Below are positions 1-58,782 of a stretch of DNA of 58,782 bases, in pieces. Both the position numbers and the translations under genes were made by a program. Below the pieces are notes generated by a model. It worked only from the letters and a program-made list of their open reading frames with translations. It did no database searches and was not told the origin of the DNA. Positions within the stretch are counted from its first letter, which is position 1. The number at the start of each line of letters is the position of its first letter. The stretch comes from a virus: the IMG/VR virus record IMGVR_UViG_3300028388_004043, positions 1 to 58,782 of that record; one strand, 5' to 3'.

Positions 1-198
1 ACCAACATTAAAAAATATGTTGCTGGGTGCTACAACATCACCTGTTTTCGTTATGCTAAACTTACTCGCCCCACCCACCTGCAAGTCCATCAGCAGGCTG
101 GAAGCATCCGACGCAGTATCCGTCACGTTCATCTTGATGGCGGTAAACGTCGTGGCTCCGTCGTTCCACGTATCGGCCATGTCGTAAATATTTGCCAT
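1..198 (-). CDS. fibre-type structural protein, N-terminal fragment cut by the window edge
   Basis: The ATG is at 198-196 and the frame stays open to base 1, giving 66 codons with no stop, so only the N-terminus is visible. The protein begins MANIYDMADTWNDGATTF. This segment is almost the same as an internal stretch of the 402-residue fibre gene at 13960-15168. There it lies about 120 residues into the protein, whereas here it is the very start. The gene is probably a tail-fibre or decoration-type protein, because the matching module sits in a fibre with typical phage-fibre sequence. It follows the 254-residue fibre gene with a 14-base gap on the same strand. Function is inferred only from the shared module. 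Confidence 0.6.
   Translation of the reverse strand, partial: MANIYDMADTWNDGATTFTAIKMNVTDTASDASSLLMDLQVGGASKFSITKTGDVVAPSNIFFNVG
56..189. repeat. 134-bp duplicated fibre module, copy 1
   Basis: This stretch aligns without gaps to 14672-14805. I count about ten differences in 134 positions. Both copies are coding on the minus strand in the same frame and encode the D-M-A-D-T-W-N-D-G-A-T-T-F module. It is richer in G+C than the surrounding genes. Confidence 0.85.
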
Positions 199-212
199 TT
201 TTATTCTACCTT

Positions 213-977
213 TTATTCTCTGACAAGTATGTATTCTTGTTGTCTGTCAACGATCGGCTCAGCAGATCTGTCTAGGATCGCAGCTTCTGGTATCGTGATA
301 TTTAGTACAGGCGAAACGTACATCTCTAATGACGCTGTGTAACTACGTTCAAAACTTGATGCGCTTGTTGCCTTTAAAGTAATTACTTCTGTCTCAGTGT
401 CTATCGAAACATCGAACGTTGCTTCTGGTGAAACTCTTGTGTAATGATTAAACTTTTCATGTACGTCTACTTTTCGAAGATTACTCAACAACACATACTC
501 TGTGTGTTGTCTTTCGCCTGTACCAATGTTCGTTACAGAAATGTTTGCTTTCACGCTACTGTAGGTGTTTGCGCTGAATGAAAACAGATTTTGCTGTAGT
601 GTGTCTGTGGTGGTCAGTTTCGCTACCTTATGTTCTACTACGGAGTCTAGCGTAATGGTATTTGATGAGAGATTTACCAGACTTGAATTGAGAGCATAGT
701 CACTTGCAGGAACATCGCCGAGTGTGGATGCATCAACATTCAGATTGTTAATGAAAGTTTGAGTGACTCGATTATCGATTGCCGTGTTGGCATCGCTCAG
801 ACTGAAGTTAGTAGTCGTGACAGGATCAAAAACGAAGAAAGTGTTGTTGCTTGACGAAACAGAGATAACGCCGTTCGCATCGATTGACATGCTTGTAGTA
901 TTACTACCATCAGCACTGACAAAATCAATGTTCTGCGTTTCTACGCCGTTTTTTACTCTAAACTTCTTACTCGCCAC
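213..977 (-). CDS. tail fibre/virion structural protein
   Basis: 254 residues, starting with GTG at 977 (MASKKFRVKNGVETQNIDF). The N-terminus resembles the short attachment module at the start of other fibre proteins here. A DNRVTQTFINNL segment near residue 70 has a counterpart, DNRVTKDFVEAL, in the large collagen-like fibre upstream. The C-terminal half (about 110-240) is beta-rich, with a HTEYVLLSNLRKV segment like the TELLVTHDG segment of that large fibre, so both may share a small virion domain. The last gene of a fibre cluster fully inside the window. No enzymatic motif is visible. The assignment to virion structure is an inference from context and domain resemblance. Confidence 0.6.
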   Translation of the reverse strand: MASKKFRVKNGVETQNIDFVSADGSNTTSMSIDANGVISVSSSNNTFFVFDPVTTTNFSLSDANTAIDNRVTQTFINNLNVDASTLGDVPASDYALNSSLVNLSSNTITLDSVVEHKVAKLTTTDTLQQNLFSFSANTYSSVKANISVTNIGTGERQHTEYVLLSNLRKVDVHEKFNHYTRVSPEATFDVSIDTETEVITLKATSASSFERSYTASLEMYVSPVLNITIPEAAILDRSAEPIVDRQQEYILVRE

Positions 978-1013
978 GGTTCCCTATCCCCGTTGTGTAT
1001 TTTCTATTTAGTG

Positions 1014-1502
1014 TCAAAGCCAAATACGTTTTGGCGTACCGATTGTATCAGGATCAATCAGAGATACCTTTTGTAGAACTTTCGCTGACTCATTTTTGTT
1101 GGGGTTGGCGTCATCCACGCCCAATGCAGTCCAAGCGATACCCATGTTCTTCCAACGAGGCAATCCATTTTCATCTATCACTTTCAATGCCTCACCAGCG
1201 ATACGAAGATTCACATGATAACGCTCATCCATTACTGGTGCAGTGACTTCATTGCCTTCTTCGTCGTAAGTGCCTTCAGTAATCACAACAGGACCAAGCA
1301 CAGAAACATTAACACCTGGGTTCGTTGTCAGATAGGTGGTATTTGCTTCTTCGTCTGTTTCTTCTCGATAGATACCGAACTGTACCCCTGCTGCTTCAAA
1401 ATCGGCTTGAGTCTCAGCACGCACTATGGCGTCTACGAATCCGTTATACGTCAGAAAAACTTCTACGTCTTCGCCATTTTCATCTTGAATTGTGATTGCC
1501 AT
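1014..1502 (-). CDS. conserved-type hypothetical protein in fibre cluster
   Basis: 162 residues, ATG at 1502, preceded by a good ribosome binding site (AGGAG, 8 bases upstream). Acidic and soluble with no membrane segment. It begins MAITIQDENGEDVEVFLTYN and contains short charged loops such as REETDEEANTTYL. I do not recognise a family. Its place between two fibre genes and its small soluble character would fit a fibre-associated or fibre-assembly protein, but nothing in the sequence proves this. Confidence 0.6.
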   Translation of the reverse strand: MAITIQDENGEDVEVFLTYNGFVDAIVRAETQADFEAAGVQFGIYREETDEEANTTYLTTNPGVNVSVLGPVVITEGTYDEEGNEVTAPVMDERYHVNLRIAGEALKVIDENGLPRWKNMGIAWTALGVDDANPNKNESAKVLQKVSLIDPDTIGTPKRIWL

Positions 1503-1518
1503 TTTGTTCTCCTAAAAA

Positions 1519-2616
1519 TTATGATGATGCTTCTTGTATGCCAGCGTCGGTGATGTCTTCATCCCATTGGCGGAAGGTTGATATTGTGCCTTGTGTAAAT
1601 TTATCTGCCGGTCCAGCGCCTGCCGCAAACATATTCATGTTTGAATCATTAGTTAAAAAATATCCACCAACATCAGACAACGAATTAGTTCCTGTAACAA
1701 TACCCGCGTCTGCTGTTGTGATTTCTGACTGATTTAATCTTATACCAACGCTCTTATCTACATAACCTTCTGATGTTATTGTATTGAAATTTGAGCCTTG
1801 ATTTGAACCATTTACTCTAAGAGCAGCACCGAAATTTAGACTATTATCCACGCATTCAATTTGTAAAAAGTTATTATTATTAGTTACATACACGCCAAGA
1901 GGGTTTTGAGTATATTCAGTTGCCCAAAAGTTTGCTTTCATCGCAAAGCTCATTGCCGTGTTGCTGTAACTCATATTCGTTGATGGAATGATTAAGTTGT
2001 CCGCTGCACGGGTTACTGTGGAGCCGCTGGTAGGGATGTAGCTGGATGGGGTGGAGCCTGTTTCGTATTGAGCACCGTAAACAAAAATTCCATGACCAAA
2101 AGGAGGAGTTGTGTTTAGAGTGCCGTCTATTGAACCAGTGATTAAGCAAAATTCTAATCCCGTATCGTCTGTTCTTGTTAAACCACATCGATACCAACCA
2201 TTACCCACATCTTCAATAAAAGAAGAAACGGCAGAGTTAGTAGGTTCTGAAAAAACAACACCATTTATTAAATCAAAGGAACCCCACGAACCACTGACAT
2301 ATGTTCCAGTACTCATAACAAGATAATTTAATTCTGACGCTTTTGCGTAAACTGTAATTGTGTAAGGACCATTGTAAGTAAATTCACCAGCTGCAATATA
2401 CGCTTGAGCAGAATTTCTATTAAAACCAAGTTTCCAAGCATTATTATTGCCATCAGGAGATATTGTAGAATTAGCAGTTCTTGTTACATGATTCGATTGA
2501 GAATCATAATTCCAAGAGGTATTACTAAAGTCGTTGCTGTAAGTAACCAGATTCGTCCGCGGCTCAGTCTCCAGCAGCACGCCCTTATTGACCCACTGCC
2601 CGCCCGTGAACGCCCT
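1519..2616 (-). CDS. large collagen-like LamG fibre, C-terminal fragment after a frame break
   Basis: About 365 residues that continue the large fibre in another frame; a TTG at 2670 also opens this frame. The first part has the phage carbohydrate-binding-like signature: WVNKGVLLETEPRTNL, then VGNGWYRCGL, then GAQYETGSTPSSYIPTSG. A LamG/concanavalin-like domain follows, ending FRQWDEDITDAGI, as in the previous unit. The upstream frame ends at 2585 and this one is +1 relative to it. Joining near 2611 gives a sensible V-Q-G/F-T-G-G-Q-W-V-N-K-G sequence. Compared with the preceding unit, about 60 linker residues are missing at the join, so a deletion that shifted the frame is likely. Confidence 0.7.
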   Translation of the reverse strand, partial: RAFTGGQWVNKGVLLETEPRTNLVTYSNDFSNTSWNYDSQSNHVTRTANSTISPDGNNNAWKLGFNRNSAQAYIAAGEFTYNGPYTITVYAKASELNYLVMSTGTYVSGSWGSFDLINGVVFSEPTNSAVSSFIEDVGNGWYRCGLTRTDDTGLEFCLITGSIDGTLNTTPPFGHGIFVYGAQYETGSTPSSYIPTSGSTVTRAADNLIIPSTNMSYSNTAMSFAMKANFWATEYTQNPLGVYVTNNNNFLQIECVDNSLNFGAALRVNGSNQGSNFNTITSEGYVDKSVGIRLNQSEITTADAGIVTGTNSLSDVGGYFLTNDSNMNMFAAGAGPADKFTQGTISTFRQWDEDITDAGIQEASS

Positions 2617-5600
2617 GCACAAAATAAGAATCATTCGGTTTTGCAAAAGCAACATAACCAGACCCAGCAACTAATGCCGTAACCTTGCAAAAAAACCAAC
2701 CCCCCACAATTGGTTGAATTGATGCTGTATAACCAGCCGCGACTTCTAAAACACTTCCATTTGTCAAATCAAATAGTGCGCTTTCAGCCGCACTATACGA
2801 TCGACCAAATCGCATGATGCTGTTCGTGCCATTGGGTTTAGCGAAAACGCCAAAAACAAGAGACGTAATATTTCCAAAAGGCTTTATGTCATACGTTCCA
2901 TCGAGAATTTCGAAAGAAAAATCAAATTCTGCAAAAACCTCCGTGTTGTTGACAACAACATTTGAAATGCGCCAAGAATCTAAATTTTCGCTCGCGTCTT
3001 GCAAATTATGCGGAGCCCACTTAATCAACCCATCGCTATCGACCATGGTCGCATTCGTGTTTCGGGTATGTTCAAACATTCTGTCAAATGTTGTATCAGC
3101 ACCACGCACTCGATAATAGTTGTTGGTAAAGTCAGCGACAGTCTTTGGTTCATATGCTGACAAAACAGCATAGTCTGAATAGTTGGTATCGAAGGTCTGA
3201 GTTGTGGCATCTGCAATACCAGCATCAGTGATGTCTGTTGCCCACTGGCGGAAGGAAGACAAATACCCCATAGTGTTGTACATAAGATAAGCAGGGTAAC
3301 CTGTTGGGTCAGCTTGAGGAGAAGTCAGAGTGTGTGTATTTGTATAAGTAACCCCGTCATATCTTAAAGAAATATTGTCATTGTTAAATCTGATTGCTGT
3401 GTTTACATGTGTGTCATAAGTTGGTTGAACTGTTCCGTTGGTCGAATGAGCCAACATTAGATTGACATTTTTCCCAGATTGATACCTTATATTATCATTC
3501 GGGAAAGTAGCAACGATGTTTATTCCACTATTACCGTCAGTAGGATCGAACCAGAAAAGAATATGTTTGTTTGTAGCAGTCGTATAAACATCAGCTTCAT
3601 TCAATACCGCATCAACAGCAAAACTCATCGCAGTGTTTGAGTATGCCATGTTCGTTGATGGTATTGACAAAGATTCGGCGACACGAGTTGCAGATGCACC
3701 AGACGTGGGGATGTAACTGGATGGGGTGGAGCCTTCTTCGAGTTGAGCGCCCCATATGTATATTCCAGATGTTCCGTCACCCTGATAAGATGGCAGGCGT
3801 ACATTTTGATCTGTGTCAGAAAAATAAATAGCGAAGGGATAACCAGATTGTGCCCTCAAATCAACAACTAAATGAACTCTATACCATCCATTTCCATAAC
3901 TTTCAATGCCAGACGAAACACACCTTGTCCCATTTAAAGATCCCGTTGAGCCAGATTCAAGATCAAAATATGCCCATTCATTTCTATCACCCGCACTACT
4001 TGCAATTACTATCGCTAACCATCTTCGCCCATTACTTTTAGCAAAAAGACTTATCGTATGTCTCTCTTCTGTAGTAACAGCTTTTAAAGGGTCTATTGCA
4101 TGACTGTCATCAAGATTATCTTCCGTAAACAAATTTACATCGTTTAATCCGGTAACTCCTAGATGACCAGAAGTAACCGTAATACCCTTTAAAACGGTAT
4201 AAGAATTCAATTCACTATCTTCGTACAAATTCGTCCGCGCTTCAGTCTCCAGCAGCACGCCCTTGTTGACCCACGTCGAAGTGTTTGCATCATAGACGTG
4301 ATGTCCAACTCTTGCCTTGTAAACTGGTGTGGTGGTAGTTGGAACATAGGTCTTGAGTAGAGTGTCGTCTTGTTCGTAGTTATCGACCATGCCGCCGAGG
4401 TCGGAGCGGTAGAGGTGGGCGCCATAACAATAATAAACGATGCTGCCATCTAGATTTATTATTTTGTTTGTTCCGTCTGCATTTGATACATGTAAACGTA
4501 TGTCGCCTGTGTAATCAGTACCTGTTATCTCAAATGTTGCACTACATAAAAACCAACCATTTCCAGCATCTGAGATACTTGCCAAACCATTTCCTTCACC
4601 GTCTATGATCAGGGAACCATTTTCCAAATCAAAAACGGTCGCACTTAAATTATCTGAGGTTGGTGAATTAAGTGCTGAGGATGTTAGATTTACGTATCTT
4701 TCTGTTCCTTTTTTTATCCAAATTGCATAAGTAAAAATTCCTCTTGAAATAAAGTTAACTTGTTGATACCACCTACACCCACCTGTCCCGCCTACATTAT
4801 CTACTTGAAAAGAAGAACCCGAATTAGTCACGCCATCAGGTCCAACAACATTATTAGGGATAATTTCTGAATTTACTTCGTCTACAAAATTAGAAAAATT
4901 TTGACTGTTTGTTATCAAATTATGCGGTGCCCACTTAATCAACCCATCGCTATCGACCATGGTCTTGTTACCATCGCCAGTATAGGTCAACATGTCAGAG
5001 AATGTCTTGACGACACCTTTCGAACGATAGTAATTGTTCTTGAAGTCAACCACTACATCTGGTTCATAGGGTATTGTTGCATACTGACTCAGAGTAACAG
5101 CGTATGTACGAGTTTCAGATACGGATTGTGTTACACCGCCATTCAAAGTAGACACACTTGCTGATACTGAAGTTTCAGAAGCAAGTGATGCACCTGGAAT
5201 AGCAATTGAGTAATCACCATTTTCATCAGTTGATGTGGTGTAAGTTGTAGAACCAACAGTCAGTGTAACCGTGTCGCCTGTCAGTGTATTCTCTGTTGAA
5301 CCTGTGACTGTTACATTACTGCCCGCTTCAATGCCATCAATTGTATTGTCTTCAGTGATGCTGTTGATTGAAATGGTTGGTAGAAGTACTGTGACTGTCG
5401 GACTTTCGAAGAGTGTCTGCGAAACACGATAATCAAGTTCTGCTGTGGTGATACCCGTGGCAAGAATATTGACTGTGTTCGATACAAGATTCACATCGAA
5501 GGAAGCAAGATCTATTGCTGTTGATGTGGTGCCATACTCGATGAAAGAAACGCTGTTACCATCATGCGTGACAAGAAGTTCCGTCATCTGCCGTGCACCA

Positions 5601-6367
5601 GAGGTCTTACCAACAACAGAAATGATGAACTTGCCACCACTATATTTTTCTGAGTCGAACGAATGAATCGTTGACTGATTGGTTGTGGTCAGAACTGTGT
5701 TAGATGCACGAATCGAGATGTTGTCAGAAACAATAATCTCATTTTCAATCGTAACGTTATCGAGCGTTGGTGAACGAGTAAACTCAACACCATCTTCTGC
5801 GGGGTTTACAACAACAACACTGTTTGCTGTATTTGCAAATGATGTGGGCGTGTCAGTAAGTTCTGCAAAGGTCGTGACAGTTTCAATGCCAAGAGCTTCA
5901 ACGAAATCTTTCGTGACTCGATTATCAATGAGTGTGTTGACTTCGGTTTCATCAGTACCAAAATCAGCAACTCGCGCTTCCCACTTTTTCGTGTCAGCGT
6001 TGTATTGTAGGATATCGTTGTTCGAAACATTTTGAACATCAACATCATCCAGATACTTGAACCAAACTTCACCACCACCAGATGAACTACCACCACCACT
6101 GTAAACGTTTAGTGACTGTAGTTTTTTCTGTATGAGATTGGTTTGTTCTCGATTGAGTCTATCGAACTTCTGAGAAAATTCTGTGATGTCAGCGTCTTTG
6201 CCTGGGTCACCCTTATCACCCTTCTCGCCTTTTGGACCGCGAGGACCTACATCACCTTTAAGACCTTGTGGTCCTTGTTCACCTTTTGGACCACGTTCAC
6301 CTTGAGGACCAGTGTCACCCTTTTCACCCTTCGAACCATTTTTACCATCTACACCATCTACACCAGA
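2585..6367 (-). CDS. large collagen-like LamG fibre, central part
   Basis: The frame is open without a stop from about 6373 to 2585 (roughly 1260 codons), yet its first ATG is only at 5587, so it must be entered from the collagen-like ORF upstream. Order of parts: Gly-X-Y repeats (first about 45 residues), a coiled-coil-like linker, a GGGSSSGGG hinge, the NNDILQYNADTKKWEARVAD motif common in phage fibres, a virion domain with MTELLVTHDGNSVSF, an Ig-like domain (about residues 320-400), then repeated units. Each unit starts with DSDGLIKWAPHNL, followed by carbohydrate-binding-like and LamG domains. It is probably a host-recognition fibre. Both ends show a frame break (near 6367 and 2611). Confidence 0.75.
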   Translation of the reverse strand, partial: SGVDGVDGKNGSKGEKGDTGPQGERGPKGEQGPQGLKGDVGPRGPKGEKGDKGDPGKDADITEFSQKFDRLNREQTNLIQKKLQSLNVYSGGGSSSGGGEVWFKYLDDVDVQNVSNNDILQYNADTKKWEARVADFGTDETEVNTLIDNRVTKDFVEALGIETVTTFAELTDTPTSFANTANSVVVVNPAEDGVEFTRSPTLDNVTIENEIIVSDNISIRASNTVLTTTNQSTIHSFDSEKYSGGKFIISVVGKTSGARQMTELLVTHDGNSVSFIEYGTTSTAIDLASFDVNLVSNTVNILATGITTAELDYRVSQTLFESPTVTVLLPTISINSITEDNTIDGIEAGSNVTVTGSTENTLTGDTVTLTVGSTTYTTSTDENGDYSIAIPGASLASETSVSASVSTLNGGVTQSVSETRTYAVTLSQYATIPYEPDVVVDFKNNYYRSKGVVKTFSDMLTYTGDGNKTMVDSDGLIKWAPHNLITNSQNFSNFVDEVNSEIIPNNVVGPDGVTNSGSSFQVDNVGGTGGCRWYQQVNFISRGIFTYAIWIKKGTERYVNLTSSALNSPTSDNLSATVFDLENGSLIIDGEGNGLASISDAGNGWFLCSATFEITGTDYTGDIRLHVSNADGTNKIINLDGSIVYYCYGAHLYRSDLGGMVDNYEQDDTLLKTYVPTTTTPVYKARVGHHVYDANTSTWVNKGVLLETEARTNLYEDSELNSYTVLKGITVTSGHLGVTGLNDVNLFTEDNLDDSHAIDPLKAVTTEERHTISLFAKSNGRRWLAIVIASSAGDRNEWAYFDLESGSTGSLNGTRCVSSGIESYGNGWYRVHLVVDLRAQSGYPFAIYFSDTDQNVRLPSYQGDGTSGIYIWGAQLEEGSTPSSYIPTSGASATRVAESLSIPSTNMAYSNTAMSFAVDAVLNEADVYTTATNKHILFWFDPTDGNSGINIVATFPNDNIRYQSGKNVNLMLAHSTNGTVQPTYDTHVNTAIRFNNDNISLRYDGVTYTNTHTLTSPQADPTGYPAYLMYNTMGYLSSFRQWATDITDAGIADATTQTFDTNYSDYAVLSAYEPKTVADFTNNYYRVRGADTTFDRMFEHTRNTNATMVDSDGLIKWAPHNLQDASENLDSWRISNVVVNNTEVFAEFDFSFEILDGTYDIKPFGNITSLVFGVFAKPNGTNSIMRFGRSYSAAESALFDLTNGSVLEVAAGYTASIQPIVGGWFFCKVTALVAGSGYVAFAKPNDSYFVQGVHGRAVGQ
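3002..3050. repeat. 49-bp direct repeat inside the large fibre gene (second copy 4916-4964)
   Basis: The two 49-base copies differ at one position as read by eye. They encode the MVDSDGLIKWAPHNL entry motif of successive carbohydrate-binding units. Such near-identical segments are suitable sites for recombination or for assembly collapse, and a frame-breaking deletion is seen downstream at about 2611. Confidence 0.85.
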
Positions 6368-6786
6368 CCTTGTTCACCTTTCTCACCTTTATCACCCTTC
6401 TCACCTTTATCGCCTTTCTCACCTTGAGAACCTTGTGGTCCCTGCGGACCTTGAGGTCCAATTTTACCCTGCACTCCTTGTGGTCCACGTGGACCTTGTG
6501 GACCTATATCACCTTGAGGACCTTGTTCACCAATGAGACGAAGAGACGCTTCCCATGCTACACCTGGGTCACCCTTATCACCGTCATCACCTTTCTCACC
6601 TTTATCGCCAGGCATACCTGGCAGACCTTGTTCACCTTTCGGTCCTTGTGGTCCCTCTTTGAGTTCTATATTTTCTAATTTCGAGTCAACTTGTTCAGTA
6701 AGATGACTGAATTCTTTTTGAATTACACCAATTGCAGTAGCAAGAACTTTAGCTCTTTCAATGTTGTCCTTTGAATTATCACTCAT
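6358..6786 (-). CDS. collagen-like fibre N-terminus (Gly-X-Y repeats)
   Basis: 142 residues. The start overlaps the portal stop by 8 bases (ATGAGTGA). Residues 1-45 are helical (IERAKVLATAIGVIQKEF). From residue 46 there are Gly-X-Y triplets (GPQGPKGEQG, GEKGDKGEKG), broken once by an 11-residue insert (VAWEASLRLI). The ORF stops at 6358 inside the repeats. In the -1 frame the Gly-X-Y pattern continues at once (GVDGVDGKNGSKGEKG) for another 45 residues and runs into the large LamG fibre. This is therefore the N-terminus of one giant trimeric-fibre gene. Collagen-like repeats in phage fibres form triple-helical stalks. Confidence 0.8.
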   Translation of the reverse strand: MSDNSKDNIERAKVLATAIGVIQKEFSHLTEQVDSKLENIELKEGPQGPKGEQGLPGMPGDKGEKGDDGDKGDPGVAWEASLRLIGEQGPQGDIGPQGPRGPQGVQGKIGPQGPQGPQGSQGEKGDKGEKGDKGEKGEQGLV

Positions 6787-8530
6787 ACTTTTCGCTCATA
6801 GAATCATAAAAACGTGTCATGCTTTCAACAAGCATTTTTTCTTCTTCCGACATTGTGTTGGTCGTTACAGTTATATATTCTTCTTTTTGTTCTTCTTTTT
6901 CGGAATTGGGTTCAGGCTTCGATTCTGGTTTTGGTTCTGGTTTTGGCTGAGGTGCAGGTGTAGGTGCAGGTGTAGGTTTTGGTTGTGGTTTTGGTTGAGG
7001 CGGCATTTGCCCAAAATCTTCACCTTCGCCTTCATACTGTTCATCATCTTCTTCATCTTTAATTTGTTTATCAATTTCCTTCATTTCATTTTCGTTCTGT
7101 TGCAGAACGAAACGACGAACGTACTCATGCGAATAGTACTTACCAATATACTCATCCATTTCACGAACAAGACCAACACGATCACGCAGAATTTCCATCT
7201 GCTTGAGTTCTTCAAAGTAATTGTCAATGGCGAAGTCATACTGAATCAGAGATTTCCATTCGCGCCAGTCTTCAGGTGTGCAGATACCTTTGAGTAGTAA
7301 TTGACGTTCAAGAAGTTTCGTAAATAATTCACCAAATTTTGAGCGAAGACGAGTAATGAATTTTGAGAATTTCACTTCGTCTCTTGAAATTTCAGTGGCA
7401 CGACCAAGCGTGAATGTTGTTTCGGGTTGTAACCTTGTTGCAGGTACATTCAATGAACGGAATAACAGGTTTTGAAAGTACACAATGTCATCAATTTCAC
7501 CAAGATTCTGACCACCAGGAAGTGTAGTAATTTCAGTACCACGATTACCGTCACGACGTGGCAGCCAGAAGTCTTCAAGCATTGTCATGAACTTGCGATC
7601 ATCTCGAATTTCACCAGTCGATGAATCGTAGACAACCTTGTTCTTGAACTTAGTCATTATGTCGCGAAGATACTGTTCAGCTTTAGCCTTAGGTAGGCCA
7701 CCAACATCAACATAAAAAATTCTTCTTTCAGGTGCGCGTGAGATGCGATAGATGATCATAGAATCTTCCATCGCACGCAACTGATTCAAAGGACGAATGG
7801 CTTTGTGAAGATATGACAATATCAACTGATTGTCAGAATTCTGATATCCACTCGTGCAATATACAATTGAGTCTTTGGAGATCTTCAAACCTTGCACGCT
7901 GGTGTCAGAACCAAACGTCATGGTTGTGCCTGTTCGTTTTAGAAAACCTGATGGGCTGTAGACATAGTACTCGTTGATCAGTTTTTCAAGAGTTGCGCCT
8001 TCCTTTGTCTTCTCTTTTTTGACTTCACGAATCTTCTTAATGTTTCGCGGGTCAATGTATCGAAGTTCCTTGATCCCTTCTTTTGGTTTCTTCTCATCGA
8101 TGATTGCATGGTAGTATATTCGACCATCAATGTACCAACGTTTGAAAATTTCGTAGGAAAGTCTATTGAATTCAAGAAGACTCAGAACATTATCGAATTC
8201 TTCATTGATACTTTTTTTGATTGAGTCTTGCGTTTCAAGATCATCAAGAACGATTGAGACAGTATCTTCATCGCTATCTTCAACGATTGCCTCATTGACA
8301 ATATCTTGAATTGCAAGATCAATGATTGGATCAATTGACATTGCACGATATTTGTCAACAAGTTCTGCTTCGGTGCGTACAGCACCATCCATGTCAACAT
8401 ATGTGCCAAAGACGCCACCACCTGTTACAGTGGCAGCACCGTCGTCATTTGTAGGGGGAACAAAAGAGACTAGTTGTTCTTGCTCTCTCTCTTCTTTCTT
8501 GCGCTTGATTTCAAAGCCGAACAATTCCAT
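6779..8530 (-). CDS. 20: portal vertex protein, T4 gp20-like
   Basis: 583 residues against 524 in T4. The portal ring is the DNA entry and exit channel and the docking site for terminase and neck. Recognisable T4-portal stretches include VDKYRAMSIDPIIDLAIQDI near residue 60, the YHAIIDEKKPKEGIKELRYI region near 150, and TLGRATEISRDEVKFSKFI near 380. It follows gp19, as in T4. The C-terminus carries a Pro/Lys-rich tail (about residues 509-542, many P-x-P and P-K-P) followed by an acidic helix, which accounts for most of the extra length. The next ORF starts inside its stop codon. Confidence 0.95.
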   Translation of the reverse strand: MELFGFEIKRKKEEREQEQLVSFVPPTNDDGAATVTGGGVFGTYVDMDGAVRTEAELVDKYRAMSIDPIIDLAIQDIVNEAIVEDSDEDTVSIVLDDLETQDSIKKSINEEFDNVLSLLEFNRLSYEIFKRWYIDGRIYYHAIIDEKKPKEGIKELRYIDPRNIKKIREVKKEKTKEGATLEKLINEYYVYSPSGFLKRTGTTMTFGSDTSVQGLKISKDSIVYCTSGYQNSDNQLILSYLHKAIRPLNQLRAMEDSMIIYRISRAPERRIFYVDVGGLPKAKAEQYLRDIMTKFKNKVVYDSSTGEIRDDRKFMTMLEDFWLPRRDGNRGTEITTLPGGQNLGEIDDIVYFQNLLFRSLNVPATRLQPETTFTLGRATEISRDEVKFSKFITRLRSKFGELFTKLLERQLLLKGICTPEDWREWKSLIQYDFAIDNYFEELKQMEILRDRVGLVREMDEYIGKYYSHEYVRRFVLQQNENEMKEIDKQIKDEEDDEQYEGEGEDFGQMPPQPKPQPKPTPAPTPAPQPKPEPKPESKPEPNSEKEEQKEEYITVTTNTMSEEEKMLVESMTRFYDSMSEKYE

Positions 8531-8543
8531 TCAATGTAACTCC

Positions 8544-8583
8544 AAAAAAAAGGAAGGTGATAATGTGGTATTTATCACCTTCC
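8544..8583 (-). terminator. intrinsic terminator after gp19
   Basis: A perfect 12-bp stem (GGAAGGTGATAA at 8552-8563 with its complement at 8572-8583) closes an 8-base loop. On the minus strand it is followed directly by eight T residues (8551-8544). It lies between the gp19 stop (8597) and the portal start (8530), so it would end the sheath/tube transcript before gp20. Confidence 0.85.
8569..8576 (-). promoter_or_regulatory. late-promoter-like box (GATAAATA) upstream of gp20
   Basis: On the minus strand the sequence is GATAAATA, one base from the T4 late consensus TATAAATA. It lies about 40 bases before the portal ATG and falls within the loop-proximal part of the terminator stem. It would restart transcription for the portal past the terminator. 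Motif match only. Confidence 0.4.
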
Positions 8584-8596
8584 CTGACATCAATAA

Positions 8597-9160
8597 TTAA
8601 GCAAAGGTCGCAAGGTTCGCAGCGATCTGTACGCCTCTACCCAAAATAGAAGTAGATGCTTCACCCATATAATCGAACGACCAAGTTACAGTGTATGTAC
8701 CAATCGTATCATTGCCGCCCCAATCAAGTTCAACTGTACCAACTTCAGAAGGCCAACATCCTTCAAGAGTGTATGTACGCACTGGTACACCATTCTTGCT
8801 ATATAGAATCACGTTAGCAGTCTGTTTATAGTTTTCACCAATAAACTCTGGGTCACGAATGTTAGCAATTGGCTGATTGATTTTCAGATTCCAATTTTCA
8901 AGAGCCTCTCTCGAAGAGAAATCTTCTTCAATCATCACGGTGGTTGACCAATCAGCATATGTTCTGTCTCCCGCTACTTTGATCTTACGACCAAAGTAGG
9001 GAACTTCAATAACACCCATTGTCATTGCGGGTACCTGAGAACTCTGACAAAGAAAACTAAAGTCAGCACCAAGATAACTAATTTGAACTTCGAAAAGTGA
9101 TGGACGATATCCGCCATTTTCAATTGCAAAAGATTTGAATGTATTCAAGTCAAAAGCCAT
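8597..9160 (-). CDS. 19: tail tube protein, T4 gp19-like
   Basis: 187 residues, ATG at 9160 with AGGAG upstream. It is the major tube subunit, forming stacked hexameric rings inside the sheath. The N-terminus MAFDLNTFKSFAIENGGYRP, the FLCQSSQVPA segment and the tryptophan-containing C-terminal strands (GTYTVTWSFDYMGEAS) are typical of the T4 gp19 family, as is its position between gp18 and gp20. A shorter related protein is encoded on the plus strand at 54892-55464. A strong terminator follows, which fits the need to end a highly expressed sheath/tube transcript. Confidence 0.95.
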   Translation of the reverse strand: MAFDLNTFKSFAIENGGYRPSLFEVQISYLGADFSFLCQSSQVPAMTMGVIEVPYFGRKIKVAGDRTYADWSTTVMIEEDFSSREALENWNLKINQPIANIRDPEFIGENYKQTANVILYSKNGVPVRTYTLEGCWPSEVGTVELDWGGNDTIGTYTVTWSFDYMGEASTSILGRGVQIAANLATFA

Positions 9161-9185
9161 GTGAGTATTCTCCTGTTTTATAGTC

Positions 9186-9193
9186 TATTTATT
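9186..9193 (-). promoter_or_regulatory. late-promoter-like box (AATAAATA) upstream of gp19
   Basis: The minus strand reads CTAATAAATAG just at the gp18 stop, 26 bases before the gp19 ATG. It matches seven of eight positions of TATAAATA, with an AGGAG ribosome site between it and the start. Confidence 0.45.
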
Positions 9194-11462
9194 AGAAATT
9201 GCCAATAACTTCGGAGAATTCCACTCCAGTTCTCACTGCAACGAAGTTCAACTGAATGAAATTGATTGAACGAGTTGGCTTGATGTAGATGTCGCCAACA
9301 AATTCATTTCGGTCAATAACTTCACCTGTGTTGTTTGTAGTGTCACAGATAACAACAAAGTCCTGAATACCACGGCGACCCTGAATATCTCTCAGATACG
9401 GAGTCACGAGATTCACGAACGATGCACGAGTGAACTGATCGTTGAATTCAAACAGAGTGAATTTAGCCACTGTTGCAATAGCCTTTTCAAGAACAATGAA
9501 CAGACGGCGAACGTTGATTCTGTCAAAAGCAGAAGGCTTGGACAGAAGCGTCTTATCACCGAACAGAACATTGCCCTGACCAGGGAAGTTCACAACAGGG
9601 TTCACACCATTCTTATACAGAATGTCTCTTTGTGCCTTGTTCGGATTCCAAGCAAGACGCACAACATTCTTGATCTGACCACGATTCAAACCAGCAGGTG
9701 ACCACCACGGATCGCGAATGTCATCAGTGTATGCAGAAAGACCAGCAATGTCACCATTCAAAGGAATCCAACGATACAAGTCGTTGTACTTGTCATACAT
9801 GTACTTGTAACCAGAGTCCATTACAGCATATGAAGTTGAACGACAAGAGTTTCTGAAATCAACAACGTCAAATTCAGTATCGCCACCATTGTTCTCAACA
9901 ACGTCTGCCTTATCTGGAGACAGGAACACAACACAATCCTTACGACGTTCTGCAATGTTGTCAATCAGATAATTTGCAAGTTGCGCACCATTCGATGCAC
10001 CACGCGCCTTACCTGTAAGAACAAGAGAGATATCAATCGTTTCAGCGTTGCGATAGAGATCGTATGCTCTTGCGAGATCGCCGATACTCACAGAATTTTC
10101 ATCGAGAGTATCTCGACCACCAACAAAGGACTTGTTGTAAGGTTGTGTGTTGGTAGAAGAAGTCAGAATAGCAGATTGCGCACTTGTTGCACCAGAAATA
10201 TCACCTGCCCACCAAACGTAGTTGGAGTTCTGATTCAGAAGTTCTTTGTAGTACAGGGTAGCACCTTCTTCATCTTTGGCATCAGTTGCACGAGACATTG
10301 CCTTGAAGACTTCAAGAGTTGTACCTGGAACACCAGAGAACAGACCATCTTCGTCAACAACCACAACGTGAAGTTCATCCTGAGCAGCAGTATTACCATT
10401 TCTCAACTGCCACAAAGACTGACCAGGTGCGCCGTCAACCAGATCCCAGAATTCCCAGTATCTACGAATAGTTGAAGTACTATAATCTTCTGCAAGTGAG
10501 AATCTGTCATCAAAAGAAATGGTGAAAGAAGCAGTGCCTCCATCAACAGAAACTTCACTAATTGAAGAGATGGTCAGATACTCAGTGCCAAGAATGGTGT
10601 TACCAACTTCAATGACGTCACCAATCTGGAGATCTGCAACAACAGAATCAACAACAGCTTCAGATGTAGTTGCATTACCAGTTGCAGTGTTAGAGACAGA
10701 GACAGTTGCAGTATTCGAACCGACAACAAAAGCAATCGTTTCGCTTGTAGTATTGTTGGCATCGACAGCGGTCAAATCAATATTGCTCTGGAAAGCATCT
10801 GCGTTATCACAAACAGAGATACGCAGAGAGTTGCCCATGACACCAGGATACTTAGCGACGAACTGAACGTCATCGTCGAAGTTAACACCATCAATGAAGT
10901 CTTCGTTCTTGACAATCTGAGAGTTCAGATTGGCAGCGTTGGTGTTGGCAATAGCGTTGAAGCAGTAATTGTTGTCAAAGTACTGAACACTCAGACCAGT
11001 GTTAGTGGTTGTAGGTGCATCAGAAAGAACAACTTCAGTGTTCGAACCAGATTCTGAAACAGAAACGATTGTAGTTCCTTCAGGAATGTTATCACCAAAG
11101 ACACCTTGCTCAGCAGCAAGAGTTGTCAGACCAGTAGATTCGATAACGACAGTGGTGTTACCAGATTCAGTGATCGTAGTTTGTGTGGTAAAGTCACCAG
11201 TCGTGTGAGATGCACGGCTGATGTAAAGACGATTACTGTAAGACAGAAAACTTGCAGCAGTGAAAAAAGTCTCAGCATTGAGATTGGTAGGCTTGCCATA
11301 CTGTCGAACCAACTCATCTTCATTAGAGACAAGCAGAGTTTTTTCTACTGGACCCCAACGAAAAACACCAGCAAGAGCCGCATCTGTAGTGGCAACTGCT
11401 GGCACAATCGTAGTCAAATCGATTTCTGTGACATTTACGCCTGGACTAAGTTGAAAAGGCAT
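9192..11462 (-). CDS. 18: tail sheath protein, T4 gp18-like
   Basis: 756 residues against 659 in T4. It is the contractile sheath subunit that surrounds the gp19 tube. The N-terminus MPFQLSPGVNVTEIDLTTIVP and C-terminal motifs (PWWSPAGLNRG, NPVVNFPGQGNVLFGDKT, RINVRRLFIVLEKAI) are classic for contractile sheath proteins. The middle (about 90-340) is rich in Ser/Thr beta strands and is the surface-exposed, variable part. It has a good ribosome site (GGGAG) and a consensus late promoter box about 50 bases upstream. It lies between gp17 and gp19, as in T4. Confidence 0.97.
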   Translation of the reverse strand: MPFQLSPGVNVTEIDLTTIVPAVATTDAALAGVFRWGPVEKTLLVSNEDELVRQYGKPTNLNAETFFTAASFLSYSNRLYISRASHTTGDFTTQTTITESGNTTVVIESTGLTTLAAEQGVFGDNIPEGTTIVSVSESGSNTEVVLSDAPTTTNTGLSVQYFDNNYCFNAIANTNAANLNSQIVKNEDFIDGVNFDDDVQFVAKYPGVMGNSLRISVCDNADAFQSNIDLTAVDANNTTSETIAFVVGSNTATVSVSNTATGNATTSEAVVDSVVADLQIGDVIEVGNTILGTEYLTISSISEVSVDGGTASFTISFDDRFSLAEDYSTSTIRRYWEFWDLVDGAPGQSLWQLRNGNTAAQDELHVVVVDEDGLFSGVPGTTLEVFKAMSRATDAKDEEGATLYYKELLNQNSNYVWWAGDISGATSAQSAILTSSTNTQPYNKSFVGGRDTLDENSVSIGDLARAYDLYRNAETIDISLVLTGKARGASNGAQLANYLIDNIAERRKDCVVFLSPDKADVVENNGGDTEFDVVDFRNSCRSTSYAVMDSGYKYMYDKYNDLYRWIPLNGDIAGLSAYTDDIRDPWWSPAGLNRGQIKNVVRLAWNPNKAQRDILYKNGVNPVVNFPGQGNVLFGDKTLLSKPSAFDRINVRRLFIVLEKAIATVAKFTLFEFNDQFTRASFVNLVTPYLRDIQGRRGIQDFVVICDTTNNTGEVIDRNEFVGDIYIKPTRSINFIQLNFVAVRTGVEFSEVIGNF

Positions 11463-11510
11463 ATCATTCTCCCTCTTATGTTACATATTATGGTTAGAAT
11501 TCCGTGAAAT

Positions 11511-11518
11511 TATTTATA
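11511..11518 (-). promoter_or_regulatory. late promoter box (TATAAATA) for gp18
   Basis: An exact TATAAATA on the minus strand lies in the 68-base gap between gp17 and gp18, 48 bases before the sheath ATG. This is the T4 late promoter consensus. The rest of the gap holds only the leader and a GGGAG ribosome site. Confidence 0.7.
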
Positions 11519-11530
11519 AAATTGCCATTT

Positions 11531-13237
11531 TCAAGTCAGCCCATCACCGAGTAGAAATTTCATGAAGTCATCTCCTTTCGTAGAGATGATTTCATCTGGG
11601 TCGTAATCATGTATAATGATGTCATCTTCAAATTCAATGTATTGATCTCTCCCATCATCAATGATTCCAAATGGAGTCAATTCATTCATCATCTGATCAT
11701 CATTCATTTCACGCAATTGAACAAGCGTATTTATGTCTGTGAGTTCTTTGAAAAATCTTTGTTCAGATAACCATGAAAATAAAACGAGACACATCACCAA
11801 GTCATCATGACATCCAGATTCGGCCTCCCATGACACACCTTTCTTACTGAAGGTCGAGAGTTCTTTAATCGTTTCAAAATCTTGTATGATCAATTGATCT
11901 TGTTCTATCAGCAATTTCAACATCGAACAACCAATTGACTTGACAGTTTTTGTTGTTCTTATTCCTCTGTCACCACTTGTACTGAAACCAGGTACCAATT
12001 TTTTTCCGCCACGTCCTGAGTTTTCCGTGAACAACATATACTCATATTCATACTCTTCGAATAGAGATGACGAAACTTGTTCACCAATATCATTCACCTC
12101 CACCAGAACCTGAGCATTATTGTAGTGTTTTGCAAACTGATATATGATGGCTGCAAAATCACTCGGTGTTATCATGTTGTCACGAAACACACAGACTTGT
12201 TTATATGGCATACGTGAAATGTCAACAATTTGAAACGCAGAGTAATCCAGACCTTTACCACGAGATACATCAGCCACCAAAATATAAGTTCGATATGACT
12301 TGGGCTTCTCATACATGTAAGTACAATTTTTTTCGACAACTGGTTCTTTGTACACGAGTTGTTTTAATTTTGCCCCCGTGATTAATGTTCCAGAACTACC
12401 AATAAACTCGCATTCCATTTCCTGTGCGAATTTTTGATAGTCAAAGTCCATCGCCGCAAGGGTTTCTTCTTTCCACTTATCATCACGTCCAGGCACCTCA
12501 TACCACATGACTTGAATAAACTCGTAACCATTGCGTTTTTCTTTTGCACCTTCACATATCTTGTAAAAGTGATTCAGACCATTCGGTGTTGATGTGAGAA
12601 GAATCTTGGTGGTGTTACCAGAAGAAATAGTAGGATATACAGAAGCAAAGAACTCATCCCAGTTTTCGACGAATGCGGTTTCATCGATGTACAGAAATGA
12701 TACAGACTTACCACGAATAGCAGATGAAGATGTAGCAGCAGCAATAATTTTTGAACCATTCTCAAACTCGGCAGACCCTTTGTTCCATTCAACAACACCT
12801 TGTTGCATCCACTTGGGTAGTGCCTCATATGCTGTTTTGATTCTGTCTAGAATTTCTCTGGCACCATCACCTTTGTTTGCCAGAAGAGCAACTTGTTTGT
12901 GATCATTGAATAACACATAGTGAAGAATGAGACAGACCGCAGTAGTAGTTTTACCTGCCTGTCTTGAAGTTACAACAGCAGTCCTTCGACTTCTTGTTGT
13001 CGCTTCGATAATTTGTTTCTGATATCCGTACAAATTGATTGGAATGAGGCCGCGATCAACGTGTACAGTGTAGATATATTTCTGAGAAAAATATATGGGA
13101 TCTTGTGAACACTTCATGAATTCCGCGATCATGTCTTTGGTCCACGGAATGTCTACACCTTTCGTTTTTAGATTGGCGTTGCGCCTGTATGTACGAAAGT
13201 CTTCAATATCTTCGATTTCGTCAATTTTGTCAGTCAT
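11531..13237 (-). CDS. 17: terminase large subunit, T4 gp17-like
   Basis: 568 residues against 610 in T4. It is the packaging motor: an N-terminal ATPase pumps DNA into the prohead and a C-terminal nuclease cuts concatemers. Seen in the sequence: Walker A SRQAGKTT (about 91-98), Walker B FLYIDE (181-186), coupling motif STPNG (216-220), and RNase H-like nuclease acids at D323 (VADVSRG), E380 (LVEVND) and D478/D479 (HDDLVM). All key residues are present, so the gene looks intact. The start overlaps the gp16 stop by 8 bases, as expected for coupled expression of the two terminase subunits. Confidence 0.97.
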   Translation of the reverse strand: MTDKIDEIEDIEDFRTYRRNANLKTKGVDIPWTKDMIAEFMKCSQDPIYFSQKYIYTVHVDRGLIPINLYGYQKQIIEATTRSRRTAVVTSRQAGKTTTAVCLILHYVLFNDHKQVALLANKGDGAREILDRIKTAYEALPKWMQQGVVEWNKGSAEFENGSKIIAAATSSSAIRGKSVSFLYIDETAFVENWDEFFASVYPTISSGNTTKILLTSTPNGLNHFYKICEGAKEKRNGYEFIQVMWYEVPGRDDKWKEETLAAMDFDYQKFAQEMECEFIGSSGTLITGAKLKQLVYKEPVVEKNCTYMYEKPKSYRTYILVADVSRGKGLDYSAFQIVDISRMPYKQVCVFRDNMITPSDFAAIIYQFAKHYNNAQVLVEVNDIGEQVSSSLFEEYEYEYMLFTENSGRGGKKLVPGFSTSGDRGIRTTKTVKSIGCSMLKLLIEQDQLIIQDFETIKELSTFSKKGVSWEAESGCHDDLVMCLVLFSWLSEQRFFKELTDINTLVQLREMNDDQMMNELTPFGIIDDGRDQYIEFEDDIIIHDYDPDEIISTKGDDFMKFLLGDGLT

Positions 13238-13655
13238 CGTCTTTGATCATCTTCAGTAGATCGCTTGTCGAACCAACGAACAGATTGTTGTTGACTGTCT
13301 TACTTGATGAGGATTGTTCTTCTTTTCCTTGCAATTTCTGTTTCTCATGATGCAGACTCACAAGTTCTTTATTCGTCTCAACCATGGTTTTTACAAGACC
13401 CGACAGCACTTCATATGAACGCGGATGTTGTGATTGATCTGCAATAATCAACAACTCATCAATGGCACCATGACCCTTTTCGATCAGGTCGTACAAATTT
13501 TTTCGAACATACTTCAGATCATCATCAGTTTCTTGTTCTGATGATGTGTTGCGATCTTCTTTATAGACAGTCGGGAGAACATTTTTCTTGTCTTCCGAAT
13601 CTGCTTGTTGTAAAGGATTCATATTTAATGTATCACTGATACTGTCATTTGCCAT
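13230..13655 (-). CDS. 16: terminase small subunit, T4 gp16-like
   Basis: 141 residues. It is the regulatory terminase subunit that forms rings and recruits or stimulates gp17. The central segment, about residues 45-105 (YVRKNLYDLIEKGHGAIDEL, then SQHPRSYEVLSGLVKTMVETN), matches the helical core of the T4 gp16 family. Both ends are polar and low in structure. The stop overlaps gp17 by 8 bases. In T4 it follows gp15 directly; here two GC-rich genes lie between. Family assignment rests on the central helix pattern and the gp17 neighbour. Confidence 0.88.
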   Translation of the reverse strand: MANDSISDTLNMNPLQQADSEDKKNVLPTVYKEDRNTSSEQETDDDLKYVRKNLYDLIEKGHGAIDELLIIADQSQHPRSYEVLSGLVKTMVETNKELVSLHHEKQKLQGKEEQSSSSKTVNNNLFVGSTSDLLKMIKDDD

Positions 13656-13665
13656 ATAAATTTTA

Positions 13666-13953
13666 CTAACCCATCTCTTCCATCGGCAAGTTGGTCAGGC
13701 CAATCTGTTCGAGCGCCTCGGTGCCCTTGATGCCCACAACCGCGATGATGGTGCTGGTATCTACCTGCGGCGGCGTCGGGGTCACGTCGGGTTGCCAGAT
13801 GGTCAAGATTCCCTGCGCTCGATGCGCGGCATCAAGTTTTTCAAGTAGCGATGCTGCGTCTTTCACTGCGCGCAGACCAAGCGCCTTGACGCCTGCGTCG
13901 AGAAGCCCTGCTAGTGATTGAATTTCCTGTTCGGTGAGTTCGAGTGTGTGCAT
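13666..13953 (-). CDS. small helical protein of inserted cassette
   Basis: 95 residues, beginning MHTLELTEQEIQSLAGLLDA. Helical first half, Pro/Thr-rich linker (QPDVTPTPPQVDTS), hydrophobic C-terminal part. Small proteins of this type are common beside fibre genes of marine phages, but I know of no function. Base composition is very unlike its neighbours: 39 of 60 bases are G or C in 13741-13800, against 22 of 60 in 13501-13560 within gp16. It follows the 402-residue fibre after 6 bases, and both appear to have entered together. Confidence 0.65.
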   Translation of the reverse strand: MHTLELTEQEIQSLAGLLDAGVKALGLRAVKDAASLLEKLDAAHRAQGILTIWQPDVTPTPPQVDTSTIIAVVGIKGTEALEQIGLTNLPMEEMG

Positions 13954-13959
13954 GTCGGG

Positions 13960-15168
13960 TTATCCTGCGCTGATTTTCAATGTTCCTGCGTCGTTCCATA
14001 GTCTACCTGCAACGAGAGGGTCAGCGGTCGGCAACCCAGTCATATTGACATCTGACAAAAAAGTATGCCTCAAATTTGATACTGGAAACCCATTGACATC
14101 TATAGTGAAACCTGTAGTGCCACGATACTGCATAAAAGTTCTGGTATAGGTATTTATGTAAATATCGTTCGATACCACACGCAATAGTGCGTTCCCGCCT
14201 CTAAGCTCAGCTGTCGCGGCATCAACTTCACAATGTGCAAGTGACCCATTTGTTATTTTAATGCTTCGAGTCGTCCCCGTTCCCGCAGCCTCAGTCCCAA
14301 TCTCCAGAACATCGCTGTTCCACTTCATGAACCCACGTTCATAATTGCTCGCGTCGGTGTACGTGTTGTAGAGATTAAACGTCTGCGCGTTGGTGCCGTT
14401 GCGTTGGGCGAGTGTGCCTGCGGCGTCGCGAGCCAGCTTTACGTCAAAACCACTTGGGCTGGCATCATTTGACGCCGAAAAACCGAAATTTGTAGCAGCA
14501 CCAATTCGTATGCCTCTAACAGCGCTGTTGCCTTCCATTGACGCTTGAAAAAAAGAGAAGCCATTTCTCACTATCGTGATACCGCCAGAAATGACGTTGA
14601 TTCCGTCATCAGTTGTTACCGAAACAGCGCCGCGCAGGCCTCCGCTAAATACGATTCCGCCTTTATCAACACTAAACTTACTACTCCCACCCACCTGCAA
14701 GTCCATCAGCAGGCTAGAAGCATCTGACGCAGTATCAGTGACGTCCATCTTGATGGCGGTAAAGGTCGTGGCTCCGTCGTTCCACGTATCGGCCATGTCG
14801 TAGATGGATTGCGTTGTTCCTGTTCGAGTACTTACATAATCAGTAACACCAGCAGGGACTGATTCCCATACAGTGTTGCCCGAACCATCTGCCGTTAAAA
14901 CGTAACCGTCAGTCGCTGAACCAGAACCAAGTATATTTGCATTGTCACCAGGTTGAACAGCAGAATCAGCAAGCAGTCCTTGCGCAAAAGTTGCATATGC
15001 ATTGGCATCAGTTGAAGCAGCAGTACCAAGTGTTGGCGTACCAGACAGATCACTGTATACACCACTCGTTGCAACGTTTGCTAAATCTGCTGGTTGAACA
15101 GCAGTGAGTGCCTTTGTTACGCCACTGTCAATTTGCGAACCAGTGAACGTACTTTGATAGTCAGCCAT
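13960..15168 (-). CDS. tail fibre-type protein inserted between gp15 and gp16
   Basis: 402 residues. The ATG abuts the gp15 stop (TAAATG). The N-terminal 110 residues have the Ala/Thr/Gly-rich phage-fibre repeats (LSGTPTLGTAASTDANAYAT, then DGYVLTADGSGNTVWESVPAG). Residues about 120-165 are the module duplicated at the left edge of the window. The rest is a series of short beta-strand repeats ending NDAGTLKISAG, as in fibre shafts that precede an intramolecular chaperone or tip. Its place between neck and terminase genes is not the T4 order, and base composition is higher in G+C than gp15 or gp16, which suggests transfer. Likely a host-contact or decoration protein. Confidence 0.7.
   Translation of the reverse strand: MADYQSTFTGSQIDSGVTKALTAVQPADLANVATSGVYSDLSGTPTLGTAASTDANAYATFAQGLLADSAVQPGDNANILGSGSATDGYVLTADGSGNTVWESVPAGVTDYVSTRTGTTQSIYDMADTWNDGATTFTAIKMDVTDTASDASSLLMDLQVGGSSKFSVDKGGIVFSGGLRGAVSVTTDDGINVISGGITIVRNGFSFFQASMEGNSAVRGIRIGAATNFGFSASNDASPSGFDVKLARDAAGTLAQRNGTNAQTFNLYNTYTDASNYERGFMKWNSDVLEIGTEAAGTGTTRSIKITNGSLAHCEVDAATAELRGGNALLRVVSNDIYINTYTRTFMQYRGTTGFTIDVNGFPVSNLRHTFLSDVNMTGLPTADPLVAGRLWNDAGTLKISAG
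14672..14805. repeat. 134-bp duplicated fibre module, copy 2
   Basis: Partner of 56-189 at an offset of 14616 bases, with about ten mismatches in 134. Here the module is internal to the fibre gene (from SIYDMADTWNDG onward); in the other copy it starts the protein. Confidence 0.85.
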
Positions 15169-16083
15169 TTATGAATCCCTCGTGTAGAAAATTTGGTCTT
15201 CTGATGTGATTAGTCGTTCTCCACCAGATAGTTTGAATAGAGCAAAACTTGCAGGTTGCGTATCAATGTTAATGATGTAACCCCAATTTTCATCACTTGA
15301 AATTTCACTAGACGCGACAGTGTTGTTTGCATCAGTTGTTGCTTCACCATTTGCAGTCTGACCTGGGTATACAGACACACGTTCATCAACAGGTTCATTT
15401 GCGAGATCATCAAATCCAGAAACTGAGTACAGTTGGACATTCGCCAATTTGATGACTTCTTGTTTCTTCGTCGGACCAAACACATAAGCCTTCATGGTGA
15501 AGTCAAGAGTCCAGATTAAAGATCTACGTTCTTCGAATGAACCTTCATATACATCATCAAACGATACATTGTTCAGAACCAACGGAATGTCAAGAGTGAT
15601 ATTTGGTTGCGAAACAAGTTGAACTGTTGTGGTCCATTCAGGTGTAAAGTATGGAAGAATTTGTTCGACAATCATCGTCCCATCTTCAGTGTTCTTCACA
15701 AAGACAGACAACTGAAAATTGATATCGTATGGCACTGGATTGTACTGATACATACGCTTGTCAGAATTGGTCGCGATGTCCTGAGAAGTGAATCGATTGA
15801 TCGTTGACAGTTTTCTTTCTGAAGCGTAATTGAATCCCGTAATCTCAAATCCCATACGCGGCAACACAATTGCAAACTCATTGTCTTGTGGATCTTTGTC
15901 TACATCAATTCCCTGAATACGTGCCAAAAATTTTTCACGAGGTCCATATGCGAGAGGCACCTTGAATGACTGTTTGACATTTTGATTGTCATCATAACGA
16001 TTGATCCAGACGTCATTGAACAATGTGCCGAACAGAGTCACATACTTTTTGATTGTTCCGTGATAGTATGTCGTTCCGAACAT
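15169..16083 (-). CDS. 15: tail sheath stabiliser/terminator, T4 gp15-like
   Basis: 304 residues against 272 in T4. gp15 forms the hexameric ring that caps the finished tail and joins it to the neck. Family features: start MFGTTYYHGTIKKYVTLFGTL, the NVKQSFKVPLAYGPREKFLAR stretch, and the RRSLIWTLDFTMKAYVFGP segment near residue 190. The ATG overlaps the gp14 stop by one base (TGATG). The C-terminal 80 residues are less conserved in appearance and polar. Confidence 0.93.
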   Translation of the reverse strand: MFGTTYYHGTIKKYVTLFGTLFNDVWINRYDDNQNVKQSFKVPLAYGPREKFLARIQGIDVDKDPQDNEFAIVLPRMGFEITGFNYASERKLSTINRFTSQDIATNSDKRMYQYNPVPYDINFQLSVFVKNTEDGTMIVEQILPYFTPEWTTTVQLVSQPNITLDIPLVLNNVSFDDVYEGSFEERRSLIWTLDFTMKAYVFGPTKKQEVIKLANVQLYSVSGFDDLANEPVDERVSVYPGQTANGEATTDANNTVASSEISSDENWGYIINIDTQPASFALFKLSGGERLITSEDQIFYTRDS

Positions 16084-16820
16084 CAGATGTTACCTTCTGA
16101 GAAAGGATCAATTTCAGTGAAGTCAATGATATCTGAACCCTGCGACTGTAGACTTTCATTGTCTGCAAATGGATCAATCTCTGATTCTAGACTATATGCA
16201 TTCGACACGTTCAGAGGTCTGCCAGTATTCGCATCGATGATGATGTTGCCATTCGCATCAAGCGAAGCAAGATCATTAACTCCGACACTAAGACTGAATT
16301 TCTCTTCAAGCTCATCAATCTGTGGCACACCAGTGTTCAGTTTCTCGTTACTGTATTCGAACATCTCACACTTCAATGCATAGGTTTGCAGACCGCCCAT
16401 CTGATAAAAAATCTCTTCGTGTTCCACATACTTGACCACGTACACTTTTTCTGTCATGGGAAGAAAAATGATGTCGCCTTCTTGTGGTCGAGGTGTGACT
16501 TCAGGGGCACCAATGTCATCATGAAAAACTCTTTGCGCCACAGTGAAGGTAATCTCATCACGTACTTGAACATTGAACTTCGATAAGAGATACCCTTCAC
16601 CTTCGAACCCTTCAACATTCTTGATGTACATCTCAATCAGATATGCATCTTTGTATTCTGATACTGAATCCTCATTGAAGATTTCATCTTTCGAAATGAT
16701 TGTTCGAGGGCAATAGTACATGTCATGACCGTACATACGAATTGATTCGATCACAAGATTTTCGATCAAATCTTTTTCAGCGTATGAGTCGAAATTGTTG
16801 AAGAAAACGTTCGTGGTCAT
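16083..16820 (-). CDS. 14: neck protein, T4 gp14-like
   Basis: 245 residues against 256 in T4. It is a head-to-tail connector that seals packaged DNA together with gp13. Typical stretches are FFNNFDSYAEKDLIENLVIE at the start, GHDMYYCPRTIISKDEIFNE, and PQEGDIIFLPMTEKVYVVKY. It sits in the conserved order gp13-gp14-gp15 with a 1-base overlap to gp15 and a 52-base gap after gp13 that holds no clear promoter. Confidence 0.94.
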   Translation of the reverse strand: MTTNVFFNNFDSYAEKDLIENLVIESIRMYGHDMYYCPRTIISKDEIFNEDSVSEYKDAYLIEMYIKNVEGFEGEGYLLSKFNVQVRDEITFTVAQRVFHDDIGAPEVTPRPQEGDIIFLPMTEKVYVVKYVEHEEIFYQMGGLQTYALKCEMFEYSNEKLNTGVPQIDELEEKFSLSVGVNDLASLDANGNIIIDANTGRPLNVSNAYSLESEIDPFADNESLQSQGSDIIDFTEIDPFSEGNI

Positions 16821-16872
16821 TGACAGTATACCTTTATCTCGTTATAATTCTATTGCCACAGCAAAAAATAGA

Positions 16873-17616
16873 TTAACCCAACATATCGTTAACAGGAAGT
16901 GAATAGTTCACAATCATCTCTTCTTCGAGTCTCTTGATCTCTGCATCAGCATCATCGTAGATCTTCTGACCATTGAATGTGATGCCACCAGGTAACTGCA
17001 TCCCTTCGAACTTCGTAAGATTCGATCCCCATTGACGTTTTATGAGTTGTGTTGTGTAGTACTGAAGCCAACGATCAGCCCAGACATCAGTGTATGTGTT
17101 TGGATCAACAATCTCGTATGCTTCAACCATCATGTACTGACCAGGAACATAATCATCTTTTGCATTATCAAAATACAGACGATTGCGATGACGGTTGTAT
17201 CGAATAGGAGTTTTACCGACTAGAACTTCTTGTACAGTTGCAAGATGTTCACGAGTCATGTAGTAGTCAACAAGGCCAACTCTTGTCAGTGTATATAGAT
17301 CATTGAGAGCAATCTGATAACGTATGTTGAACAGATCATCAGATGACATTGCGGGGTCTGAAATCTCGAAGATACGAACTGCTCCAATAATGTTCTCAGG
17401 CAGATCGATGTACTGTTCTGCAATGTTGTTTGCAGTTAGTTGGTGTTTGTAGTATATTTTTTCGGTGCCATCGAAATGATAATCCCAATAGAATCGAAGT
17501 GCTTGATCTATTCTATCTTCAGTCTGATCATCATCAACATTAATCTCAATTACTGGTTTGCCAAGAGCACGAAGGCAATACTCTTTGAATTCGTTGCGAC
17601 TCGTAGGGACAGCCAT
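16873..17616 (-). CDS. 13: neck protein, T4 gp13-like
   Basis: 247 residues against 309 in T4. It is a head completion and neck protein that binds the portal. Diagnostic stretches are EFKEYCLRALGKPVIEINVD at the start, DRIDQALRFYWDYHFDGTEK, and ADRWLQYYTTQLIKRQWGSN near residue 190. It opens the gp13-gp20 block and has its own late promoter box about 33 bases upstream plus a CGGAG ribosome site. Confidence 0.95.
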   Translation of the reverse strand: MAVPTSRNEFKEYCLRALGKPVIEINVDDDQTEDRIDQALRFYWDYHFDGTEKIYYKHQLTANNIAEQYIDLPENIIGAVRIFEISDPAMSSDDLFNIRYQIALNDLYTLTRVGLVDYYMTREHLATVQEVLVGKTPIRYNRHRNRLYFDNAKDDYVPGQYMMVEAYEIVDPNTYTDVWADRWLQYYTTQLIKRQWGSNLTKFEGMQLPGGITFNGQKIYDDADAEIKRLEEEMIVNYSLPVNDMLG

Positions 17617-17648
17617 TTGTTGTTCTCCGTGATTGACTCTTTGTCATT

Positions 17649-17656
17649 TATTTATA
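17649..17656 (-). promoter_or_regulatory. late promoter box (TATAAATA) for gp13
   Basis: An exact TATAAATA on the minus strand lies in the 52-base gap before gp13, 33 bases from the ATG, followed by a GGAG ribosome site at normal spacing. Confidence 0.65.
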
Positions 17657-17668
17657 AGACAGAGTTAT

Positions 17669-18052
17669 CTACGAAGTGTTTGCATAACTCTGAACTTCTG
17701 CCTGAGTCACAACGGGGAACTCATGCCCTAACCAATCTTCAAGTTCTTTCGGTATCGACACAGATTTAGTTTCTATTTCCTTCGACCATTTATTTTGAAA
17801 AACACTGTTATACTTAATGACTTCCTTTCGCAATTCAACGAGTGCACCAGAAACAGATTCCACTTCATTGTTTGAATTGTAAGAGATCTGAGACACTATC
17901 TGACTCAATCTTTCTGGTGTCATTTCTATTTTGGTCGATATCGGCGACACCACTCCATCATATTCAGTATTTGCAACTTGTGGTATTGCTGTTATTACCA
18001 TCTTACTTGTCTGTTGATTGATGTTGTTTACCTTAATTGTATATTCAATCAT
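17669..18052 (-). CDS. hypothetical protein upstream of gp13
   Basis: 127 residues from ATG 18052 (MIEYTIKVNNINQQ). A longer frame to 18142 exists, but the shorter start overlaps the stop of the upstream small gene by 8 bases (ATGATTGA), the same coupling seen at gp16/gp17. Beta-rich first half, then a helical segment (SGALVELRKEVIKYNSVF). It resembles the small accessory proteins found with phage fibre and DUF4376 genes. I do not recognise a function. Confidence 0.6.
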   Translation of the reverse strand: MIEYTIKVNNINQQTSKMVITAIPQVANTEYDGVVSPISTKIEMTPERLSQIVSQISYNSNNEVESVSGALVELRKEVIKYNSVFQNKWSKEIETKSVSIPKELEDWLGHEFPVVTQAEVQSYANTS

Positions 18053-18257
18053 GAGGGTTGCCTTCGTCGTGTTCAATGTGTTTTGTGCAGTGATTTTTAT
18101 CAAAAATGTCAAGGAAACGACACAACATTTTGCACAAAACACATTGATCTACTATCTTGCCGCATCTTGACGATAAAGTTTCATCAGGATGACCACCTAA
18201 TATGGTATTTAGTAGTTGATCAATCGAAACAAGTATGTGTATTAGATATTGTCTCAT
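18045..18257 (-). CDS. small Cys/His-rich phage protein
   Basis: 70 residues from ATG 18257, starting MRQYLIHILVSIDQLLNTI. It contains GGHPDETLSSRCGK (about 21-34) and then C-x2-C-x3-C and H-C-x3-H spacings (CVLCKMLC, HCTKHIEHDEG). The PDETLSSR pattern followed by a late H-C pair is a common signature of small phage proteins found near lysis or fibre genes; its function is not established to my knowledge. The N-terminal 20 residues are amphipathic. The gene contains a perfect 17-bp inverted repeat whose arms encode the QCVLCK and HCTKHIE segments. Short and overlapping its downstream neighbour by 8 bases. Confidence 0.65.
   Translation of the reverse strand: MRQYLIHILVSIDQLLNTILGGHPDETLSSRCGKIVDQCVLCKMLCRFLDIFDKNHCTKHIEHDEGNPHD
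18073..18147. repeat. perfect 17-bp inverted repeat inside a coding gene
   Basis: Left arm TCAATGTGTTTTGTGCA (18073-18089); right arm is its exact reverse complement (18131-18147). They are separated by 41 bases that contain a further 6-bp complementary pair. In RNA it would form a long stem-loop. Confidence 0.85.
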
Positions 18258-18264
18258 TTTTTCT

Positions 18265-18882
18265 TTAAGGCCAATAAACGTCATCAGTATAGTTATTCGG
18301 TATCGGAGTGCTGTCTTTAAGAACTCTCGCAGCAAAAATATGCGCTCGCTCCCACTCTGCTGCGGTACTGGCAAAGGCAATCATCGTTGGAGCATCCATA
18401 GGCACTTGCGTATTATCGCTTGTGATCCATACGAAATCCGTATTTCCACCATGCCAACGATAATCACCTGCTTGTCCACCTGAAATTACAGCCAAAAGAG
18501 CCGCACCAGAAATTCGTTTTTGGTGATTCAAAGAGCTGTCAAATGTATTCCCACCGAAAACAAACCCAGACTCAATCCTAAAATCTCGCTCGTTGTTGAT
18601 TTGAACTTTTAACGCTTCCATCTCGGTGTCTAATTCTTCTTGAGTTTTATCTCGCACCACCCAATCGACTAACTCATTAGACCAATTCACCACCTGCATA
18701 GAATTTGGTACTGGCTTATCTGGAACGAGTACATACCCAGCGTTAGCAATATCTTCCGAAGAAAATGTAGTAGGATCTGTTCTTGTAGAACCGTCTGAAA
18801 GACGAATTCTAAATGGCAATTTTTTTGGATACGATCCGTTGTGAGAGTAATTCATAGTTTTATCTCGTAATCCCGTTGTCAT
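18265..18882 (-). CDS. DUF4376-like fibre-associated protein
   Basis: 205 residues from ATG 18882; a second in-frame ATG at 18855 (MNYSHNGSYPKK) is also a good candidate start. The C-terminal half has the DUF4376 pattern: INNERDFRIESGFVFGGNTF, QKRISGAALLA, a DFVWITSDN stretch and MDAPTMIAFAS. This domain is common in phage proteins next to tail-fibre genes and is of unknown function, perhaps in fibre assembly or attachment. It follows two LamG fibre genes on the same strand. Confidence 0.75.
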   Translation of the reverse strand: MTTGLRDKTMNYSHNGSYPKKLPFRIRLSDGSTRTDPTTFSSEDIANAGYVLVPDKPVPNSMQVVNWSNELVDWVVRDKTQEELDTEMEALKVQINNERDFRIESGFVFGGNTFDSSLNHQKRISGAALLAVISGGQAGDYRWHGGNTDFVWITSDNTQVPMDAPTMIAFASTAAEWERAHIFAARVLKDSTPIPNNYTDDVYWP

Positions 18883-18892
18883 ACTATGTGAT

Positions 18893-19729
18893 TTATCCGC
18901 TTATTGGTAGGGTTGAAGGTGTAAAATTCGACGTATATGGTATCGTGTTACGAACTATCAGATTTTGAAAATATCCAGAAGAGCCGTTATTTGGTATGTC
19001 ATTACCGCCTAAAAATAAATCTCTTGTCGGTGAAAAATTTGACAGATAATTGGAAAATGAAGAAACTGTGCCGTTGATTCCAACGTATGATGAACCTCCA
19101 GTTGGATCAATTGCCCAATATATGTGATGCCAATTATTGGTTGCCAAAGTATAAGTGCCTCTTGAAGATCTAGCCCCCGCAGAACCAGAATATTCATAAA
19201 ATATCCATGAACTAGTATTTGTGCCATTAGATTCTATTTCTATTCCTGTTCCTGAAGTACTGTACCCATCAAATGTTAAGAGTCTTCCATAACTACCACT
19301 AACAGAACCTCCGTTGTACCACCAAAATTCAAAACTTATCGGACTTGTTGAACCTACTTTTAAATTGTTCGTAACACTGGTAATTGATCCCCAATAATCA
19401 CTCCCCGCAGATGGTGTATATGCGCTGGTAGTAAATCCTGAAACTTTAGAATATGCGTTACTTAGATTAGAACCACCCGTTGCAGTCATACCATTTGAGA
19501 CTATAACAGGTAAAGAACTACCGTCCCCTGAATAAACATCAACAGCAGTATCTCCACTAGTACCGTTAAAGGAAGAATATAATAAAACATCAGGGGAAAT
19601 AGAACCTGGGGGAATTGGCCACTCGGTTAAACTTTGAGCACGATATTGACTTTCTAGACCCCATCTACCACTCGATGTTGATATGGTGGGGGTGTTTAAT
19701 TTTCCAATAACGCTGCCGTTATACGTCAT
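18893..19729 (-). CDS. LamG-domain adhesin-like protein
   Basis: 278 residues. The start overlaps the upstream gene by 4 bases (ATGA). A short N-terminal module (MTYNGSVIGKLNTPTISTSS) is shared in pattern with the next gene (MKFNGGIIGIDNTPNISEAS), so it is probably a common attachment peptide. Residues about 50-270 form a LamG/concanavalin-like fold: ISFEFWWYNGG, NNWHHIYWAIDPTGG and GYFQNLIVRNTIPYT are the usual strands. A role in binding host or surface glycans is an inference from the fold. No signal peptide. Confidence 0.75.
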   Translation of the reverse strand: MTYNGSVIGKLNTPTISTSSGRWGLESQYRAQSLTEWPIPPGSISPDVLLYSSFNGTSGDTAVDVYSGDGSSLPVIVSNGMTATGGSNLSNAYSKVSGFTTSAYTPSAGSDYWGSITSVTNNLKVGSTSPISFEFWWYNGGSVSGSYGRLLTFDGYSTSGTGIEIESNGTNTSSWIFYEYSGSAGARSSRGTYTLATNNWHHIYWAIDPTGGSSYVGINGTVSSFSNYLSNFSPTRDLFLGGNDIPNNGSSGYFQNLIVRNTIPYTSNFTPSTLPISG

Positions 19730-20544
19730 GGGAAAAACCTTCCTTTAGTTGCATCAAAATTGGCTTCAATCTCAGTAAGCGTAAGAATGTCGTCATACCA
19801 TAGCACCATAGCAATATCTCCTTTGAAGTAGCTGGATGGAGATACACCGTCATATGCCCCTATAGCTATGTTGCCTACGGAGCCGGGATAGGGTAAAAAC
19901 GCATACAAATTACCAGTTTCTGTAACCCCAGTAGATTCTTCACCAAGATATAGCTTATTTTGCCAGTTCCCTGTGTACCCCATAGTGCCCGCAGCCATAC
20001 ACCATGCGCCATCTGGAGTTACTAAATTCGAATCGGCAGCTTCTACTTGGGAGACTGAAAACGCCAATAGTCGCAGCTCGGATTCTTCTCCGCTTGGCCC
20101 CATAACCAGCCCGTTACTGCTACTAGTACTTGTGACTAACCCCGCTTTAACTGACTGTGCTCCGTCCCTACGCATCCAAACTATATAGGTCATCCCTACA
20201 TTTCTGTTTGTCGAATAGTTTTCTGGCACATCAAAGTGTCCGTCCACGCCATCAAATGTAAACACTTTATCCGTGCTGTTGTATGTAACCCCACCAGAAG
20301 CAGTGGCATCAGAGGGTGTACCGCCCATATCTACCCAAGTCGTACCTGAACCTGAATAGGAGTTCGGATTTGCCGCGTCGTAGTAGTGCCTTAAATTTGT
20401 CGTGATGATATCGGGTGGGACAAAATCACCAACCCATTGTCTTTCCCTTTTGTATAAAGAATGTTCTCGCGAGGACCAAACACCAGAGGCTTCAGAAATA
20501 TTAGGAGTGTTGTCAATACCTATGATTCCGCCGTTAAACTTCAT
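19726..20544 (-). CDS. LamG-domain adhesin-like protein
   Basis: 272 residues. N-terminal attachment peptide as in the next LamG gene. The LamG domain has YYDAANPNSYSGSGTTWVDM at its start, FTFDGVDGHFDVPENY in the middle, and the closing KGDIAMVLWYDDILTLTEIE. This arrangement is frequent in marine phage structural proteins. The two LamG genes overlap by 4 bases and are probably translated together. The ATG directly abuts the stop of the 119-residue gene. Confidence 0.75.
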   Translation of the reverse strand: MKFNGGIIGIDNTPNISEASGVWSSREHSLYKRERQWVGDFVPPDIITTNLRHYYDAANPNSYSGSGTTWVDMGGTPSDATASGGVTYNSTDKVFTFDGVDGHFDVPENYSTNRNVGMTYIVWMRRDGAQSVKAGLVTSTSSSNGLVMGPSGEESELRLLAFSVSQVEAADSNLVTPDGAWCMAAGTMGYTGNWQNKLYLGEESTGVTETGNLYAFLPYPGSVGNIAIGAYDGVSPSSYFKGDIAMVLWYDDILTLTEIEANFDATKGRFFP

Positions 20545-20904
20545 TTAACTAATTTCTTCATAAGAACAAACAGATTCAAGATCGTTATTTGCCGATGCAC
20601 TCATACGAAGTGCATCTCCTTCTTCCAAGTAAATAGAAGTATCTTTCGTAATCACTGTGAGAGTTGCATCGGCTGGGACTGAAACCGTACTAACAATTTT
20701 ATACTCAACACTAGATCGAAAAACAGAAACCGTAACATCTGCGGCATTCGTGCCATCGACATTAGAGATAAAAACTGTATTGATTTTAAACACTTTTCCA
20801 CTTGATGCAGGATTTGAAACAACATCAGTCGCAGAAGTGGATAAAATACTGACATTTGTTTTGCCTGTGATTGTTGAAACATTAACTATATTTGGGGCAG
20901 CCAT
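20545..20904 (-). CDS. small virion-type beta protein
   Basis: 119 residues, entirely beta-rich: MAAPNIVNVSTITGKTNVSI, GKVFKINTVFISNVDG and a closing LYS/Glu-poor strand set ending CSYEEIS. Proteins of this size and pattern are common in T4-like marine phages beside fibres and may form a small trimeric adaptor or decoration domain. No enzymatic motif. It sits between a fibre and the LamG pair with only 10 bases upstream. Confidence 0.65.
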   Translation of the reverse strand: MAAPNIVNVSTITGKTNVSILSTSATDVVSNPASSGKVFKINTVFISNVDGTNAADVTVSVFRSSVEYKIVSTVSVPADATLTVITKDTSIYLEEGDALRMSASANNDLESVCSYEEIS

Positions 20905-20914
20905 ATTCTATTCC

Positions 20915-22231
20915 TTATCCAAAAACGATTGCCATTGCGATTGCTTTGCCAGTTGTAATACCACCACCTGAAGGTGCATCTACAGGATCGAATGCACCAG
21001 TCGATGAATTGTATTCTATATATTGACCATCTGTTGGTGTTGATGATACAACAACAGCAGTTCCATCAACTCTTGGAAAGTTGATTTCTTTGAACGTGCC
21101 ACTATCTTTAATGCTTAGTGAGACATTCGCAGTAGCTGATGTACCTGTACCAATGGACCCTACAAGAGTCGTTTCAAATTTGGCGAGTTCTGTGAGACCT
21201 GATGATGAATTTATCGCAGTCCAATTAAATGCACCGATTTTAGAATTATCGGGACAAGTTGTCCATGCACCTTCACCAACTGCTGGTGAAGCACCGGATC
21301 TAGTAAATCCTACATTTACACCATTCGTTCCACTCGAAAATCCTTCGACGTATAATCCTTCGTCACCATTGGTCAAATTTTCACAGAAAAATCTACCGTA
21401 TGAGCCAAAGGTTTGCCCTGTAAGATTTACGTCATAACCATAAGAGAAGGATCCATCGTATATTGTGTTGAATGCAAAATTATGACTAGAAGAAGTGTTG
21501 CCGATCTGAACATTACTGACAATTATGTTGCCATTCATGTCAAGATTACCACCTAACTGAGGCGTTGTATCTTCAACAATGTTTTCAAGATATGTGGATA
21601 GGTCTGATGTTAATGCTAAAGTCCCTGTTGCGTCTGGCAACGTTATTGTACGGTCAGAAGTTATTGATTGTGCGTCGAACTTCGAAGTGAAAGAATGATT
21701 ATAATATCCTACATGAAAATCAACATGACTTATATTTTGTCTTGATGATATTAAATCATCGCCCTGAAATGTGAACATTGGGTTCGCAGACTCGCCGCCG
21801 CTGAGAATTATAATGTCTCCGTCTCTACCGTCATTCCTCCCTTGACCAGAAGAAAGAATGAGAGAACCGCCGGAGCCCGGATCATCAGGTCCTCCGTTAC
21901 CGTCTCCGGCTTGTAATGTTAAACTAAAACCGCTATCGCCAGGAGAAGCCCCGGCGACTCCACTGATAGAACTTGCATTTAATATATTATTGTCGTTACA
22001 ATCTAAATTACCACCCAACTCAGGGGTAGTATCTTCAACAATGTTTTCTAGATAGGTTGAGAGATCTGGTGTAAGTGTTAGAAGACTTGTACCGTCTGAT
22101 GAATAGAGAATACCATCAGCAGTATTAATTGCAAGTTCACCTTGATCGATGTACGATGACGAACTTGTATTGGAAACTTCGGGGGTACGTCCAGGTACGC
22201 TGGTACGTTTAATTTGAAACTTGTTTGCCAT
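20915..22231 (-). CDS. tail fibre protein with two repeated units
   Basis: 438 residues. The N-terminus MANKFQIKRTSVPGRTPEVS and the GELAINTADGILYSSDG segment form the short attachment module used by many phage fibres. The unit DLSTYLENIVEDTTPELGGN occurs twice (about residues 54 and 205), and the two DNA copies are also alike (around 21550 and 22010). Between them are Gly/Ser-rich strands. The C-terminus ends GGITTGKAIAMAIVFG, a pattern seen at fibre tips. Likely one of several short fibres of this virion. Confidence 0.75.
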   Translation of the reverse strand: MANKFQIKRTSVPGRTPEVSNTSSSSYIDQGELAINTADGILYSSDGTSLLTLTPDLSTYLENIVEDTTPELGGNLDCNDNNILNASSISGVAGASPGDSGFSLTLQAGDGNGGPDDPGSGGSLILSSGQGRNDGRDGDIIILSGGESANPMFTFQGDDLISSRQNISHVDFHVGYYNHSFTSKFDAQSITSDRTITLPDATGTLALTSDLSTYLENIVEDTTPQLGGNLDMNGNIIVSNVQIGNTSSSHNFAFNTIYDGSFSYGYDVNLTGQTFGSYGRFFCENLTNGDEGLYVEGFSSGTNGVNVGFTRSGASPAVGEGAWTTCPDNSKIGAFNWTAINSSSGLTELAKFETTLVGSIGTGTSATANVSLSIKDSGTFKEINFPRVDGTAVVVSSTPTDGQYIEYNSSTGAFDPVDAPSGGGITTGKAIAMAIVFG

Positions 22232-22259
22232 TTTCAGTCTCTATGTAGAGTTCAATTCG

Positions 22260-22275
22260 AGGTTTATATAAACCT
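22260..22275. promoter_or_regulatory. 16-bp perfect palindrome in intergenic gap
   Basis: AGGTTTATATAAACCT lies in the 59-base gap between two fibre-cluster genes. It could be an operator-like site, a weak hairpin or a promoter-like AT box; nothing in the sequence decides. Confidence 0.35.
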
Positions 22276-22290
22276 AGTATTACTTATATA

Positions 22291-22701
22291 TTACAGTCTG
22301 AAAATGCCAGAGGTGCTCCAAGTCACATCAACGTTTGAATTGTCTGGAGTGATTGGTAGACCAGATACATTTGTATCCAACCATGCAACGAGTCGTGATG
22401 TGTTTGCATCTGAGGTATCGACCCAGATAAGAAGTGCTTCTGATTGATCTTCCGTATTTGCAACAGAGACAAAGGAAACATCATCAGCATCAAGTACACC
22501 ATCCGTTACAGTAACATTTTCAAGATTGGCAGTGGCAACAACACCATTCGCATTCAGATCTGAGTAAAATTCATCAGATATGCTGAAGGTGATTTCAGCA
22601 GTATCGATCAGTGAAATTGAAACAGATTCATCAGTAAGAGAGACGTTGTTAGACCCCGCCAATAACGCTTCCTTGTATTTTGGGTATATCGCATTTGCCA
22701 T
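22291..22701 (-). CDS. small structural protein, paralogue family member 1
   Basis: 136 residues. One of three related proteins here (others at 44691-45095 and 49268-49699). All start with a short helix of the form Y-x-x-Y/F-K-E-x-L, continue with beta strands around GVLDADDVSFVSVAN and SEALLIWVDTSDANTSRLVAWLD, and end GIF-x-L/I. Such proteins are widespread in marine T4-like phages near fibre genes. They may be small fibre adaptors or baseplate decorations, but no function is known to me. Confidence 0.65.
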   Translation of the reverse strand: MANAIYPKYKEALLAGSNNVSLTDESVSISLIDTAEITFSISDEFYSDLNANGVVATANLENVTVTDGVLDADDVSFVSVANTEDQSEALLIWVDTSDANTSRLVAWLDTNVSGLPITPDNSNVDVTWSTSGIFRL

Positions 22702-22702
22702 A

Positions 22703-22918
22703 TTATTCTACGCTTTCATTCGTTTTAGTGCGTGTCGTTTTCTTCTTCAGCTTTTCAATTTCTGATTCGAGAACATTCACTTGTTCAATTTTACTGTCAA
22801 GTTCTTCTTTCACAAGAAGCAGTTGTGTTTCAAGTTGAATGTTCTCGTTGTTCAGATTGTCAAAGCGCGTTTTCAAAACTTGCACATACTTATTGTAAAA
22901 CGCTGTATTATCAGTCAT
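22703..22918 (-). CDS. small coiled-coil protein
   Basis: 71 residues from ATG 22918 (MTDNTAFYNKYVQVL), chosen because it lies 2 bases after the upstream fibre stop; a longer in-frame opening to 22969 would overlap that fibre. Residues 15-60 form a heptad-type coiled coil (FDNLNNENIQLETQLLLVKE), followed by a basic tail (KKKTTRTKT). Similar short coiled-coil ORFs sit beside fibre genes in many phages; a fibre trimerisation or assembly aid is possible. Confidence 0.6.
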   Translation of the reverse strand: MTDNTAFYNKYVQVLKTRFDNLNNENIQLETQLLLVKEELDSKIEQVNVLESEIEKLKKKTTRTKTNESVE

Positions 22919-22919
22919 A

Positions 22920-24116
22920 TTAGAACGTTCCACCATCAAGGGAATTGAATACGGGGACACCCGATGCATTCAGTTGCAAAATTTCATATGCAGTACCTGT
23001 TGCCTCAGCAAGAGCAGAAGTGCCTTGCCCATAGACAACTGCATTTGTTGTCACTGTGTTGAGACCAGTACCACCATTCGGAACAGACAATTGGGTTGTC
23101 AACGATAATGAAGAGGCAGCCAATGCACCGACATCTAACGCAGCAAGAGTTCCGCCAGTGAAGGTGCTGCCAGTTGGTTCTGTTGTAATACCTTCAAGAA
23201 GTTTATAGGTGCCAGCATCTGATGCGTCTCGAATAAGACCTGAATATTTTTCAGTACCGTCGTTGTACTGACCGTAGAAACCAAAATCAACAAGATCAGT
23301 TGAATTGTTCGATGCCAACACAATGAGGTTGTCTTCAACATTCAGTTGAGTCGTGTTCAGTGTTGTGGTTGTGCCATTTACAATAAGATCACCGCCAACT
23401 GTCAGCGTGTTTGCAACAGTGACATCATCTGGAAGACCAACTACAACATCGCCAGTTGTAGGTAAAACGGTAACTTCGTTCGTAGTACCAGTAACACTTG
23501 TAACAGGGAAAGGAATATTTGTGGTATCAACAGCAATACCAGAGGCTGTTACCGAGACAGTTGAATTTGCTGCTTGAACATTAATACCATTAGTGTCAAC
23601 GGAGATACCATTCGAACCAATCGCATCAAACTGAATAGCGTTATTTGATACTGTTGTTGAGACACCATTCGCACCATTAAAAGACAATGTTTCCCCAGTG
23701 TTGAATGTGTCATTAGTACCTATATCAGCATCGAGAGTGAAAGAACTTACAACGCCGCCGACTTGATTGTCAACATAGGTTTTGATCGAAGATGCTGTTG
23801 CCAGTTCACCATTTAGAGCAGATACTGCGATATCTGTTGTGATGTCAGAGACTGTAACCCCACCGAGAGTTAACGAATCAAAACTAACAGTATTTGCAAG
23901 ATCGATAGTTGCTTTACCGTCTGATCCATAAGTAACACTGATGTTAGAACCATCAACGAGATATTGACCACCGATAGCAACAGTAGTACCAAAGTCACCG
24001 ATGTACAGAATACTACTATTACCTGACCATGCGAGTTCCCCAGCTGAAAGATCAGTATTTAGTGGAGCAGAAGTGGTTTCAGAACGTTTTATTTGAATTA
24101 GATTTTGCGTAGCCAT
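22920..24116 (-). CDS. tail fibre protein
   Basis: 398 residues. N-terminal attachment module MATQNLIQIKRSETTSAPLN with the usual GELAWSGNSSILYIGDFG. The middle is a Thr/Val/Asn-rich beta repeat region (ISVDTNGINVQAANSTVSVT). A TLTVGGDLIVNGTTTTLNTT and LNVEDNLIVLASN segment near residue 250 is a hallmark of marine T4-like structural fibres, followed by DFGFYGQYNDGTEKYSGLIRD. The C-terminus ends LNASGVPVFNSLDGGTF. A virion location is very likely; the receptor is unknown. Confidence 0.78.
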   Translation of the reverse strand: MATQNLIQIKRSETTSAPLNTDLSAGELAWSGNSSILYIGDFGTTVAIGGQYLVDGSNISVTYGSDGKATIDLANTVSFDSLTLGGVTVSDITTDIAVSALNGELATASSIKTYVDNQVGGVVSSFTLDADIGTNDTFNTGETLSFNGANGVSTTVSNNAIQFDAIGSNGISVDTNGINVQAANSTVSVTASGIAVDTTNIPFPVTSVTGTTNEVTVLPTTGDVVVGLPDDVTVANTLTVGGDLIVNGTTTTLNTTQLNVEDNLIVLASNNSTDLVDFGFYGQYNDGTEKYSGLIRDASDAGTYKLLEGITTEPTGSTFTGGTLAALDVGALAASSLSLTTQLSVPNGGTGLNTVTTNAVVYGQGTSALAEATGTAYEILQLNASGVPVFNSLDGGTF

Positions 24117-24127
24117 TTTTTACCTCG

Positions 24128-24472
24128 TTAAAAAGAACCGCCATCTAGATCTGCAAGTTTTACTTCATAACGAGAGGTTGATGCGTTATAAACAATTGTT
24201 GAACCATCGACTCTTTCAATTGAAATTACATTACCAATATCTTCTAGATTGTCGACAGTTGCTTGTGCTCCTTCTTTCAAAACGTTTCTAAGAGAGATAG
24301 GTGATTGTGTTTGAAGTCTCCCATCATTGTTATTGACTTCAACAGAGTAAGTTGTCGGTTGTGTAAATTCTGTGTTGATCGTCGCGCCTTGATTTGTCGT
24401 AATATTAATAGGCGAAGAAGATGAATTCAGTTTGGCTCTTATGTCATTGTTCGTTCCGAAATTGACTTTCAT
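24128..24472 (-). CDS. small fibre-cluster protein
   Basis: 114 residues. The start overlaps the upstream gene by 4 bases (ATGA). Beta-rich, with a C-terminal ESLEDIGNV-like region (NLEDIGNVISIERVDGSTIV) and a final LADLDGGSF that resembles the end of the adjacent 398-residue fibre (NSLDGGTF). It is probably structural and part of the same fibre complex. No known family recognised. Confidence 0.6.
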   Translation of the reverse strand: MKVNFGTNNDIRAKLNSSSSPINITTNQGATINTEFTQPTTYSVEVNNNDGRLQTQSPISLRNVLKEGAQATVDNLEDIGNVISIERVDGSTIVYNASTSRYEVKLADLDGGSF

Positions 24473-24798
24473 CGAGTGACTCCTGGTGTGATTGTTACGA
24501 TGCCTTCTAGTACTCTTGAAATTGTGCCATTTTCGTCTGTCAGTTCAACATCATAAACATATCGACCATCAGCCATGGTGTTCGTGGTATTCGCATCAAG
24601 TGAAATCTCAACTGTACCTGTATTTGCAACAATGTTTACTGTGAAATCATATGCAGTTGATGACGTATAGTACTTGCGAATTTGACCCGCGCCAGTGTAT
24701 CCGTTAAGATTCAAAGAATTGCCGTCATCGTCCGTCAACGTAATTGACGTTGCGTAGTCAGCACCTTGATCGATCTTGAGATTTGCTTTCGTAGCCAT
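24469..24798 (-). CDS. small Ig-like structural protein
   Basis: 109 residues. MATKANLKIDQGADYATSIT followed by seven or so beta strands: ADGRYVYDVELTDENGTISRVLEG is typical of the small Ig-like or BppU-type N-terminal domains that link fibres to a baseplate. A TATAAATA box lies 4 bases before the ATG. The gene overlaps its downstream neighbour by 4 bases. Function inferred from fold pattern and place only. Confidence 0.62.
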   Translation of the reverse strand: MATKANLKIDQGADYATSITLTDDDGNSLNLNGYTGAGQIRKYYTSSTAYDFTVNIVANTGTVEISLDANTTNTMADGRYVYDVELTDENGTISRVLEGIVTITPGVTR

Positions 24799-24802
24799 GT
24801 TC

Positions 24803-24810
24803 TATTTATA
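24803..24810 (-). promoter_or_regulatory. TATAAATA box directly before a start codon
   Basis: An exact late-promoter consensus on the minus strand whose last base is 4 bases from the ATG at 24798. A transcript from it would begin at or inside the start codon. It may serve downstream genes, or be a chance match in AT-rich DNA. Confidence 0.35.
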
Positions 24811-24811
24811 T

Positions 24812-26104
24812 CTAAGCAGTGTTCGCGCCAAAGAGACCAGCAATTACCCAACCAACTGAACTGTACATCAGAGTCACACTATCACCAACATCATTGAAAG
24901 TGATGGTAGAATAACCAAGAGCACTTGTTGGTGTGAGTGTCGCGTCATTGCCGTCATCTGCTACCATACTCACAATTTTGATTTGACCATTTGTGCCATT
25001 TGCGAGTGTCAATGCAGCTGCGCCACCAGAGGTTGTGACTTCAGTTACCATGTCAGTGAGATTTACTGCGCCAGAACCAGTCAAAGATTGAACTGTACCT
25101 GTTAGTGTATTTGCAGTCACATCACCGTTTAAACTTGCAGTGACATTATTCGCATTTATATTACCAGTTAAATCTAAATCACCAAGCACGTTATTTGCTG
25201 TCAGATTTTCAGTTACAACAGAGTTTGCCGTAACATCACCTGTTAAGTCTCCCGTGATGTTTCCAACAAAACTTGCAGTGATGGTGTTTGCTGTGATGTC
25301 ATTCTGAACATCTAAATCACCAAGCACGTTATTTGCTGTCAGATTTTCAGTGATGATTGCATTAGCAGTGACATCACCTGTTAAGTCTCCCGTAACATTA
25401 CCTGTCACATTACCTGTCACATTACCTAAAAGATTGCCAGTGATATTTCCTGATGCATTGATTGTCGTAAAAGCGCCAGAAGAAGGATTTGCAGCACCGA
25501 TTTGTGTGGCATCAATATTCCCACCATTGATATCGACAGTAGAAAAAGTTGAAGTACCAGTGGATGTCACATCTCCTGTTAAGTTACCTGTCACATCGCC
25601 AGTGAAAGATGCGTCACTTCCATTTGTTCCTGAATCGAGAACAACACTGACACCATCAGTAGCATAGACGTCCCCGATGATATTACCAGTAATATTACCT
25701 GAAAGATTACCTGTTACATCAGCAGTCAATGTGCCGCTGACTGTCAGATCTGAAAAATACCCTTCCCATTCAAGTGATGAATTGCCAAGAAGAGTACCTG
25801 TTGAAGCGGGTAGAATTGTTTCATATTCAGTTGCGCTCACAGTCCCAGAAATTGATACATTACTTGTGATTTCTAGATTGGCAGAAGCGACATAATCGCC
25901 TCCTCTCAAACCATCATGTACGGCAACAGTATTCGCAACAAAAGTACCGAAAAGTTTTGCATCACCTGTTGTTTCTGCACCAGTTGAGTTTGCAGTAACA
26001 GCATCATCACGAATTACATCAATCATCGTGTTGGTTTTGGTTAACCAATCACTAAACGTGTTGTTTGATGCGTCAAGAACTGTGAATCCTGTATTAAGTG
26101 CCAT
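24812..26104 (-). CDS. fibre protein with G-N/D-V/I-T-G repeats
   Basis: 430 residues. N-terminal module GFTVLDASNNTFSDWLTKTN with a short helix typical of virion attachment. From about residue 110 to 370 it consists of many short repeats of the form G-N/D-[VIL]-T-G/A-N (GNVTGNVTGNVTGDLTGDVT), interleaved with LTANNVLGDLDVQNDITANT. These give a regular beta-helix-like shaft. The C-terminal domain ends TSALGYSTITFNDVGDSVTL-type strands. Repeats are visible at DNA level too. The stop overlaps the start of the upstream 62-residue gene by one base. Confidence 0.75.
   Translation of the reverse strand: MALNTGFTVLDASNNTFSDWLTKTNTMIDVIRDDAVTANSTGAETTGDAKLFGTFVANTVAVHDGLRGGDYVASANLEITSNVSISGTVSATEYETILPASTGTLLGNSSLEWEGYFSDLTVSGTLTADVTGNLSGNITGNIIGDVYATDGVSVVLDSGTNGSDASFTGDVTGNLTGDVTSTGTSTFSTVDINGGNIDATQIGAANPSSGAFTTINASGNITGNLLGNVTGNVTGNVTGDLTGDVTANAIITENLTANNVLGDLDVQNDITANTITASFVGNITGDLTGDVTANSVVTENLTANNVLGDLDLTGNINANNVTASLNGDVTANTLTGTVQSLTGSGAVNLTDMVTEVTTSGGAAALTLANGTNGQIKIVSMVADDGNDATLTPTSALGYSTITFNDVGDSVTLMYSSVGWVIAGLFGANTA
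25173..25351. repeat. 41-bp direct repeat pair and 12-bp tandem repeats in fibre shaft
   Basis: 25173-25213 and 25311-25351 carry the same 41 bases as read by eye, encoding a TENLTANNVLGDLD segment. About 40 bases further on, near 25388-25420, is a short tandem array of CATTACCTGTCA units encoding GNVTGNVTGNVT. Confidence 0.8.
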
Positions 26105-26292
26105 TAGGTCAACCTACTGTAGATTTTGTTAAGTGCTTTCTTTATTGTGACAATTTCATTTTCAAGTTCAGAAATTTTGTTCATCATCTCTCTTTCGCGA
26201 AGGGCACGATTTCTCAAATCATCGTATCTTTTGAAGTCGTCAAAGTTTTTATTTATGACGACGCCATCATCTCTTTTTTCATAGTTCATCAT
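26104..26292 (-). CDS. small coiled-coil protein
   Basis: 62 residues. Charged and helical throughout: RNRALREREMMNKISELENE then IVTIKKALNKIYSRL. It overlaps the upstream gene by 4 bases (ATGA) and the downstream fibre by 1 base, so all three are translationally linked. Comparable to the other short coiled-coil ORF at 22703-22918. A fibre chaperone or linker role is possible but unproven. Confidence 0.6.
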   Translation of the reverse strand: MMNYEKRDDGVVINKNFDDFKRYDDLRNRALREREMMNKISELENEIVTIKKALNKIYSRLT

Positions 26293-29078
26293 GCTGAAAT
26301 CGCAATCACTCTGTAGTCATCAACACGAGGAACAATTCTCGTTTTATCAGAGAACAGTTCAGTCTTGACAGACAATGTGTAGTAACCATCATAGTATGAA
26401 CCTGTCTGGTCGAAATACCGAACAATGTTCTTATTGTCAGGATTCAAGAATGCACCGTACGGGTTCTTCAGAGTATCAATCTTCAGACCTGTATCAATGA
26501 TGCCGTTGTTCGTTACTCTTTGTGATAGTGTGATTTGTGTGTCACTATCAACTGATTCAACACTGAACACACCAAAGTTGGTATCGAACAGAGGACTGTA
26601 AATCTTAATCACATCGCCAGCAACCAGTTCTGAAGTGAAAGAAGTACCCGTACCCGTCACAACGTTATTCGCATTGAGAGTTTCAGTATCAACAACACCA
26701 TTCAACGTGGTATTACTCTCAGGAACATCTGGGAAAGAGAATTCCATTTCAACCAAGTCATAACGATCTTCAATTTTACTGAACTGCGCTTCTTCTATCA
26801 ATGACAACTCAGTCCATGCCTTCGTTTCAAAATCATCGGGGTCTGATGGATTCTTAATTTTGGCATAAGATTTCAACTCTGTACCAACAGGTCTATATGC
26901 ATTGTAAATTGCGCGAACATCTTCCGCCAACTTTTCTTTCCCAATAGTCATGACGTTTGATATATGGCGTGTTGCGGGGTCATTCTCATCATCGTTAATG
27001 AAGAATCTTGAAACCAACACAACAAAATCGTCGATATCAATTTCAGGAGATTCAAAAGTTGTACTGACTTCTGGTTGATAGTCAAATGTCATTTCAAGAT
27101 GCAGTGACTTATCTTGATTGTAAAGGAAAGAAGAATTCAAAACCTCATTCGAACGAGACATGATGAGAGCATCGTACTTGGTCAAGTAATTTGGTTCTTC
27201 AAAACTTGTGAAGTCTTCATAGTTTGTACTGTTGCTCGTTCTGAATGTCCCGTTATCGTCGTATGACAGGTTGTGTTTAGTAACCAGATTAAAATTGGTT
27301 GGAATGTCAGATTCGAAACTGGCATTGAAGAACGACACAGGGAAATCATTCACACTAGAAATAGTCCCTGTCGTATTGTATCGTGTACTCTTGAGCACAC
27401 CATTCGCTTGAAAATAACTTGCAGATGTCGCATCTGATTCATGTAGAATCAATTCTCGATTATTGTGAATGTATTGATACACAAACCCTGTTGGTGGGTT
27501 AGAGTAATTACCAGAAATAGTTTTCGTGACAGGTTCTTCGAAGTACAAAATAGTGTCATTTTCAACGTTATCAACAACACCGATTTCTGTGATATCGTTG
27601 TTCGAAGAATCGATCAGAAGAATACGATCACCTTCAGTCAAACCAGTGAAAGTTGTGCCAGTACCAACAAGTTTTTCTTCACCAGCGTTGATTGTGATTG
27701 TGCCAGTAGAGTTTGCAGTTTCTTGATATATCAAATCACCAGCTGAGAACAGTACATCCCCACTAAACACGTCAATTTTGATAAATTCAAAGTCTTCATT
27801 AACGAAATTGAAAGTGATATCTTCAACGATATATTCTGCGGCATGAATTTCAAATTTCAGATCTTCATCGAAGATTGGTTTTGACACAAAATCTTCATTC
27901 GTGACAACACTGTCTTTATTCACATTTGTGATTTCATACAAATCGCCTTTGTGATCTCTACTTGAACCAGGAGATGCTTGAGATGTGCCAACAAGTGCAT
28001 TGCCAGTTTTACTAGACCAAAGCAGATAATCTTTGTTGTGAAATTCTACACCGAATGCATAGTACTTGTTGCCTTCAAGTCGAATGGGTGCATCAAAATT
28101 GAAAGTTGTGCCGACAGTTGCATCTGATGAACTTTGAACTGTTGTTCTCGGAAGAGAGACAATTGAGTTTTGATATTTTGATTCGAGATCAGGATTACCT
28201 TGATCATCAGTATCAAGAAGATATACAACAACATCGTCAAACTGTGTATCCTTTTCAGGTTTTCTACGAAAGAACAAAGTTAAATCAGTGATGTCAATTG
28301 TCTTTGAACCTTCGAGAACGTTCTGGTCGACATAAAATGTTTGCAGAAATCCTGGAACTGCTTTTTCAATGACCTTTTTGTTAGAGTTTCTGTTTTGATT
28401 TTTACTTGAGTTCGGTGTAGGTGCAGGCGGACAAACTATTAGATTAGGAACTTTTGTCGTTTTGGTTTCAATAGGAATCTGCGAGTTGTTGTTTTCGTCT
28501 GTAACTACTTTACCAAATTCGACAATTGCATACTGTTGGAATTTTGTTTTGGCAGGAGTACTTGATTTACACCCATTACTGTAAGCACTTCTTGACCTAC
28601 AAGTACTATTAATGATATCAAGTCTTTCTGGTACAATTTTAATACTCAGACGACCTTTGTTGTCAGCAACAAAGTATGACCAAGTGCTAGATTCATGTGT
28701 ATTGTATTTTCTAGAATTACCGAAAGGTTGAAATGCGGCAGTTTCTTCTTCGGCAAATTGTAAATACGCCTTAGGGCTTTTCGATTGCAGGGTGCCTTGC
28801 TGCACAATTTGTGTTCCAGTACCAAAAATCTTATACTTAGTGTTTGGTTTAAGATTTGAATAATTGAGAGTAAAATTTTTGTTAACGACTTTTTGAGTAT
28901 TTTTACCACCCTGTATTCTTGTTGTTCTTGGAACTGGTACAGTTTGTGCTGAACGAATTTTTTTTGCTAGAGTTGAATTGATTTGACTATCAATATTGGT
29001 GAGCGTCCCTGTGCCTCCATTCTTATGAAGGGGCCACGTGCTACCAGATCTCTTTAAATATACTTTATTATCTGCCAT
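26289..29078 (-). CDS. large virion structural protein of the DUF4815 neighbourhood
   Basis: 929 residues, starting MADNKVYLKRSGSTWPLHKN. Residues about 50-230 form a distinct N-terminal region with low complexity near PPAPTPNSSKNQNRN. Residues 230-420 contain FLQTFYVDQNVLEGSKTIDI, DLTLFFRRKPEK and YAFGVEFHNKDYLLW, a pattern seen in the C-terminal parts of marine T4-like giant baseplate or fibre proteins. Two copies of a T-G-T-x-F-T-x-x-L/E-x-x-G-D segment (near 460 and 840) also occur in the gene upstream (STFTSTLRAGDHVY). The C-terminus has IVRYFDQTGSYYDGYYTLSV and RIVPRVDDYRVIAISA. Likely attached to the DUF4815 protein in the virion. Confidence 0.7.
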   Translation of the reverse strand: MADNKVYLKRSGSTWPLHKNGGTGTLTNIDSQINSTLAKKIRSAQTVPVPRTTRIQGGKNTQKVVNKNFTLNYSNLKPNTKYKIFGTGTQIVQQGTLQSKSPKAYLQFAEEETAAFQPFGNSRKYNTHESSTWSYFVADNKGRLSIKIVPERLDIINSTCRSRSAYSNGCKSSTPAKTKFQQYAIVEFGKVVTDENNNSQIPIETKTTKVPNLIVCPPAPTPNSSKNQNRNSNKKVIEKAVPGFLQTFYVDQNVLEGSKTIDITDLTLFFRRKPEKDTQFDDVVVYLLDTDDQGNPDLESKYQNSIVSLPRTTVQSSSDATVGTTFNFDAPIRLEGNKYYAFGVEFHNKDYLLWSSKTGNALVGTSQASPGSSRDHKGDLYEITNVNKDSVVTNEDFVSKPIFDEDLKFEIHAAEYIVEDITFNFVNEDFEFIKIDVFSGDVLFSAGDLIYQETANSTGTITINAGEEKLVGTGTTFTGLTEGDRILLIDSSNNDITEIGVVDNVENDTILYFEEPVTKTISGNYSNPPTGFVYQYIHNNRELILHESDATSASYFQANGVLKSTRYNTTGTISSVNDFPVSFFNASFESDIPTNFNLVTKHNLSYDDNGTFRTSNSTNYEDFTSFEEPNYLTKYDALIMSRSNEVLNSSFLYNQDKSLHLEMTFDYQPEVSTTFESPEIDIDDFVVLVSRFFINDDENDPATRHISNVMTIGKEKLAEDVRAIYNAYRPVGTELKSYAKIKNPSDPDDFETKAWTELSLIEEAQFSKIEDRYDLVEMEFSFPDVPESNTTLNGVVDTETLNANNVVTGTGTSFTSELVAGDVIKIYSPLFDTNFGVFSVESVDSDTQITLSQRVTNNGIIDTGLKIDTLKNPYGAFLNPDNKNIVRYFDQTGSYYDGYYTLSVKTELFSDKTRIVPRVDDYRVIAISA

Positions 29079-29091
29079 TTTACTCTCTCAC

Positions 29092-29352
29092 TTAACTGAA
29101 TAGTGATTTGATGTTGTTAGGGTCAGTGTATTTTGCCCGTGAGGTTTTCGTCGCAACAATCTTTCCATCAACTTTCTTGTGATATGTGTATACTGGCAAC
29201 GACCAGCCAGAGTTCTTTCCAGAACCGACCGGTACGGAGACGGTCTGGTAACTAGCGTATCCGGTTTTGCGTCGGACTTTCTTTAATTGTTGGCTGCGAC
29301 CACCAAATTCATAAGTCGTAACTGGTTTTCTCGGCGGTGCCTTCGGTTTCAC
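29092..29352 (-). CDS. small basic protein
   Basis: 86 residues, strongly basic: MKPKAPPRKPVTTYEFGGRS, QQLKKVRRKTGYASYQ, KIVATKTSRAKYTDP. The start overlaps the end of the upstream 281-residue ORF by 4 bases (ATGA). It might be a small DNA- or protein-binding virion component. I recognise no family. Confidence 0.55.
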   Translation of the reverse strand: MKPKAPPRKPVTTYEFGGRSQQLKKVRRKTGYASYQTVSVPVGSGKNSGWSLPVYTYHKKVDGKIVATKTSRAKYTDPNNIKSLFS

Positions 29353-30194
29353 GTTCCACCCTTTCCATCTGCATAGATGCCAATCAAATCTTGTGATGTT
29401 GTGCAGTAAGTTCTCAACAGTTTACCAGATGCAGGTTGAGAAGGTGTTTCAGTTGCAGGGTCATTGTATTTAGTAATTGGGTAACAGATACTAAATGAAT
29501 AATTCTGACTGTATTTCACAATGCGAATACGGAAATAACGACCATCAGCAGCAACATATGGAAATGTAGAAAGACCACCAAATTTGAAGAAATGTTTCGG
29601 GTCACCGCCTCTAGAAAAATACTGTACGTTCGAATTCAATTGATAAGGTTGAGACTCGATAACACTATAATTGGTTTTTTGAACGTTACCTTTGCCATCG
29701 AATAGTTTAGGATGCACTGGATTCAAAGACAGTATTTTTCTCTTGTCAACATCGGTAAATGGTTGAATAGCCAGAGTAGCAGGAGTATAGATTAATTTCC
29801 CTGGGTTTGATTCACTGATTGGTGAATTTGATTGATAAATCTCAAATCTGTCTTGACCAGCATAAAAAGTCCAATAGATTTTAACGTCAAACCCATCAGC
29901 CTCATTCAAATCAGAGAATGTAAATTGCCAATTTTCATAAACTTTAGATATGCCACTGGTATTTCTATTCTTGTAACTACCTGTTGCATTTGGAATGAAA
30001 ACGCACTTGGTTGCAAGTGTCCCTTCAGGTTCTGTTGCTGCGGCAGTTTCGCGTGTTGGCGTAACAATCGGACCAGTCGTGGCAAAACTTTGAGAGATGA
30101 CTTTCTTACGATTGTAACGGAAACGACGGTTGCAAATCACCATCATAGATAGATGCGTCATAATCTTGATTTCGAAAATCACTGAAGAATTCAT
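29349..30194 (-). CDS. DUF4815-type structural protein, C-terminal fragment
   Basis: The coding part begins near 30127 with RFRYNRKKVISQSFATTG and continues to the stop at 29349 (about 260 residues). The upstream 68 bases of this frame overlap the preceding fragment. Joining by +1 at about 30127 turns the end of that fragment (YDASIYDGDLQP) into DLQP-RFRYNRKK, a natural continuation for this family, in which that segment is followed by more sequence. The body is beta-rich (WTFYAGQDRFEIYQSN, DGRYFRIRIVKYSQNYSFS). No separate start codon is needed if the break is an indel. Confidence 0.6.
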   Translation of the reverse strand: MNSSVIFEIKIMTHLSMMVICNRRFRYNRKKVISQSFATTGPIVTPTRETAAATEPEGTLATKCVFIPNATGSYKNRNTSGISKVYENWQFTFSDLNEADGFDVKIYWTFYAGQDRFEIYQSNSPISESNPGKLIYTPATLAIQPFTDVDKRKILSLNPVHPKLFDGKGNVQKTNYSVIESQPYQLNSNVQYFSRGGDPKHFFKFGGLSTFPYVAADGRYFRIRIVKYSQNYSFSICYPITKYNDPATETPSQPASGKLLRTYCTTSQDLIGIYADGKGGT

Positions 30195-31761
30195 CCATGA
30201 AGTTTTCTACGAAGAATCCGAACTTGAATCGTTCAAGTGTTGAGTCCACAGAACTACTAATCTTGGTGTCTTTCACTCTGTCTTCAAGAAGACTTAGATT
30301 CTGATTGTATTCAAGCGCCTCAATACGTTCTTCAAGACTTTGAATGTCCCTCATGGTGTAACCAGGTGTTTGTGCCTGAATACCTTCGACATCAATTCGA
30401 TTAGCGTTTATTCTGACACTGAAATTTTCACCAGAAGTTACTCGGGTGTTAAGTATTTCTTCAAACTCAAAAATTGAAGTGTCATTTTCGAAAGAAGGGT
30501 ATGGGGGTATTGATACCTTGTATATCAAAAGTTCTTCTTTCGTTGGTGTTGAAATATCGTCACCATCGATGACGAAATTGAATTCACCAGTCTTATCGAC
30601 ATACACAAAATCTTCTCGTGGCAGATAGTACTCATAATCAAAGAGAAAATCTGTTTCGGGTAGAGGGAACTTCTTACCATCAGTTGTGAACTTCGTGTTT
30701 TCACTTGCAACAGGTGGGTTACATGGCGCAAGTGTGTAATCAGTTGTCAAAATACAAGTGTTGACAACCTTAGGTCTGAAATCAACAGCATTGATCAGAT
30801 CTGCATAACTGTCTTGAATCTGAACTTCTGGAATTTCGTGAATGTTAATTGCGGCACCATCAGAATCAAGTTCATCAAGAGTCAGAGTATCATTCATCTG
30901 ATAAGAGTTGATTGTCTTGACACCTTCATCTGAATCTGTGAACACGTCAAATTCAACAAGAAATTCATCATTCTCACCGATTGTTCTTGTAGAAGATGAT
31001 CTCTGATAAATTTCACTCAACCCATAGAAGTTGAAATTCTGATTATGATTGATGAAAAAATCACCAGTAATATTTTCACCAGAAGTGTTAGCGCCATCAT
31101 AGACAGCACGAAGTCTGAACACATCTGAATGACCAAGTGTCCATGGACCATTCACACCATTCGGGTGAGTGTTTGCCTGAATCTTGACATATGCTTTACG
31201 TGTCGTGGTCTTTTGTACAGAAGACTGACCTGTATATCTCTGATTGAAAGTCACGGATACATTTGCAGTCGCCGACATTGAAATGTCGAGATCAACATTC
31301 AAGAAATTACCATTAATCGCGGCAGTAGTGTTGTCTCTACTTGACAACGGAATCACTACATTTTTCGGGTATGCCTTAAATACAGATTCAGAACCCGTCA
31401 CTGTTTCAAGAGCATCTTTCGGGACAAAACGAATCTGGGTATCACTTTCAACTGATTCAACTCGAATGAATCCGTTGTTGGCACCATTCACATATACATG
31501 ATCACCTGCCCGCAGAGTCGATGTGAAAGTACTGCCTGTTGTGTTCAATGTCGAATAACTAACAGTGTTCGACCCAACTGAAACAGAAGCAGCAGTACCA
31601 AGAGAAGTGATCGAAATCAAATCTTCTTCAGGTACGATCATCAACTCTTTCTGTTGATCAAAACTCAGAGTACCAACATAAGGCCATTCTGCATTAGTCT
31701 GTTTTTCAACTGCAATTGTAACGAATGTTACTGACTGCCTTGGTCGATTCTGGTAACCCAA
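30106..31761 (-). CDS. DUF4815-type structural protein, middle fragment
   Basis: 551 residues from a TTG at 31761; no good start of its own. Contains a T-G-S-T-F-T-S-T-L-R-A-G-D copy of the small beta module, then the long domain with FRLRAVYDGANTSGENITGD, YADLINAVDFRPKV and the characteristic end YTMRDIQSLEERIEALEYNQ followed by LERFKFGFFVENFMDEFFSD. That end region is the strong hallmark of the DUF4815 family of large T4-like structural proteins. The 56-base overlap with the upstream fragment, in a +1 frame, marks a frame break rather than two genes. Confidence 0.75.
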   Translation of the reverse strand: MGYQNRPRQSVTFVTIAVEKQTNAEWPYVGTLSFDQQKELMIVPEEDLISITSLGTAASVSVGSNTVSYSTLNTTGSTFTSTLRAGDHVYVNGANNGFIRVESVESDTQIRFVPKDALETVTGSESVFKAYPKNVVIPLSSRDNTTAAINGNFLNVDLDISMSATANVSVTFNQRYTGQSSVQKTTTRKAYVKIQANTHPNGVNGPWTLGHSDVFRLRAVYDGANTSGENITGDFFINHNQNFNFYGLSEIYQRSSSTRTIGENDEFLVEFDVFTDSDEGVKTINSYQMNDTLTLDELDSDGAAINIHEIPEVQIQDSYADLINAVDFRPKVVNTCILTTDYTLAPCNPPVASENTKFTTDGKKFPLPETDFLFDYEYYLPREDFVYVDKTGEFNFVIDGDDISTPTKEELLIYKVSIPPYPSFENDTSIFEFEEILNTRVTSGENFSVRINANRIDVEGIQAQTPGYTMRDIQSLEERIEALEYNQNLSLLEDRVKDTKISSSVDSTLERFKFGFFVENFMDEFFSDFRNQDYDASIYDGDLQPSFPLQS

Positions 31762-33832
31762 ACAGAAGAGTATTCACATCGTTTCTGTAGAGGTTTGCAC
31801 CTTCAACAATTACAGACTGTTGTGAGGTGATTGTACCTGCACTACCATCTTCTTCTTCAGTGACAACAGTTTTTGTCACGAGGTCTTTACTACTTGCACC
31901 TGTCAACGCTTCAGTGATAATATCTGCAACACCATCAAGACCAGTTGCATTGTCACTGTAAAGTGAACGAACATCTCTGAAATTTCGACCAGCATTCATT
32001 CGAATGTCGAACAGATAGACACGATATACTGCTTCAGATGAACCTTGAACACCATTCTCAAGAACAACAGAACGAACACGCGCCTTACCAATTTCAACAC
32101 CAGGCGCAGTAATTGCATCAAGATTCGTTGATAGATATTGTGCGGCAGTGTCTCGAAGAGATATCTGTGATGCAGTTGAGAACGCATGAAGACCTGCAAA
32201 CTCTTTTACTCGAACGTAATTGCCGTAAAAAAGTTCAATGGATGTGTTTGCAATAGATGCGCTGTTGATTCCCTTCGGCACAGTCTGTGCAAAATTTCTC
32301 TGAGTCTGTACGCGATAACCTGCAATGTATGCATGACCAGGATCAATCACATATGTGAATGTATTTGCAGTTTCTGCCATTGTGGGCGCAGAAACAGTGG
32401 TCATCTGATATGGGTCAAGTACATAGTTCCCAGATTCTTCATAGGTTCTTTTTGCAAGTTCATCTGCAACTTTATTGAATTGTGGGTTCGTTTGTTGCGA
32501 GAAGAATTTACCGTTCGAGAATTTAACTAGAGCGAGAAACTCTGGATCTTCTTGTGCTTCTTCGGTAGTCTTAATTGCAAGAGTGGGGACAAGACTCAGG
32601 CGATGTGCGCCTGGTGCATTTTCATTCAGAAAACCAGCAGCGTTATCGACAAGTGTTGAATCGATAGCATTGTTGACAACAGTTTCAACAGTTTCGAATC
32701 CAACAGATAGATTATTCGGTGTATTAGCATACTTTTGGACAATGACTGATTGTCCTTTGACGTTCAGAAAATGACCTTTCTGATAAACCTTACCACCAGT
32801 GATTGACATGCCATATGCAACACCGACCGCATTTGAATTCAGACCAGTTGCAACAGTGACTCTTGACTTGAAATTTCTTGCCTCAAGATCTAATGTGTCA
32901 ATTTGAATTTCAGATGCATTTGAAGATGAAATCGTTGCAAACGGTGCGACTTCATATTCTGAACCGTTACGTTCAAGGTTAATAGATTCGACAACACCGA
33001 GGTTTGTTGTTGTGAGTGATGCATTAGCATTAGAACCAATGAACGACGAGATGACACCTTCATTCGCAGAGTTGCTCGCAGTGAAAGCATCATCAACTGT
33101 GAGATCCCAACTTCTTGTGTTTGCAATTGCAAGTTGAGATGTTAGAGGCTTCACACGAAGAACTGTGTTGTCATTTAAAGTTTCTACTGAAACAATTTCA
33201 ACAGTTGCATTCGTAGATGGTTGTGTGATTGTTTCACCAACAACAAAACTACCACCGAATGTATTACCACCAGTTGTATTTTGAACTTGGATTGCACTGA
33301 GAACAACAACAGAATCGTTGTTAGAGAATCCTTCTGAACCATTGTTAACACGGACAGAGAAAATCGGATAGTCTTCTGTGTAGGCAGTCAGAACTGAACC
33401 TTCAACATATGAAGTTTCATCGCCTGAGTTACCACTGTTCAAATACTTCAGATAAAATGTTTTCAGATCTGGATCAGATGATTCGAGTCCATCAGAGAAA
33501 TCGATTACTCGGCTGACCAGATTTGAAGAACTTCGAAGAAGATACCCATCGTATTCTGATACGTTGATTGACGTGCCGATTGCAGTCAGATCTTTAATCT
33601 TGATATACGGGATTGAAGTGTTGAAGGTTGGTTGACAACCATCAATGATCGTGCCTCTCTTGAGAACAACGTCGCCGAATCGTTCGACCTGTTTTTGCAA
33701 CATCGTCTGAAGTTGATTGAGTTCGCGAACCTGAACAGGAACACCAGGGCGAAATAGAATTTTGTAGTAGTCTTTGTCTTCGTTGTAATCGTCGAAGTAT
33801 GGCGAGACCGATAGATTAGTTGTTATTGACAT
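31706..33832 (-). CDS. DUF4815-type structural protein, N-terminal fragment
   Basis: 708 residues. The N-terminus MSITTNLSVSPYFDDYNEDK, then YYKILFRPGVPVQVRELNQL and QTMLQKQVERFGDVVLKRGT, is the diagnostic start of DUF4815 proteins, which are large virion proteins of T4-like phages placed after gp8, as here. A GETITQPSTNATVEIVSVET insert sits near residue 200. The last residues (SNIRYNCS) are out-of-frame sequence after the break near 31725; LLFGLPESTKAV is the last family-like stretch. Restored, the three pieces give about 1520 residues. Role probably baseplate periphery or fibre attachment. Confidence 0.85.
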   Translation of the reverse strand: MSITTNLSVSPYFDDYNEDKDYYKILFRPGVPVQVRELNQLQTMLQKQVERFGDVVLKRGTIIDGCQPTFNTSIPYIKIKDLTAIGTSINVSEYDGYLLRSSSNLVSRVIDFSDGLESSDPDLKTFYLKYLNSGNSGDETSYVEGSVLTAYTEDYPIFSVRVNNGSEGFSNNDSVVVLSAIQVQNTTGGNTFGGSFVVGETITQPSTNATVEIVSVETLNDNTVLRVKPLTSQLAIANTRSWDLTVDDAFTASNSANEGVISSFIGSNANASLTTTNLGVVESINLERNGSEYEVAPFATISSSNASEIQIDTLDLEARNFKSRVTVATGLNSNAVGVAYGMSITGGKVYQKGHFLNVKGQSVIVQKYANTPNNLSVGFETVETVVNNAIDSTLVDNAAGFLNENAPGAHRLSLVPTLAIKTTEEAQEDPEFLALVKFSNGKFFSQQTNPQFNKVADELAKRTYEESGNYVLDPYQMTTVSAPTMAETANTFTYVIDPGHAYIAGYRVQTQRNFAQTVPKGINSASIANTSIELFYGNYVRVKEFAGLHAFSTASQISLRDTAAQYLSTNLDAITAPGVEIGKARVRSVVLENGVQGSSEAVYRVYLFDIRMNAGRNFRDVRSLYSDNATGLDGVADIITEALTGASSKDLVTKTVVTEEEDGSAGTITSQQSVIVEGANLYRNDVNTLLFGLPESTKAVSNIRYNCS

Positions 33833-33835
33833 TTA

Positions 33836-35950
33836 TCAAAACTCCAATATTACACGAATTTCTTCAGATTGTTGCGAATCTCGTGTGACCGATATATCAT
33901 TTTGCAAATAGATGATTGTTCCAGAGGTTGGATCTAAATCACCATCATACATTGTGAAACCAGAATTCAGAGACGCGCCTGAATCTTCACCAATGATGCT
34001 GCTTCCAGTATCAAGTACACCTGTTCGATTGGTCAAGTAGAGATTGCCATCACTGGACGAATGAACATATGCTGTAAAGGTAGCGTCTGCAACCGTTGCT
34101 CCTTGATACACTCTTTCATTATTTATAAAGGTTGTACCAGTTCCAAGTGTGCCGAAACATCTTAAAGTTTGATTGTAGACTCTGAAATCATACTCTGAGT
34201 CTACAACGTTGTATCTGTTATTTATATCAATTCCACTGACATTTGCGACTGCATATGAATTTGCGCCAACAATCAACTGACCAGTTACAAGATTCGAATC
34301 GCATAACTTGAGATTTGTTTGCGAGGTGCTTGCCACTGATTTGACTTTACTTTCAGAAATAATTTTTGCTGAATACAATTCACTGTTCGCAGAAGACCAA
34401 GAGGGAGATTGATCGACCACAAATGCAGTACTATTGGTTACGCTTGACACTCTACCAAAGAAATTGTACTCAGCATCATCGTCACTTCGAATGTAAACAA
34501 AATCATTTGCCTGAAAATACTCATCGTATGATGCAGATTCATTACACACAATCGTATTGTTACTTGCTTGTGTTGTCACATTTCCATTGAGAAGAATTTT
34601 CTTGAACTGATATACAGTCTCATCTACGAGAAATGTGCCGTCAGACCCAGAAACCCCATTGTATTTTTTGTGATTGACTTCAATATCAGCAAATTTCGGG
34701 TCACGCAAAATACCGAACTGATTGAACACGTTTTCGGCAGGGATGGTACCTTCGATATCTGTAGCGAACTTTGAATACATGCAGAACGATCTAACACCAA
34801 GTTCGACAATTGTATTTGCACCATGTCCACCTGATGGCGGCATGATTGGTCGAAGAACTGCATCAGTCGGATTCACAATATCACCAGAATCTGTATTCTC
34901 AGCAGATGCTGGCACACCCTTCAACACACTGGCAGTTGCGTAATTATAGTTTTCACCAGGTTCAAGCATGACCACTTTATGTACACTGTTAGACGCATTC
35001 GCATTGATAACAGCCTTAGCGTAAGCATTCACAAACTGTAATCCATCGCCAACAATTTCAACACGAGGCGTCACTTCATATTTGGTTGTGTCGTCTGGCT
35101 CAACTTCAAACGCACTCTCAAGTTCAATCACAATATTGTTGCTGGTAAAATAAGAGTCGACAACAGACTTGTACTGACCAGCACCTGTACCACTTGTCAA
35201 ATGAAGAACGGTGTTGCCATAAAATCCCGTGACTTTTGAAGATGTGTCTGGAAGGACATACTGAACTGTGTTACCGAAAGAGACTTGAGAAGAAGTGAAT
35301 TGATCAGAGACGTAATTGTTGTAATTCTTACCATGAGTCACAATCTTGATAACATCAATTGAACCATTGACAGCATCTCTCTCAATGGTTGTGTTTGCGA
35401 CCACAGGAATGTAGTTTTCCGTAGCAAATTTGTCAAATGTCGTCGAGTCAACACTATACATGTACTTCCACTGATATCCGTCAGAGGTTTCATAATATGC
35501 ATCATCAAGAGAAAACAATGCAGAATCATATCGAACATCTGAAAACGTAGGCTGAATTGTAGAGGCAGCGTTGTTTGCATTGTAAAGACATTTGTAAACG
35601 TGCTTGTAGGCATCTTCATCAACCACAACATAGAAGTCTTCATCATAAAGATTTAGTGTCTCATCATCGTACATATTGTAGACAGTGCCGCTTGTCCAAT
35701 TGACTCGACGAATCATTGGCTTGAAATCGTCGCTGTTCAATTTCACACCGACAATCATATTGCGATACGAATCCACATTTAGAGTCTTCAAGTTTGTACT
35801 TGGCGCACGAACATCACTTTCTGTTGCGGCAGTTGTTATATGATCACCAATAAACCCATAGTAGATTGTGTTTGCAACTTCTGTAACCGATTCAAGGAAT
35901 TGGTCTATGAGGTGTGTCTTCAATTCACTTGGTACAATTTTTTTAGCCAT
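33836..35950 (-). CDS. 8: baseplate wedge protein, T4 gp8-like
   Basis: 704 residues, about twice T4 gp8 (334). The core is recognised by KTHLIDQFLESVTEVANTIYY at the start, VGVKLNSDDFKPMIRRVNWT, and especially TSDGYQWKYMYSVDSTTFDK with the following ENYIPV, which match the DGYxWxYL signature of gp8. The extra length is from C-terminal beta repeats (LTSGTGAGQYKSVVDSYFTS; IVCNESASYDEYFQANDFVY). It lies directly after gp7, as in marine T4-like phages. Part of the wedge ring around the hub. Confidence 0.85.
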   Translation of the reverse strand: MAKKIVPSELKTHLIDQFLESVTEVANTIYYGFIGDHITTAATESDVRAPSTNLKTLNVDSYRNMIVGVKLNSDDFKPMIRRVNWTSGTVYNMYDDETLNLYDEDFYVVVDEDAYKHVYKCLYNANNAASTIQPTFSDVRYDSALFSLDDAYYETSDGYQWKYMYSVDSTTFDKFATENYIPVVANTTIERDAVNGSIDVIKIVTHGKNYNNYVSDQFTSSQVSFGNTVQYVLPDTSSKVTGFYGNTVLHLTSGTGAGQYKSVVDSYFTSNNIVIELESAFEVEPDDTTKYEVTPRVEIVGDGLQFVNAYAKAVINANASNSVHKVVMLEPGENYNYATASVLKGVPASAENTDSGDIVNPTDAVLRPIMPPSGGHGANTIVELGVRSFCMYSKFATDIEGTIPAENVFNQFGILRDPKFADIEVNHKKYNGVSGSDGTFLVDETVYQFKKILLNGNVTTQASNNTIVCNESASYDEYFQANDFVYIRSDDDAEYNFFGRVSSVTNSTAFVVDQSPSWSSANSELYSAKIISESKVKSVASTSQTNLKLCDSNLVTGQLIVGANSYAVANVSGIDINNRYNVVDSEYDFRVYNQTLRCFGTLGTGTTFINNERVYQGATVADATFTAYVHSSSDGNLYLTNRTGVLDTGSSIIGEDSGASLNSGFTMYDGDLDPTSGTIIYLQNDISVTRDSQQSEEIRVILEF

Positions 35951-35960
35951 TTATGTTCTC

Positions 35961-38687
35961 TTATGCAATGGTATGTGCGAAGAATTCCTGTTCGTTCACA
36001 AACAGACCTTCATTCAAAATTTCAAAGGTATCTGTCGTTGAAGTTAAATTGAGTTCTAATTTGTTCTCTGAAGAAGTGAAATACGACCCATAGAGTTTGG
36101 TGCCTGCCACATGAAGAACATCGATCAAAGTTTGTCGATATGTCTCAAATGGAAGAGCAGTCAAAACTTGATATGAATACTCTTGATAGAACTCATTGTC
36201 ATGAATGTATTTATCTGCGCTCAGAAAAGATTTTCTGTTCAAATTGTAACCAGTGCCAATACCTTGTCTACCAAGATTTGTAGTTGCATTGACAGATTTA
36301 GCTGAATCATTTTCTGACACAAGCGTAACATTTTCATCTTCGTAATACCCGAACCCAGAGTCGATGACTTCTACTGTTTCGACATAACCTTGACCAACTT
36401 GAACAGTTGAATCTATGATGGCGTTAAGACCCGTGATTAAGTTCTGTCTGAGATATTGAATAGAATCAATAGTAGATTCTTCAAGCGTGTCTTGCCCCTG
36501 TATGACTTCACCAATTTCAAGACTGATGTCTGATGTTCTTGTGGCGAAAATTCTTTGCGTATTTGAGTCATGTGTGACAATTTCTGCTCGACCACCAGTT
36601 GTCTGTCCAACAATCACCTCACCAACTCGGAAACTTGCAGTATTCGCATACGTCAATTCATAGTCAAACAATTCAAGTTCGGCAGTCGATGTTTCTCTGA
36701 TGATGTAGAAAGGATTCGTTCCTTGATCACTGCCAGCAGAAGTTGTTGTGATGGTGTCAATTGAACCATAGGTTACACTGGAAAAACTGATTGAGTCTGC
36801 AATATCATTACTGTAGCCAGCATAGGTGTCAATGATAGTGTTGCCATCAATAGTGTCAATGGTTACATTTGAAACGAACAGGTCATACTCATTCGATAGA
36901 CTTGTGATTTCAAAATTTGCCTTATCACCAAAACTATAAACAACAATTTCCGACTTGTTCTGACTGTCATTACCAATTGTCAAACCTGTATTGTAGAACT
37001 CATTTTGAATATCGATGATGCCAACAAAATTGTTGGATATTTGATCAATTCCATACACGGTGGAGTCAGATACACGTTCAAAATTCAAATCAGAACGAAA
37101 CATGCCTCTACTACGTTCAATGGTGGCGTAGTAAGTGTTCGAATTCAAATCAGAACTTGTACTTATCACAATTCCATTCGAGAAAACACTACCAAAAGGT
37201 GTTTTCTGCACAACCACATCATCAATCTGAAGTTGATTGGTACCTGTGTATGTGTATTCAACAGTGAAGGTATCACCAGAAATTATTGTGTTTGCAGTGG
37301 CGTCAATAATTTCAACATTCGAAATACTCACAGGTGTTGACGCCACATTTGATTCTAGGTATAATTCACTTGCGGAAGCAACAATAGAAGTATTAGTGTA
37401 AAGCAGTCCATCATAGTTGAAGATTACTTCACTGGTATCGTAGTTAAAGTTAACAACTTTACCTTCAAGAGCCACATTGTTCGAAGAATCAAAGACGAAC
37501 ACTGACTGATTCAATGACAGTTCTTGATCAATTTCTGCCTTGTACAGATACTGTGTAATGGTCTCAAACTGCTTAAAAGAATTGTTCAGATTGAAGTAAT
37601 CAGTGTTCGAGAGTGTTGCATTAGTCAATTTAATGACTCTATCAGATCCAATAACTTCTGAGTCTAATGTGTAACCCCACCCACCACTAGTGACACCGAA
37701 TTCAAAAATACCACTTTCATTTCGTGTTGAAGTGACTCTTGCTTTTGCTTTTCTGCCAGAACCATTTGAGACATACAGTGTTTCACCATTCTCGAATCCG
37801 ATTTGACTTGAGACCACATCGAAAGAAGTTAGAGAACCTATAACTTTTGTAGTGATATTTGAGTCGAGATTGACAGTCTCAATCTGTTCATTCGTCTCGA
37901 AGTTACCTTTCAAGTTCGAGATATAGAGAACGTTGATATAACGCCCACCATTTCTTACTCTGACTAGTCTCTCCACAAATGCTTCAGCACCAGATTTTGT
38001 GCCTGTGATGATCTGACCAATCATATTGAGGTTTTGTTCAGTTGGCTGCACTTCAAGATAATTGATGTTTACCCATTCGTTATCTGACAAACGAAACACA
38101 TCATCATTTGGATAGTAAACTCTTGCGCCAAGTCCATAAACAAGTCTGAAGAACAAATCGATAGATCTTGGCGTGCCCTTTGAACGATAGAAGTCGAGAG
38201 AATTTTTAATGAACAGAGTTTTGTTCGACTCTGTATTGAACTGTATGTTGCTCAGGTACTTCTCTTTGAAGTTCAAAATGAAGGAGTCGATAGTCTTATC
38301 AACGTTCTTCAAATCACCAAGATGTCTTGCATTGTAAATGGCACCGTGTTTTAGAACACGGGTAATATAAGTTGAACCACCACTTGAGCTTGTGAGTATG
38401 GTCAAGTCATTACACAGTGTGTTACAACGAAAAGTGTCAAATGTGTCAAGACGAACAAGAATAGAATTCTCGTTTACAGCAATCACTGTACCAGTCGTTG
38501 TGCCTTGAGTGATGTTATCACCAACATTGAAGTTGGTAGGAATTTCAAGCACAAGAGTTTGATGATTCTGTTCAAGCCATTCATAGTAGGCTTTTACAAA
38601 AACAATGAATGGCTGTCCCTGTTCTCTATAAAATTCAGGAAAATAATTTTCGACAAGAGGGCTGATGAACTCTTCGATATTTCTCAT
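35961..38687 (-). CDS. 7: baseplate wedge protein, T4 gp7-like
   Basis: 908 residues against 1032 in T4. The N-terminus MRNIEEFISPLVENYFPEFY and the YRSKGTPRSIDLFFRLVYGL motif (near residue 170) are hallmarks of the gp7 family. The ATG overlaps the gp6 stop by one base (TAATG), as expected for a coupled wedge operon. The rest contains several small beta modules of the form G-D/E-x-I-x-Q/G-x-x-[TS]-G (FNVGDNITQGTTTG, RVGEVIVGQTTGG, EIGEVIQGQDTLE). gp7 joins gp6 and gp8 and changes conformation during contraction. Confidence 0.92.
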   Translation of the reverse strand: MRNIEEFISPLVENYFPEFYREQGQPFIVFVKAYYEWLEQNHQTLVLEIPTNFNVGDNITQGTTTGTVIAVNENSILVRLDTFDTFRCNTLCNDLTILTSSSGGSTYITRVLKHGAIYNARHLGDLKNVDKTIDSFILNFKEKYLSNIQFNTESNKTLFIKNSLDFYRSKGTPRSIDLFFRLVYGLGARVYYPNDDVFRLSDNEWVNINYLEVQPTEQNLNMIGQIITGTKSGAEAFVERLVRVRNGGRYINVLYISNLKGNFETNEQIETVNLDSNITTKVIGSLTSFDVVSSQIGFENGETLYVSNGSGRKAKARVTSTRNESGIFEFGVTSGGWGYTLDSEVIGSDRVIKLTNATLSNTDYFNLNNSFKQFETITQYLYKAEIDQELSLNQSVFVFDSSNNVALEGKVVNFNYDTSEVIFNYDGLLYTNTSIVASASELYLESNVASTPVSISNVEIIDATANTIISGDTFTVEYTYTGTNQLQIDDVVVQKTPFGSVFSNGIVISTSSDLNSNTYYATIERSRGMFRSDLNFERVSDSTVYGIDQISNNFVGIIDIQNEFYNTGLTIGNDSQNKSEIVVYSFGDKANFEITSLSNEYDLFVSNVTIDTIDGNTIIDTYAGYSNDIADSISFSSVTYGSIDTITTTSAGSDQGTNPFYIIRETSTAELELFDYELTYANTASFRVGEVIVGQTTGGRAEIVTHDSNTQRIFATRTSDISLEIGEVIQGQDTLEESTIDSIQYLRQNLITGLNAIIDSTVQVGQGYVETVEVIDSGFGYYEDENVTLVSENDSAKSVNATTNLGRQGIGTGYNLNRKSFLSADKYIHDNEFYQEYSYQVLTALPFETYRQTLIDVLHVAGTKLYGSYFTSSENKLELNLTSTTDTFEILNEGLFVNEQEFFAHTIA

Positions 38688-40468
38688 TAAACGCCGACCT
38701 GTTGTACATTGACCTTAATATCTTCTGGTCTGATTTTCAGTATAGTTCTGTTCATTGATGTAACATCTTTCTCAACAGGTGTTGCATATACGTCAATACG
38801 ATTGTTGATCAATTGCAATGGTTTAAAATTGACTAACTGAACAATACCTGTTTTGTAGTCAACAGTACCTGCCTCTTGTAATGCATATAAATTATCCCCT
38901 CTGCGTTCAACGATTCTCATTATGCCATTGCCGTCATCCTCAAGAAATACTTCATTCTCATTCAGTATGAAGTTACTTGAACGAATCACGGAGACTTCAG
39001 TTGATGGTCTGTTTGACGCCAATTCACCGATGTTGTCTTTGAGAGGGAGTTCAAAGTTGATATCATAGTTATCGGCAAAAATTGTGCTTGGGACAAAAGA
39101 CTTAATCACATTAATTTCGGTGTCATTACTAACAATACCAACTTGCGCATTGTCAATGTCAGTAATCAAATTACTAAGGTACAGTGTCTTATTGAATCCA
39201 TTCATGTTGGCACTGTTATAATTTGAGATTGCAGATTCGACAAGAGAACGGATGTCATCAATACTCAGTGATGTTTTTGTGATGTCATATTTAACGTTGG
39301 TTCTGACTTCAACGTACAGATAGTTTGGTGTTGTGAAGACAGGAGTTACAGTTAATGGACTTCTTGGTTTGATAAATTGTTCGTATGCAATTCTTCGAGT
39401 TCTTGGGAGATCATCTGTATTTTTCAAGTCAACAGAAATGATTACCTTGCCGTACTGAGGAGGCGATTCTTCTTCACCACCATACACTGCAATGTCATTT
39501 ATGTCAGAAAAATTTTGAAGAAGAAGAGACTTATAATCGTTACTTGTGATTGCTCTTTCCTGAGTTGTGAATGCTTTTGGTGCGTTTTTCTTGATCGAAG
39601 AAAGACTCTCTGAGATAGATCCACCTGAGGCAGATGAGTTGACTTCAATTTCAATAACAACGCCAGTGCCAATATCATCGTCAGCGACAAATTGACGAAT
39701 ACCATTTGGTAATTCACCATTACATGCTCGATATTGAATCAGAACAACAGAACGATCTTTAGGTCGTCTTCCAATCACACCATCACCAAAAGTGATTTCG
39801 TATGTCTCGTTCTCTGCTGCCTGCACAAAAAACACTTCTGATGTAGAGTCCAATCCAAATAAGGAATCTCTACGTGAGTAACTGAGAGTTGTCGAACCAT
39901 TATCTTCAATTACAGTCACAAGAAGGCTGTTGATATCGACTGTTTTATTGGTTATAATATATCGTTCAGGACTCTGATAGTTAACAACATATGAATCTGA
40001 AGTGTAGTCACCTTCATACAAAGTCACGTTGTTGGCAATAAATACACCACCAGAACCACCAACCGCAATATTTTTGTCAGTCACGAATGTGAAATTTTTA
40101 TTTTCTGATGTACCTGTGAAAGATGTGCCTCTCGGGATTGTCACAGAAGAAGATACGGGATCTGATATTGTGATGTTAACATTGGCACTTGCAGAACGAA
40201 AAGATCGAGGAAGATAATTCAATTCTTTTGCATGTGAAACAACTGAGTCTCGAAGCAAAGCTGAATCAAGAAACATCTCATTGCCAATCATGTTAAGATA
40301 GAAAGCGTTCAACTGAGTGTTGTATGACAGAACATCAAGTAAAACGTTGATGTTTGATGCTTCGAAATCATAGTCCTTAAAAATACTTTGCGACTGCAAG
40401 TATTCTTTCAGATTTTGTTTTACGGTGTCGAAGTCGAGGGTAGTTAAGTTCGTGCTGGTATTAGCCAT
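38687..40468 (-). CDS. 6: baseplate wedge protein, T4 gp6-like (baseplate J family)
   Basis: 593 residues against 660 in T4. gp6 dimers form the iris-like ring that joins six wedges. Family features: LDFDTVKQNLKEYLQSQSIF, then YDFEASNINVLLDVLSYNTQ and LNAFYLNMIGNEMFLDSALL near residue 60, and NYLPRSFRSASANVNITI. A baseplate J-like core with FGDGVIGRRPKDRSVVLIQY lies near residue 230, and the ERAITSNDYKSLLLQNFSDI motif near residue 305. Follows gp25 and precedes gp7. Confidence 0.95.
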   Translation of the reverse strand: MANTSTNLTTLDFDTVKQNLKEYLQSQSIFKDYDFEASNINVLLDVLSYNTQLNAFYLNMIGNEMFLDSALLRDSVVSHAKELNYLPRSFRSASANVNITISDPVSSSVTIPRGTSFTGTSENKNFTFVTDKNIAVGGSGGVFIANNVTLYEGDYTSDSYVVNYQSPERYIITNKTVDINSLLVTVIEDNGSTTLSYSRRDSLFGLDSTSEVFFVQAAENETYEITFGDGVIGRRPKDRSVVLIQYRACNGELPNGIRQFVADDDIGTGVVIEIEVNSSASGGSISESLSSIKKNAPKAFTTQERAITSNDYKSLLLQNFSDINDIAVYGGEEESPPQYGKVIISVDLKNTDDLPRTRRIAYEQFIKPRSPLTVTPVFTTPNYLYVEVRTNVKYDITKTSLSIDDIRSLVESAISNYNSANMNGFNKTLYLSNLITDIDNAQVGIVSNDTEINVIKSFVPSTIFADNYDINFELPLKDNIGELASNRPSTEVSVIRSSNFILNENEVFLEDDGNGIMRIVERRGDNLYALQEAGTVDYKTGIVQLVNFKPLQLINNRIDVYATPVEKDVTSMNRTILKIRPEDIKVNVQQVGV

Positions 40469-40469
40469 T

Positions 40470-40904
40470 CTATCTCACTCTGTATAGTGCGAGTTCTAAA
40501 TCTTCTTGATTTTGAGAAGTCAGAACGTTGAATGTGATTCTTATATTGACCGCGTTGCTGTCAACGTCATCAGTGACAGTAATATCAAGAATTCTGACTC
40601 TTGGTTCATAATTGAGAATCATGGATTTAATTTCTTCTTTGATTTCATACTGAGTGTTCTGATTGAACGGCTCAAATAACCATCTTCGAATGTTGCCGCC
40701 GAAAGAAGGATTGCGAAGTCTTTCATATTTATTCGTAAGAAGAAGATTGCGTAAAGCCATTTTTACCGAATCAACATTGACTCGGCGCGTAATTTGACCA
40801 GTATTTGGATGAGGTATGAAGGTGTAATCAAAGTCACTGTATAAATTACTTTTAGACCCTGTCTTCAAATACTGTTCGTTTTCTTTTGCAATTCTTGCGC
40901 CCAT
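40470..40904 (-). CDS. 25: baseplate wedge protein, T4 gp25-like
   Basis: 144 residues from ATG 40904 (MGARIAKENEQYL), chosen for its AGGA ribosome site 6 bases upstream over the longer opening to 40973. T4 gp25 has 132 residues. Family core: FIPHPNTGQITRRVNVDSVK, ALRNLLLTNKYERLRNPSFG, then the E-P-R-V pair (NYEPRVRILDI) of the GPW/gp25 fold. gp25 with gp6 and gp53 forms the inner wedge that starts sheath assembly. It has its own late promoter box within the end of the PAAR gene. Confidence 0.95.
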   Translation of the reverse strand: MGARIAKENEQYLKTGSKSNLYSDFDYTFIPHPNTGQITRRVNVDSVKMALRNLLLTNKYERLRNPSFGGNIRRWLFEPFNQNTQYEIKEEIKSMILNYEPRVRILDITVTDDVDSNAVNIRITFNVLTSQNQEDLELALYRVR

Positions 40905-40921
40905 GATCGTTCCTTTAAGTG

Positions 40922-40929
40922 TATTTATC
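40922..40929 (-). promoter_or_regulatory. late-promoter-like box (GATAAATA) for gp25
   Basis: On the minus strand GATAAATA lies 17 bases before the gp25 ATG and overlaps the PAAR stop region. One mismatch to TATAAATA, with an AGGA ribosome site between box and start. Confidence 0.45.
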
Positions 40930-41218
40930 CACCAGCAAAAACGTCTGGTGAACCCTGAGCAACAACAGTACATCCAGTAATCGAGTCGCCAATTCTTCCT
41001 GCACCTCTATTATTTACAAAAACTGTAGACGAGCCTACAGTGATTGGTGCTGTATGAGGAACACAATTTTTGCCACCTGGTTTTAAATGTACTGTATTCT
41101 TATCACCCTGTCTTGACCATGGCCGATTGTTCACGAAAACATTTGGTGAACCTTGTGCTCTCACCATACCCGAACAATGTGTAACATCTCTATCACCGAT
41201 TCTTGTTGCTGCGGGCAT
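40925..41218 (-). CDS. 5.4: PAAR-type spike tip protein (T4 gp5.4-like)
   Basis: 97 residues, ATG at 41218 with GGAG upstream. Begins MPAATRIGDRDVTHCSG and is a three-repeat PAAR protein: two N-x-R/VFVNNR strands (NVFVNNRPWSR, TVFVNNRGAGR) and GSPDVFAGG at the end. Candidate zinc ligands are H14, H44, C52 and H55. PAAR proteins form the sharp metal-bound point of the central spike, bound to the gp5 beta-helix. It sits just before gp25, among baseplate genes. Confidence 0.92.
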   Translation of the reverse strand: MPAATRIGDRDVTHCSGMVRAQGSPNVFVNNRPWSRQGDKNTVHLKPGGKNCVPHTAPITVGSSTVFVNNRGAGRIGDSITGCTVVAQGSPDVFAGG

Positions 41219-41226
41219 ATAAACTC

Positions 41227-44200
41227 CTAACAGTCTGGATTCTTTGGGTAGTTCTTAAAATAATTTAGAAGAAATTCAGTGCCGACGGGTTCACCAAAAT
41301 GTGTCACGAGATGATTCAAAGTGACTGAATATGTGTATATGTCGCTTTCATAAACTGTAACCCCGCCACATTTATCTACAACTGTATAGTCTTCATCGCC
41401 GTATTTTTTTGTTATCTGTGTTAGAATCTGAGTGTTTGCGATGCCCCATTTATTACCAAGATAAGCATTCACCTTCTGTAGATCTAATCTATTCAACACT
41501 CCGTTATACACAATAATTTCAGCCACATACTTTTCTGTGTTGTATGTGTTGTCTTGATCGATCAATCCTGTATGAACAATGTCTTCCCCACTCTTTCTAA
41601 TGAACGTGTAAATTACCGTGTTAGAAGAAAGATTTTCAACGTCTGAATACAAGTCGCCTCTTGTGATTGGGTTGATCACATAATCATTCACTATGTAGTT
41701 GCTGATAATGTTCTCTGTGTTAATGTTGACATCAGTACTGTTCTGTTCCAGATAACCAATGTACCCAAAATTTTCTACATTACTTGTATCTTCATATGTA
41801 TTTAGAACAGTGTACGATTGGTTGTCAATCAAATCTTGCATCACGACAAATATTGTAGATTGGTCATCGATGTCGTTTGTCAGATCTGAAACCAACGAGT
41901 GTGAACAAACCACATTTGAGTATTTATGGTAAACTACATTCTTGTTATTGATCGAACCCTGATAAAAAATTTGAGGGTCGGCACTTTGTGGATTCATGTT
42001 GTAGATAAAACCTGACCCGCCGTCAAAATCATAGTAAGACGTTGCTAATGCTACATAGTTTGGCGTCAGTGTGAAGTACTTGTAGTACCCAAAAAATACG
42101 TAGTCATTGGTATCATAGAGATATTGTTCGCCTTCAGTGTACGAATAGAGATTTTCTTCACCCTTTTGCCATGTGCCATTTACATTCTCGAAGTAACCTA
42201 ATGCATATGAACGATCTTCAGCGCCATCTTCAAAGTAACTGTATGAGTAGTACATCTTATCATCATAAAACTGTAGATCAGACGTTTTACCAACGGGGTT
42301 ATAACCATCAGCAAAAATTAAATCTGGTCTGAAAGAGAAGAAATTGTAGTCAACGGGATCGAATGCAAATTTCTCAGTTTCATTCCAGTTCGAACCTGTT
42401 CTTTCATAGAAATATATCTGTGCTGTTGGTGATGATTGTACAACTAAGTCATCATCTTTAAGTGCAATGTTGATTCCGAATCTCTGTGTGTAGTCGAAGA
42501 AACTATTGTACGTGTCACGATTACTTGCAAAAACAACATCTTCAAAAGTCCAAGTGTCACTTATGTTTCGATAAATGTACACGGCACCATAGTCGTCACC
42601 AGTGAATATGAGATCATTGAACAATGGGTCTTCTGGTGCTGTTCGAAAAATTGCTGATACTGCAAGGGTATCGCCATCTATCTGAATCTTCCAACCAAAG
42701 TGAATTCCGACAGCAACGTCTGGCCAGACGAATGCTTGATCAAGATTAAGATATGGTCTTTCTAATGTTTGATGTGGTTCCCAAACACCTGTTGATGTAT
42801 TTCTCTTATAGACATGAACAGCGCCCCATCCAACTACTTCATAAAATTCAGCGTTCGGATCATTTACTGGACCTTTTCTATACGGGTCACCAATGAAAAG
42901 ATAATCACCTGAGACAACACCAGACATGCCACTATAGATTGTCACTTGACTTGATGTGCGTTTTATATAAGGGAAATCTTCATATGGTCTGATCAATTGA
43001 GAATATTCCCATGTACCACCGTTATTCTCATAAACTAATACGCCACCAGCAGCAAACCCATTCAGATTGATGAGGCTCCCTGTCTTGTCTTTATATTGTG
43101 TAGATCTTACATAAGGCGCACCAACTAAAAGTGTTTGACCGTCAGTGTGTATGTGAGATCCACCTGACCAATACGTACCCAATTCGCCACTATCTATGAG
43201 TGATTGTGGTGCATTCAGTGTTTGTGAAAAAGTAAGTTCACCACCTGAGTATTCATAGACATACACTGCACCTGTTTGTATTGAGGTATCAAAAGGAGAT
43301 GCAGCCGCCAGTGCAGAAACAAAAAGAGTATCACCACTTGATGTCAATGATGATGAAAATACTATATCCAATCCTGGTTTTGAAGGGTCGCTTGGAAAAT
43401 CTGCATACACTTCTCCCGATGGTGTGTATGGGAAAATTCGATTACCTTCTTCACTTAAAATTTCACCAAATAAAGACGTGGCATGATTCTCGTATTCAGA
43501 CTTATCTAGCCACGTTGAAACTACATCGTTGGCATTTGTTGATACTACGTTACTATCTGCGCCATCAAGCCATAGAATCATGTCTAGATTTGATTCGGAA
43601 TTAATTTCCGTCAGTTCGGGTAATCGATAGTCTACCGTGAATGTGTAATCAACATATCTTTCTTGATCATAGACCTCTTCTTCGAATGAATACAGCGCCT
43701 TGTCATCAGGTATATCACTCACAAAATTGACGGTCGATGGTGTTTGTAACAAGTCTGATGAACCTAATTCAACATACTTAAACGTGCCTGGGTTTGGAAA
43801 AATGTCAACGTATTTTCCAGACAAAAATGCACTGACATTCGCTGATTGATTCTCTGGGTAATTCGAGATGATGACGCCTGAATCTACAAAATTGACAGGT
43901 TCGATTGTTAATGCAATAACTTGAGATTCAGTGATTGGTGCTGGGTAAGGGTCAAATTTGAGTTCATTGAAAAATTCTTCATTTTTCTCGACAGGTGCGA
44001 GCGATAGACCATACAACCCAACGGGAAAAATCTTGTCAACATCATCACCAATGATGTTGACTTCTCTGATGAAGACATAATTTTGTCGATAAGTGAAGAA
44101 CGTATCTGTCGAATCATCGAGTAATTCAGGTTGTCTGGTAAATACTGGTTGAAGATTATGTGTGTAGAAAGTATCTGCTGAGTCGTCAAGTATGTTCGCT

Positions 44201-44679
44201 GAAGTAAACTGATCAGTGGTCGACGTTACTGCATAGAAAGTATCTGTTGAGTCGTCAAGTATATTCGCTGAAGTAAACTGATCAGTGGTCGATGTTACTA
44301 CATAGAAGATATCTGTCGAATCGTCGAGTATGTTCGAGGTGACAGAAATAGATTGAGTTGGTGTTACTATATAGAAAGTATCGCTTGAATCATCAAATAG
44401 ATTTGTTGTTACTGTTTGTTCTGTATCAACCTGTACTTCAAATGCGGTATACCGATCTATAACAAAGTTGGCAGATATTACTTCGTTGAGAAAATCGGGG
44501 GCAAAAAAATTATCAACCGAATCATCAAGTAACGACGCAATTCTTTGATTTGTGACGGAATAGGAGAAAGTTTGATAACTTTCCCTTATGAAATCCGCTA
44601 ATATTTTTTCATTGGCAAAATTGTGACTGTATACAGAATCTTGCGAATCATCAAGTAATACTGGAAATGCGTCAGCCAT
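41227..44679 (-). CDS. large adhesin: DDS repeats, LamG domain with an inserted FG-GAP-like beta-propeller
   Basis: 1150 residues. Residues 7-220 hold eight short acidic repeats of the form [LI]-[LF]-D-D-S-x-D-x-[FV]-[YF]. Residues about 365-402 are the first part of a LamG/concanavalin-like domain (LDMILWLDGADSN, VVSTWLDKSEYENHAT). Residues about 428-898 are a propeller of six or seven blades with FG-GAP-type strands (GDTLFVSA..TGAVYVYE; GQTLLVGAPYV..GGVLVYEN; GDYLFIGDPY..WGAVHVYK; GDTLAVSAIF..YGAVYIYR). Residues 905-1082 complete the LamG domain, ending EIIVYNGVLNRLDLQKVNAY and KWGI. A C-terminal tail ends FLLNYFKNYP. No enzymatic site seen; a surface-binding role is inferred. Confidence 0.75.
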   Translation of the reverse strand: MADAFPVLLDDSQDSVYSHNFANEKILADFIRESYQTFSYSVTNQRIASLLDDSVDNFFAPDFLNEVISANFVIDRYTAFEVQVDTEQTVTTNLFDDSSDTFYIVTPTQSISVTSNILDDSTDIFYVVTSTTDQFTSANILDDSTDTFYAVTSTTDQFTSANILDDSADTFYTHNLQPVFTRQPELLDDSTDTFFTYRQNYVFIREVNIIGDDVDKIFPVGLYGLSLAPVEKNEEFFNELKFDPYPAPITESQVIALTIEPVNFVDSGVIISNYPENQSANVSAFLSGKYVDIFPNPGTFKYVELGSSDLLQTPSTVNFVSDIPDDKALYSFEEEVYDQERYVDYTFTVDYRLPELTEINSESNLDMILWLDGADSNVVSTNANDVVSTWLDKSEYENHATSLFGEILSEEGNRIFPYTPSGEVYADFPSDPSKPGLDIVFSSSLTSSGDTLFVSALAAASPFDTSIQTGAVYVYEYSGGELTFSQTLNAPQSLIDSGELGTYWSGGSHIHTDGQTLLVGAPYVRSTQYKDKTGSLINLNGFAAGGVLVYENNGGTWEYSQLIRPYEDFPYIKRTSSQVTIYSGMSGVVSGDYLFIGDPYRKGPVNDPNAEFYEVVGWGAVHVYKRNTSTGVWEPHQTLERPYLNLDQAFVWPDVAVGIHFGWKIQIDGDTLAVSAIFRTAPEDPLFNDLIFTGDDYGAVYIYRNISDTWTFEDVVFASNRDTYNSFFDYTQRFGINIALKDDDLVVQSSPTAQIYFYERTGSNWNETEKFAFDPVDYNFFSFRPDLIFADGYNPVGKTSDLQFYDDKMYYSYSYFEDGAEDRSYALGYFENVNGTWQKGEENLYSYTEGEQYLYDTNDYVFFGYYKYFTLTPNYVALATSYYDFDGGSGFIYNMNPQSADPQIFYQGSINNKNVVYHKYSNVVCSHSLVSDLTNDIDDQSTIFVVMQDLIDNQSYTVLNTYEDTSNVENFGYIGYLEQNSTDVNINTENIISNYIVNDYVINPITRGDLYSDVENLSSNTVIYTFIRKSGEDIVHTGLIDQDNTYNTEKYVAEIIVYNGVLNRLDLQKVNAYLGNKWGIANTQILTQITKKYGDEDYTVVDKCGGVTVYESDIYTYSVTLNHLVTHFGEPVGTEFLLNYFKNYPKNPDC
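44161..44298. repeat. two tandem 69-bp repeats in the adhesin gene
   Basis: Two adjacent 69-base units encode residues 128-150 and 151-173 (VTSTTDQFTSANILDDS and onward). They differ at only a few positions, so this is a recent duplication of one DDS repeat. Confidence 0.85.
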
Positions 44680-44690
44680 TTACATCGGCA

Positions 44691-45095
44691 TCAAATCTTG
44701 AAAATGCCTTGATCATCAAAATTCAAAATGATGTCACCGTCATTCGTCACAATATCTGCAATTGAATCAATGTGCGCAATCAATGGTGATGTTGTTGACG
44801 TACCAGTATCGACATAAATCACAAACCCAGTTGCAGTGTCACCTGATGCGACAGACGTGAATGTCACATTTGATGCATCGAACGTTCCACCAGTCACCGA
44901 TAAACCAGACAGAGACACAGAACTACCAACAGCTCCATTCACATCCGAGAAATGTGAGTCGCCGGTCGAGTTTGCCGCTGATGAGTATGTGCTATTTACC
45001 AAAGCTACTGCCACATTTGCAGTCGTCAAGTCATCAACTTCTGCATTATTTGTCAGAAGTTTTTCCTTGTAAGTTTCGTAGATAAAGTCAGCCAT
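44691..45095 (-). CDS. small structural protein, paralogue family member 2
   Basis: 134 residues, ATG at 45095 with AGGAG upstream. MADFIYETYKEKLLTNNAEV followed by DSHFSDVNGAVGSSVSLSGL, FDASNVTFTSVASGDTATGF and PLIAHIDSIADIVTNDGDII, ending GIFKI. Related to 22291-22701 and 49268-49699 along its whole length. It lies directly before the large propeller adhesin, as the third paralogue lies before another large protein, so each may serve its neighbour. Confidence 0.65.
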   Translation of the reverse strand: MADFIYETYKEKLLTNNAEVDDLTTANVAVALVNSTYSSAANSTGDSHFSDVNGAVGSSVSLSGLSVTGGTFDASNVTFTSVASGDTATGFVIYVDTGTSTTSPLIAHIDSIADIVTNDGDIILNFDDQGIFKI

Positions 45096-45104
45096 TTTTT
45101 TCTC

Positions 45105-45170
45105 CTAGACTGTTATGCCCCATTTTGTTGCCAAGTGGGCATCAATTTGATCCAATTCTGTTGTTGTTAA
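45105..45170 (-). pseudogene. leftover C-terminus of a LamG domain
   Basis: In the gap after the 626-residue fibre, the -1 frame encodes LTTTELDQIDAHLATKWGI followed by two residues and a stop. This is the usual last helix and strand of a LamG domain (compare LNRLDLQKVNAYLGNKWGI at the end of the propeller adhesin). The existing fibre already has its own LamG ending, so this looks like the remnant of a replaced C-terminal domain. Alternatively it is an in-use tail reached by a frame change. Confidence 0.55.
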
Positions 45171-47047
45171 TTCTCGTTATCTGTTTCATTGGCCATTTCA
45201 TCATTGTTCAATGCGTATTCCCAGATTCGAAGTTCGTTCATTGAACCATTGAATGCCGCATTCAATGAATTTTCTGCGCCGATGTAAAAATCGATTGGGT
45301 CGAGATTGAAAATACCTGAGATTGAAACATTCGCTTCGTTTGAACCTTCGACTGCCGCGTCTAATTGATTCTGCAAACCATCGATGCTTTGAATAACATT
45401 GAACTCAACACGATTACCTTCTGTATCAACATTTCTGTTTGTAGATTCAAGCACATGTTCTGTGCCTTGATACTTCACATGAAAATCATATCCACCTGTA
45501 CCATCAACAGTGTTCAAAACAGCAGCGATATAGTTGTTGGAGTCTGAATACCATTCATACAAACCAACTGTTGCAGCACTATTTGCTTCTTCAACATAAC
45601 GAAGTTCACCAGATAAACCGATTGATGTTGTAGAACCAAAATTTACTGTGTTGGATATCAGTTGTGAAAATGATAGAGTTTCTGCACCTCTTGTCTCAGT
45701 AGAACCGAATGTTGGAATGTAACTGGACGCTCCAAATCCATCTTCTAACTGAAGACCATACATGAAGAAACAATCATCAATTGTACTTGTTGTTGAGTTC
45801 GTGGCAGTATTTGAAAAGTACAGAAGAACCGCAGTGTCAAAACCCGAATCACCAACATTGTTGGCAGTTACAATACATCTTTTCCAACCGTTGCCATAAT
45901 CTTGCACTTCTGAATGTTCCACGGGATCTAATTGGTTCGCGCCATCATAGTATCCGGTAGTAATAACATCAGTTGAAGTATTGAGGCAAATACCCTTTCT
46001 CGGAGTGCTGCCTGGAGGATTAATTCTTACATGTATGAAAGGGTTTGGACTACTTTCAAGAGGATGATAGAAAAAACTGAATGTTTTGAAGTCATCTTCT
46101 TGGCCAGTGGTAATGCCTCCTGATGTGAAGAATCTAGATCTACCTGTTGAGGTTGAACGAATTAAATAAGCATCATCAAATAATGGTCCGAGTGATGTAT
46201 TTGATGAAGTTGACACGAGATCGGAAACACCGAATGCACTTGAAGGGTCATCACTTGTTGAAAAATAATTTGTTCGCGACTCCGTTTCGATTATCAGTCC
46301 ATCAACTTCATATGATGTCGTGTTAGAATTGTATCTGTAACTCTTACGTCTTGGTAAATATGATGCAGTACTATAAGAAGGAGAATATGCATTTGGGTGT
46401 GGTGAAAACGTGATAGACGTATTTGCAACATTAAAATCCATGTCAGGATTGTTGGCAATTTTGAATTCATTCTTCGTTACCATTGCGCCCCATAAAAAAA
46501 TTCCTGTACCATTTGTCGGCGCAACTGTAGTGTTATCCGTAGCGGTAACACCTATAACCCATCTTTCTGATGAACTCAATGGACTGTCCCATCTTACTGC
46601 ACAATAATACCAACCATTGCCTACATCAAACATAACAGCTTCTGAAACGGGTGATTTTACTGTGCCGATTGTACCCGTAGATAAATCAAACCATGCACCA
46701 TATGTCAAAGCATTATTGTGATTCATACGCAACCAATTAGCGTCATCTGCTTTTGCAAAAACTGATATTGTATGTGGTGTGCCACCTGAATTGTAATTCT
46801 GATAGATATATGAATTTGTACTTGTGGATGTCATTTTAAATGCACTTGATGATCCGTCAGGCGCATTGGTGTTAATATCTTCTTGTACACTTGAAAAATT
46901 GGTTAACCAATAAGTGTTGTCAGAGAGATCGACAGAACCTGGAAAGATGTTATGAGGCGCATATTTAATATACCCGTCGTCATCCATCATTGTCATTAAC
47001 GAAGATGATGAATGATCGAACATTTCACCGAACGTGTACTTAGCCAT
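45167..47047 (-). CDS. tandem carbohydrate-binding/LamG fibre protein
   Basis: 626 residues. The start overlaps the upstream small gene by one base (TAATG). It begins MAKYTFGEMFDHSSSSLMTM with the DDDGYIKYAPHNIFPG entry motif that is also found in the large collagen fibre. Two carbohydrate-binding-like units follow (VGNGWYYCAVRW near 155; YGNGWKRCIVTAN near 400, then GLQLEDGFGASSYIPTFGST). A LamG domain closes the protein (NELRIWEYALNNDEM). No enzymatic site. Probably a receptor-binding or decoration protein of the tail tip. Confidence 0.75.
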   Translation of the reverse strand: MAKYTFGEMFDHSSSSLMTMMDDDGYIKYAPHNIFPGSVDLSDNTYWLTNFSSVQEDINTNAPDGSSSAFKMTSTSTNSYIYQNYNSGGTPHTISVFAKADDANWLRMNHNNALTYGAWFDLSTGTIGTVKSPVSEAVMFDVGNGWYYCAVRWDSPLSSSERWVIGVTATDNTTVAPTNGTGIFLWGAMVTKNEFKIANNPDMDFNVANTSITFSPHPNAYSPSYSTASYLPRRKSYRYNSNTTSYEVDGLIIETESRTNYFSTSDDPSSAFGVSDLVSTSSNTSLGPLFDDAYLIRSTSTGRSRFFTSGGITTGQEDDFKTFSFFYHPLESSPNPFIHVRINPPGSTPRKGICLNTSTDVITTGYYDGANQLDPVEHSEVQDYGNGWKRCIVTANNVGDSGFDTAVLLYFSNTATNSTTSTIDDCFFMYGLQLEDGFGASSYIPTFGSTETRGAETLSFSQLISNTVNFGSTTSIGLSGELRYVEEANSAATVGLYEWYSDSNNYIAAVLNTVDGTGGYDFHVKYQGTEHVLESTNRNVDTEGNRVEFNVIQSIDGLQNQLDAAVEGSNEANVSISGIFNLDPIDFYIGAENSLNAAFNGSMNELRIWEYALNNDEMANETDNEN

Positions 47048-47244
47048 TATTTCATTTCTCTCTGTAACAATTCTTGCAATACATCAGACATTCGATGAAT
47101 GGTTTCATGTTCTTCATCAGTATGAGGACCGATGGGGTACTCAGGCGCAAAGTCAATCAGATTATCGAAAGATTCTGGTATGTCTTTCGCGTTTGTATAA
47201 ATTTTGACTTCGTTATTTATTCGTACTCGATAAAAACCTTTCAT
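47047..47244 (-). CDS. small acidic conserved-type protein
   Basis: 65 residues from ATG 47244 (MKGFYRVRINNEVKIY), whose start overlaps the stop of the upstream gene (TGATG); a longer form from ATG 47259 (MRVRVMKGF) is possible. Body: AKDIPESFDNLIDFAPEYPI then a helix (EEHETIHRMSDVLQELLQRE). Linked on both sides by 1- to 3-base overlaps with two adhesin-type genes. I do not recognise it. Confidence 0.58.
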   Translation of the reverse strand: MKGFYRVRINNEVKIYTNAKDIPESFDNLIDFAPEYPIGPHTDEEHETIHRMSDVLQELLQREMK

Positions 47245-49268
47245 CACCCGCACCCGCATGGATCACTGGAACTAGAATTGCTTGTGTTAGACTGACTTGA
47301 AAAAACTGGTACTTGAACTTCAGTGATTGGTTCATTGTAGAAATAATTTCGAAGAAAATCTACTTCTTCTTGACCAGTGTTAATGAATGGTTGATGTACT
47401 GTGAACGACTCAGATATTACACAATTCGGTGCCGTTGATAACTCATACTCAACGGTAACTTCGAATTCAGCAGTTCCTGCTGTTGAGACTGTGTAATATA
47501 GATCTTTGTCGCGAGGAACATTCGAAGAATTTACATTCTTGAGTTGTGTGGCATCAGCGCAAGTGCCATTCTTATCAACATAATGAAAATCGCCTGTCAA
47601 ATATGTGTTCACGAAACGACCATCAATCTGAATTGTTTTATTTTGATTATCACCAGTCAATGATTGAATTCGTATGCCTGCATCTTGTGAACCAATCTGT
47701 TTTGCCGATATGCTTCTAACAGGTAGATTCACTTTACTGACAAAATTTCGATAGACTTTAAGAAGATTTTCATGATGTGTATATTCAATTGCAAGTTCAC
47801 CGTCTTTTGGTCCATTGTGAAAACCAATAGTGATAACAACATCAGAATATCTTTCAGTTGATGGCAGATTTACATTCTGAAGATTGAGACCGAACAATGG
47901 GTAAATACAATGTGCATCTGTTGAATCAGGATCGACAAGTAAAGTGTGTGATATGAGTCTGTCTTCACCGATGATATAAGTGAAGATTGTGTCGGGGTCA
48001 TTGAACTTATTGAAGTCAAATCCTTGTATGAATGAGTCTAAAGACCAAATCCCAGAGTGTGATATGTATTCGCATTCACTCGAATTGAAAACAGAAAAAC
48101 TATCTGACCCAAAAGGTAGTCTAAACGGTCTGCTTACTTCTGGTGTTGTCTCATCCGAATCTCTAATAAATTCTGCCAATGGGTGTATGTTGTAAGGAGA
48201 CACTTCTTCAGTGTTAGGTTGCGAAAGAACCTCATCTGAAATGTCGTATAGATACCATACATCTTCTTCATCAAAAACAAGTTTGTCGTCTTTAAAATAC
48301 AATCTACTTTGAGAACTATAAGATGCTGACTCTGCATCTGATCCACCTTGTCCTCTCACACGAAATTCTTTTTGAATTGATAGAAAATCAGTTTTATCAA
48401 CCATTAGAATGTGAGGGTATGAGTTAACTTCAGATGGCGTATTCGTGTTTTTTTCAAAACGTGTAAAACCACCATTGTCTGATGTCAGAAAAAAATAATT
48501 GGAATTCGTACCGCACCCTTCCCATATTTTAGGGTTATGGGGAGAAGCTATTCTTGGGTAATAATCGTATGGGTACGTATCCATTCTGTAAAATTCTTCA
48601 GGTACTGGAGTTACTGCGCCATTCGAATCGATTGCGTGTTTTGCCCATCCATGAGCCGTGCCTTTTGTAGGTTCTGATCTAAACCCCTGATTGAATACGA
48701 AAAGATAATGTTGCCCGTTGACATTTAGATAATATGGCGAATTGAACATTCTGTTAGTGTTGTTGTCAACGTTAGGGTATAGTCTCTCACCCCATCGTAA
48801 ACCAATACTGTATGTTCCAGTTTTAAGATTTAGAAAAACTGTCGAAGATTGAACGTCACCGAGATCATTGCTTCTTTGAAACCCAGTCAACATGATCAAA
48901 CCAGAGTAATTTTTTATGAGATCGACACCCGATTGGCTACCCATTGAATCACTGATGCTTAATGCAGTACCTGGCCAAACAAAATTAAGAACTGAGTAGG
49001 TGTCTTGTCCTATTCTGTTACCTTCTAGATCATAGTAAACCTCTTTACCATACCAGTTATAATCGTTATCATTACCAGTCCAAGTGAAAGAAACTCCGTA
49101 ACGAACAATTCTAGAATTGTTTTGATCATAAAATTGATCATACAAGTTTGTTAAATCCCTAAAATTATCTCTTGGCAAATTCGTGGTATCATCTAAGAAT
49201 TCTTCTTGATGATGAGGTATTGTATTCGCAAAGTCTAACCTTCTTCTCGGCGCTTTGAATATCGACAT
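47244..49268 (-). CDS. large virion protein, possibly beta-propeller
   Basis: 674 residues, beginning MSIFKAPRRRLDFANTIPHH. Residues 60-480 are a long series of beta strands with aromatic pairs (NSPYYLNVNGQHYLFVFNQG; SNYFFLTSDNGGFTRFEKN; SQSRLYFKDDKLVFDEEDVW), compatible with a propeller, but no blade motif is clear. Residues 480-620 look like Ig-type domains. The C-terminus has EEVDFLRNYFYNEP, which resembles the end of the propeller adhesin (TEFLLNYFKNYP), then ends SSSSDPCGCG. Function unknown; the position among tip genes suggests a surface-exposed baseplate protein. Confidence 0.65.
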   Translation of the reverse strand: MSIFKAPRRRLDFANTIPHHQEEFLDDTTNLPRDNFRDLTNLYDQFYDQNNSRIVRYGVSFTWTGNDNDYNWYGKEVYYDLEGNRIGQDTYSVLNFVWPGTALSISDSMGSQSGVDLIKNYSGLIMLTGFQRSNDLGDVQSSTVFLNLKTGTYSIGLRWGERLYPNVDNNTNRMFNSPYYLNVNGQHYLFVFNQGFRSEPTKGTAHGWAKHAIDSNGAVTPVPEEFYRMDTYPYDYYPRIASPHNPKIWEGCGTNSNYFFLTSDNGGFTRFEKNTNTPSEVNSYPHILMVDKTDFLSIQKEFRVRGQGGSDAESASYSSQSRLYFKDDKLVFDEEDVWYLYDISDEVLSQPNTEEVSPYNIHPLAEFIRDSDETTPEVSRPFRLPFGSDSFSVFNSSECEYISHSGIWSLDSFIQGFDFNKFNDPDTIFTYIIGEDRLISHTLLVDPDSTDAHCIYPLFGLNLQNVNLPSTERYSDVVITIGFHNGPKDGELAIEYTHHENLLKVYRNFVSKVNLPVRSISAKQIGSQDAGIRIQSLTGDNQNKTIQIDGRFVNTYLTGDFHYVDKNGTCADATQLKNVNSSNVPRDKDLYYTVSTAGTAEFEVTVEYELSTAPNCVISESFTVHQPFINTGQEEVDFLRNYFYNEPITEVQVPVFSSQSNTSNSSSSDPCGCG

Positions 49269-49699
49269 TACAAATCAAAGATTCCTGAGTTATCAAAACG
49301 AAGTTGTACATCCGTGCCAACTGTCTCAATGGTAAACCCATCGAAGTACGCAATTAACGGAGAATCTGATTCATTATCACGATTCAAATACAGAACGTAA
49401 GAAGTGATTGTATTATTCGCGGCAACTTCAACAAACTCTACGTTATCGGCGTCGAATGTTCGACCGTTGACAGACTTACCTGTAAGTGAAACGGGACTAT
49501 GTACTCTCGATCCCGCGGGCACATCACTTAAATGTTCATGCGATGATTGATTTGCAATGTAATTTGAGTTCAGAAGTTGTGCACGAATGTCTGTAGTTGC
49601 GTCTGCCATTGAACACTGACAAGTGTTTGCAGAAGAACCCATTGCACCGAGAGTTTGCGTCATTAATTTTTCTTTGAATTTATCGTACAGAAAACTCAT
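49268..49699 (-). CDS. small structural protein, paralogue family member 3
   Basis: 143 residues. MSFLYDKFKEKLMTQTLGAM, HEHLSDVPAGSRVHSPVSLT, FDADNVEFVEVAANNTITSY and SPLIAYFDGFTIETVGTDVQ, ending GIFDL. It matches the two other family members in order and spacing and has a short insertion with two cysteines (TCQC) after residue 25. It lies between the gp5-like spike and the 674-residue protein, with a 1-base overlap to the latter. Confidence 0.65.
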   Translation of the reverse strand: MSFLYDKFKEKLMTQTLGAMGSSANTCQCSMADATTDIRAQLLNSNYIANQSSHEHLSDVPAGSRVHSPVSLTGKSVNGRTFDADNVEFVEVAANNTITSYVLYLNRDNESDSPLIAYFDGFTIETVGTDVQLRFDNSGIFDL

Positions 49700-49710
49700 G
49701 TGAATATTCC

Positions 49711-50619
49711 TTAGTTGAGGTCAATTCTTGGGGCATCCATGTCGATAGCTGTATCACTGTTGATCGACATCTTTCCATCAGAGTGAATACGCATTGCACC
49801 TTTGACATCAATATTTGCGTCACCTTGAACATAGACTGTGGCAGCGCCATCTACTTCGACTTTCCAGTCTCCCTTTACAAGAAGATTCTTGTCTTTTGCG
49901 ACAACCTCATAATTAGTGTTTGAAGTCTTCGCGACCATCTGACCATCTTTGTTGATCTCTACATATGTCCCAGTTTTGTGCCAGATGTGTATGCGTTCTT
50001 TACCTGGTGTATCATCAAATTCGACACAGTGACCAGACTTGGTTGTATATGTCGTATTGTATGGGTATTCTGCTTCATATGATGTATTCGGTTCAGTGAT
50101 AAGACTGCGATGACCTTTCTCATATGTCTTTGGTAAAGTCTGTTCACCGCGTGCAAGTTTTGCAACATCATTCAATTGTTCGTCTTCTTGTGGTGGCGCA
50201 CTTTGTAACATGGCAGCACCAGAAGATGGTGGTTCTGGATAGATAGATTTTTTGTGATATGTGCCGAAGATCATCGGTATATTTTGTTCTTGACCGTCAA
50301 GATAGAAGCCAAACACGTATGTGCCGACAGCAATACCTGTTGGACTCATACCAACTGCATCAACCCAGTCTGGAACGTCATAGTTTTCAAGTTCTTTAAT
50401 TTTTTTCCAGTGAAGACTTGCAGATTGAATTGAAGAAATCGGGTAAGCCCACAGAAGATCTTCATCAGACAGGCCAAAAGATTTTGATTTTCTACCAAGT
50501 TCACCAGTCTGTTCATGAATCACTCGAATTTTGACACGACCAAGTTGTTCTGGGTCTTTGATATCCACTGCTCGCGCAATGAACCACTTGAACATGTCAC
50601 CAAATTTGTAGTATGCCAT
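49711..50619 (-). CDS. 5: central spike/hub protein, T4 gp5-like without lysozyme
   Basis: 302 residues against 575 in T4. Residues 1-130 form the OB-type domain (FKWFIARAVDIKDPEQLGRV, WVDAVGMSPTGIAVGTYVFG, PMIFGTYHKK). Residues 180-302 form the beta-helical needle: GHCVEFDDTPGKERIHIWHK then VEINKDGQMVAKTSNTN and repeated V-x-G-D-x-x-V strands. The lysozyme domain that lies between these parts in T4 is absent; a short linker (about 130-180) replaces it. It sits right after the gp27-like hub with 1 base between. Cell-wall cutting must come from another protein. Confidence 0.9.
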   Translation of the reverse strand: MAYYKFGDMFKWFIARAVDIKDPEQLGRVKIRVIHEQTGELGRKSKSFGLSDEDLLWAYPISSIQSASLHWKKIKELENYDVPDWVDAVGMSPTGIAVGTYVFGFYLDGQEQNIPMIFGTYHKKSIYPEPPSSGAAMLQSAPPQEDEQLNDVAKLARGEQTLPKTYEKGHRSLITEPNTSYEAEYPYNTTYTTKSGHCVEFDDTPGKERIHIWHKTGTYVEINKDGQMVAKTSNTNYEVVAKDKNLLVKGDWKVEVDGAATVYVQGDANIDVKGAMRIHSDGKMSINSDTAIDMDAPRIDLN

Positions 50620-50620
50620 G

Positions 50621-51883
50621 TTATATCGCCTTCTTCAGATTTGGTTTTCTAAGATCTAACACCATGTGGTGTTCATATCTCATGTTTCTCTTCATAACAC
50701 ATGAGTGCTTAATTTCGCGAACAAGATAATTACCTGAATGCAATTCTTGCTCTTTGGCTTTCACAGAAGTTGCTGAAATTTCAGGCATCTCAATCTTGAT
50801 GACGTCTCCAACAAAAAGTGTTGTGTCGCCATATACTCGAATTCGAATTCCTTGTTGCATGAATCGATCTTTGTAGGCTCTCTTGTATGGAAGATTTTTG
50901 TTATGTTCCATTTCAGGTCGAGTGCCATCCTTGACAACCATTCTACTCAATGCTGGCATACGAGACTGATCGCGATTGTAGTTGCTACTATTTAAATCAT
51001 TTGCCCCATCAATACCTATGAAAGACTTATGATCTGAACTGTTGAGATACTCTTGTTTCTGCCAGTAAGCACCACGATACACATCAAACTCTCGATATTG
51101 ATTTCGAATAGCACCATTACGAACTTTGTCAACAGCTGAACCTTGTTCTATTGTTTGATATGCCAGAATATTTCGAATGTTAAGTACCTTCTCTGTTGGA
51201 CTGACCAGATTTGATGTGTCAAAATAGAAGGTGAAGGTTTCAATCTTGGGTAACCTTGTCTGTATCAATCGTTCAATCGTAGTGAATCGATATGCCTCAT
51301 TATCCTCATAGAAGAGAAAGAATGATGATTTGTTATCACGAGAAACTGCTCGTTCAGTGAGCAAGTCTATCACTTGAAATGGTCGAACACGATTTACCAC
51401 ATAGTCGAACTTACCTTTTGTCTTTTCGATCTCTATACTCTTGTTCGACCCTAAATCTGACATGATTAACTGCCTCACCGCATCATGATATGATAAATTA
51501 CTGTATCTCTTGCTAAATAAGATAGATGAGTTACGAAGAAAATCTTCAGTCACACATTGTAGTGTGTAGGTCTTCATATTGTTATTGTTATTGGGCCTGA
51601 CATTCAAAACCTTCTGAACAAAGAACCTGTAATTGTTGGTCTTTCTAGAAGGTGTCTGTATGGAAAGCTGAATCCATTCTTCTCCGACAATAGGAAAATT
51701 GTTCATGAGTTCAATGCCTTCGGCGATGTAGAAATCTGCCTGAAGTGTGTTATTCTCAATCGACTCGTAAATATCAAATCCAACTACATGATTGATTATG
51801 TTGAGAGATCTACCTTGACCATAATCCATGAGTAGAATTTCTTCGTTGACAACCTCAATATCGCCTGCATCAAAACTAGTCAT
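50621..51883 (-). CDS. 27: baseplate hub protein, T4 gp27-like
   Basis: 420 residues against 391 in T4. It is the trimeric hub ring between tube and spike. Recognised by the start (LNIINHVVGFDIYESIENNT), FPIVGEEWIQLSIQTPSRKT, the second tube-like domain (LLTERAVSRDNKSSFFLFYE) and the C-terminal DTTLFVGDVIKIEMPEISAT with HSGNYLVREIKHSCVMKRNM. Its place between gp53 and gp5 supports it. Family assignment from these segments and context; sequence identity to T4 is probably low. Confidence 0.85.
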   Translation of the reverse strand: MTSFDAGDIEVVNEEILLMDYGQGRSLNIINHVVGFDIYESIENNTLQADFYIAEGIELMNNFPIVGEEWIQLSIQTPSRKTNNYRFFVQKVLNVRPNNNNNMKTYTLQCVTEDFLRNSSILFSKRYSNLSYHDAVRQLIMSDLGSNKSIEIEKTKGKFDYVVNRVRPFQVIDLLTERAVSRDNKSSFFLFYEDNEAYRFTTIERLIQTRLPKIETFTFYFDTSNLVSPTEKVLNIRNILAYQTIEQGSAVDKVRNGAIRNQYREFDVYRGAYWQKQEYLNSSDHKSFIGIDGANDLNSSNYNRDQSRMPALSRMVVKDGTRPEMEHNKNLPYKRAYKDRFMQQGIRIRVYGDTTLFVGDVIKIEMPEISATSVKAKEQELHSGNYLVREIKHSCVMKRNMRYEHHMVLDLRKPNLKKAI

Positions 51884-51889
51884 ATTTTT

Positions 51890-52762
51890 CTACTCTAAAA
51901 TTTCAGAAAGTTGCTTATTCAATTTATCTGAATACACATTGTCCACAAGATAAATATCACGTTTCGCCTCATTCTCTTCGAACTCTTCGTCGTAGGCAGT
52001 GTAACGAGAGTAGTAAACCTGTTCTTCTTCTGGTATGACGTTCTGAATTGTCAGATGTGTGCCTGCATTCACTGTAGCAGTGACGCCTGATTGTTCACCA
52101 GTGACTGTGTAGTTTGTGTTTGAAGTGAAGTCGCCAATCACATGTTGAATGACACATGAAGTTGTATTTGCCCATGTCACTTCAGCAATAGATTCACTGT
52201 CATCATCACGAACAATATTTTCTCCTGCAATAAAATTGCCACTTGATTCAGAAGCAAAGTCAAAAGACTCTATTTTGTTTGTAGATGCATAAAAGTCAAT
52301 TTCTGCTCGATCATATCCAACGTTACCAAAAGCATTCATTAAGGGATTCCAGTACTTTTTCTGACTTGCAGGTAATGAATTATATGCGGCAGAAGAGAGG
52401 ATTGTGTCATCATTACGCCAGTTGTTTCGATACTTAATCACTTTTCTGATGGCTGTTCGTAGTGTGCCGTATTTTTTGATGATGTATCTTTCAAAGTCTG
52501 TGGTCGATAAATGCACATCGTAGAAAGGATCTATCACATCATTGGCGTGATAGATTAACCAATCAAAATTTACATCGTCATAATAGTTGAATGCAACATG
52601 ATCTATCCTGTCGCCTGATTGCATCGTGTGAGGATAGAAGGCAGTGTAGAAAGACTTTACATTATCATTTAAATTCACTCGACGCATCAGATTACAAGCA
52701 ATTGTGTCATTGTAATTGACATATGGGAATTTTTGAAAGTATCTGTTATTGTTTGCCATCAT
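51890..52762 (-). CDS. 53: baseplate wedge protein, T4 gp53-like
   Basis: 290 residues against 196 in T4. The N-terminal 150 residues are typical: YFQKFPYVNYNDTIACNLMR, HVAFNYYDDVNFDWLIYHAN and VIDPFYDVHLSTTDFERYII. Residues about 176-232 are an inserted beta module (FIAGENIVRDDDSESIAEVT) like those in gp7 and the DUF4815 protein. gp53 completes the wedge and helps join wedges to the hub. The first ATG overlaps the upstream stop by one base; a second ATG follows 3 bases later. Confidence 0.9.
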   Translation of the reverse strand: MMANNNRYFQKFPYVNYNDTIACNLMRRVNLNDNVKSFYTAFYPHTMQSGDRIDHVAFNYYDDVNFDWLIYHANDVIDPFYDVHLSTTDFERYIIKKYGTLRTAIRKVIKYRNNWRNDDTILSSAAYNSLPASQKKYWNPLMNAFGNVGYDRAEIDFYASTNKIESFDFASESSGNFIAGENIVRDDDSESIAEVTWANTTSCVIQHVIGDFTSNTNYTVTGEQSGVTATVNAGTHLTIQNVIPEEEQVYYSRYTAYDEEFEENEAKRDIYLVDNVYSDKLNKQLSEILE

Positions 52763-53061
52763 TATGCTCCTTGTTCAGGAGGTTGATATTGCGCATTATC
52801 AACATCTTCAGATGTAAACTGTTCGAATTCAGTCAAGGACATGTTGATTACGATAGACACAGGCTTTCCATCATGAAAAAATGCCGAGGTTCCTTCTGCC
52901 GTATAGTTGACGCTAAAAGAATTTACCATACAACGTTTGAAATTTCCCATTTCATCCGCACCTTTACCTTGAATTGATGGCATCACCAAATCAGGATACT
53001 TCAACATCATGGAACCACCTTTTCTCGGGACAATTCTCTTCTTGATGGTTTTGATAATCAA
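52762..53061 (-). CDS. 48: gp48-like tube cap protein, C-terminal fragment
   Basis: 99 residues, ATG at 53061. It has the closing pattern of gp48/gp54 tube-initiator proteins: MMLKYPDLVMPSIQGKGADE, then FKRCMVNSFSVNYTAEGTSA and GKPVSIVINMSLTEFEQF. Its frame is open upstream to 53113 and reads VVPRNAEESEAIKLIIKTI, which also fits the family, so the true start is in the other fragment. Overlap with that fragment's stop is 4 bases. Most likely the second part of one gene split by a one-base loss near 53100. Confidence 0.75.
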   Translation of the reverse strand: MIIKTIKKRIVPRKGGSMMLKYPDLVMPSIQGKGADEMGNFKRCMVNSFSVNYTAEGTSAFFHDGKPVSIVINMSLTEFEQFTSEDVDNAQYQPPEQGA

Positions 53062-53813
53062 TTTAATTGCTTCGGATTCTTCAGCATTTCTCGGAACGAC
53101 CCTCGTTCAATTAGTAATGATCTAGCATCTTCTCTTAAGTTTCCTTCTTGCATCGATTCTTCAACAGACCCTATACCTTCGATATCTCTTTGTTCATAAT
53201 CAACGTTGAATGATTCAGTGTAGTTATCAGGAATAGGCAAAGAAATATTTGCGCCATTTTCGAGACTACCAGGAACGAATGGGTCAGAACGTGCGTACCT
53301 TTTGAATGACAACATCATGTAGGTATGTGCATATTCATCACTCATAATATCCGATGGGAAATAAAGACCACCATAGTTGTAGTCCAACGCACCAAGCAAT
53401 TCTTCTTGCTTCGCCTTCATTTCCTCTATAGGCATTTTTTTCATCATGTCTGGCAGACGTTTATTGAAGTCGCTAATATTCACTGGGTTCTTTGGAATGT
53501 ATGAAGCGATATTGGTCTTATACATAATAGAAGGCGCAAGATTCTGAGACATGAAATTTGCTTTCACTTTATCAGCAACGCCAGATAATTCTAGTTTGTT
53601 TGACATTGAGGCAGCGATGGAAATAGCAGAGTCAGAAGATTGTGTCATCTGACTCACTGCTCTTGTGACATCTCCCTGAATGCCCTTTGATGATTGTGCA
53701 AGGGCACCAGACATGTTACCAAAAGAACTTATCTGAGACTTGATTTGTGAGGTGGCATCAGTTGCAAGTTGAAGTGCAATTGCGCTATTTTTTTCGAATG
53801 GATTATTAGCCAT
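53058..53813 (-). CDS. 48: gp48-like tube cap protein, N-terminal fragment
   Basis: 251 residues, ATG at 53813 with a GAGAGAGAA ribosome site. The N-terminus is Ser/Gln/Ala-rich and helical (residues 10-80), then APSIMYKTNIASYIPKNPVN and SFKRYARSDPFVPGSLENGA with PIPDNYTESFNVDYEQRDIE, a pattern found in T4-like gp48/gp54 proteins that cap the hub and start the tube. After ARSLLIERG the frame leaves the family pattern and ends in FREMLKNPKQLN. Restored by -1 the protein would be about 350 residues, close to T4 gp48 (364). gp48 versus gp54 cannot be fully decided. Confidence 0.75.
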   Translation of the reverse strand: MANNPFEKNSAIALQLATDATSQIKSQISSFGNMSGALAQSSKGIQGDVTRAVSQMTQSSDSAISIAASMSNKLELSGVADKVKANFMSQNLAPSIMYKTNIASYIPKNPVNISDFNKRLPDMMKKMPIEEMKAKQEELLGALDYNYGGLYFPSDIMSDEYAHTYMMLSFKRYARSDPFVPGSLENGANISLPIPDNYTESFNVDYEQRDIEGIGSVEESMQEGNLREDARSLLIERGSFREMLKNPKQLN

Positions 53814-53823
53814 TTTCTCTCTC

Positions 53824-53831
53824 TATAAATA
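53824..53831 (+). promoter_or_regulatory. late promoter box (TATAAATA) at the divergent gp48/gp4 junction
   Basis: An exact TATAAATA on the plus strand in the 23-base gap between divergent gp48 and gp4. It ends 5 bases before the gp4 ATG, so transcription would start at about the ATG. The gap has no room for a separate leader on the plus strand. It is the only intergenic space where plus-strand late transcription could begin near here. Confidence 0.5.
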
Positions 53832-53836
53832 TACGT

Positions 53837-54274
53837 ATGGCGTACAAAGGAACATTTAAACCACGCAATCCCAAGAAATACATCGGGGATCCGAATAACA
53901 TTATTTATCGAAGTCGCTGGGAACTTGTATTCATGAATTATCTTGACAATCACAGTGATGTAAAACAGTGGGCAAGTGAAGAACTTCATATACCATACAT
54001 GTCACCAGTCGATAACAAACCACATCGTTATTTTCCTGATTTTTGGGTAAAAAAAATTAATCGAGAAGGCAAAGAAGATATTGTGCTGATAGAAATAAAG
54101 CCGCTGGCACAAACAAAACGCCCAACTCAGTCGAAAAACTCTAAAAGGTATTTATACGAGATGAAAACATGGGCGATAAATAGTGCTAAGTGGGAAGCCG
54201 CACAAAAATATTGCGATAAAAAGGGTTGGGAATTCATGATTATCACCGAGAAAGAATTAGGAATCAAATTCTAA
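53837..54274 (+). CDS. 4: head completion protein, T4 gp4 (gp50)-like
   Basis: 145 residues. It has a TnsA/PD-(D/E)xK-like nuclease layout: IIYRSRWELVFMNYL with E29, HRYFPDFWVKK with D68, and VLIEIKP with E86 and K88. T4 gp4 is needed to finish the filled head before tail joining; mutants make heads that cannot join. First gene of the plus-strand unit. The stop overlaps the next start by one base (TAATG). Confidence 0.93.
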   Translation: MAYKGTFKPRNPKKYIGDPNNIIYRSRWELVFMNYLDNHSDVKQWASEELHIPYMSPVDNKPHRYFPDFWVKKINREGKEDIVLIEIKPLAQTKRPTQSKNSKRYLYEMKTWAINSAKWEAAQKYCDKKGWEFMIITEKELGIKF

Positions 54275-54888
54275 TGGTAAGATCAAGTTCTGGTTACATC
54301 TTTCAGAAAATTGCCCAAGAAGGCAGGGCTGAAGGTCACGTTCGTGATAATAGGCAAGCTAGGCAATGGTTTCGAGAGAAGGCAGGTTCTTTTACTCGGG
54401 TTGATGCTCAAAGAATCATGGACAAAAATCTCAATCAATTGTATGACAAAGTAAGTCCAATGGATATTGGTCGTATGTATATGTTTTTCTACGATCCTAA
54501 ATGGAAAGAAAAGTTGCCGTACTACGATAGATTTCCTTTGATCTTTGTCATTCGAAATTATCCAGATGGGTTTCTTGGTATGAATTTACACTATCTGCCG
54601 CCAATTTTAAGAGCAACCTTGATGGATGCTCTTTATAGGATTGAAAAAAATGACAATCCAAGACAATCCAAAAAACTCAAAATGAGCTATGAATTGTTGA
54701 ATGGGGCCTCACAATACAAATTTTTTAAACCGACAGTTAAACGATACTTATTCAATCACGTTCGTTCTCGTTTTCTTTGGGTTCCTGCTGAAGAATGGGA
54801 TATCGCACTCATGTTGCCAACAGAAAGATTCAAGAAAGCCAGAAAAAATCGTGTCTGGAAAGAATCAAAAGAGTCAATCAAGGTATAA
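54274..54888 (+). CDS. conserved T4-like virion assembly protein
   Basis: 204 residues from ATG 54274 (MVRSSSGYIFQKIAQEG), overlapping the gp4 stop; a longer opening at 54226 would run through gp4. A strong motif lies near residues 70-110: RMYMFFYDPKWKEKLPYYDR, FPLIFVIRNYPDGFLGMNLH and YLPPILRATLMDALY. This block is widely conserved beside gp4 in marine T4-like phages. Some annotations call it DNA end protector gp2, which I cannot confirm from sequence. Basic C-terminus (KKARKNRVWKESKES) fits nucleic-acid contact. Confidence 0.72.
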   Translation: MVRSSSGYIFQKIAQEGRAEGHVRDNRQARQWFREKAGSFTRVDAQRIMDKNLNQLYDKVSPMDIGRMYMFFYDPKWKEKLPYYDRFPLIFVIRNYPDGFLGMNLHYLPPILRATLMDALYRIEKNDNPRQSKKLKMSYELLNGASQYKFFKPTVKRYLFNHVRSRFLWVPAEEWDIALMLPTERFKKARKNRVWKESKESIKV

Positions 54889-54891
54889 GAT

Positions 54892-55464
54892 ATGGCTTTC
54901 AATCTCAACAATTTCAAGTCTGATATCAACGATCAAGGAGTTCTGAAGCAAAACTCCTATGACGTCTATATTGGTATGCCTCTTATACCAGTAGGAAATG
55001 GTAGTATAGATTCGAGTCGAAAATTAAAAATAAGAACCGAATCTGCGGCAATACCTGGTTCTTCTTTTTCCAGTGTGGACAACTATAGGCCATATGGGTT
55101 TGGTAAGACATACAACATACCATACTCATATATTCCTCAAGAAATTTCATGCACACATCTTGTTGATCGTGATGGCGACATGTACAAAATCATCACTGAC
55201 TGGATGAACAATATTGTTGATTATCAGGGAAGAAGAGAGACTGTTGGAGGCAATCATTATTCTGCCTACTATCTTGACGAGTACAAAGGTTCAATGTCGA
55301 TATACGTCTACAGTCCAATTGGGGATTTAGTAAAGCGTGTTGAACTGAAAGAAGTCTATCCGATATCCCTGGATCAAATTCAGATGTCTTGGTCGGCATC
55401 AAATGAGATAGTGCGAATTAATGTTAATTACAGATACACTCATTATGAAGTGTTGGAAAAATAA
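54892..55464 (+). CDS. tail-tube-fold protein, gp19/gp54-like
   Basis: 190 residues. MAFNLNNFKSDINDQGVLKQ is like the gp19 start (MAFDLNTFKSFAIENGG). It continues with a tube fold: RTESAAIPGSSFSSVDNYRP, NIPYSYIPQEISCTHLVDRD, and YPISLDQIQMSWSASNEIVR with INVNYRYTHYEV. Length is close to gp19. As a second tube-like protein outside the gp18-gp19 pair it could be the tube initiator gp54 or a minor tube ring. Gap of 3 bases from the previous gene. Confidence 0.75.
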   Translation: MAFNLNNFKSDINDQGVLKQNSYDVYIGMPLIPVGNGSIDSSRKLKIRTESAAIPGSSFSSVDNYRPYGFGKTYNIPYSYIPQEISCTHLVDRDGDMYKIITDWMNNIVDYQGRRETVGGNHYSAYYLDEYKGSMSIYVYSPIGDLVKRVELKEVYPISLDQIQMSWSASNEIVRINVNYRYTHYEVLEK

Positions 55465-55466
55465 CA

Positions 55467-55607
55467 ATGAGTAAACTTCAACAATTGGATTTGTTGAACG
55501 AAGTGTTCTCTTTATCAGACAAAAAACTCGATAACTTTTTGACTGCACTAGCTTTCTTGGCTCAAAAGAAAGGTACAGTCTTTGGTCCTTTCGCGAAACT
55601 TTATTAA
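55467..55607 (+). CDS. very small helical protein
   Basis: 46 residues (MSKLQQLDLLNEVFSLSDKK ... GPFAKLY), starting 2 bases after the tube-like gene. Helical and slightly basic. Too short for a family call. Its tight spacing, with no overlap with other frames, makes it a plausible gene. Confidence 0.45.
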   Translation: MSKLQQLDLLNEVFSLSDKKLDNFLTALAFLAQKKGTVFGPFAKLY

Positions 55608-55623
55608 ATAGAGGTACATTAAG

Positions 55624-55914
55624 ATGTTATCATTCAATCAATTCGTCACAGAACAGAAAGTTAAAACTCTCATGAGAGGCAAAACTAAAAAAGATGAACC
55701 AGTCATTCTTGCTAAAATGCCCAATGGTAACTATCACGTCTTCATACAAAAAACGAACTATCAGAGAGGAAAAGATGTAAAGACCTGGCGCAGAATTTCA
55801 CCAAGAAGTAACATGCCTTTCAAAGACGAACAAGAGTATCTCAAGACTGGTGAACCTGATAAAGATGCAGCGATAAAACTCTTCAAGAAAAGAGCGACAG
55901 GTGGGGTAGAATAA
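55624..55914 (+). CDS. small protein with capsid-targeting-like N-terminus
   Basis: 96 residues. Begins MLSFNQFVTEQKVKTLMRGK. The first ten residues follow the T4 capsid-targeting peptide pattern M-x-T/S-[YF]-x-x-F-[IV]-x-E, in which T4 prohead protease cuts after the glutamate. The rest is basic (RGKTKKDEPVILAKMPNGNY, QRGKDVKTWRRISPRS), fitting a DNA-contacting internal head protein. The stop overlaps the next start by one base, and the next protein has the same type of N-terminus. Confidence 0.6.
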   Translation: MLSFNQFVTEQKVKTLMRGKTKKDEPVILAKMPNGNYHVFIQKTNYQRGKDVKTWRRISPRSNMPFKDEQEYLKTGEPDKDAAIKLFKKRATGGVE

Positions 55915-56195
55915 TGTTGACGTTCAACCAGTTCATCATAGAAGCCAAGAACACTCACATGGAACACATCGAAGATCTGATCTTCAACGAGGGCGTTTCT
56001 GGTACACGTAAAGCAATCAATTTTCTACGTGACCTCAGAGACATGCTTGCGGGTAATTCCAAATCATCAATCTCAAGAACTGTGAAATGGGATGGCGCAC
56101 CTGCAGTCTTTGTTGGTGTTGATCCAAGCGATGGTAAGTTCTTTGTCGCGAAGAAAGGTATCTTCAAAATGGAGTATATTCATGAGTCTTCCTAA
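55914..56195 (+). CDS. truncated KxDG-motif protein with capsid-targeting-like N-terminus
   Basis: 93 residues. MLTFNQFIIEAKNTHMEHIE carries an I-I-E/A site like the T4 prohead protease site. Then a helical part (RKAINFLRDLRDMLAGN) and TVKWDGAPAVFVGVDPSDGK with FFVAKKGIF. K-W-D-G is the KxDG nucleotidyl-transferase motif of ligases and capping enzymes. Related phage proteins known to me run to several hundred residues past this point; here the frame ends 14 codons after FFVAK, in the ribosome site of gp26. It looks like a cut-down remnant still under translation. Confidence 0.65.
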   Translation: MLTFNQFIIEAKNTHMEHIEDLIFNEGVSGTRKAINFLRDLRDMLAGNSKSSISRTVKWDGAPAVFVGVDPSDGKFFVAKKGIFKMEYIHESS

Positions 56196-56892
56196 AATTG
56201 CAACGCCTACCTTCGAACTTGTACAACCTTCAACTGGCAACAAGTTAACTTACAGACCTTTTCTTGTTAAAGAGGAAAAGATTCTGTTGATTGCAAAGGA
56301 ATCGGATGAAAAAAGAGACGTGTTCAACGCCATCAAACAGGTCATCAACAACTGCGTTCTCACAGAAGAATTCAACGTCAATGATATACCTATCTTTGAT
56401 ATGGAATATATTTTTCTCAAACTCAGAGCTGTGTCGGTCAATAACATAGTGAATTTTGTGGTTGAAGATAGCGATGATGAGATTGAATACAAACTTGAAC
56501 TTGACTTGAATGATGTTGAGGTGATTTTCCCAGAAAATCATGAGAAAAAAATTGAGATCGATGAAGAGATGGGTATGATGTTGAAATATCCGACGCCAGA
56601 TATCTCAGACAGAATTGCAAATCTGAAGACCATTGCGGAAATCACATACGAGACTATTCAGTCATGTGTTGATTACGTCTATGACTCAGAAGAAGTGTAC
56701 CCATGGGAACAGTCCTCGAAGAAAGAAAAAGAAGAGTTCATGGACTCACTGCCTGTTGAAATGTACGAAAAGATTCAGAAGTTCTTTGAAACTGCGCCAC
56801 GTATCGAACATGTTGTGAAGTACGTGAACAGTAATGGTGATGAGAAGCGTGTGGTGTTCAGAGATCTTGATGATTTTTTTACATTGTACTGA
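56182..56892 (+). CDS. 26: baseplate hub assembly protein, T4 gp26-like
   Basis: 236 residues from ATG 56182 (MSLPKIATPTFELVQPSTGN), with GGAG 11 bases upstream; the frame is open further upstream but that part runs through the previous gene. Family core: TYRPFLVKEEKILLIAKES, then KQVINNCVLTEEFNVNDIPI and FDMEYIFLKLRAVSVNNIV. T4 gp26 (208 residues) acts in hub assembly and is followed by gp51. The last codons are GAT-GAT-TTT-TTT, a slippery run just before the stop. Followed by gp51 and a tape measure, like tail assembly chaperone genes in other phages. Confidence 0.88.
   Translation: MSLPKIATPTFELVQPSTGNKLTYRPFLVKEEKILLIAKESDEKRDVFNAIKQVINNCVLTEEFNVNDIPIFDMEYIFLKLRAVSVNNIVNFVVEDSDDEIEYKLELDLNDVEVIFPENHEKKIEIDEEMGMMLKYPTPDISDRIANLKTIAEITYETIQSCVDYVYDSEEVYPWEQSSKKEKEEFMDSLPVEMYEKIQKFFETAPRIEHVVKYVNSNGDEKRVVFRDLDDFFTLY
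56874..56880 (+). promoter_or_regulatory. putative -1 ribosomal frameshift site (seven T)
   Basis: A run T-TTT-TTT is in phase with gp26 (zero-frame codons TTT 56875-56877 and TTT 56878-56880). A slip of -1 continues as TAC-ATT-GTA-CTG-AGC, directly into the gp51 frame, four codons before the gp26 stop. It fits the X-XXY-YYZ rule. Confidence 0.7.
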
Positions 56893-57056
56893 GCCACAAC
56901 TCATTGTTCAACTACTACAAGCTGAACTTTGATGTGACTCAGTACCATAAATTCTCACTGACCGAAATTGAGAACATGTTGCCTTTCGAGCGTGAGTTGT
57001 ATGTTGAAATGATAACGGACAAGATTAAGAAGGAATCGAACAGTGACCAACTATAG
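56880..57056 (+). CDS. 51: gp51-like hub assembly region, reached by -1 frameshift from gp26
   Basis: 58 codons in the -1 frame after gp26: YIVLSHNSLFNYYKLNFDVT, QYHKFSLTEIENMLPFEREL, then YVEMITDKIKKESNSDQL. The SLTEIENMLPFERELYV block is the signature of small gp51-like proteins that follow gp26 in marine T4-like phages. There is no ATG or GTG before this block, only CTG at 56889 and TTG at 56904, and no ribosome site. The simplest reading is a gp26-gp51 fusion of about 291 residues made by -1 slippage. Confidence 0.75.
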   Translation, partial: YIVLSHNSLFNYYKLNFDVTQYHKFSLTEIENMLPFERELYVEMITDKIKKESNSDQL

Positions 57057-57071
57057 CAGAGGAATGTTCTA

Positions 57072-58782
57072 GTGGCATCAAGTTTAATCAAAATGAGCAG
57101 GAAATTATCTGCCAAAAAAGCCAAAAAAATGTCATCTAAGAGAGGGTTTAAAAAATCTCTTGCTGGTGGTGTTGTTGGTAGTTTAGCTGTCGATGCTATA
57201 GGCTCCATGTTAAATGATGAGCAAAAAAATGTTCAAGATGCCGCCATCAAAAAACAACAACTCATACCTACTCGTGTTCAACCTGTAAAACAGATTACTC
57301 CCACCCTCATTTCGCCAGAAGTTAAAGTTGAGCCTGTCAAGATAGAGGTAAAAGAACTTCCATCAATCACTATAACGTCTGAATCAAATTATCTACCATC
57401 TGTTGTACGCAGTGATGATAAAAGTGTTGACCAAGATGTTTTGTCAAAAATCAAAAACCTTGAGATTCGTGTAAGCAAAAATGAAAAACGATTAGATCTA
57501 GTTGCTCTGTGGATTCAAGATACCAACAAAAAGATTGAAGAGATTCAGCGAAGAACTCTTGAGGTTAATTTCGCACTTAGTGCTGTAAATTCAGTGGCCG
57601 CAAAAGCCAGAGATGATTTTCGTCGTCAGAATCTAAAGAACGAAAGACAGAAAGACGAAGATGACATAGAGAACAAAAAATACACCAACGACATCTTCAG
57701 TAGAATGGAAGAAGGTGTCGCCGAAATTATTGGTAGCGGTAAAGCTATTCTCAAATCACTAGCAACTCCTTTAGCCATGATTGGCGCTGGAGCTATGATG
57801 AGTGATTCGTCTGAAAATGAAGGTGGAATTGTTGAATCTGCATTTGACGTCATTGACGAGGTTGAAACATCTGCGATTGGTGGTGTTGTTGCTGTTGCTG
57901 CTAAAACTCTTGCGAATAGAGGCATTAACAAATTGAGTATGATTCAAGACCTGAGAGAATTTCAACCAACTCGTGGTGTTGTTCAAGGCGTGGAAAAATA
58001 TCAGAGAGGGAAACGAGCAACAGAACAAGCGAAGAAGTTTGCTGATCTACGTCAGACAATGGGCATTGTTGATCAGGCAGACATAACAAAAACATCCACA
58101 GCCGCATCAGGTATTATGCAGACCGTAAATAAAATTGCAGACAAATCAAAAGTAGCAAAGAAGGCTCTTCAATATCTGAGTAAGGCAAGATCTTATGTAT
58201 CTGACACTGCAAAGATGGCGAAGAAGTTGACTAAAAAAGCTCAAGAAGCCATAAACAATTTACCATCTGGATTGAAGAAACTAGCAAAGAAAGGTCTCAG
58301 AGGAATTGTAAAATGGACCATCATTTTTGAGATTTTAGATTTTCTATGGAGATCAACTGAGAAATACATGTTAGGTTCCATCGATGAAAAAGAATGGCAT
58401 GAAGGGAACAAAGAACAGATAAACCGTCTTCTCAAATTGTTTGGTGCGCCATGGGCATTGGCAATGATTTTTGGTGTAGCAGGCACAGCAATACCTGTGC
58501 TTGGAAACATTGCTGGTGGTGTAGCGGGGTTAATCGTCGGCATTCTCTTTGCTGATACCATATACGATGCTCTTAGGTTTGAAACTCTTGTCAATGCTTT
58601 TTATGACTTTATTTTCCGAGGCGACCTATCTGGGTTTAAGAACATCGCAAATAAGGCAGTCAATTTTGTTGTTCGACAGGTGCCAAAGTTTATTGCTCAG
58701 GGAGCGATGAGTGCCGTCAGAGGTGTTGGCAGATTCTTAGGCATTGTTGACGATGAAGAGGACAAGTATGTCAATGAAAATT
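57072..58782 (+). CDS. tape-measure-type hub protein, T4 gp29-like (partial)
   Basis: At least 570 codons, running off the window. GTG start at 57072 with AGAGGA (57058-57063) upstream; an in-frame ATG follows at 57093. N-terminal basic region, a Pro/Val-rich stretch (about 65-115), a long coiled coil (about 124-207: NLEIRVSKNEKRLDLVALWI), amphipathic helices, then a hydrophobic stretch at about 459-506 (AMIFGVAGTAIPVLGNIAGG and VAGLIVGILFADTIYDA), typical of tape measures, which set tail length and later may cross the membrane. It directly follows gp26/gp51, as tape measures follow their chaperones. Confidence 0.75.
   Translation, partial: MASSLIKMSRKLSAKKAKKMSSKRGFKKSLAGGVVGSLAVDAIGSMLNDEQKNVQDAAIKKQQLIPTRVQPVKQITPTLISPEVKVEPVKIEVKELPSITITSESNYLPSVVRSDDKSVDQDVLSKIKNLEIRVSKNEKRLDLVALWIQDTNKKIEEIQRRTLEVNFALSAVNSVAAKARDDFRRQNLKNERQKDEDDIENKKYTNDIFSRMEEGVAEIIGSGKAILKSLATPLAMIGAGAMMSDSSENEGGIVESAFDVIDEVETSAIGGVVAVAAKTLANRGINKLSMIQDLREFQPTRGVVQGVEKYQRGKRATEQAKKFADLRQTMGIVDQADITKTSTAASGIMQTVNKIADKSKVAKKALQYLSKARSYVSDTAKMAKKLTKKAQEAINNLPSGLKKLAKKGLRGIVKWTIIFEILDFLWRSTEKYMLGSIDEKEWHEGNKEQINRLLKLFGAPWALAMIFGVAGTAIPVLGNIAGGVAGLIVGILFADTIYDALRFETLVNAFYDFIFRGDLSGFKNIANKAVNFVVRQVPKFIAQGAMSAVRGVGRFLGIVDDEEDKYVNEN

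Follow-up and report, generated by a model that had tools for sequence, protein, structure and literature searches.

A gp26-gp51 junction in a T4-like virus where a conserved slippery heptamer and an RNA stem-loop very probably direct -1 frameshifting to a longer tail assembly chaperone

In the window, by which we mean the whole analysed stretch of 58,782 nucleotides from a marine T4-like virus (part of a record of 59,990 bases), gp26 and the gp51-type frame that follows it are, as we judge with high confidence from sequence analysis, one gene with two protein products, the second made by a -1 ribosomal slip at U_UUU_UUU with the help of a stem-loop. Very probably the ribosome slips back one base now and then at the end of gp26, which would provide a little of a longer chaperone for tail building. 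The heptamer and the open -1 frame at the end of gp26 are confirmed observations; we infer that slippage occurs in this phage, as well as its efficiency and the chaperone function. The mechanism is already known for T4-like viruses, and the window is a well-supported further case of it. The part likeliest to be new is the paired RNA stimulators, which may be undescribed.

The short form of the tail assembly chaperone (TAC-N, 236 aa) is encoded by gp26 at 56182..56892 on the plus strand, with a Shine-Dalgarno-like GGAG (56171..56174, plus strand) 7 nt before its ATG at 56182. The protein matches PHROG 150 (E 2e-61) and the Pfam family PF12322 (T4_baseplate, the T4 gp26 family; E 4e-54), where its 184 bits pass the curated cut-off of 24.5. 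The gene ends GAT-GAT-TTT-TTT-ACA-TTG-TAC-TGA, the TGA stop being 56890-56892, and the heptamer T_TTT_TTT occupies 56874..56880 of the plus strand in phase with gp26. This run was originally predicted to be a perfect -1 slippery heptamer, and indeed it sits in X_XXY_YYZ phase. The further expectations of an open -1 frame of 58 codons and of a fusion of about 291 residues are also borne out: the frame runs from 56880 to the TAG at 57054-57056, and 233 + 58 residues give 291 aa.

To judge how far this arrangement is kept, we used two sets of relatives. The first comprised 80 contigs fetched with gp26 alone, 19 loci from named phages and the window; one contig ends before the gp26 stop and was left out, so that 99 intact junctions remain, window included. 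An in-phase TTTTTTT (54 junctions) or TTTTTTC (43) is present in 97 of the 99, with the gp51 frame at -1, and between 0 and 8 codons separate it from the stop of gp26. Such an alignment of relatives had been put forward as a check by the original prediction, and the slippery run is thus kept in phase in nearly all of them. Counted over all phases, the gp26 bodies of the 97 relatives (67,864 bases) contain just 24 TTTTTT seeds, of which 8 are in phase; an in-phase TTTTTTY in each of the 97 is therefore beyond chance. The second set consisted of 80 contigs fetched with the gp51 domain alone, a few of which also belong to the first. All 80 have TTTTTT with T, C or A as the next base: 72 carry TTTTTTT or TTTTTTC and eight carry TTTTTTA. 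In these eight the 0-frame Phe is replaced by Leu, so that gp26 reads Phe-Leu, and the slip is still possible.

The codon choice around the heptamer is equally telling. Among the 84 non-redundant junctions with the heptamer, the codon before it may encode D, S, N, A or G, yet it always ends in T (log10 P -15), and the first Phe, in the P site, is always TTT against a background of 62% (log10 P -17.5), the quoted probabilities counting related phages as independent and hence overstating the significance. Selection on the protein alone would not be expected to give this pattern of wobble T and TTT. Together with the TTTTTTA contigs, in which the slip is kept, it indicates that the site is conserved beyond protein-coding need.

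Two of the 99 intact relatives, Vibrio phage D503 and Salmonella phage SeSz-1 (Ackermannviridae), do not have the heptamer. In both (L095, 3100-3200, and L098, 3190-3260, respectively) gp51 is still at -1 relative to gp26, and CTTTTC and ATTTTC stand in place of the heptamer, which suggests a different slip. Eight T are found at the slip site in L016, Melnitz-1 and HTVC008M (L016, L086 and L085), with the same frame relation.

Downstream of the heptamer the window can form a stem-loop whose 5' arm (56886..56898, plus strand, conserved 9-bp core 56888-56896) holds the gp26 stop and whose 3' arm is at 56935..56945 of the same strand (conserved core 56935-56943). The segment 56888-56942 has a minimum free energy of -19.3 kcal/mol (z -5.5); the 9-bp stem begins 7 nt after the heptamer and encloses a 38-nt loop. 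Across 37 non-redundant sequences of the TTTTTTT type, 90.1% of cells are paired and double changes occur at 6 of the 9 pairs, so that both arms are supported by covariation and by pairing in relatives. This pairing is reached by 0/500 shuffles and collapses once the partner is slid. When codons were redrawn with the amino acids kept, 54% were paired against the observed 90% (z 16). In our opinion this covarying stem, at a normal distance for a stimulator, is, on such comparative evidence, clearly selected as RNA.

Relatives with TTTTTTC have a different, compact hairpin of 11 bp which starts 5 nt after the heptamer (67% paired versus 51%, z 6.6), and they often carry GAGGG or GGAGG 9-10 nt upstream. 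In the upstream Glu-Gly motif of this group Glu is GAG in 26/29 cases against a background of 28% (P 5e-12). A similar Shine-Dalgarno-like stimulator was sought upstream of the heptamer in the window and none was found; such an element belongs to the TTTTTTC group. Each hairpin was also tried in the other heptamer group, where neither received support, the groups being set by heptamer type and not by a tree. We cautiously lean towards the view that the frameshift is tuned by RNA stimulators which T4-like lineages have exchanged at one homologous junction: in the group of the window a 9-bp hairpin with a long loop, its 5' arm including the gp26 stop, and in the cyanophage-type TTTTTTC group a compact hairpin with GAGGG upstream. 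If such an exchange is undescribed, these phages would offer a natural series of swapped stimulators that hold the chaperone ratio. In any case, the relatives are matched natural variants of the slippery site and its stimulators, which can be tested in E. coli reporters.

Long poly-T runs can give rise to transcriptional slippage, and one may ask whether RNA polymerase slips on this run, giving mRNAs with an extra U, in which case the fusion would arise at transcription. The seven T of the window, and the eight of L016, Melnitz-1 and HTVC008M, would suit such a process. However, many relatives have just six T, followed by C or A. Polymerase slippage also needs no codon phase, yet the run is fixed in phase, and a stem-loop at stimulator spacing follows it. 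Hence we consider this explanation very unlikely and prefer slippage by the ribosome.

The -1 extension itself (TAC-C, 56880..57056, plus strand; 58 codons and a TAG) translates from 56880 as YIVLSHNSLFNYYKLNFDVTQYHKFSLTEIENMLPFERELYVEMITDKIKKESNSDQL and matches PHROG 634 (E 8e-22), a gp51 domain with a further match to the C-terminal end of PHROG 150. The -1 frame is closed until about 2 codons before the slip, so the extension does not belong to a longer ORF of its own. Over 281 pairs pN/pS is 0.22 in the -1 frame versus 1.1 and 2.1 in the other two frames; judged by this substitution pattern, the extension is evolving as coding sequence under selection on its protein. Among relatives, conserved residues appear in it as early as the first codons past the slip. 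In the AlphaFold2 prediction (mean pLDDT 77) a helix starts at residue 2, and a fold search with the 58-aa extension returned no match.

Could gp51 instead be a small gene in its own right, with ribosomes either reinitiating beyond the gp26 stop or entering there at a weak internal start? Many databases do annotate a small gp51 CDS (in S-SM2, HTVC008M, phiM12, Cr30 and P-SSM2), and in many relatives an ATG, GTG or TTG occurs somewhere within the first 26 codons. The original prediction held that in the window no ATG or GTG start precedes the block SLTEIENMLPFERELYV. This stands for ATG, but a TTG at 56904 and one GTG at 56934 are present, both without a Shine-Dalgarno-like sequence. The broader claim that gp51 has no start of its own agrees with what is seen in relatives: a common start codon or ribosome site was sought across them and none was found, candidate starts differ in kind and in place, both ATG and GTG are absent from 21/84, and ATG or GTG with a Shine-Dalgarno-like sequence occurs in only 2/84. 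Moreover, residues ahead of any candidate start are conserved, and a separate gene would leave the slippery heptamer and the stem-loop unexplained. We therefore give this alternative marginally less credit still than polymerase slippage. As for a sequencing or assembly indel that splits one gene, the window is a single metagenomic contig and homopolymers are error-prone, but the same -1 arrangement recurs in many contigs that were assembled separately and in cultured phages with complete genomes, which refutes it as a general account and leaves it a negligible probability here.

If frameshifting operates as we propose, most ribosomes would read gp26 to its stop and make the 236 aa short chaperone. 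A minority would pause at the stem-loop 7 nt after U_UUU_UUU and slip back one base, the two Phe-tRNAs re-pairing on UUU, and would then continue in the gp51 frame to give the 291-aa long chaperone. Following the lambda gpG/gpGT model, binding of the tape measure protein may fall to the short form, and the scarce long copies may recruit tube subunits through their extra helical domain.

The next gene (57072..58782, plus strand, GTG start), which runs past the window, is by its position probably the tape measure gene. Ambiguous bases lie just past the window end at 58782, inside this ORF. In HTVC008M, phiM12 and Cr30, which all show the gene order gp26, gp51, small ORF, tape measure, the corresponding place is taken by genes with a tape measure annotation or similarity to tape measure. 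Unlike the window, L085, L086, L087, L088, L097 and L100 carry an additional small ORF, roughly 80-140 codons long, between gp51 and the tape measure gene. A tblastn search with the window's probable tape measure gene against 50,697 named phage records gave no match, and among the fetched relatives the gene was matched in L002, L003, L005 and L007 only. The earlier identification as tape measure is supported by position and by annotation of equivalent genes, but not by homology search in named phages.

With regard to the role of gp26, its predicted fold (mean pLDDT 88.7) places the HK97 tail assembly chaperone 2ob9 at the top of 350,542 PDB chains, a hit that is not significant (E 0.81, probability 0.38). 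The predicted viral structures that match the fold are gp26-type proteins and the hub assembly catalyst of Acinetobacter phage ZZ1. In a T4 review, gp26 and gp51 are listed as hub assembly chaperones (PMC3004832). The pattern of a chaperone pair, a short protein and a C-terminally extended form made by predicted frameshift, is present at the level of sequence. The proposal that gp26/gp51 are the counterpart of the lambda G/GT pair is supported, and it is in line with the tail assembly chaperones already identified in T4-like phages (Vladimirov et al. 2022, as related by citing papers).

In T4 itself, genes 26 and 51 are on opposite strands and gene 26 ends GAG TTC TTT GAG, without a slippery run. 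Given this and the two relatives without the heptamer, the exact signal is not universal among T4-like phages. The fused-protein profile aligns with residues 14-246 of the 249 aa T4 gp51 (hmmsearch; hhalign E 7e-12), and T4 gp51 also matches PF12322 over residues 1-201 and PHROG 150 over 3-248; T4 gp26 aligns with the N part of the fused profile only, ending at FF. T4 gp51 is accordingly a homologue of the predicted fusion along its full length, so in T4 the long form seems to have a gene of its own, and it looks as if the long chaperone is made there from that separate gene. The T4 genes are homologous to the locus in the window, T4 gp26 corresponding to the short form and T4 gp51 to the whole predicted fusion; the difference is that T4 has two opposite-strand genes, gene 26 without the heptamer, where the window has one locus.

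This is of some use for annotation, as gp51 is annotated separately or omitted in many marine T4-like phage genomes (e.g. S-CAM1, S13). The evidence indicates that gp51 forms the C-terminal part of an additional protein made from gp26. That would account for the report that cyanophage gp51 resembles only about 20% of T4 gp51 (PMC3037559).

The systems to which the window should be compared begin with the T4-like phages themselves. Vladimirov and colleagues are said to state in their abstract that frameshifting is conserved in several T4-like groups, T4 itself using genes 26 and 51. We know their study (Vladimirov, Gautam, Davidson 2022, Virology 566:9-15) through two papers that cite it. According to the PRFect paper it describes some T4-like phages with a short gene and a longer fused gene and no frameshifting (PMC10885494), and the phage Adele paper credits it with poly-T slippery signals in T4-like TAC-N genes (PMC12846349). 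As far as can be judged from these citations, the genes are the same as ours, with a short and a long form. The E. coli dnaX cassette has a slippery heptamer and a downstream stem-loop, like the window, and an upstream Shine-Dalgarno-like element, like the TTTTTTC relatives; it differs from the window, which lacks that element, in slipping about 50% of the time to give a shorter product. The lambda model is set out in a 2016 review, according to which G-T frameshifting is widespread except in T4 (PMC5009743). No sequence family link from gpG/gpGT to gp26 was found, and compared with lambda gpG the gp26 of the window is longer, belongs to its own Pfam family and has a poly-U heptamer. What lambda and its tailed-phage counterparts share with the predicted locus is the position directly before a tape measure gene (in the window a probable one) and a low-level -1 slip near the 3' end of the gene, which adds a C-terminal domain to the chaperone (PMC5009743).
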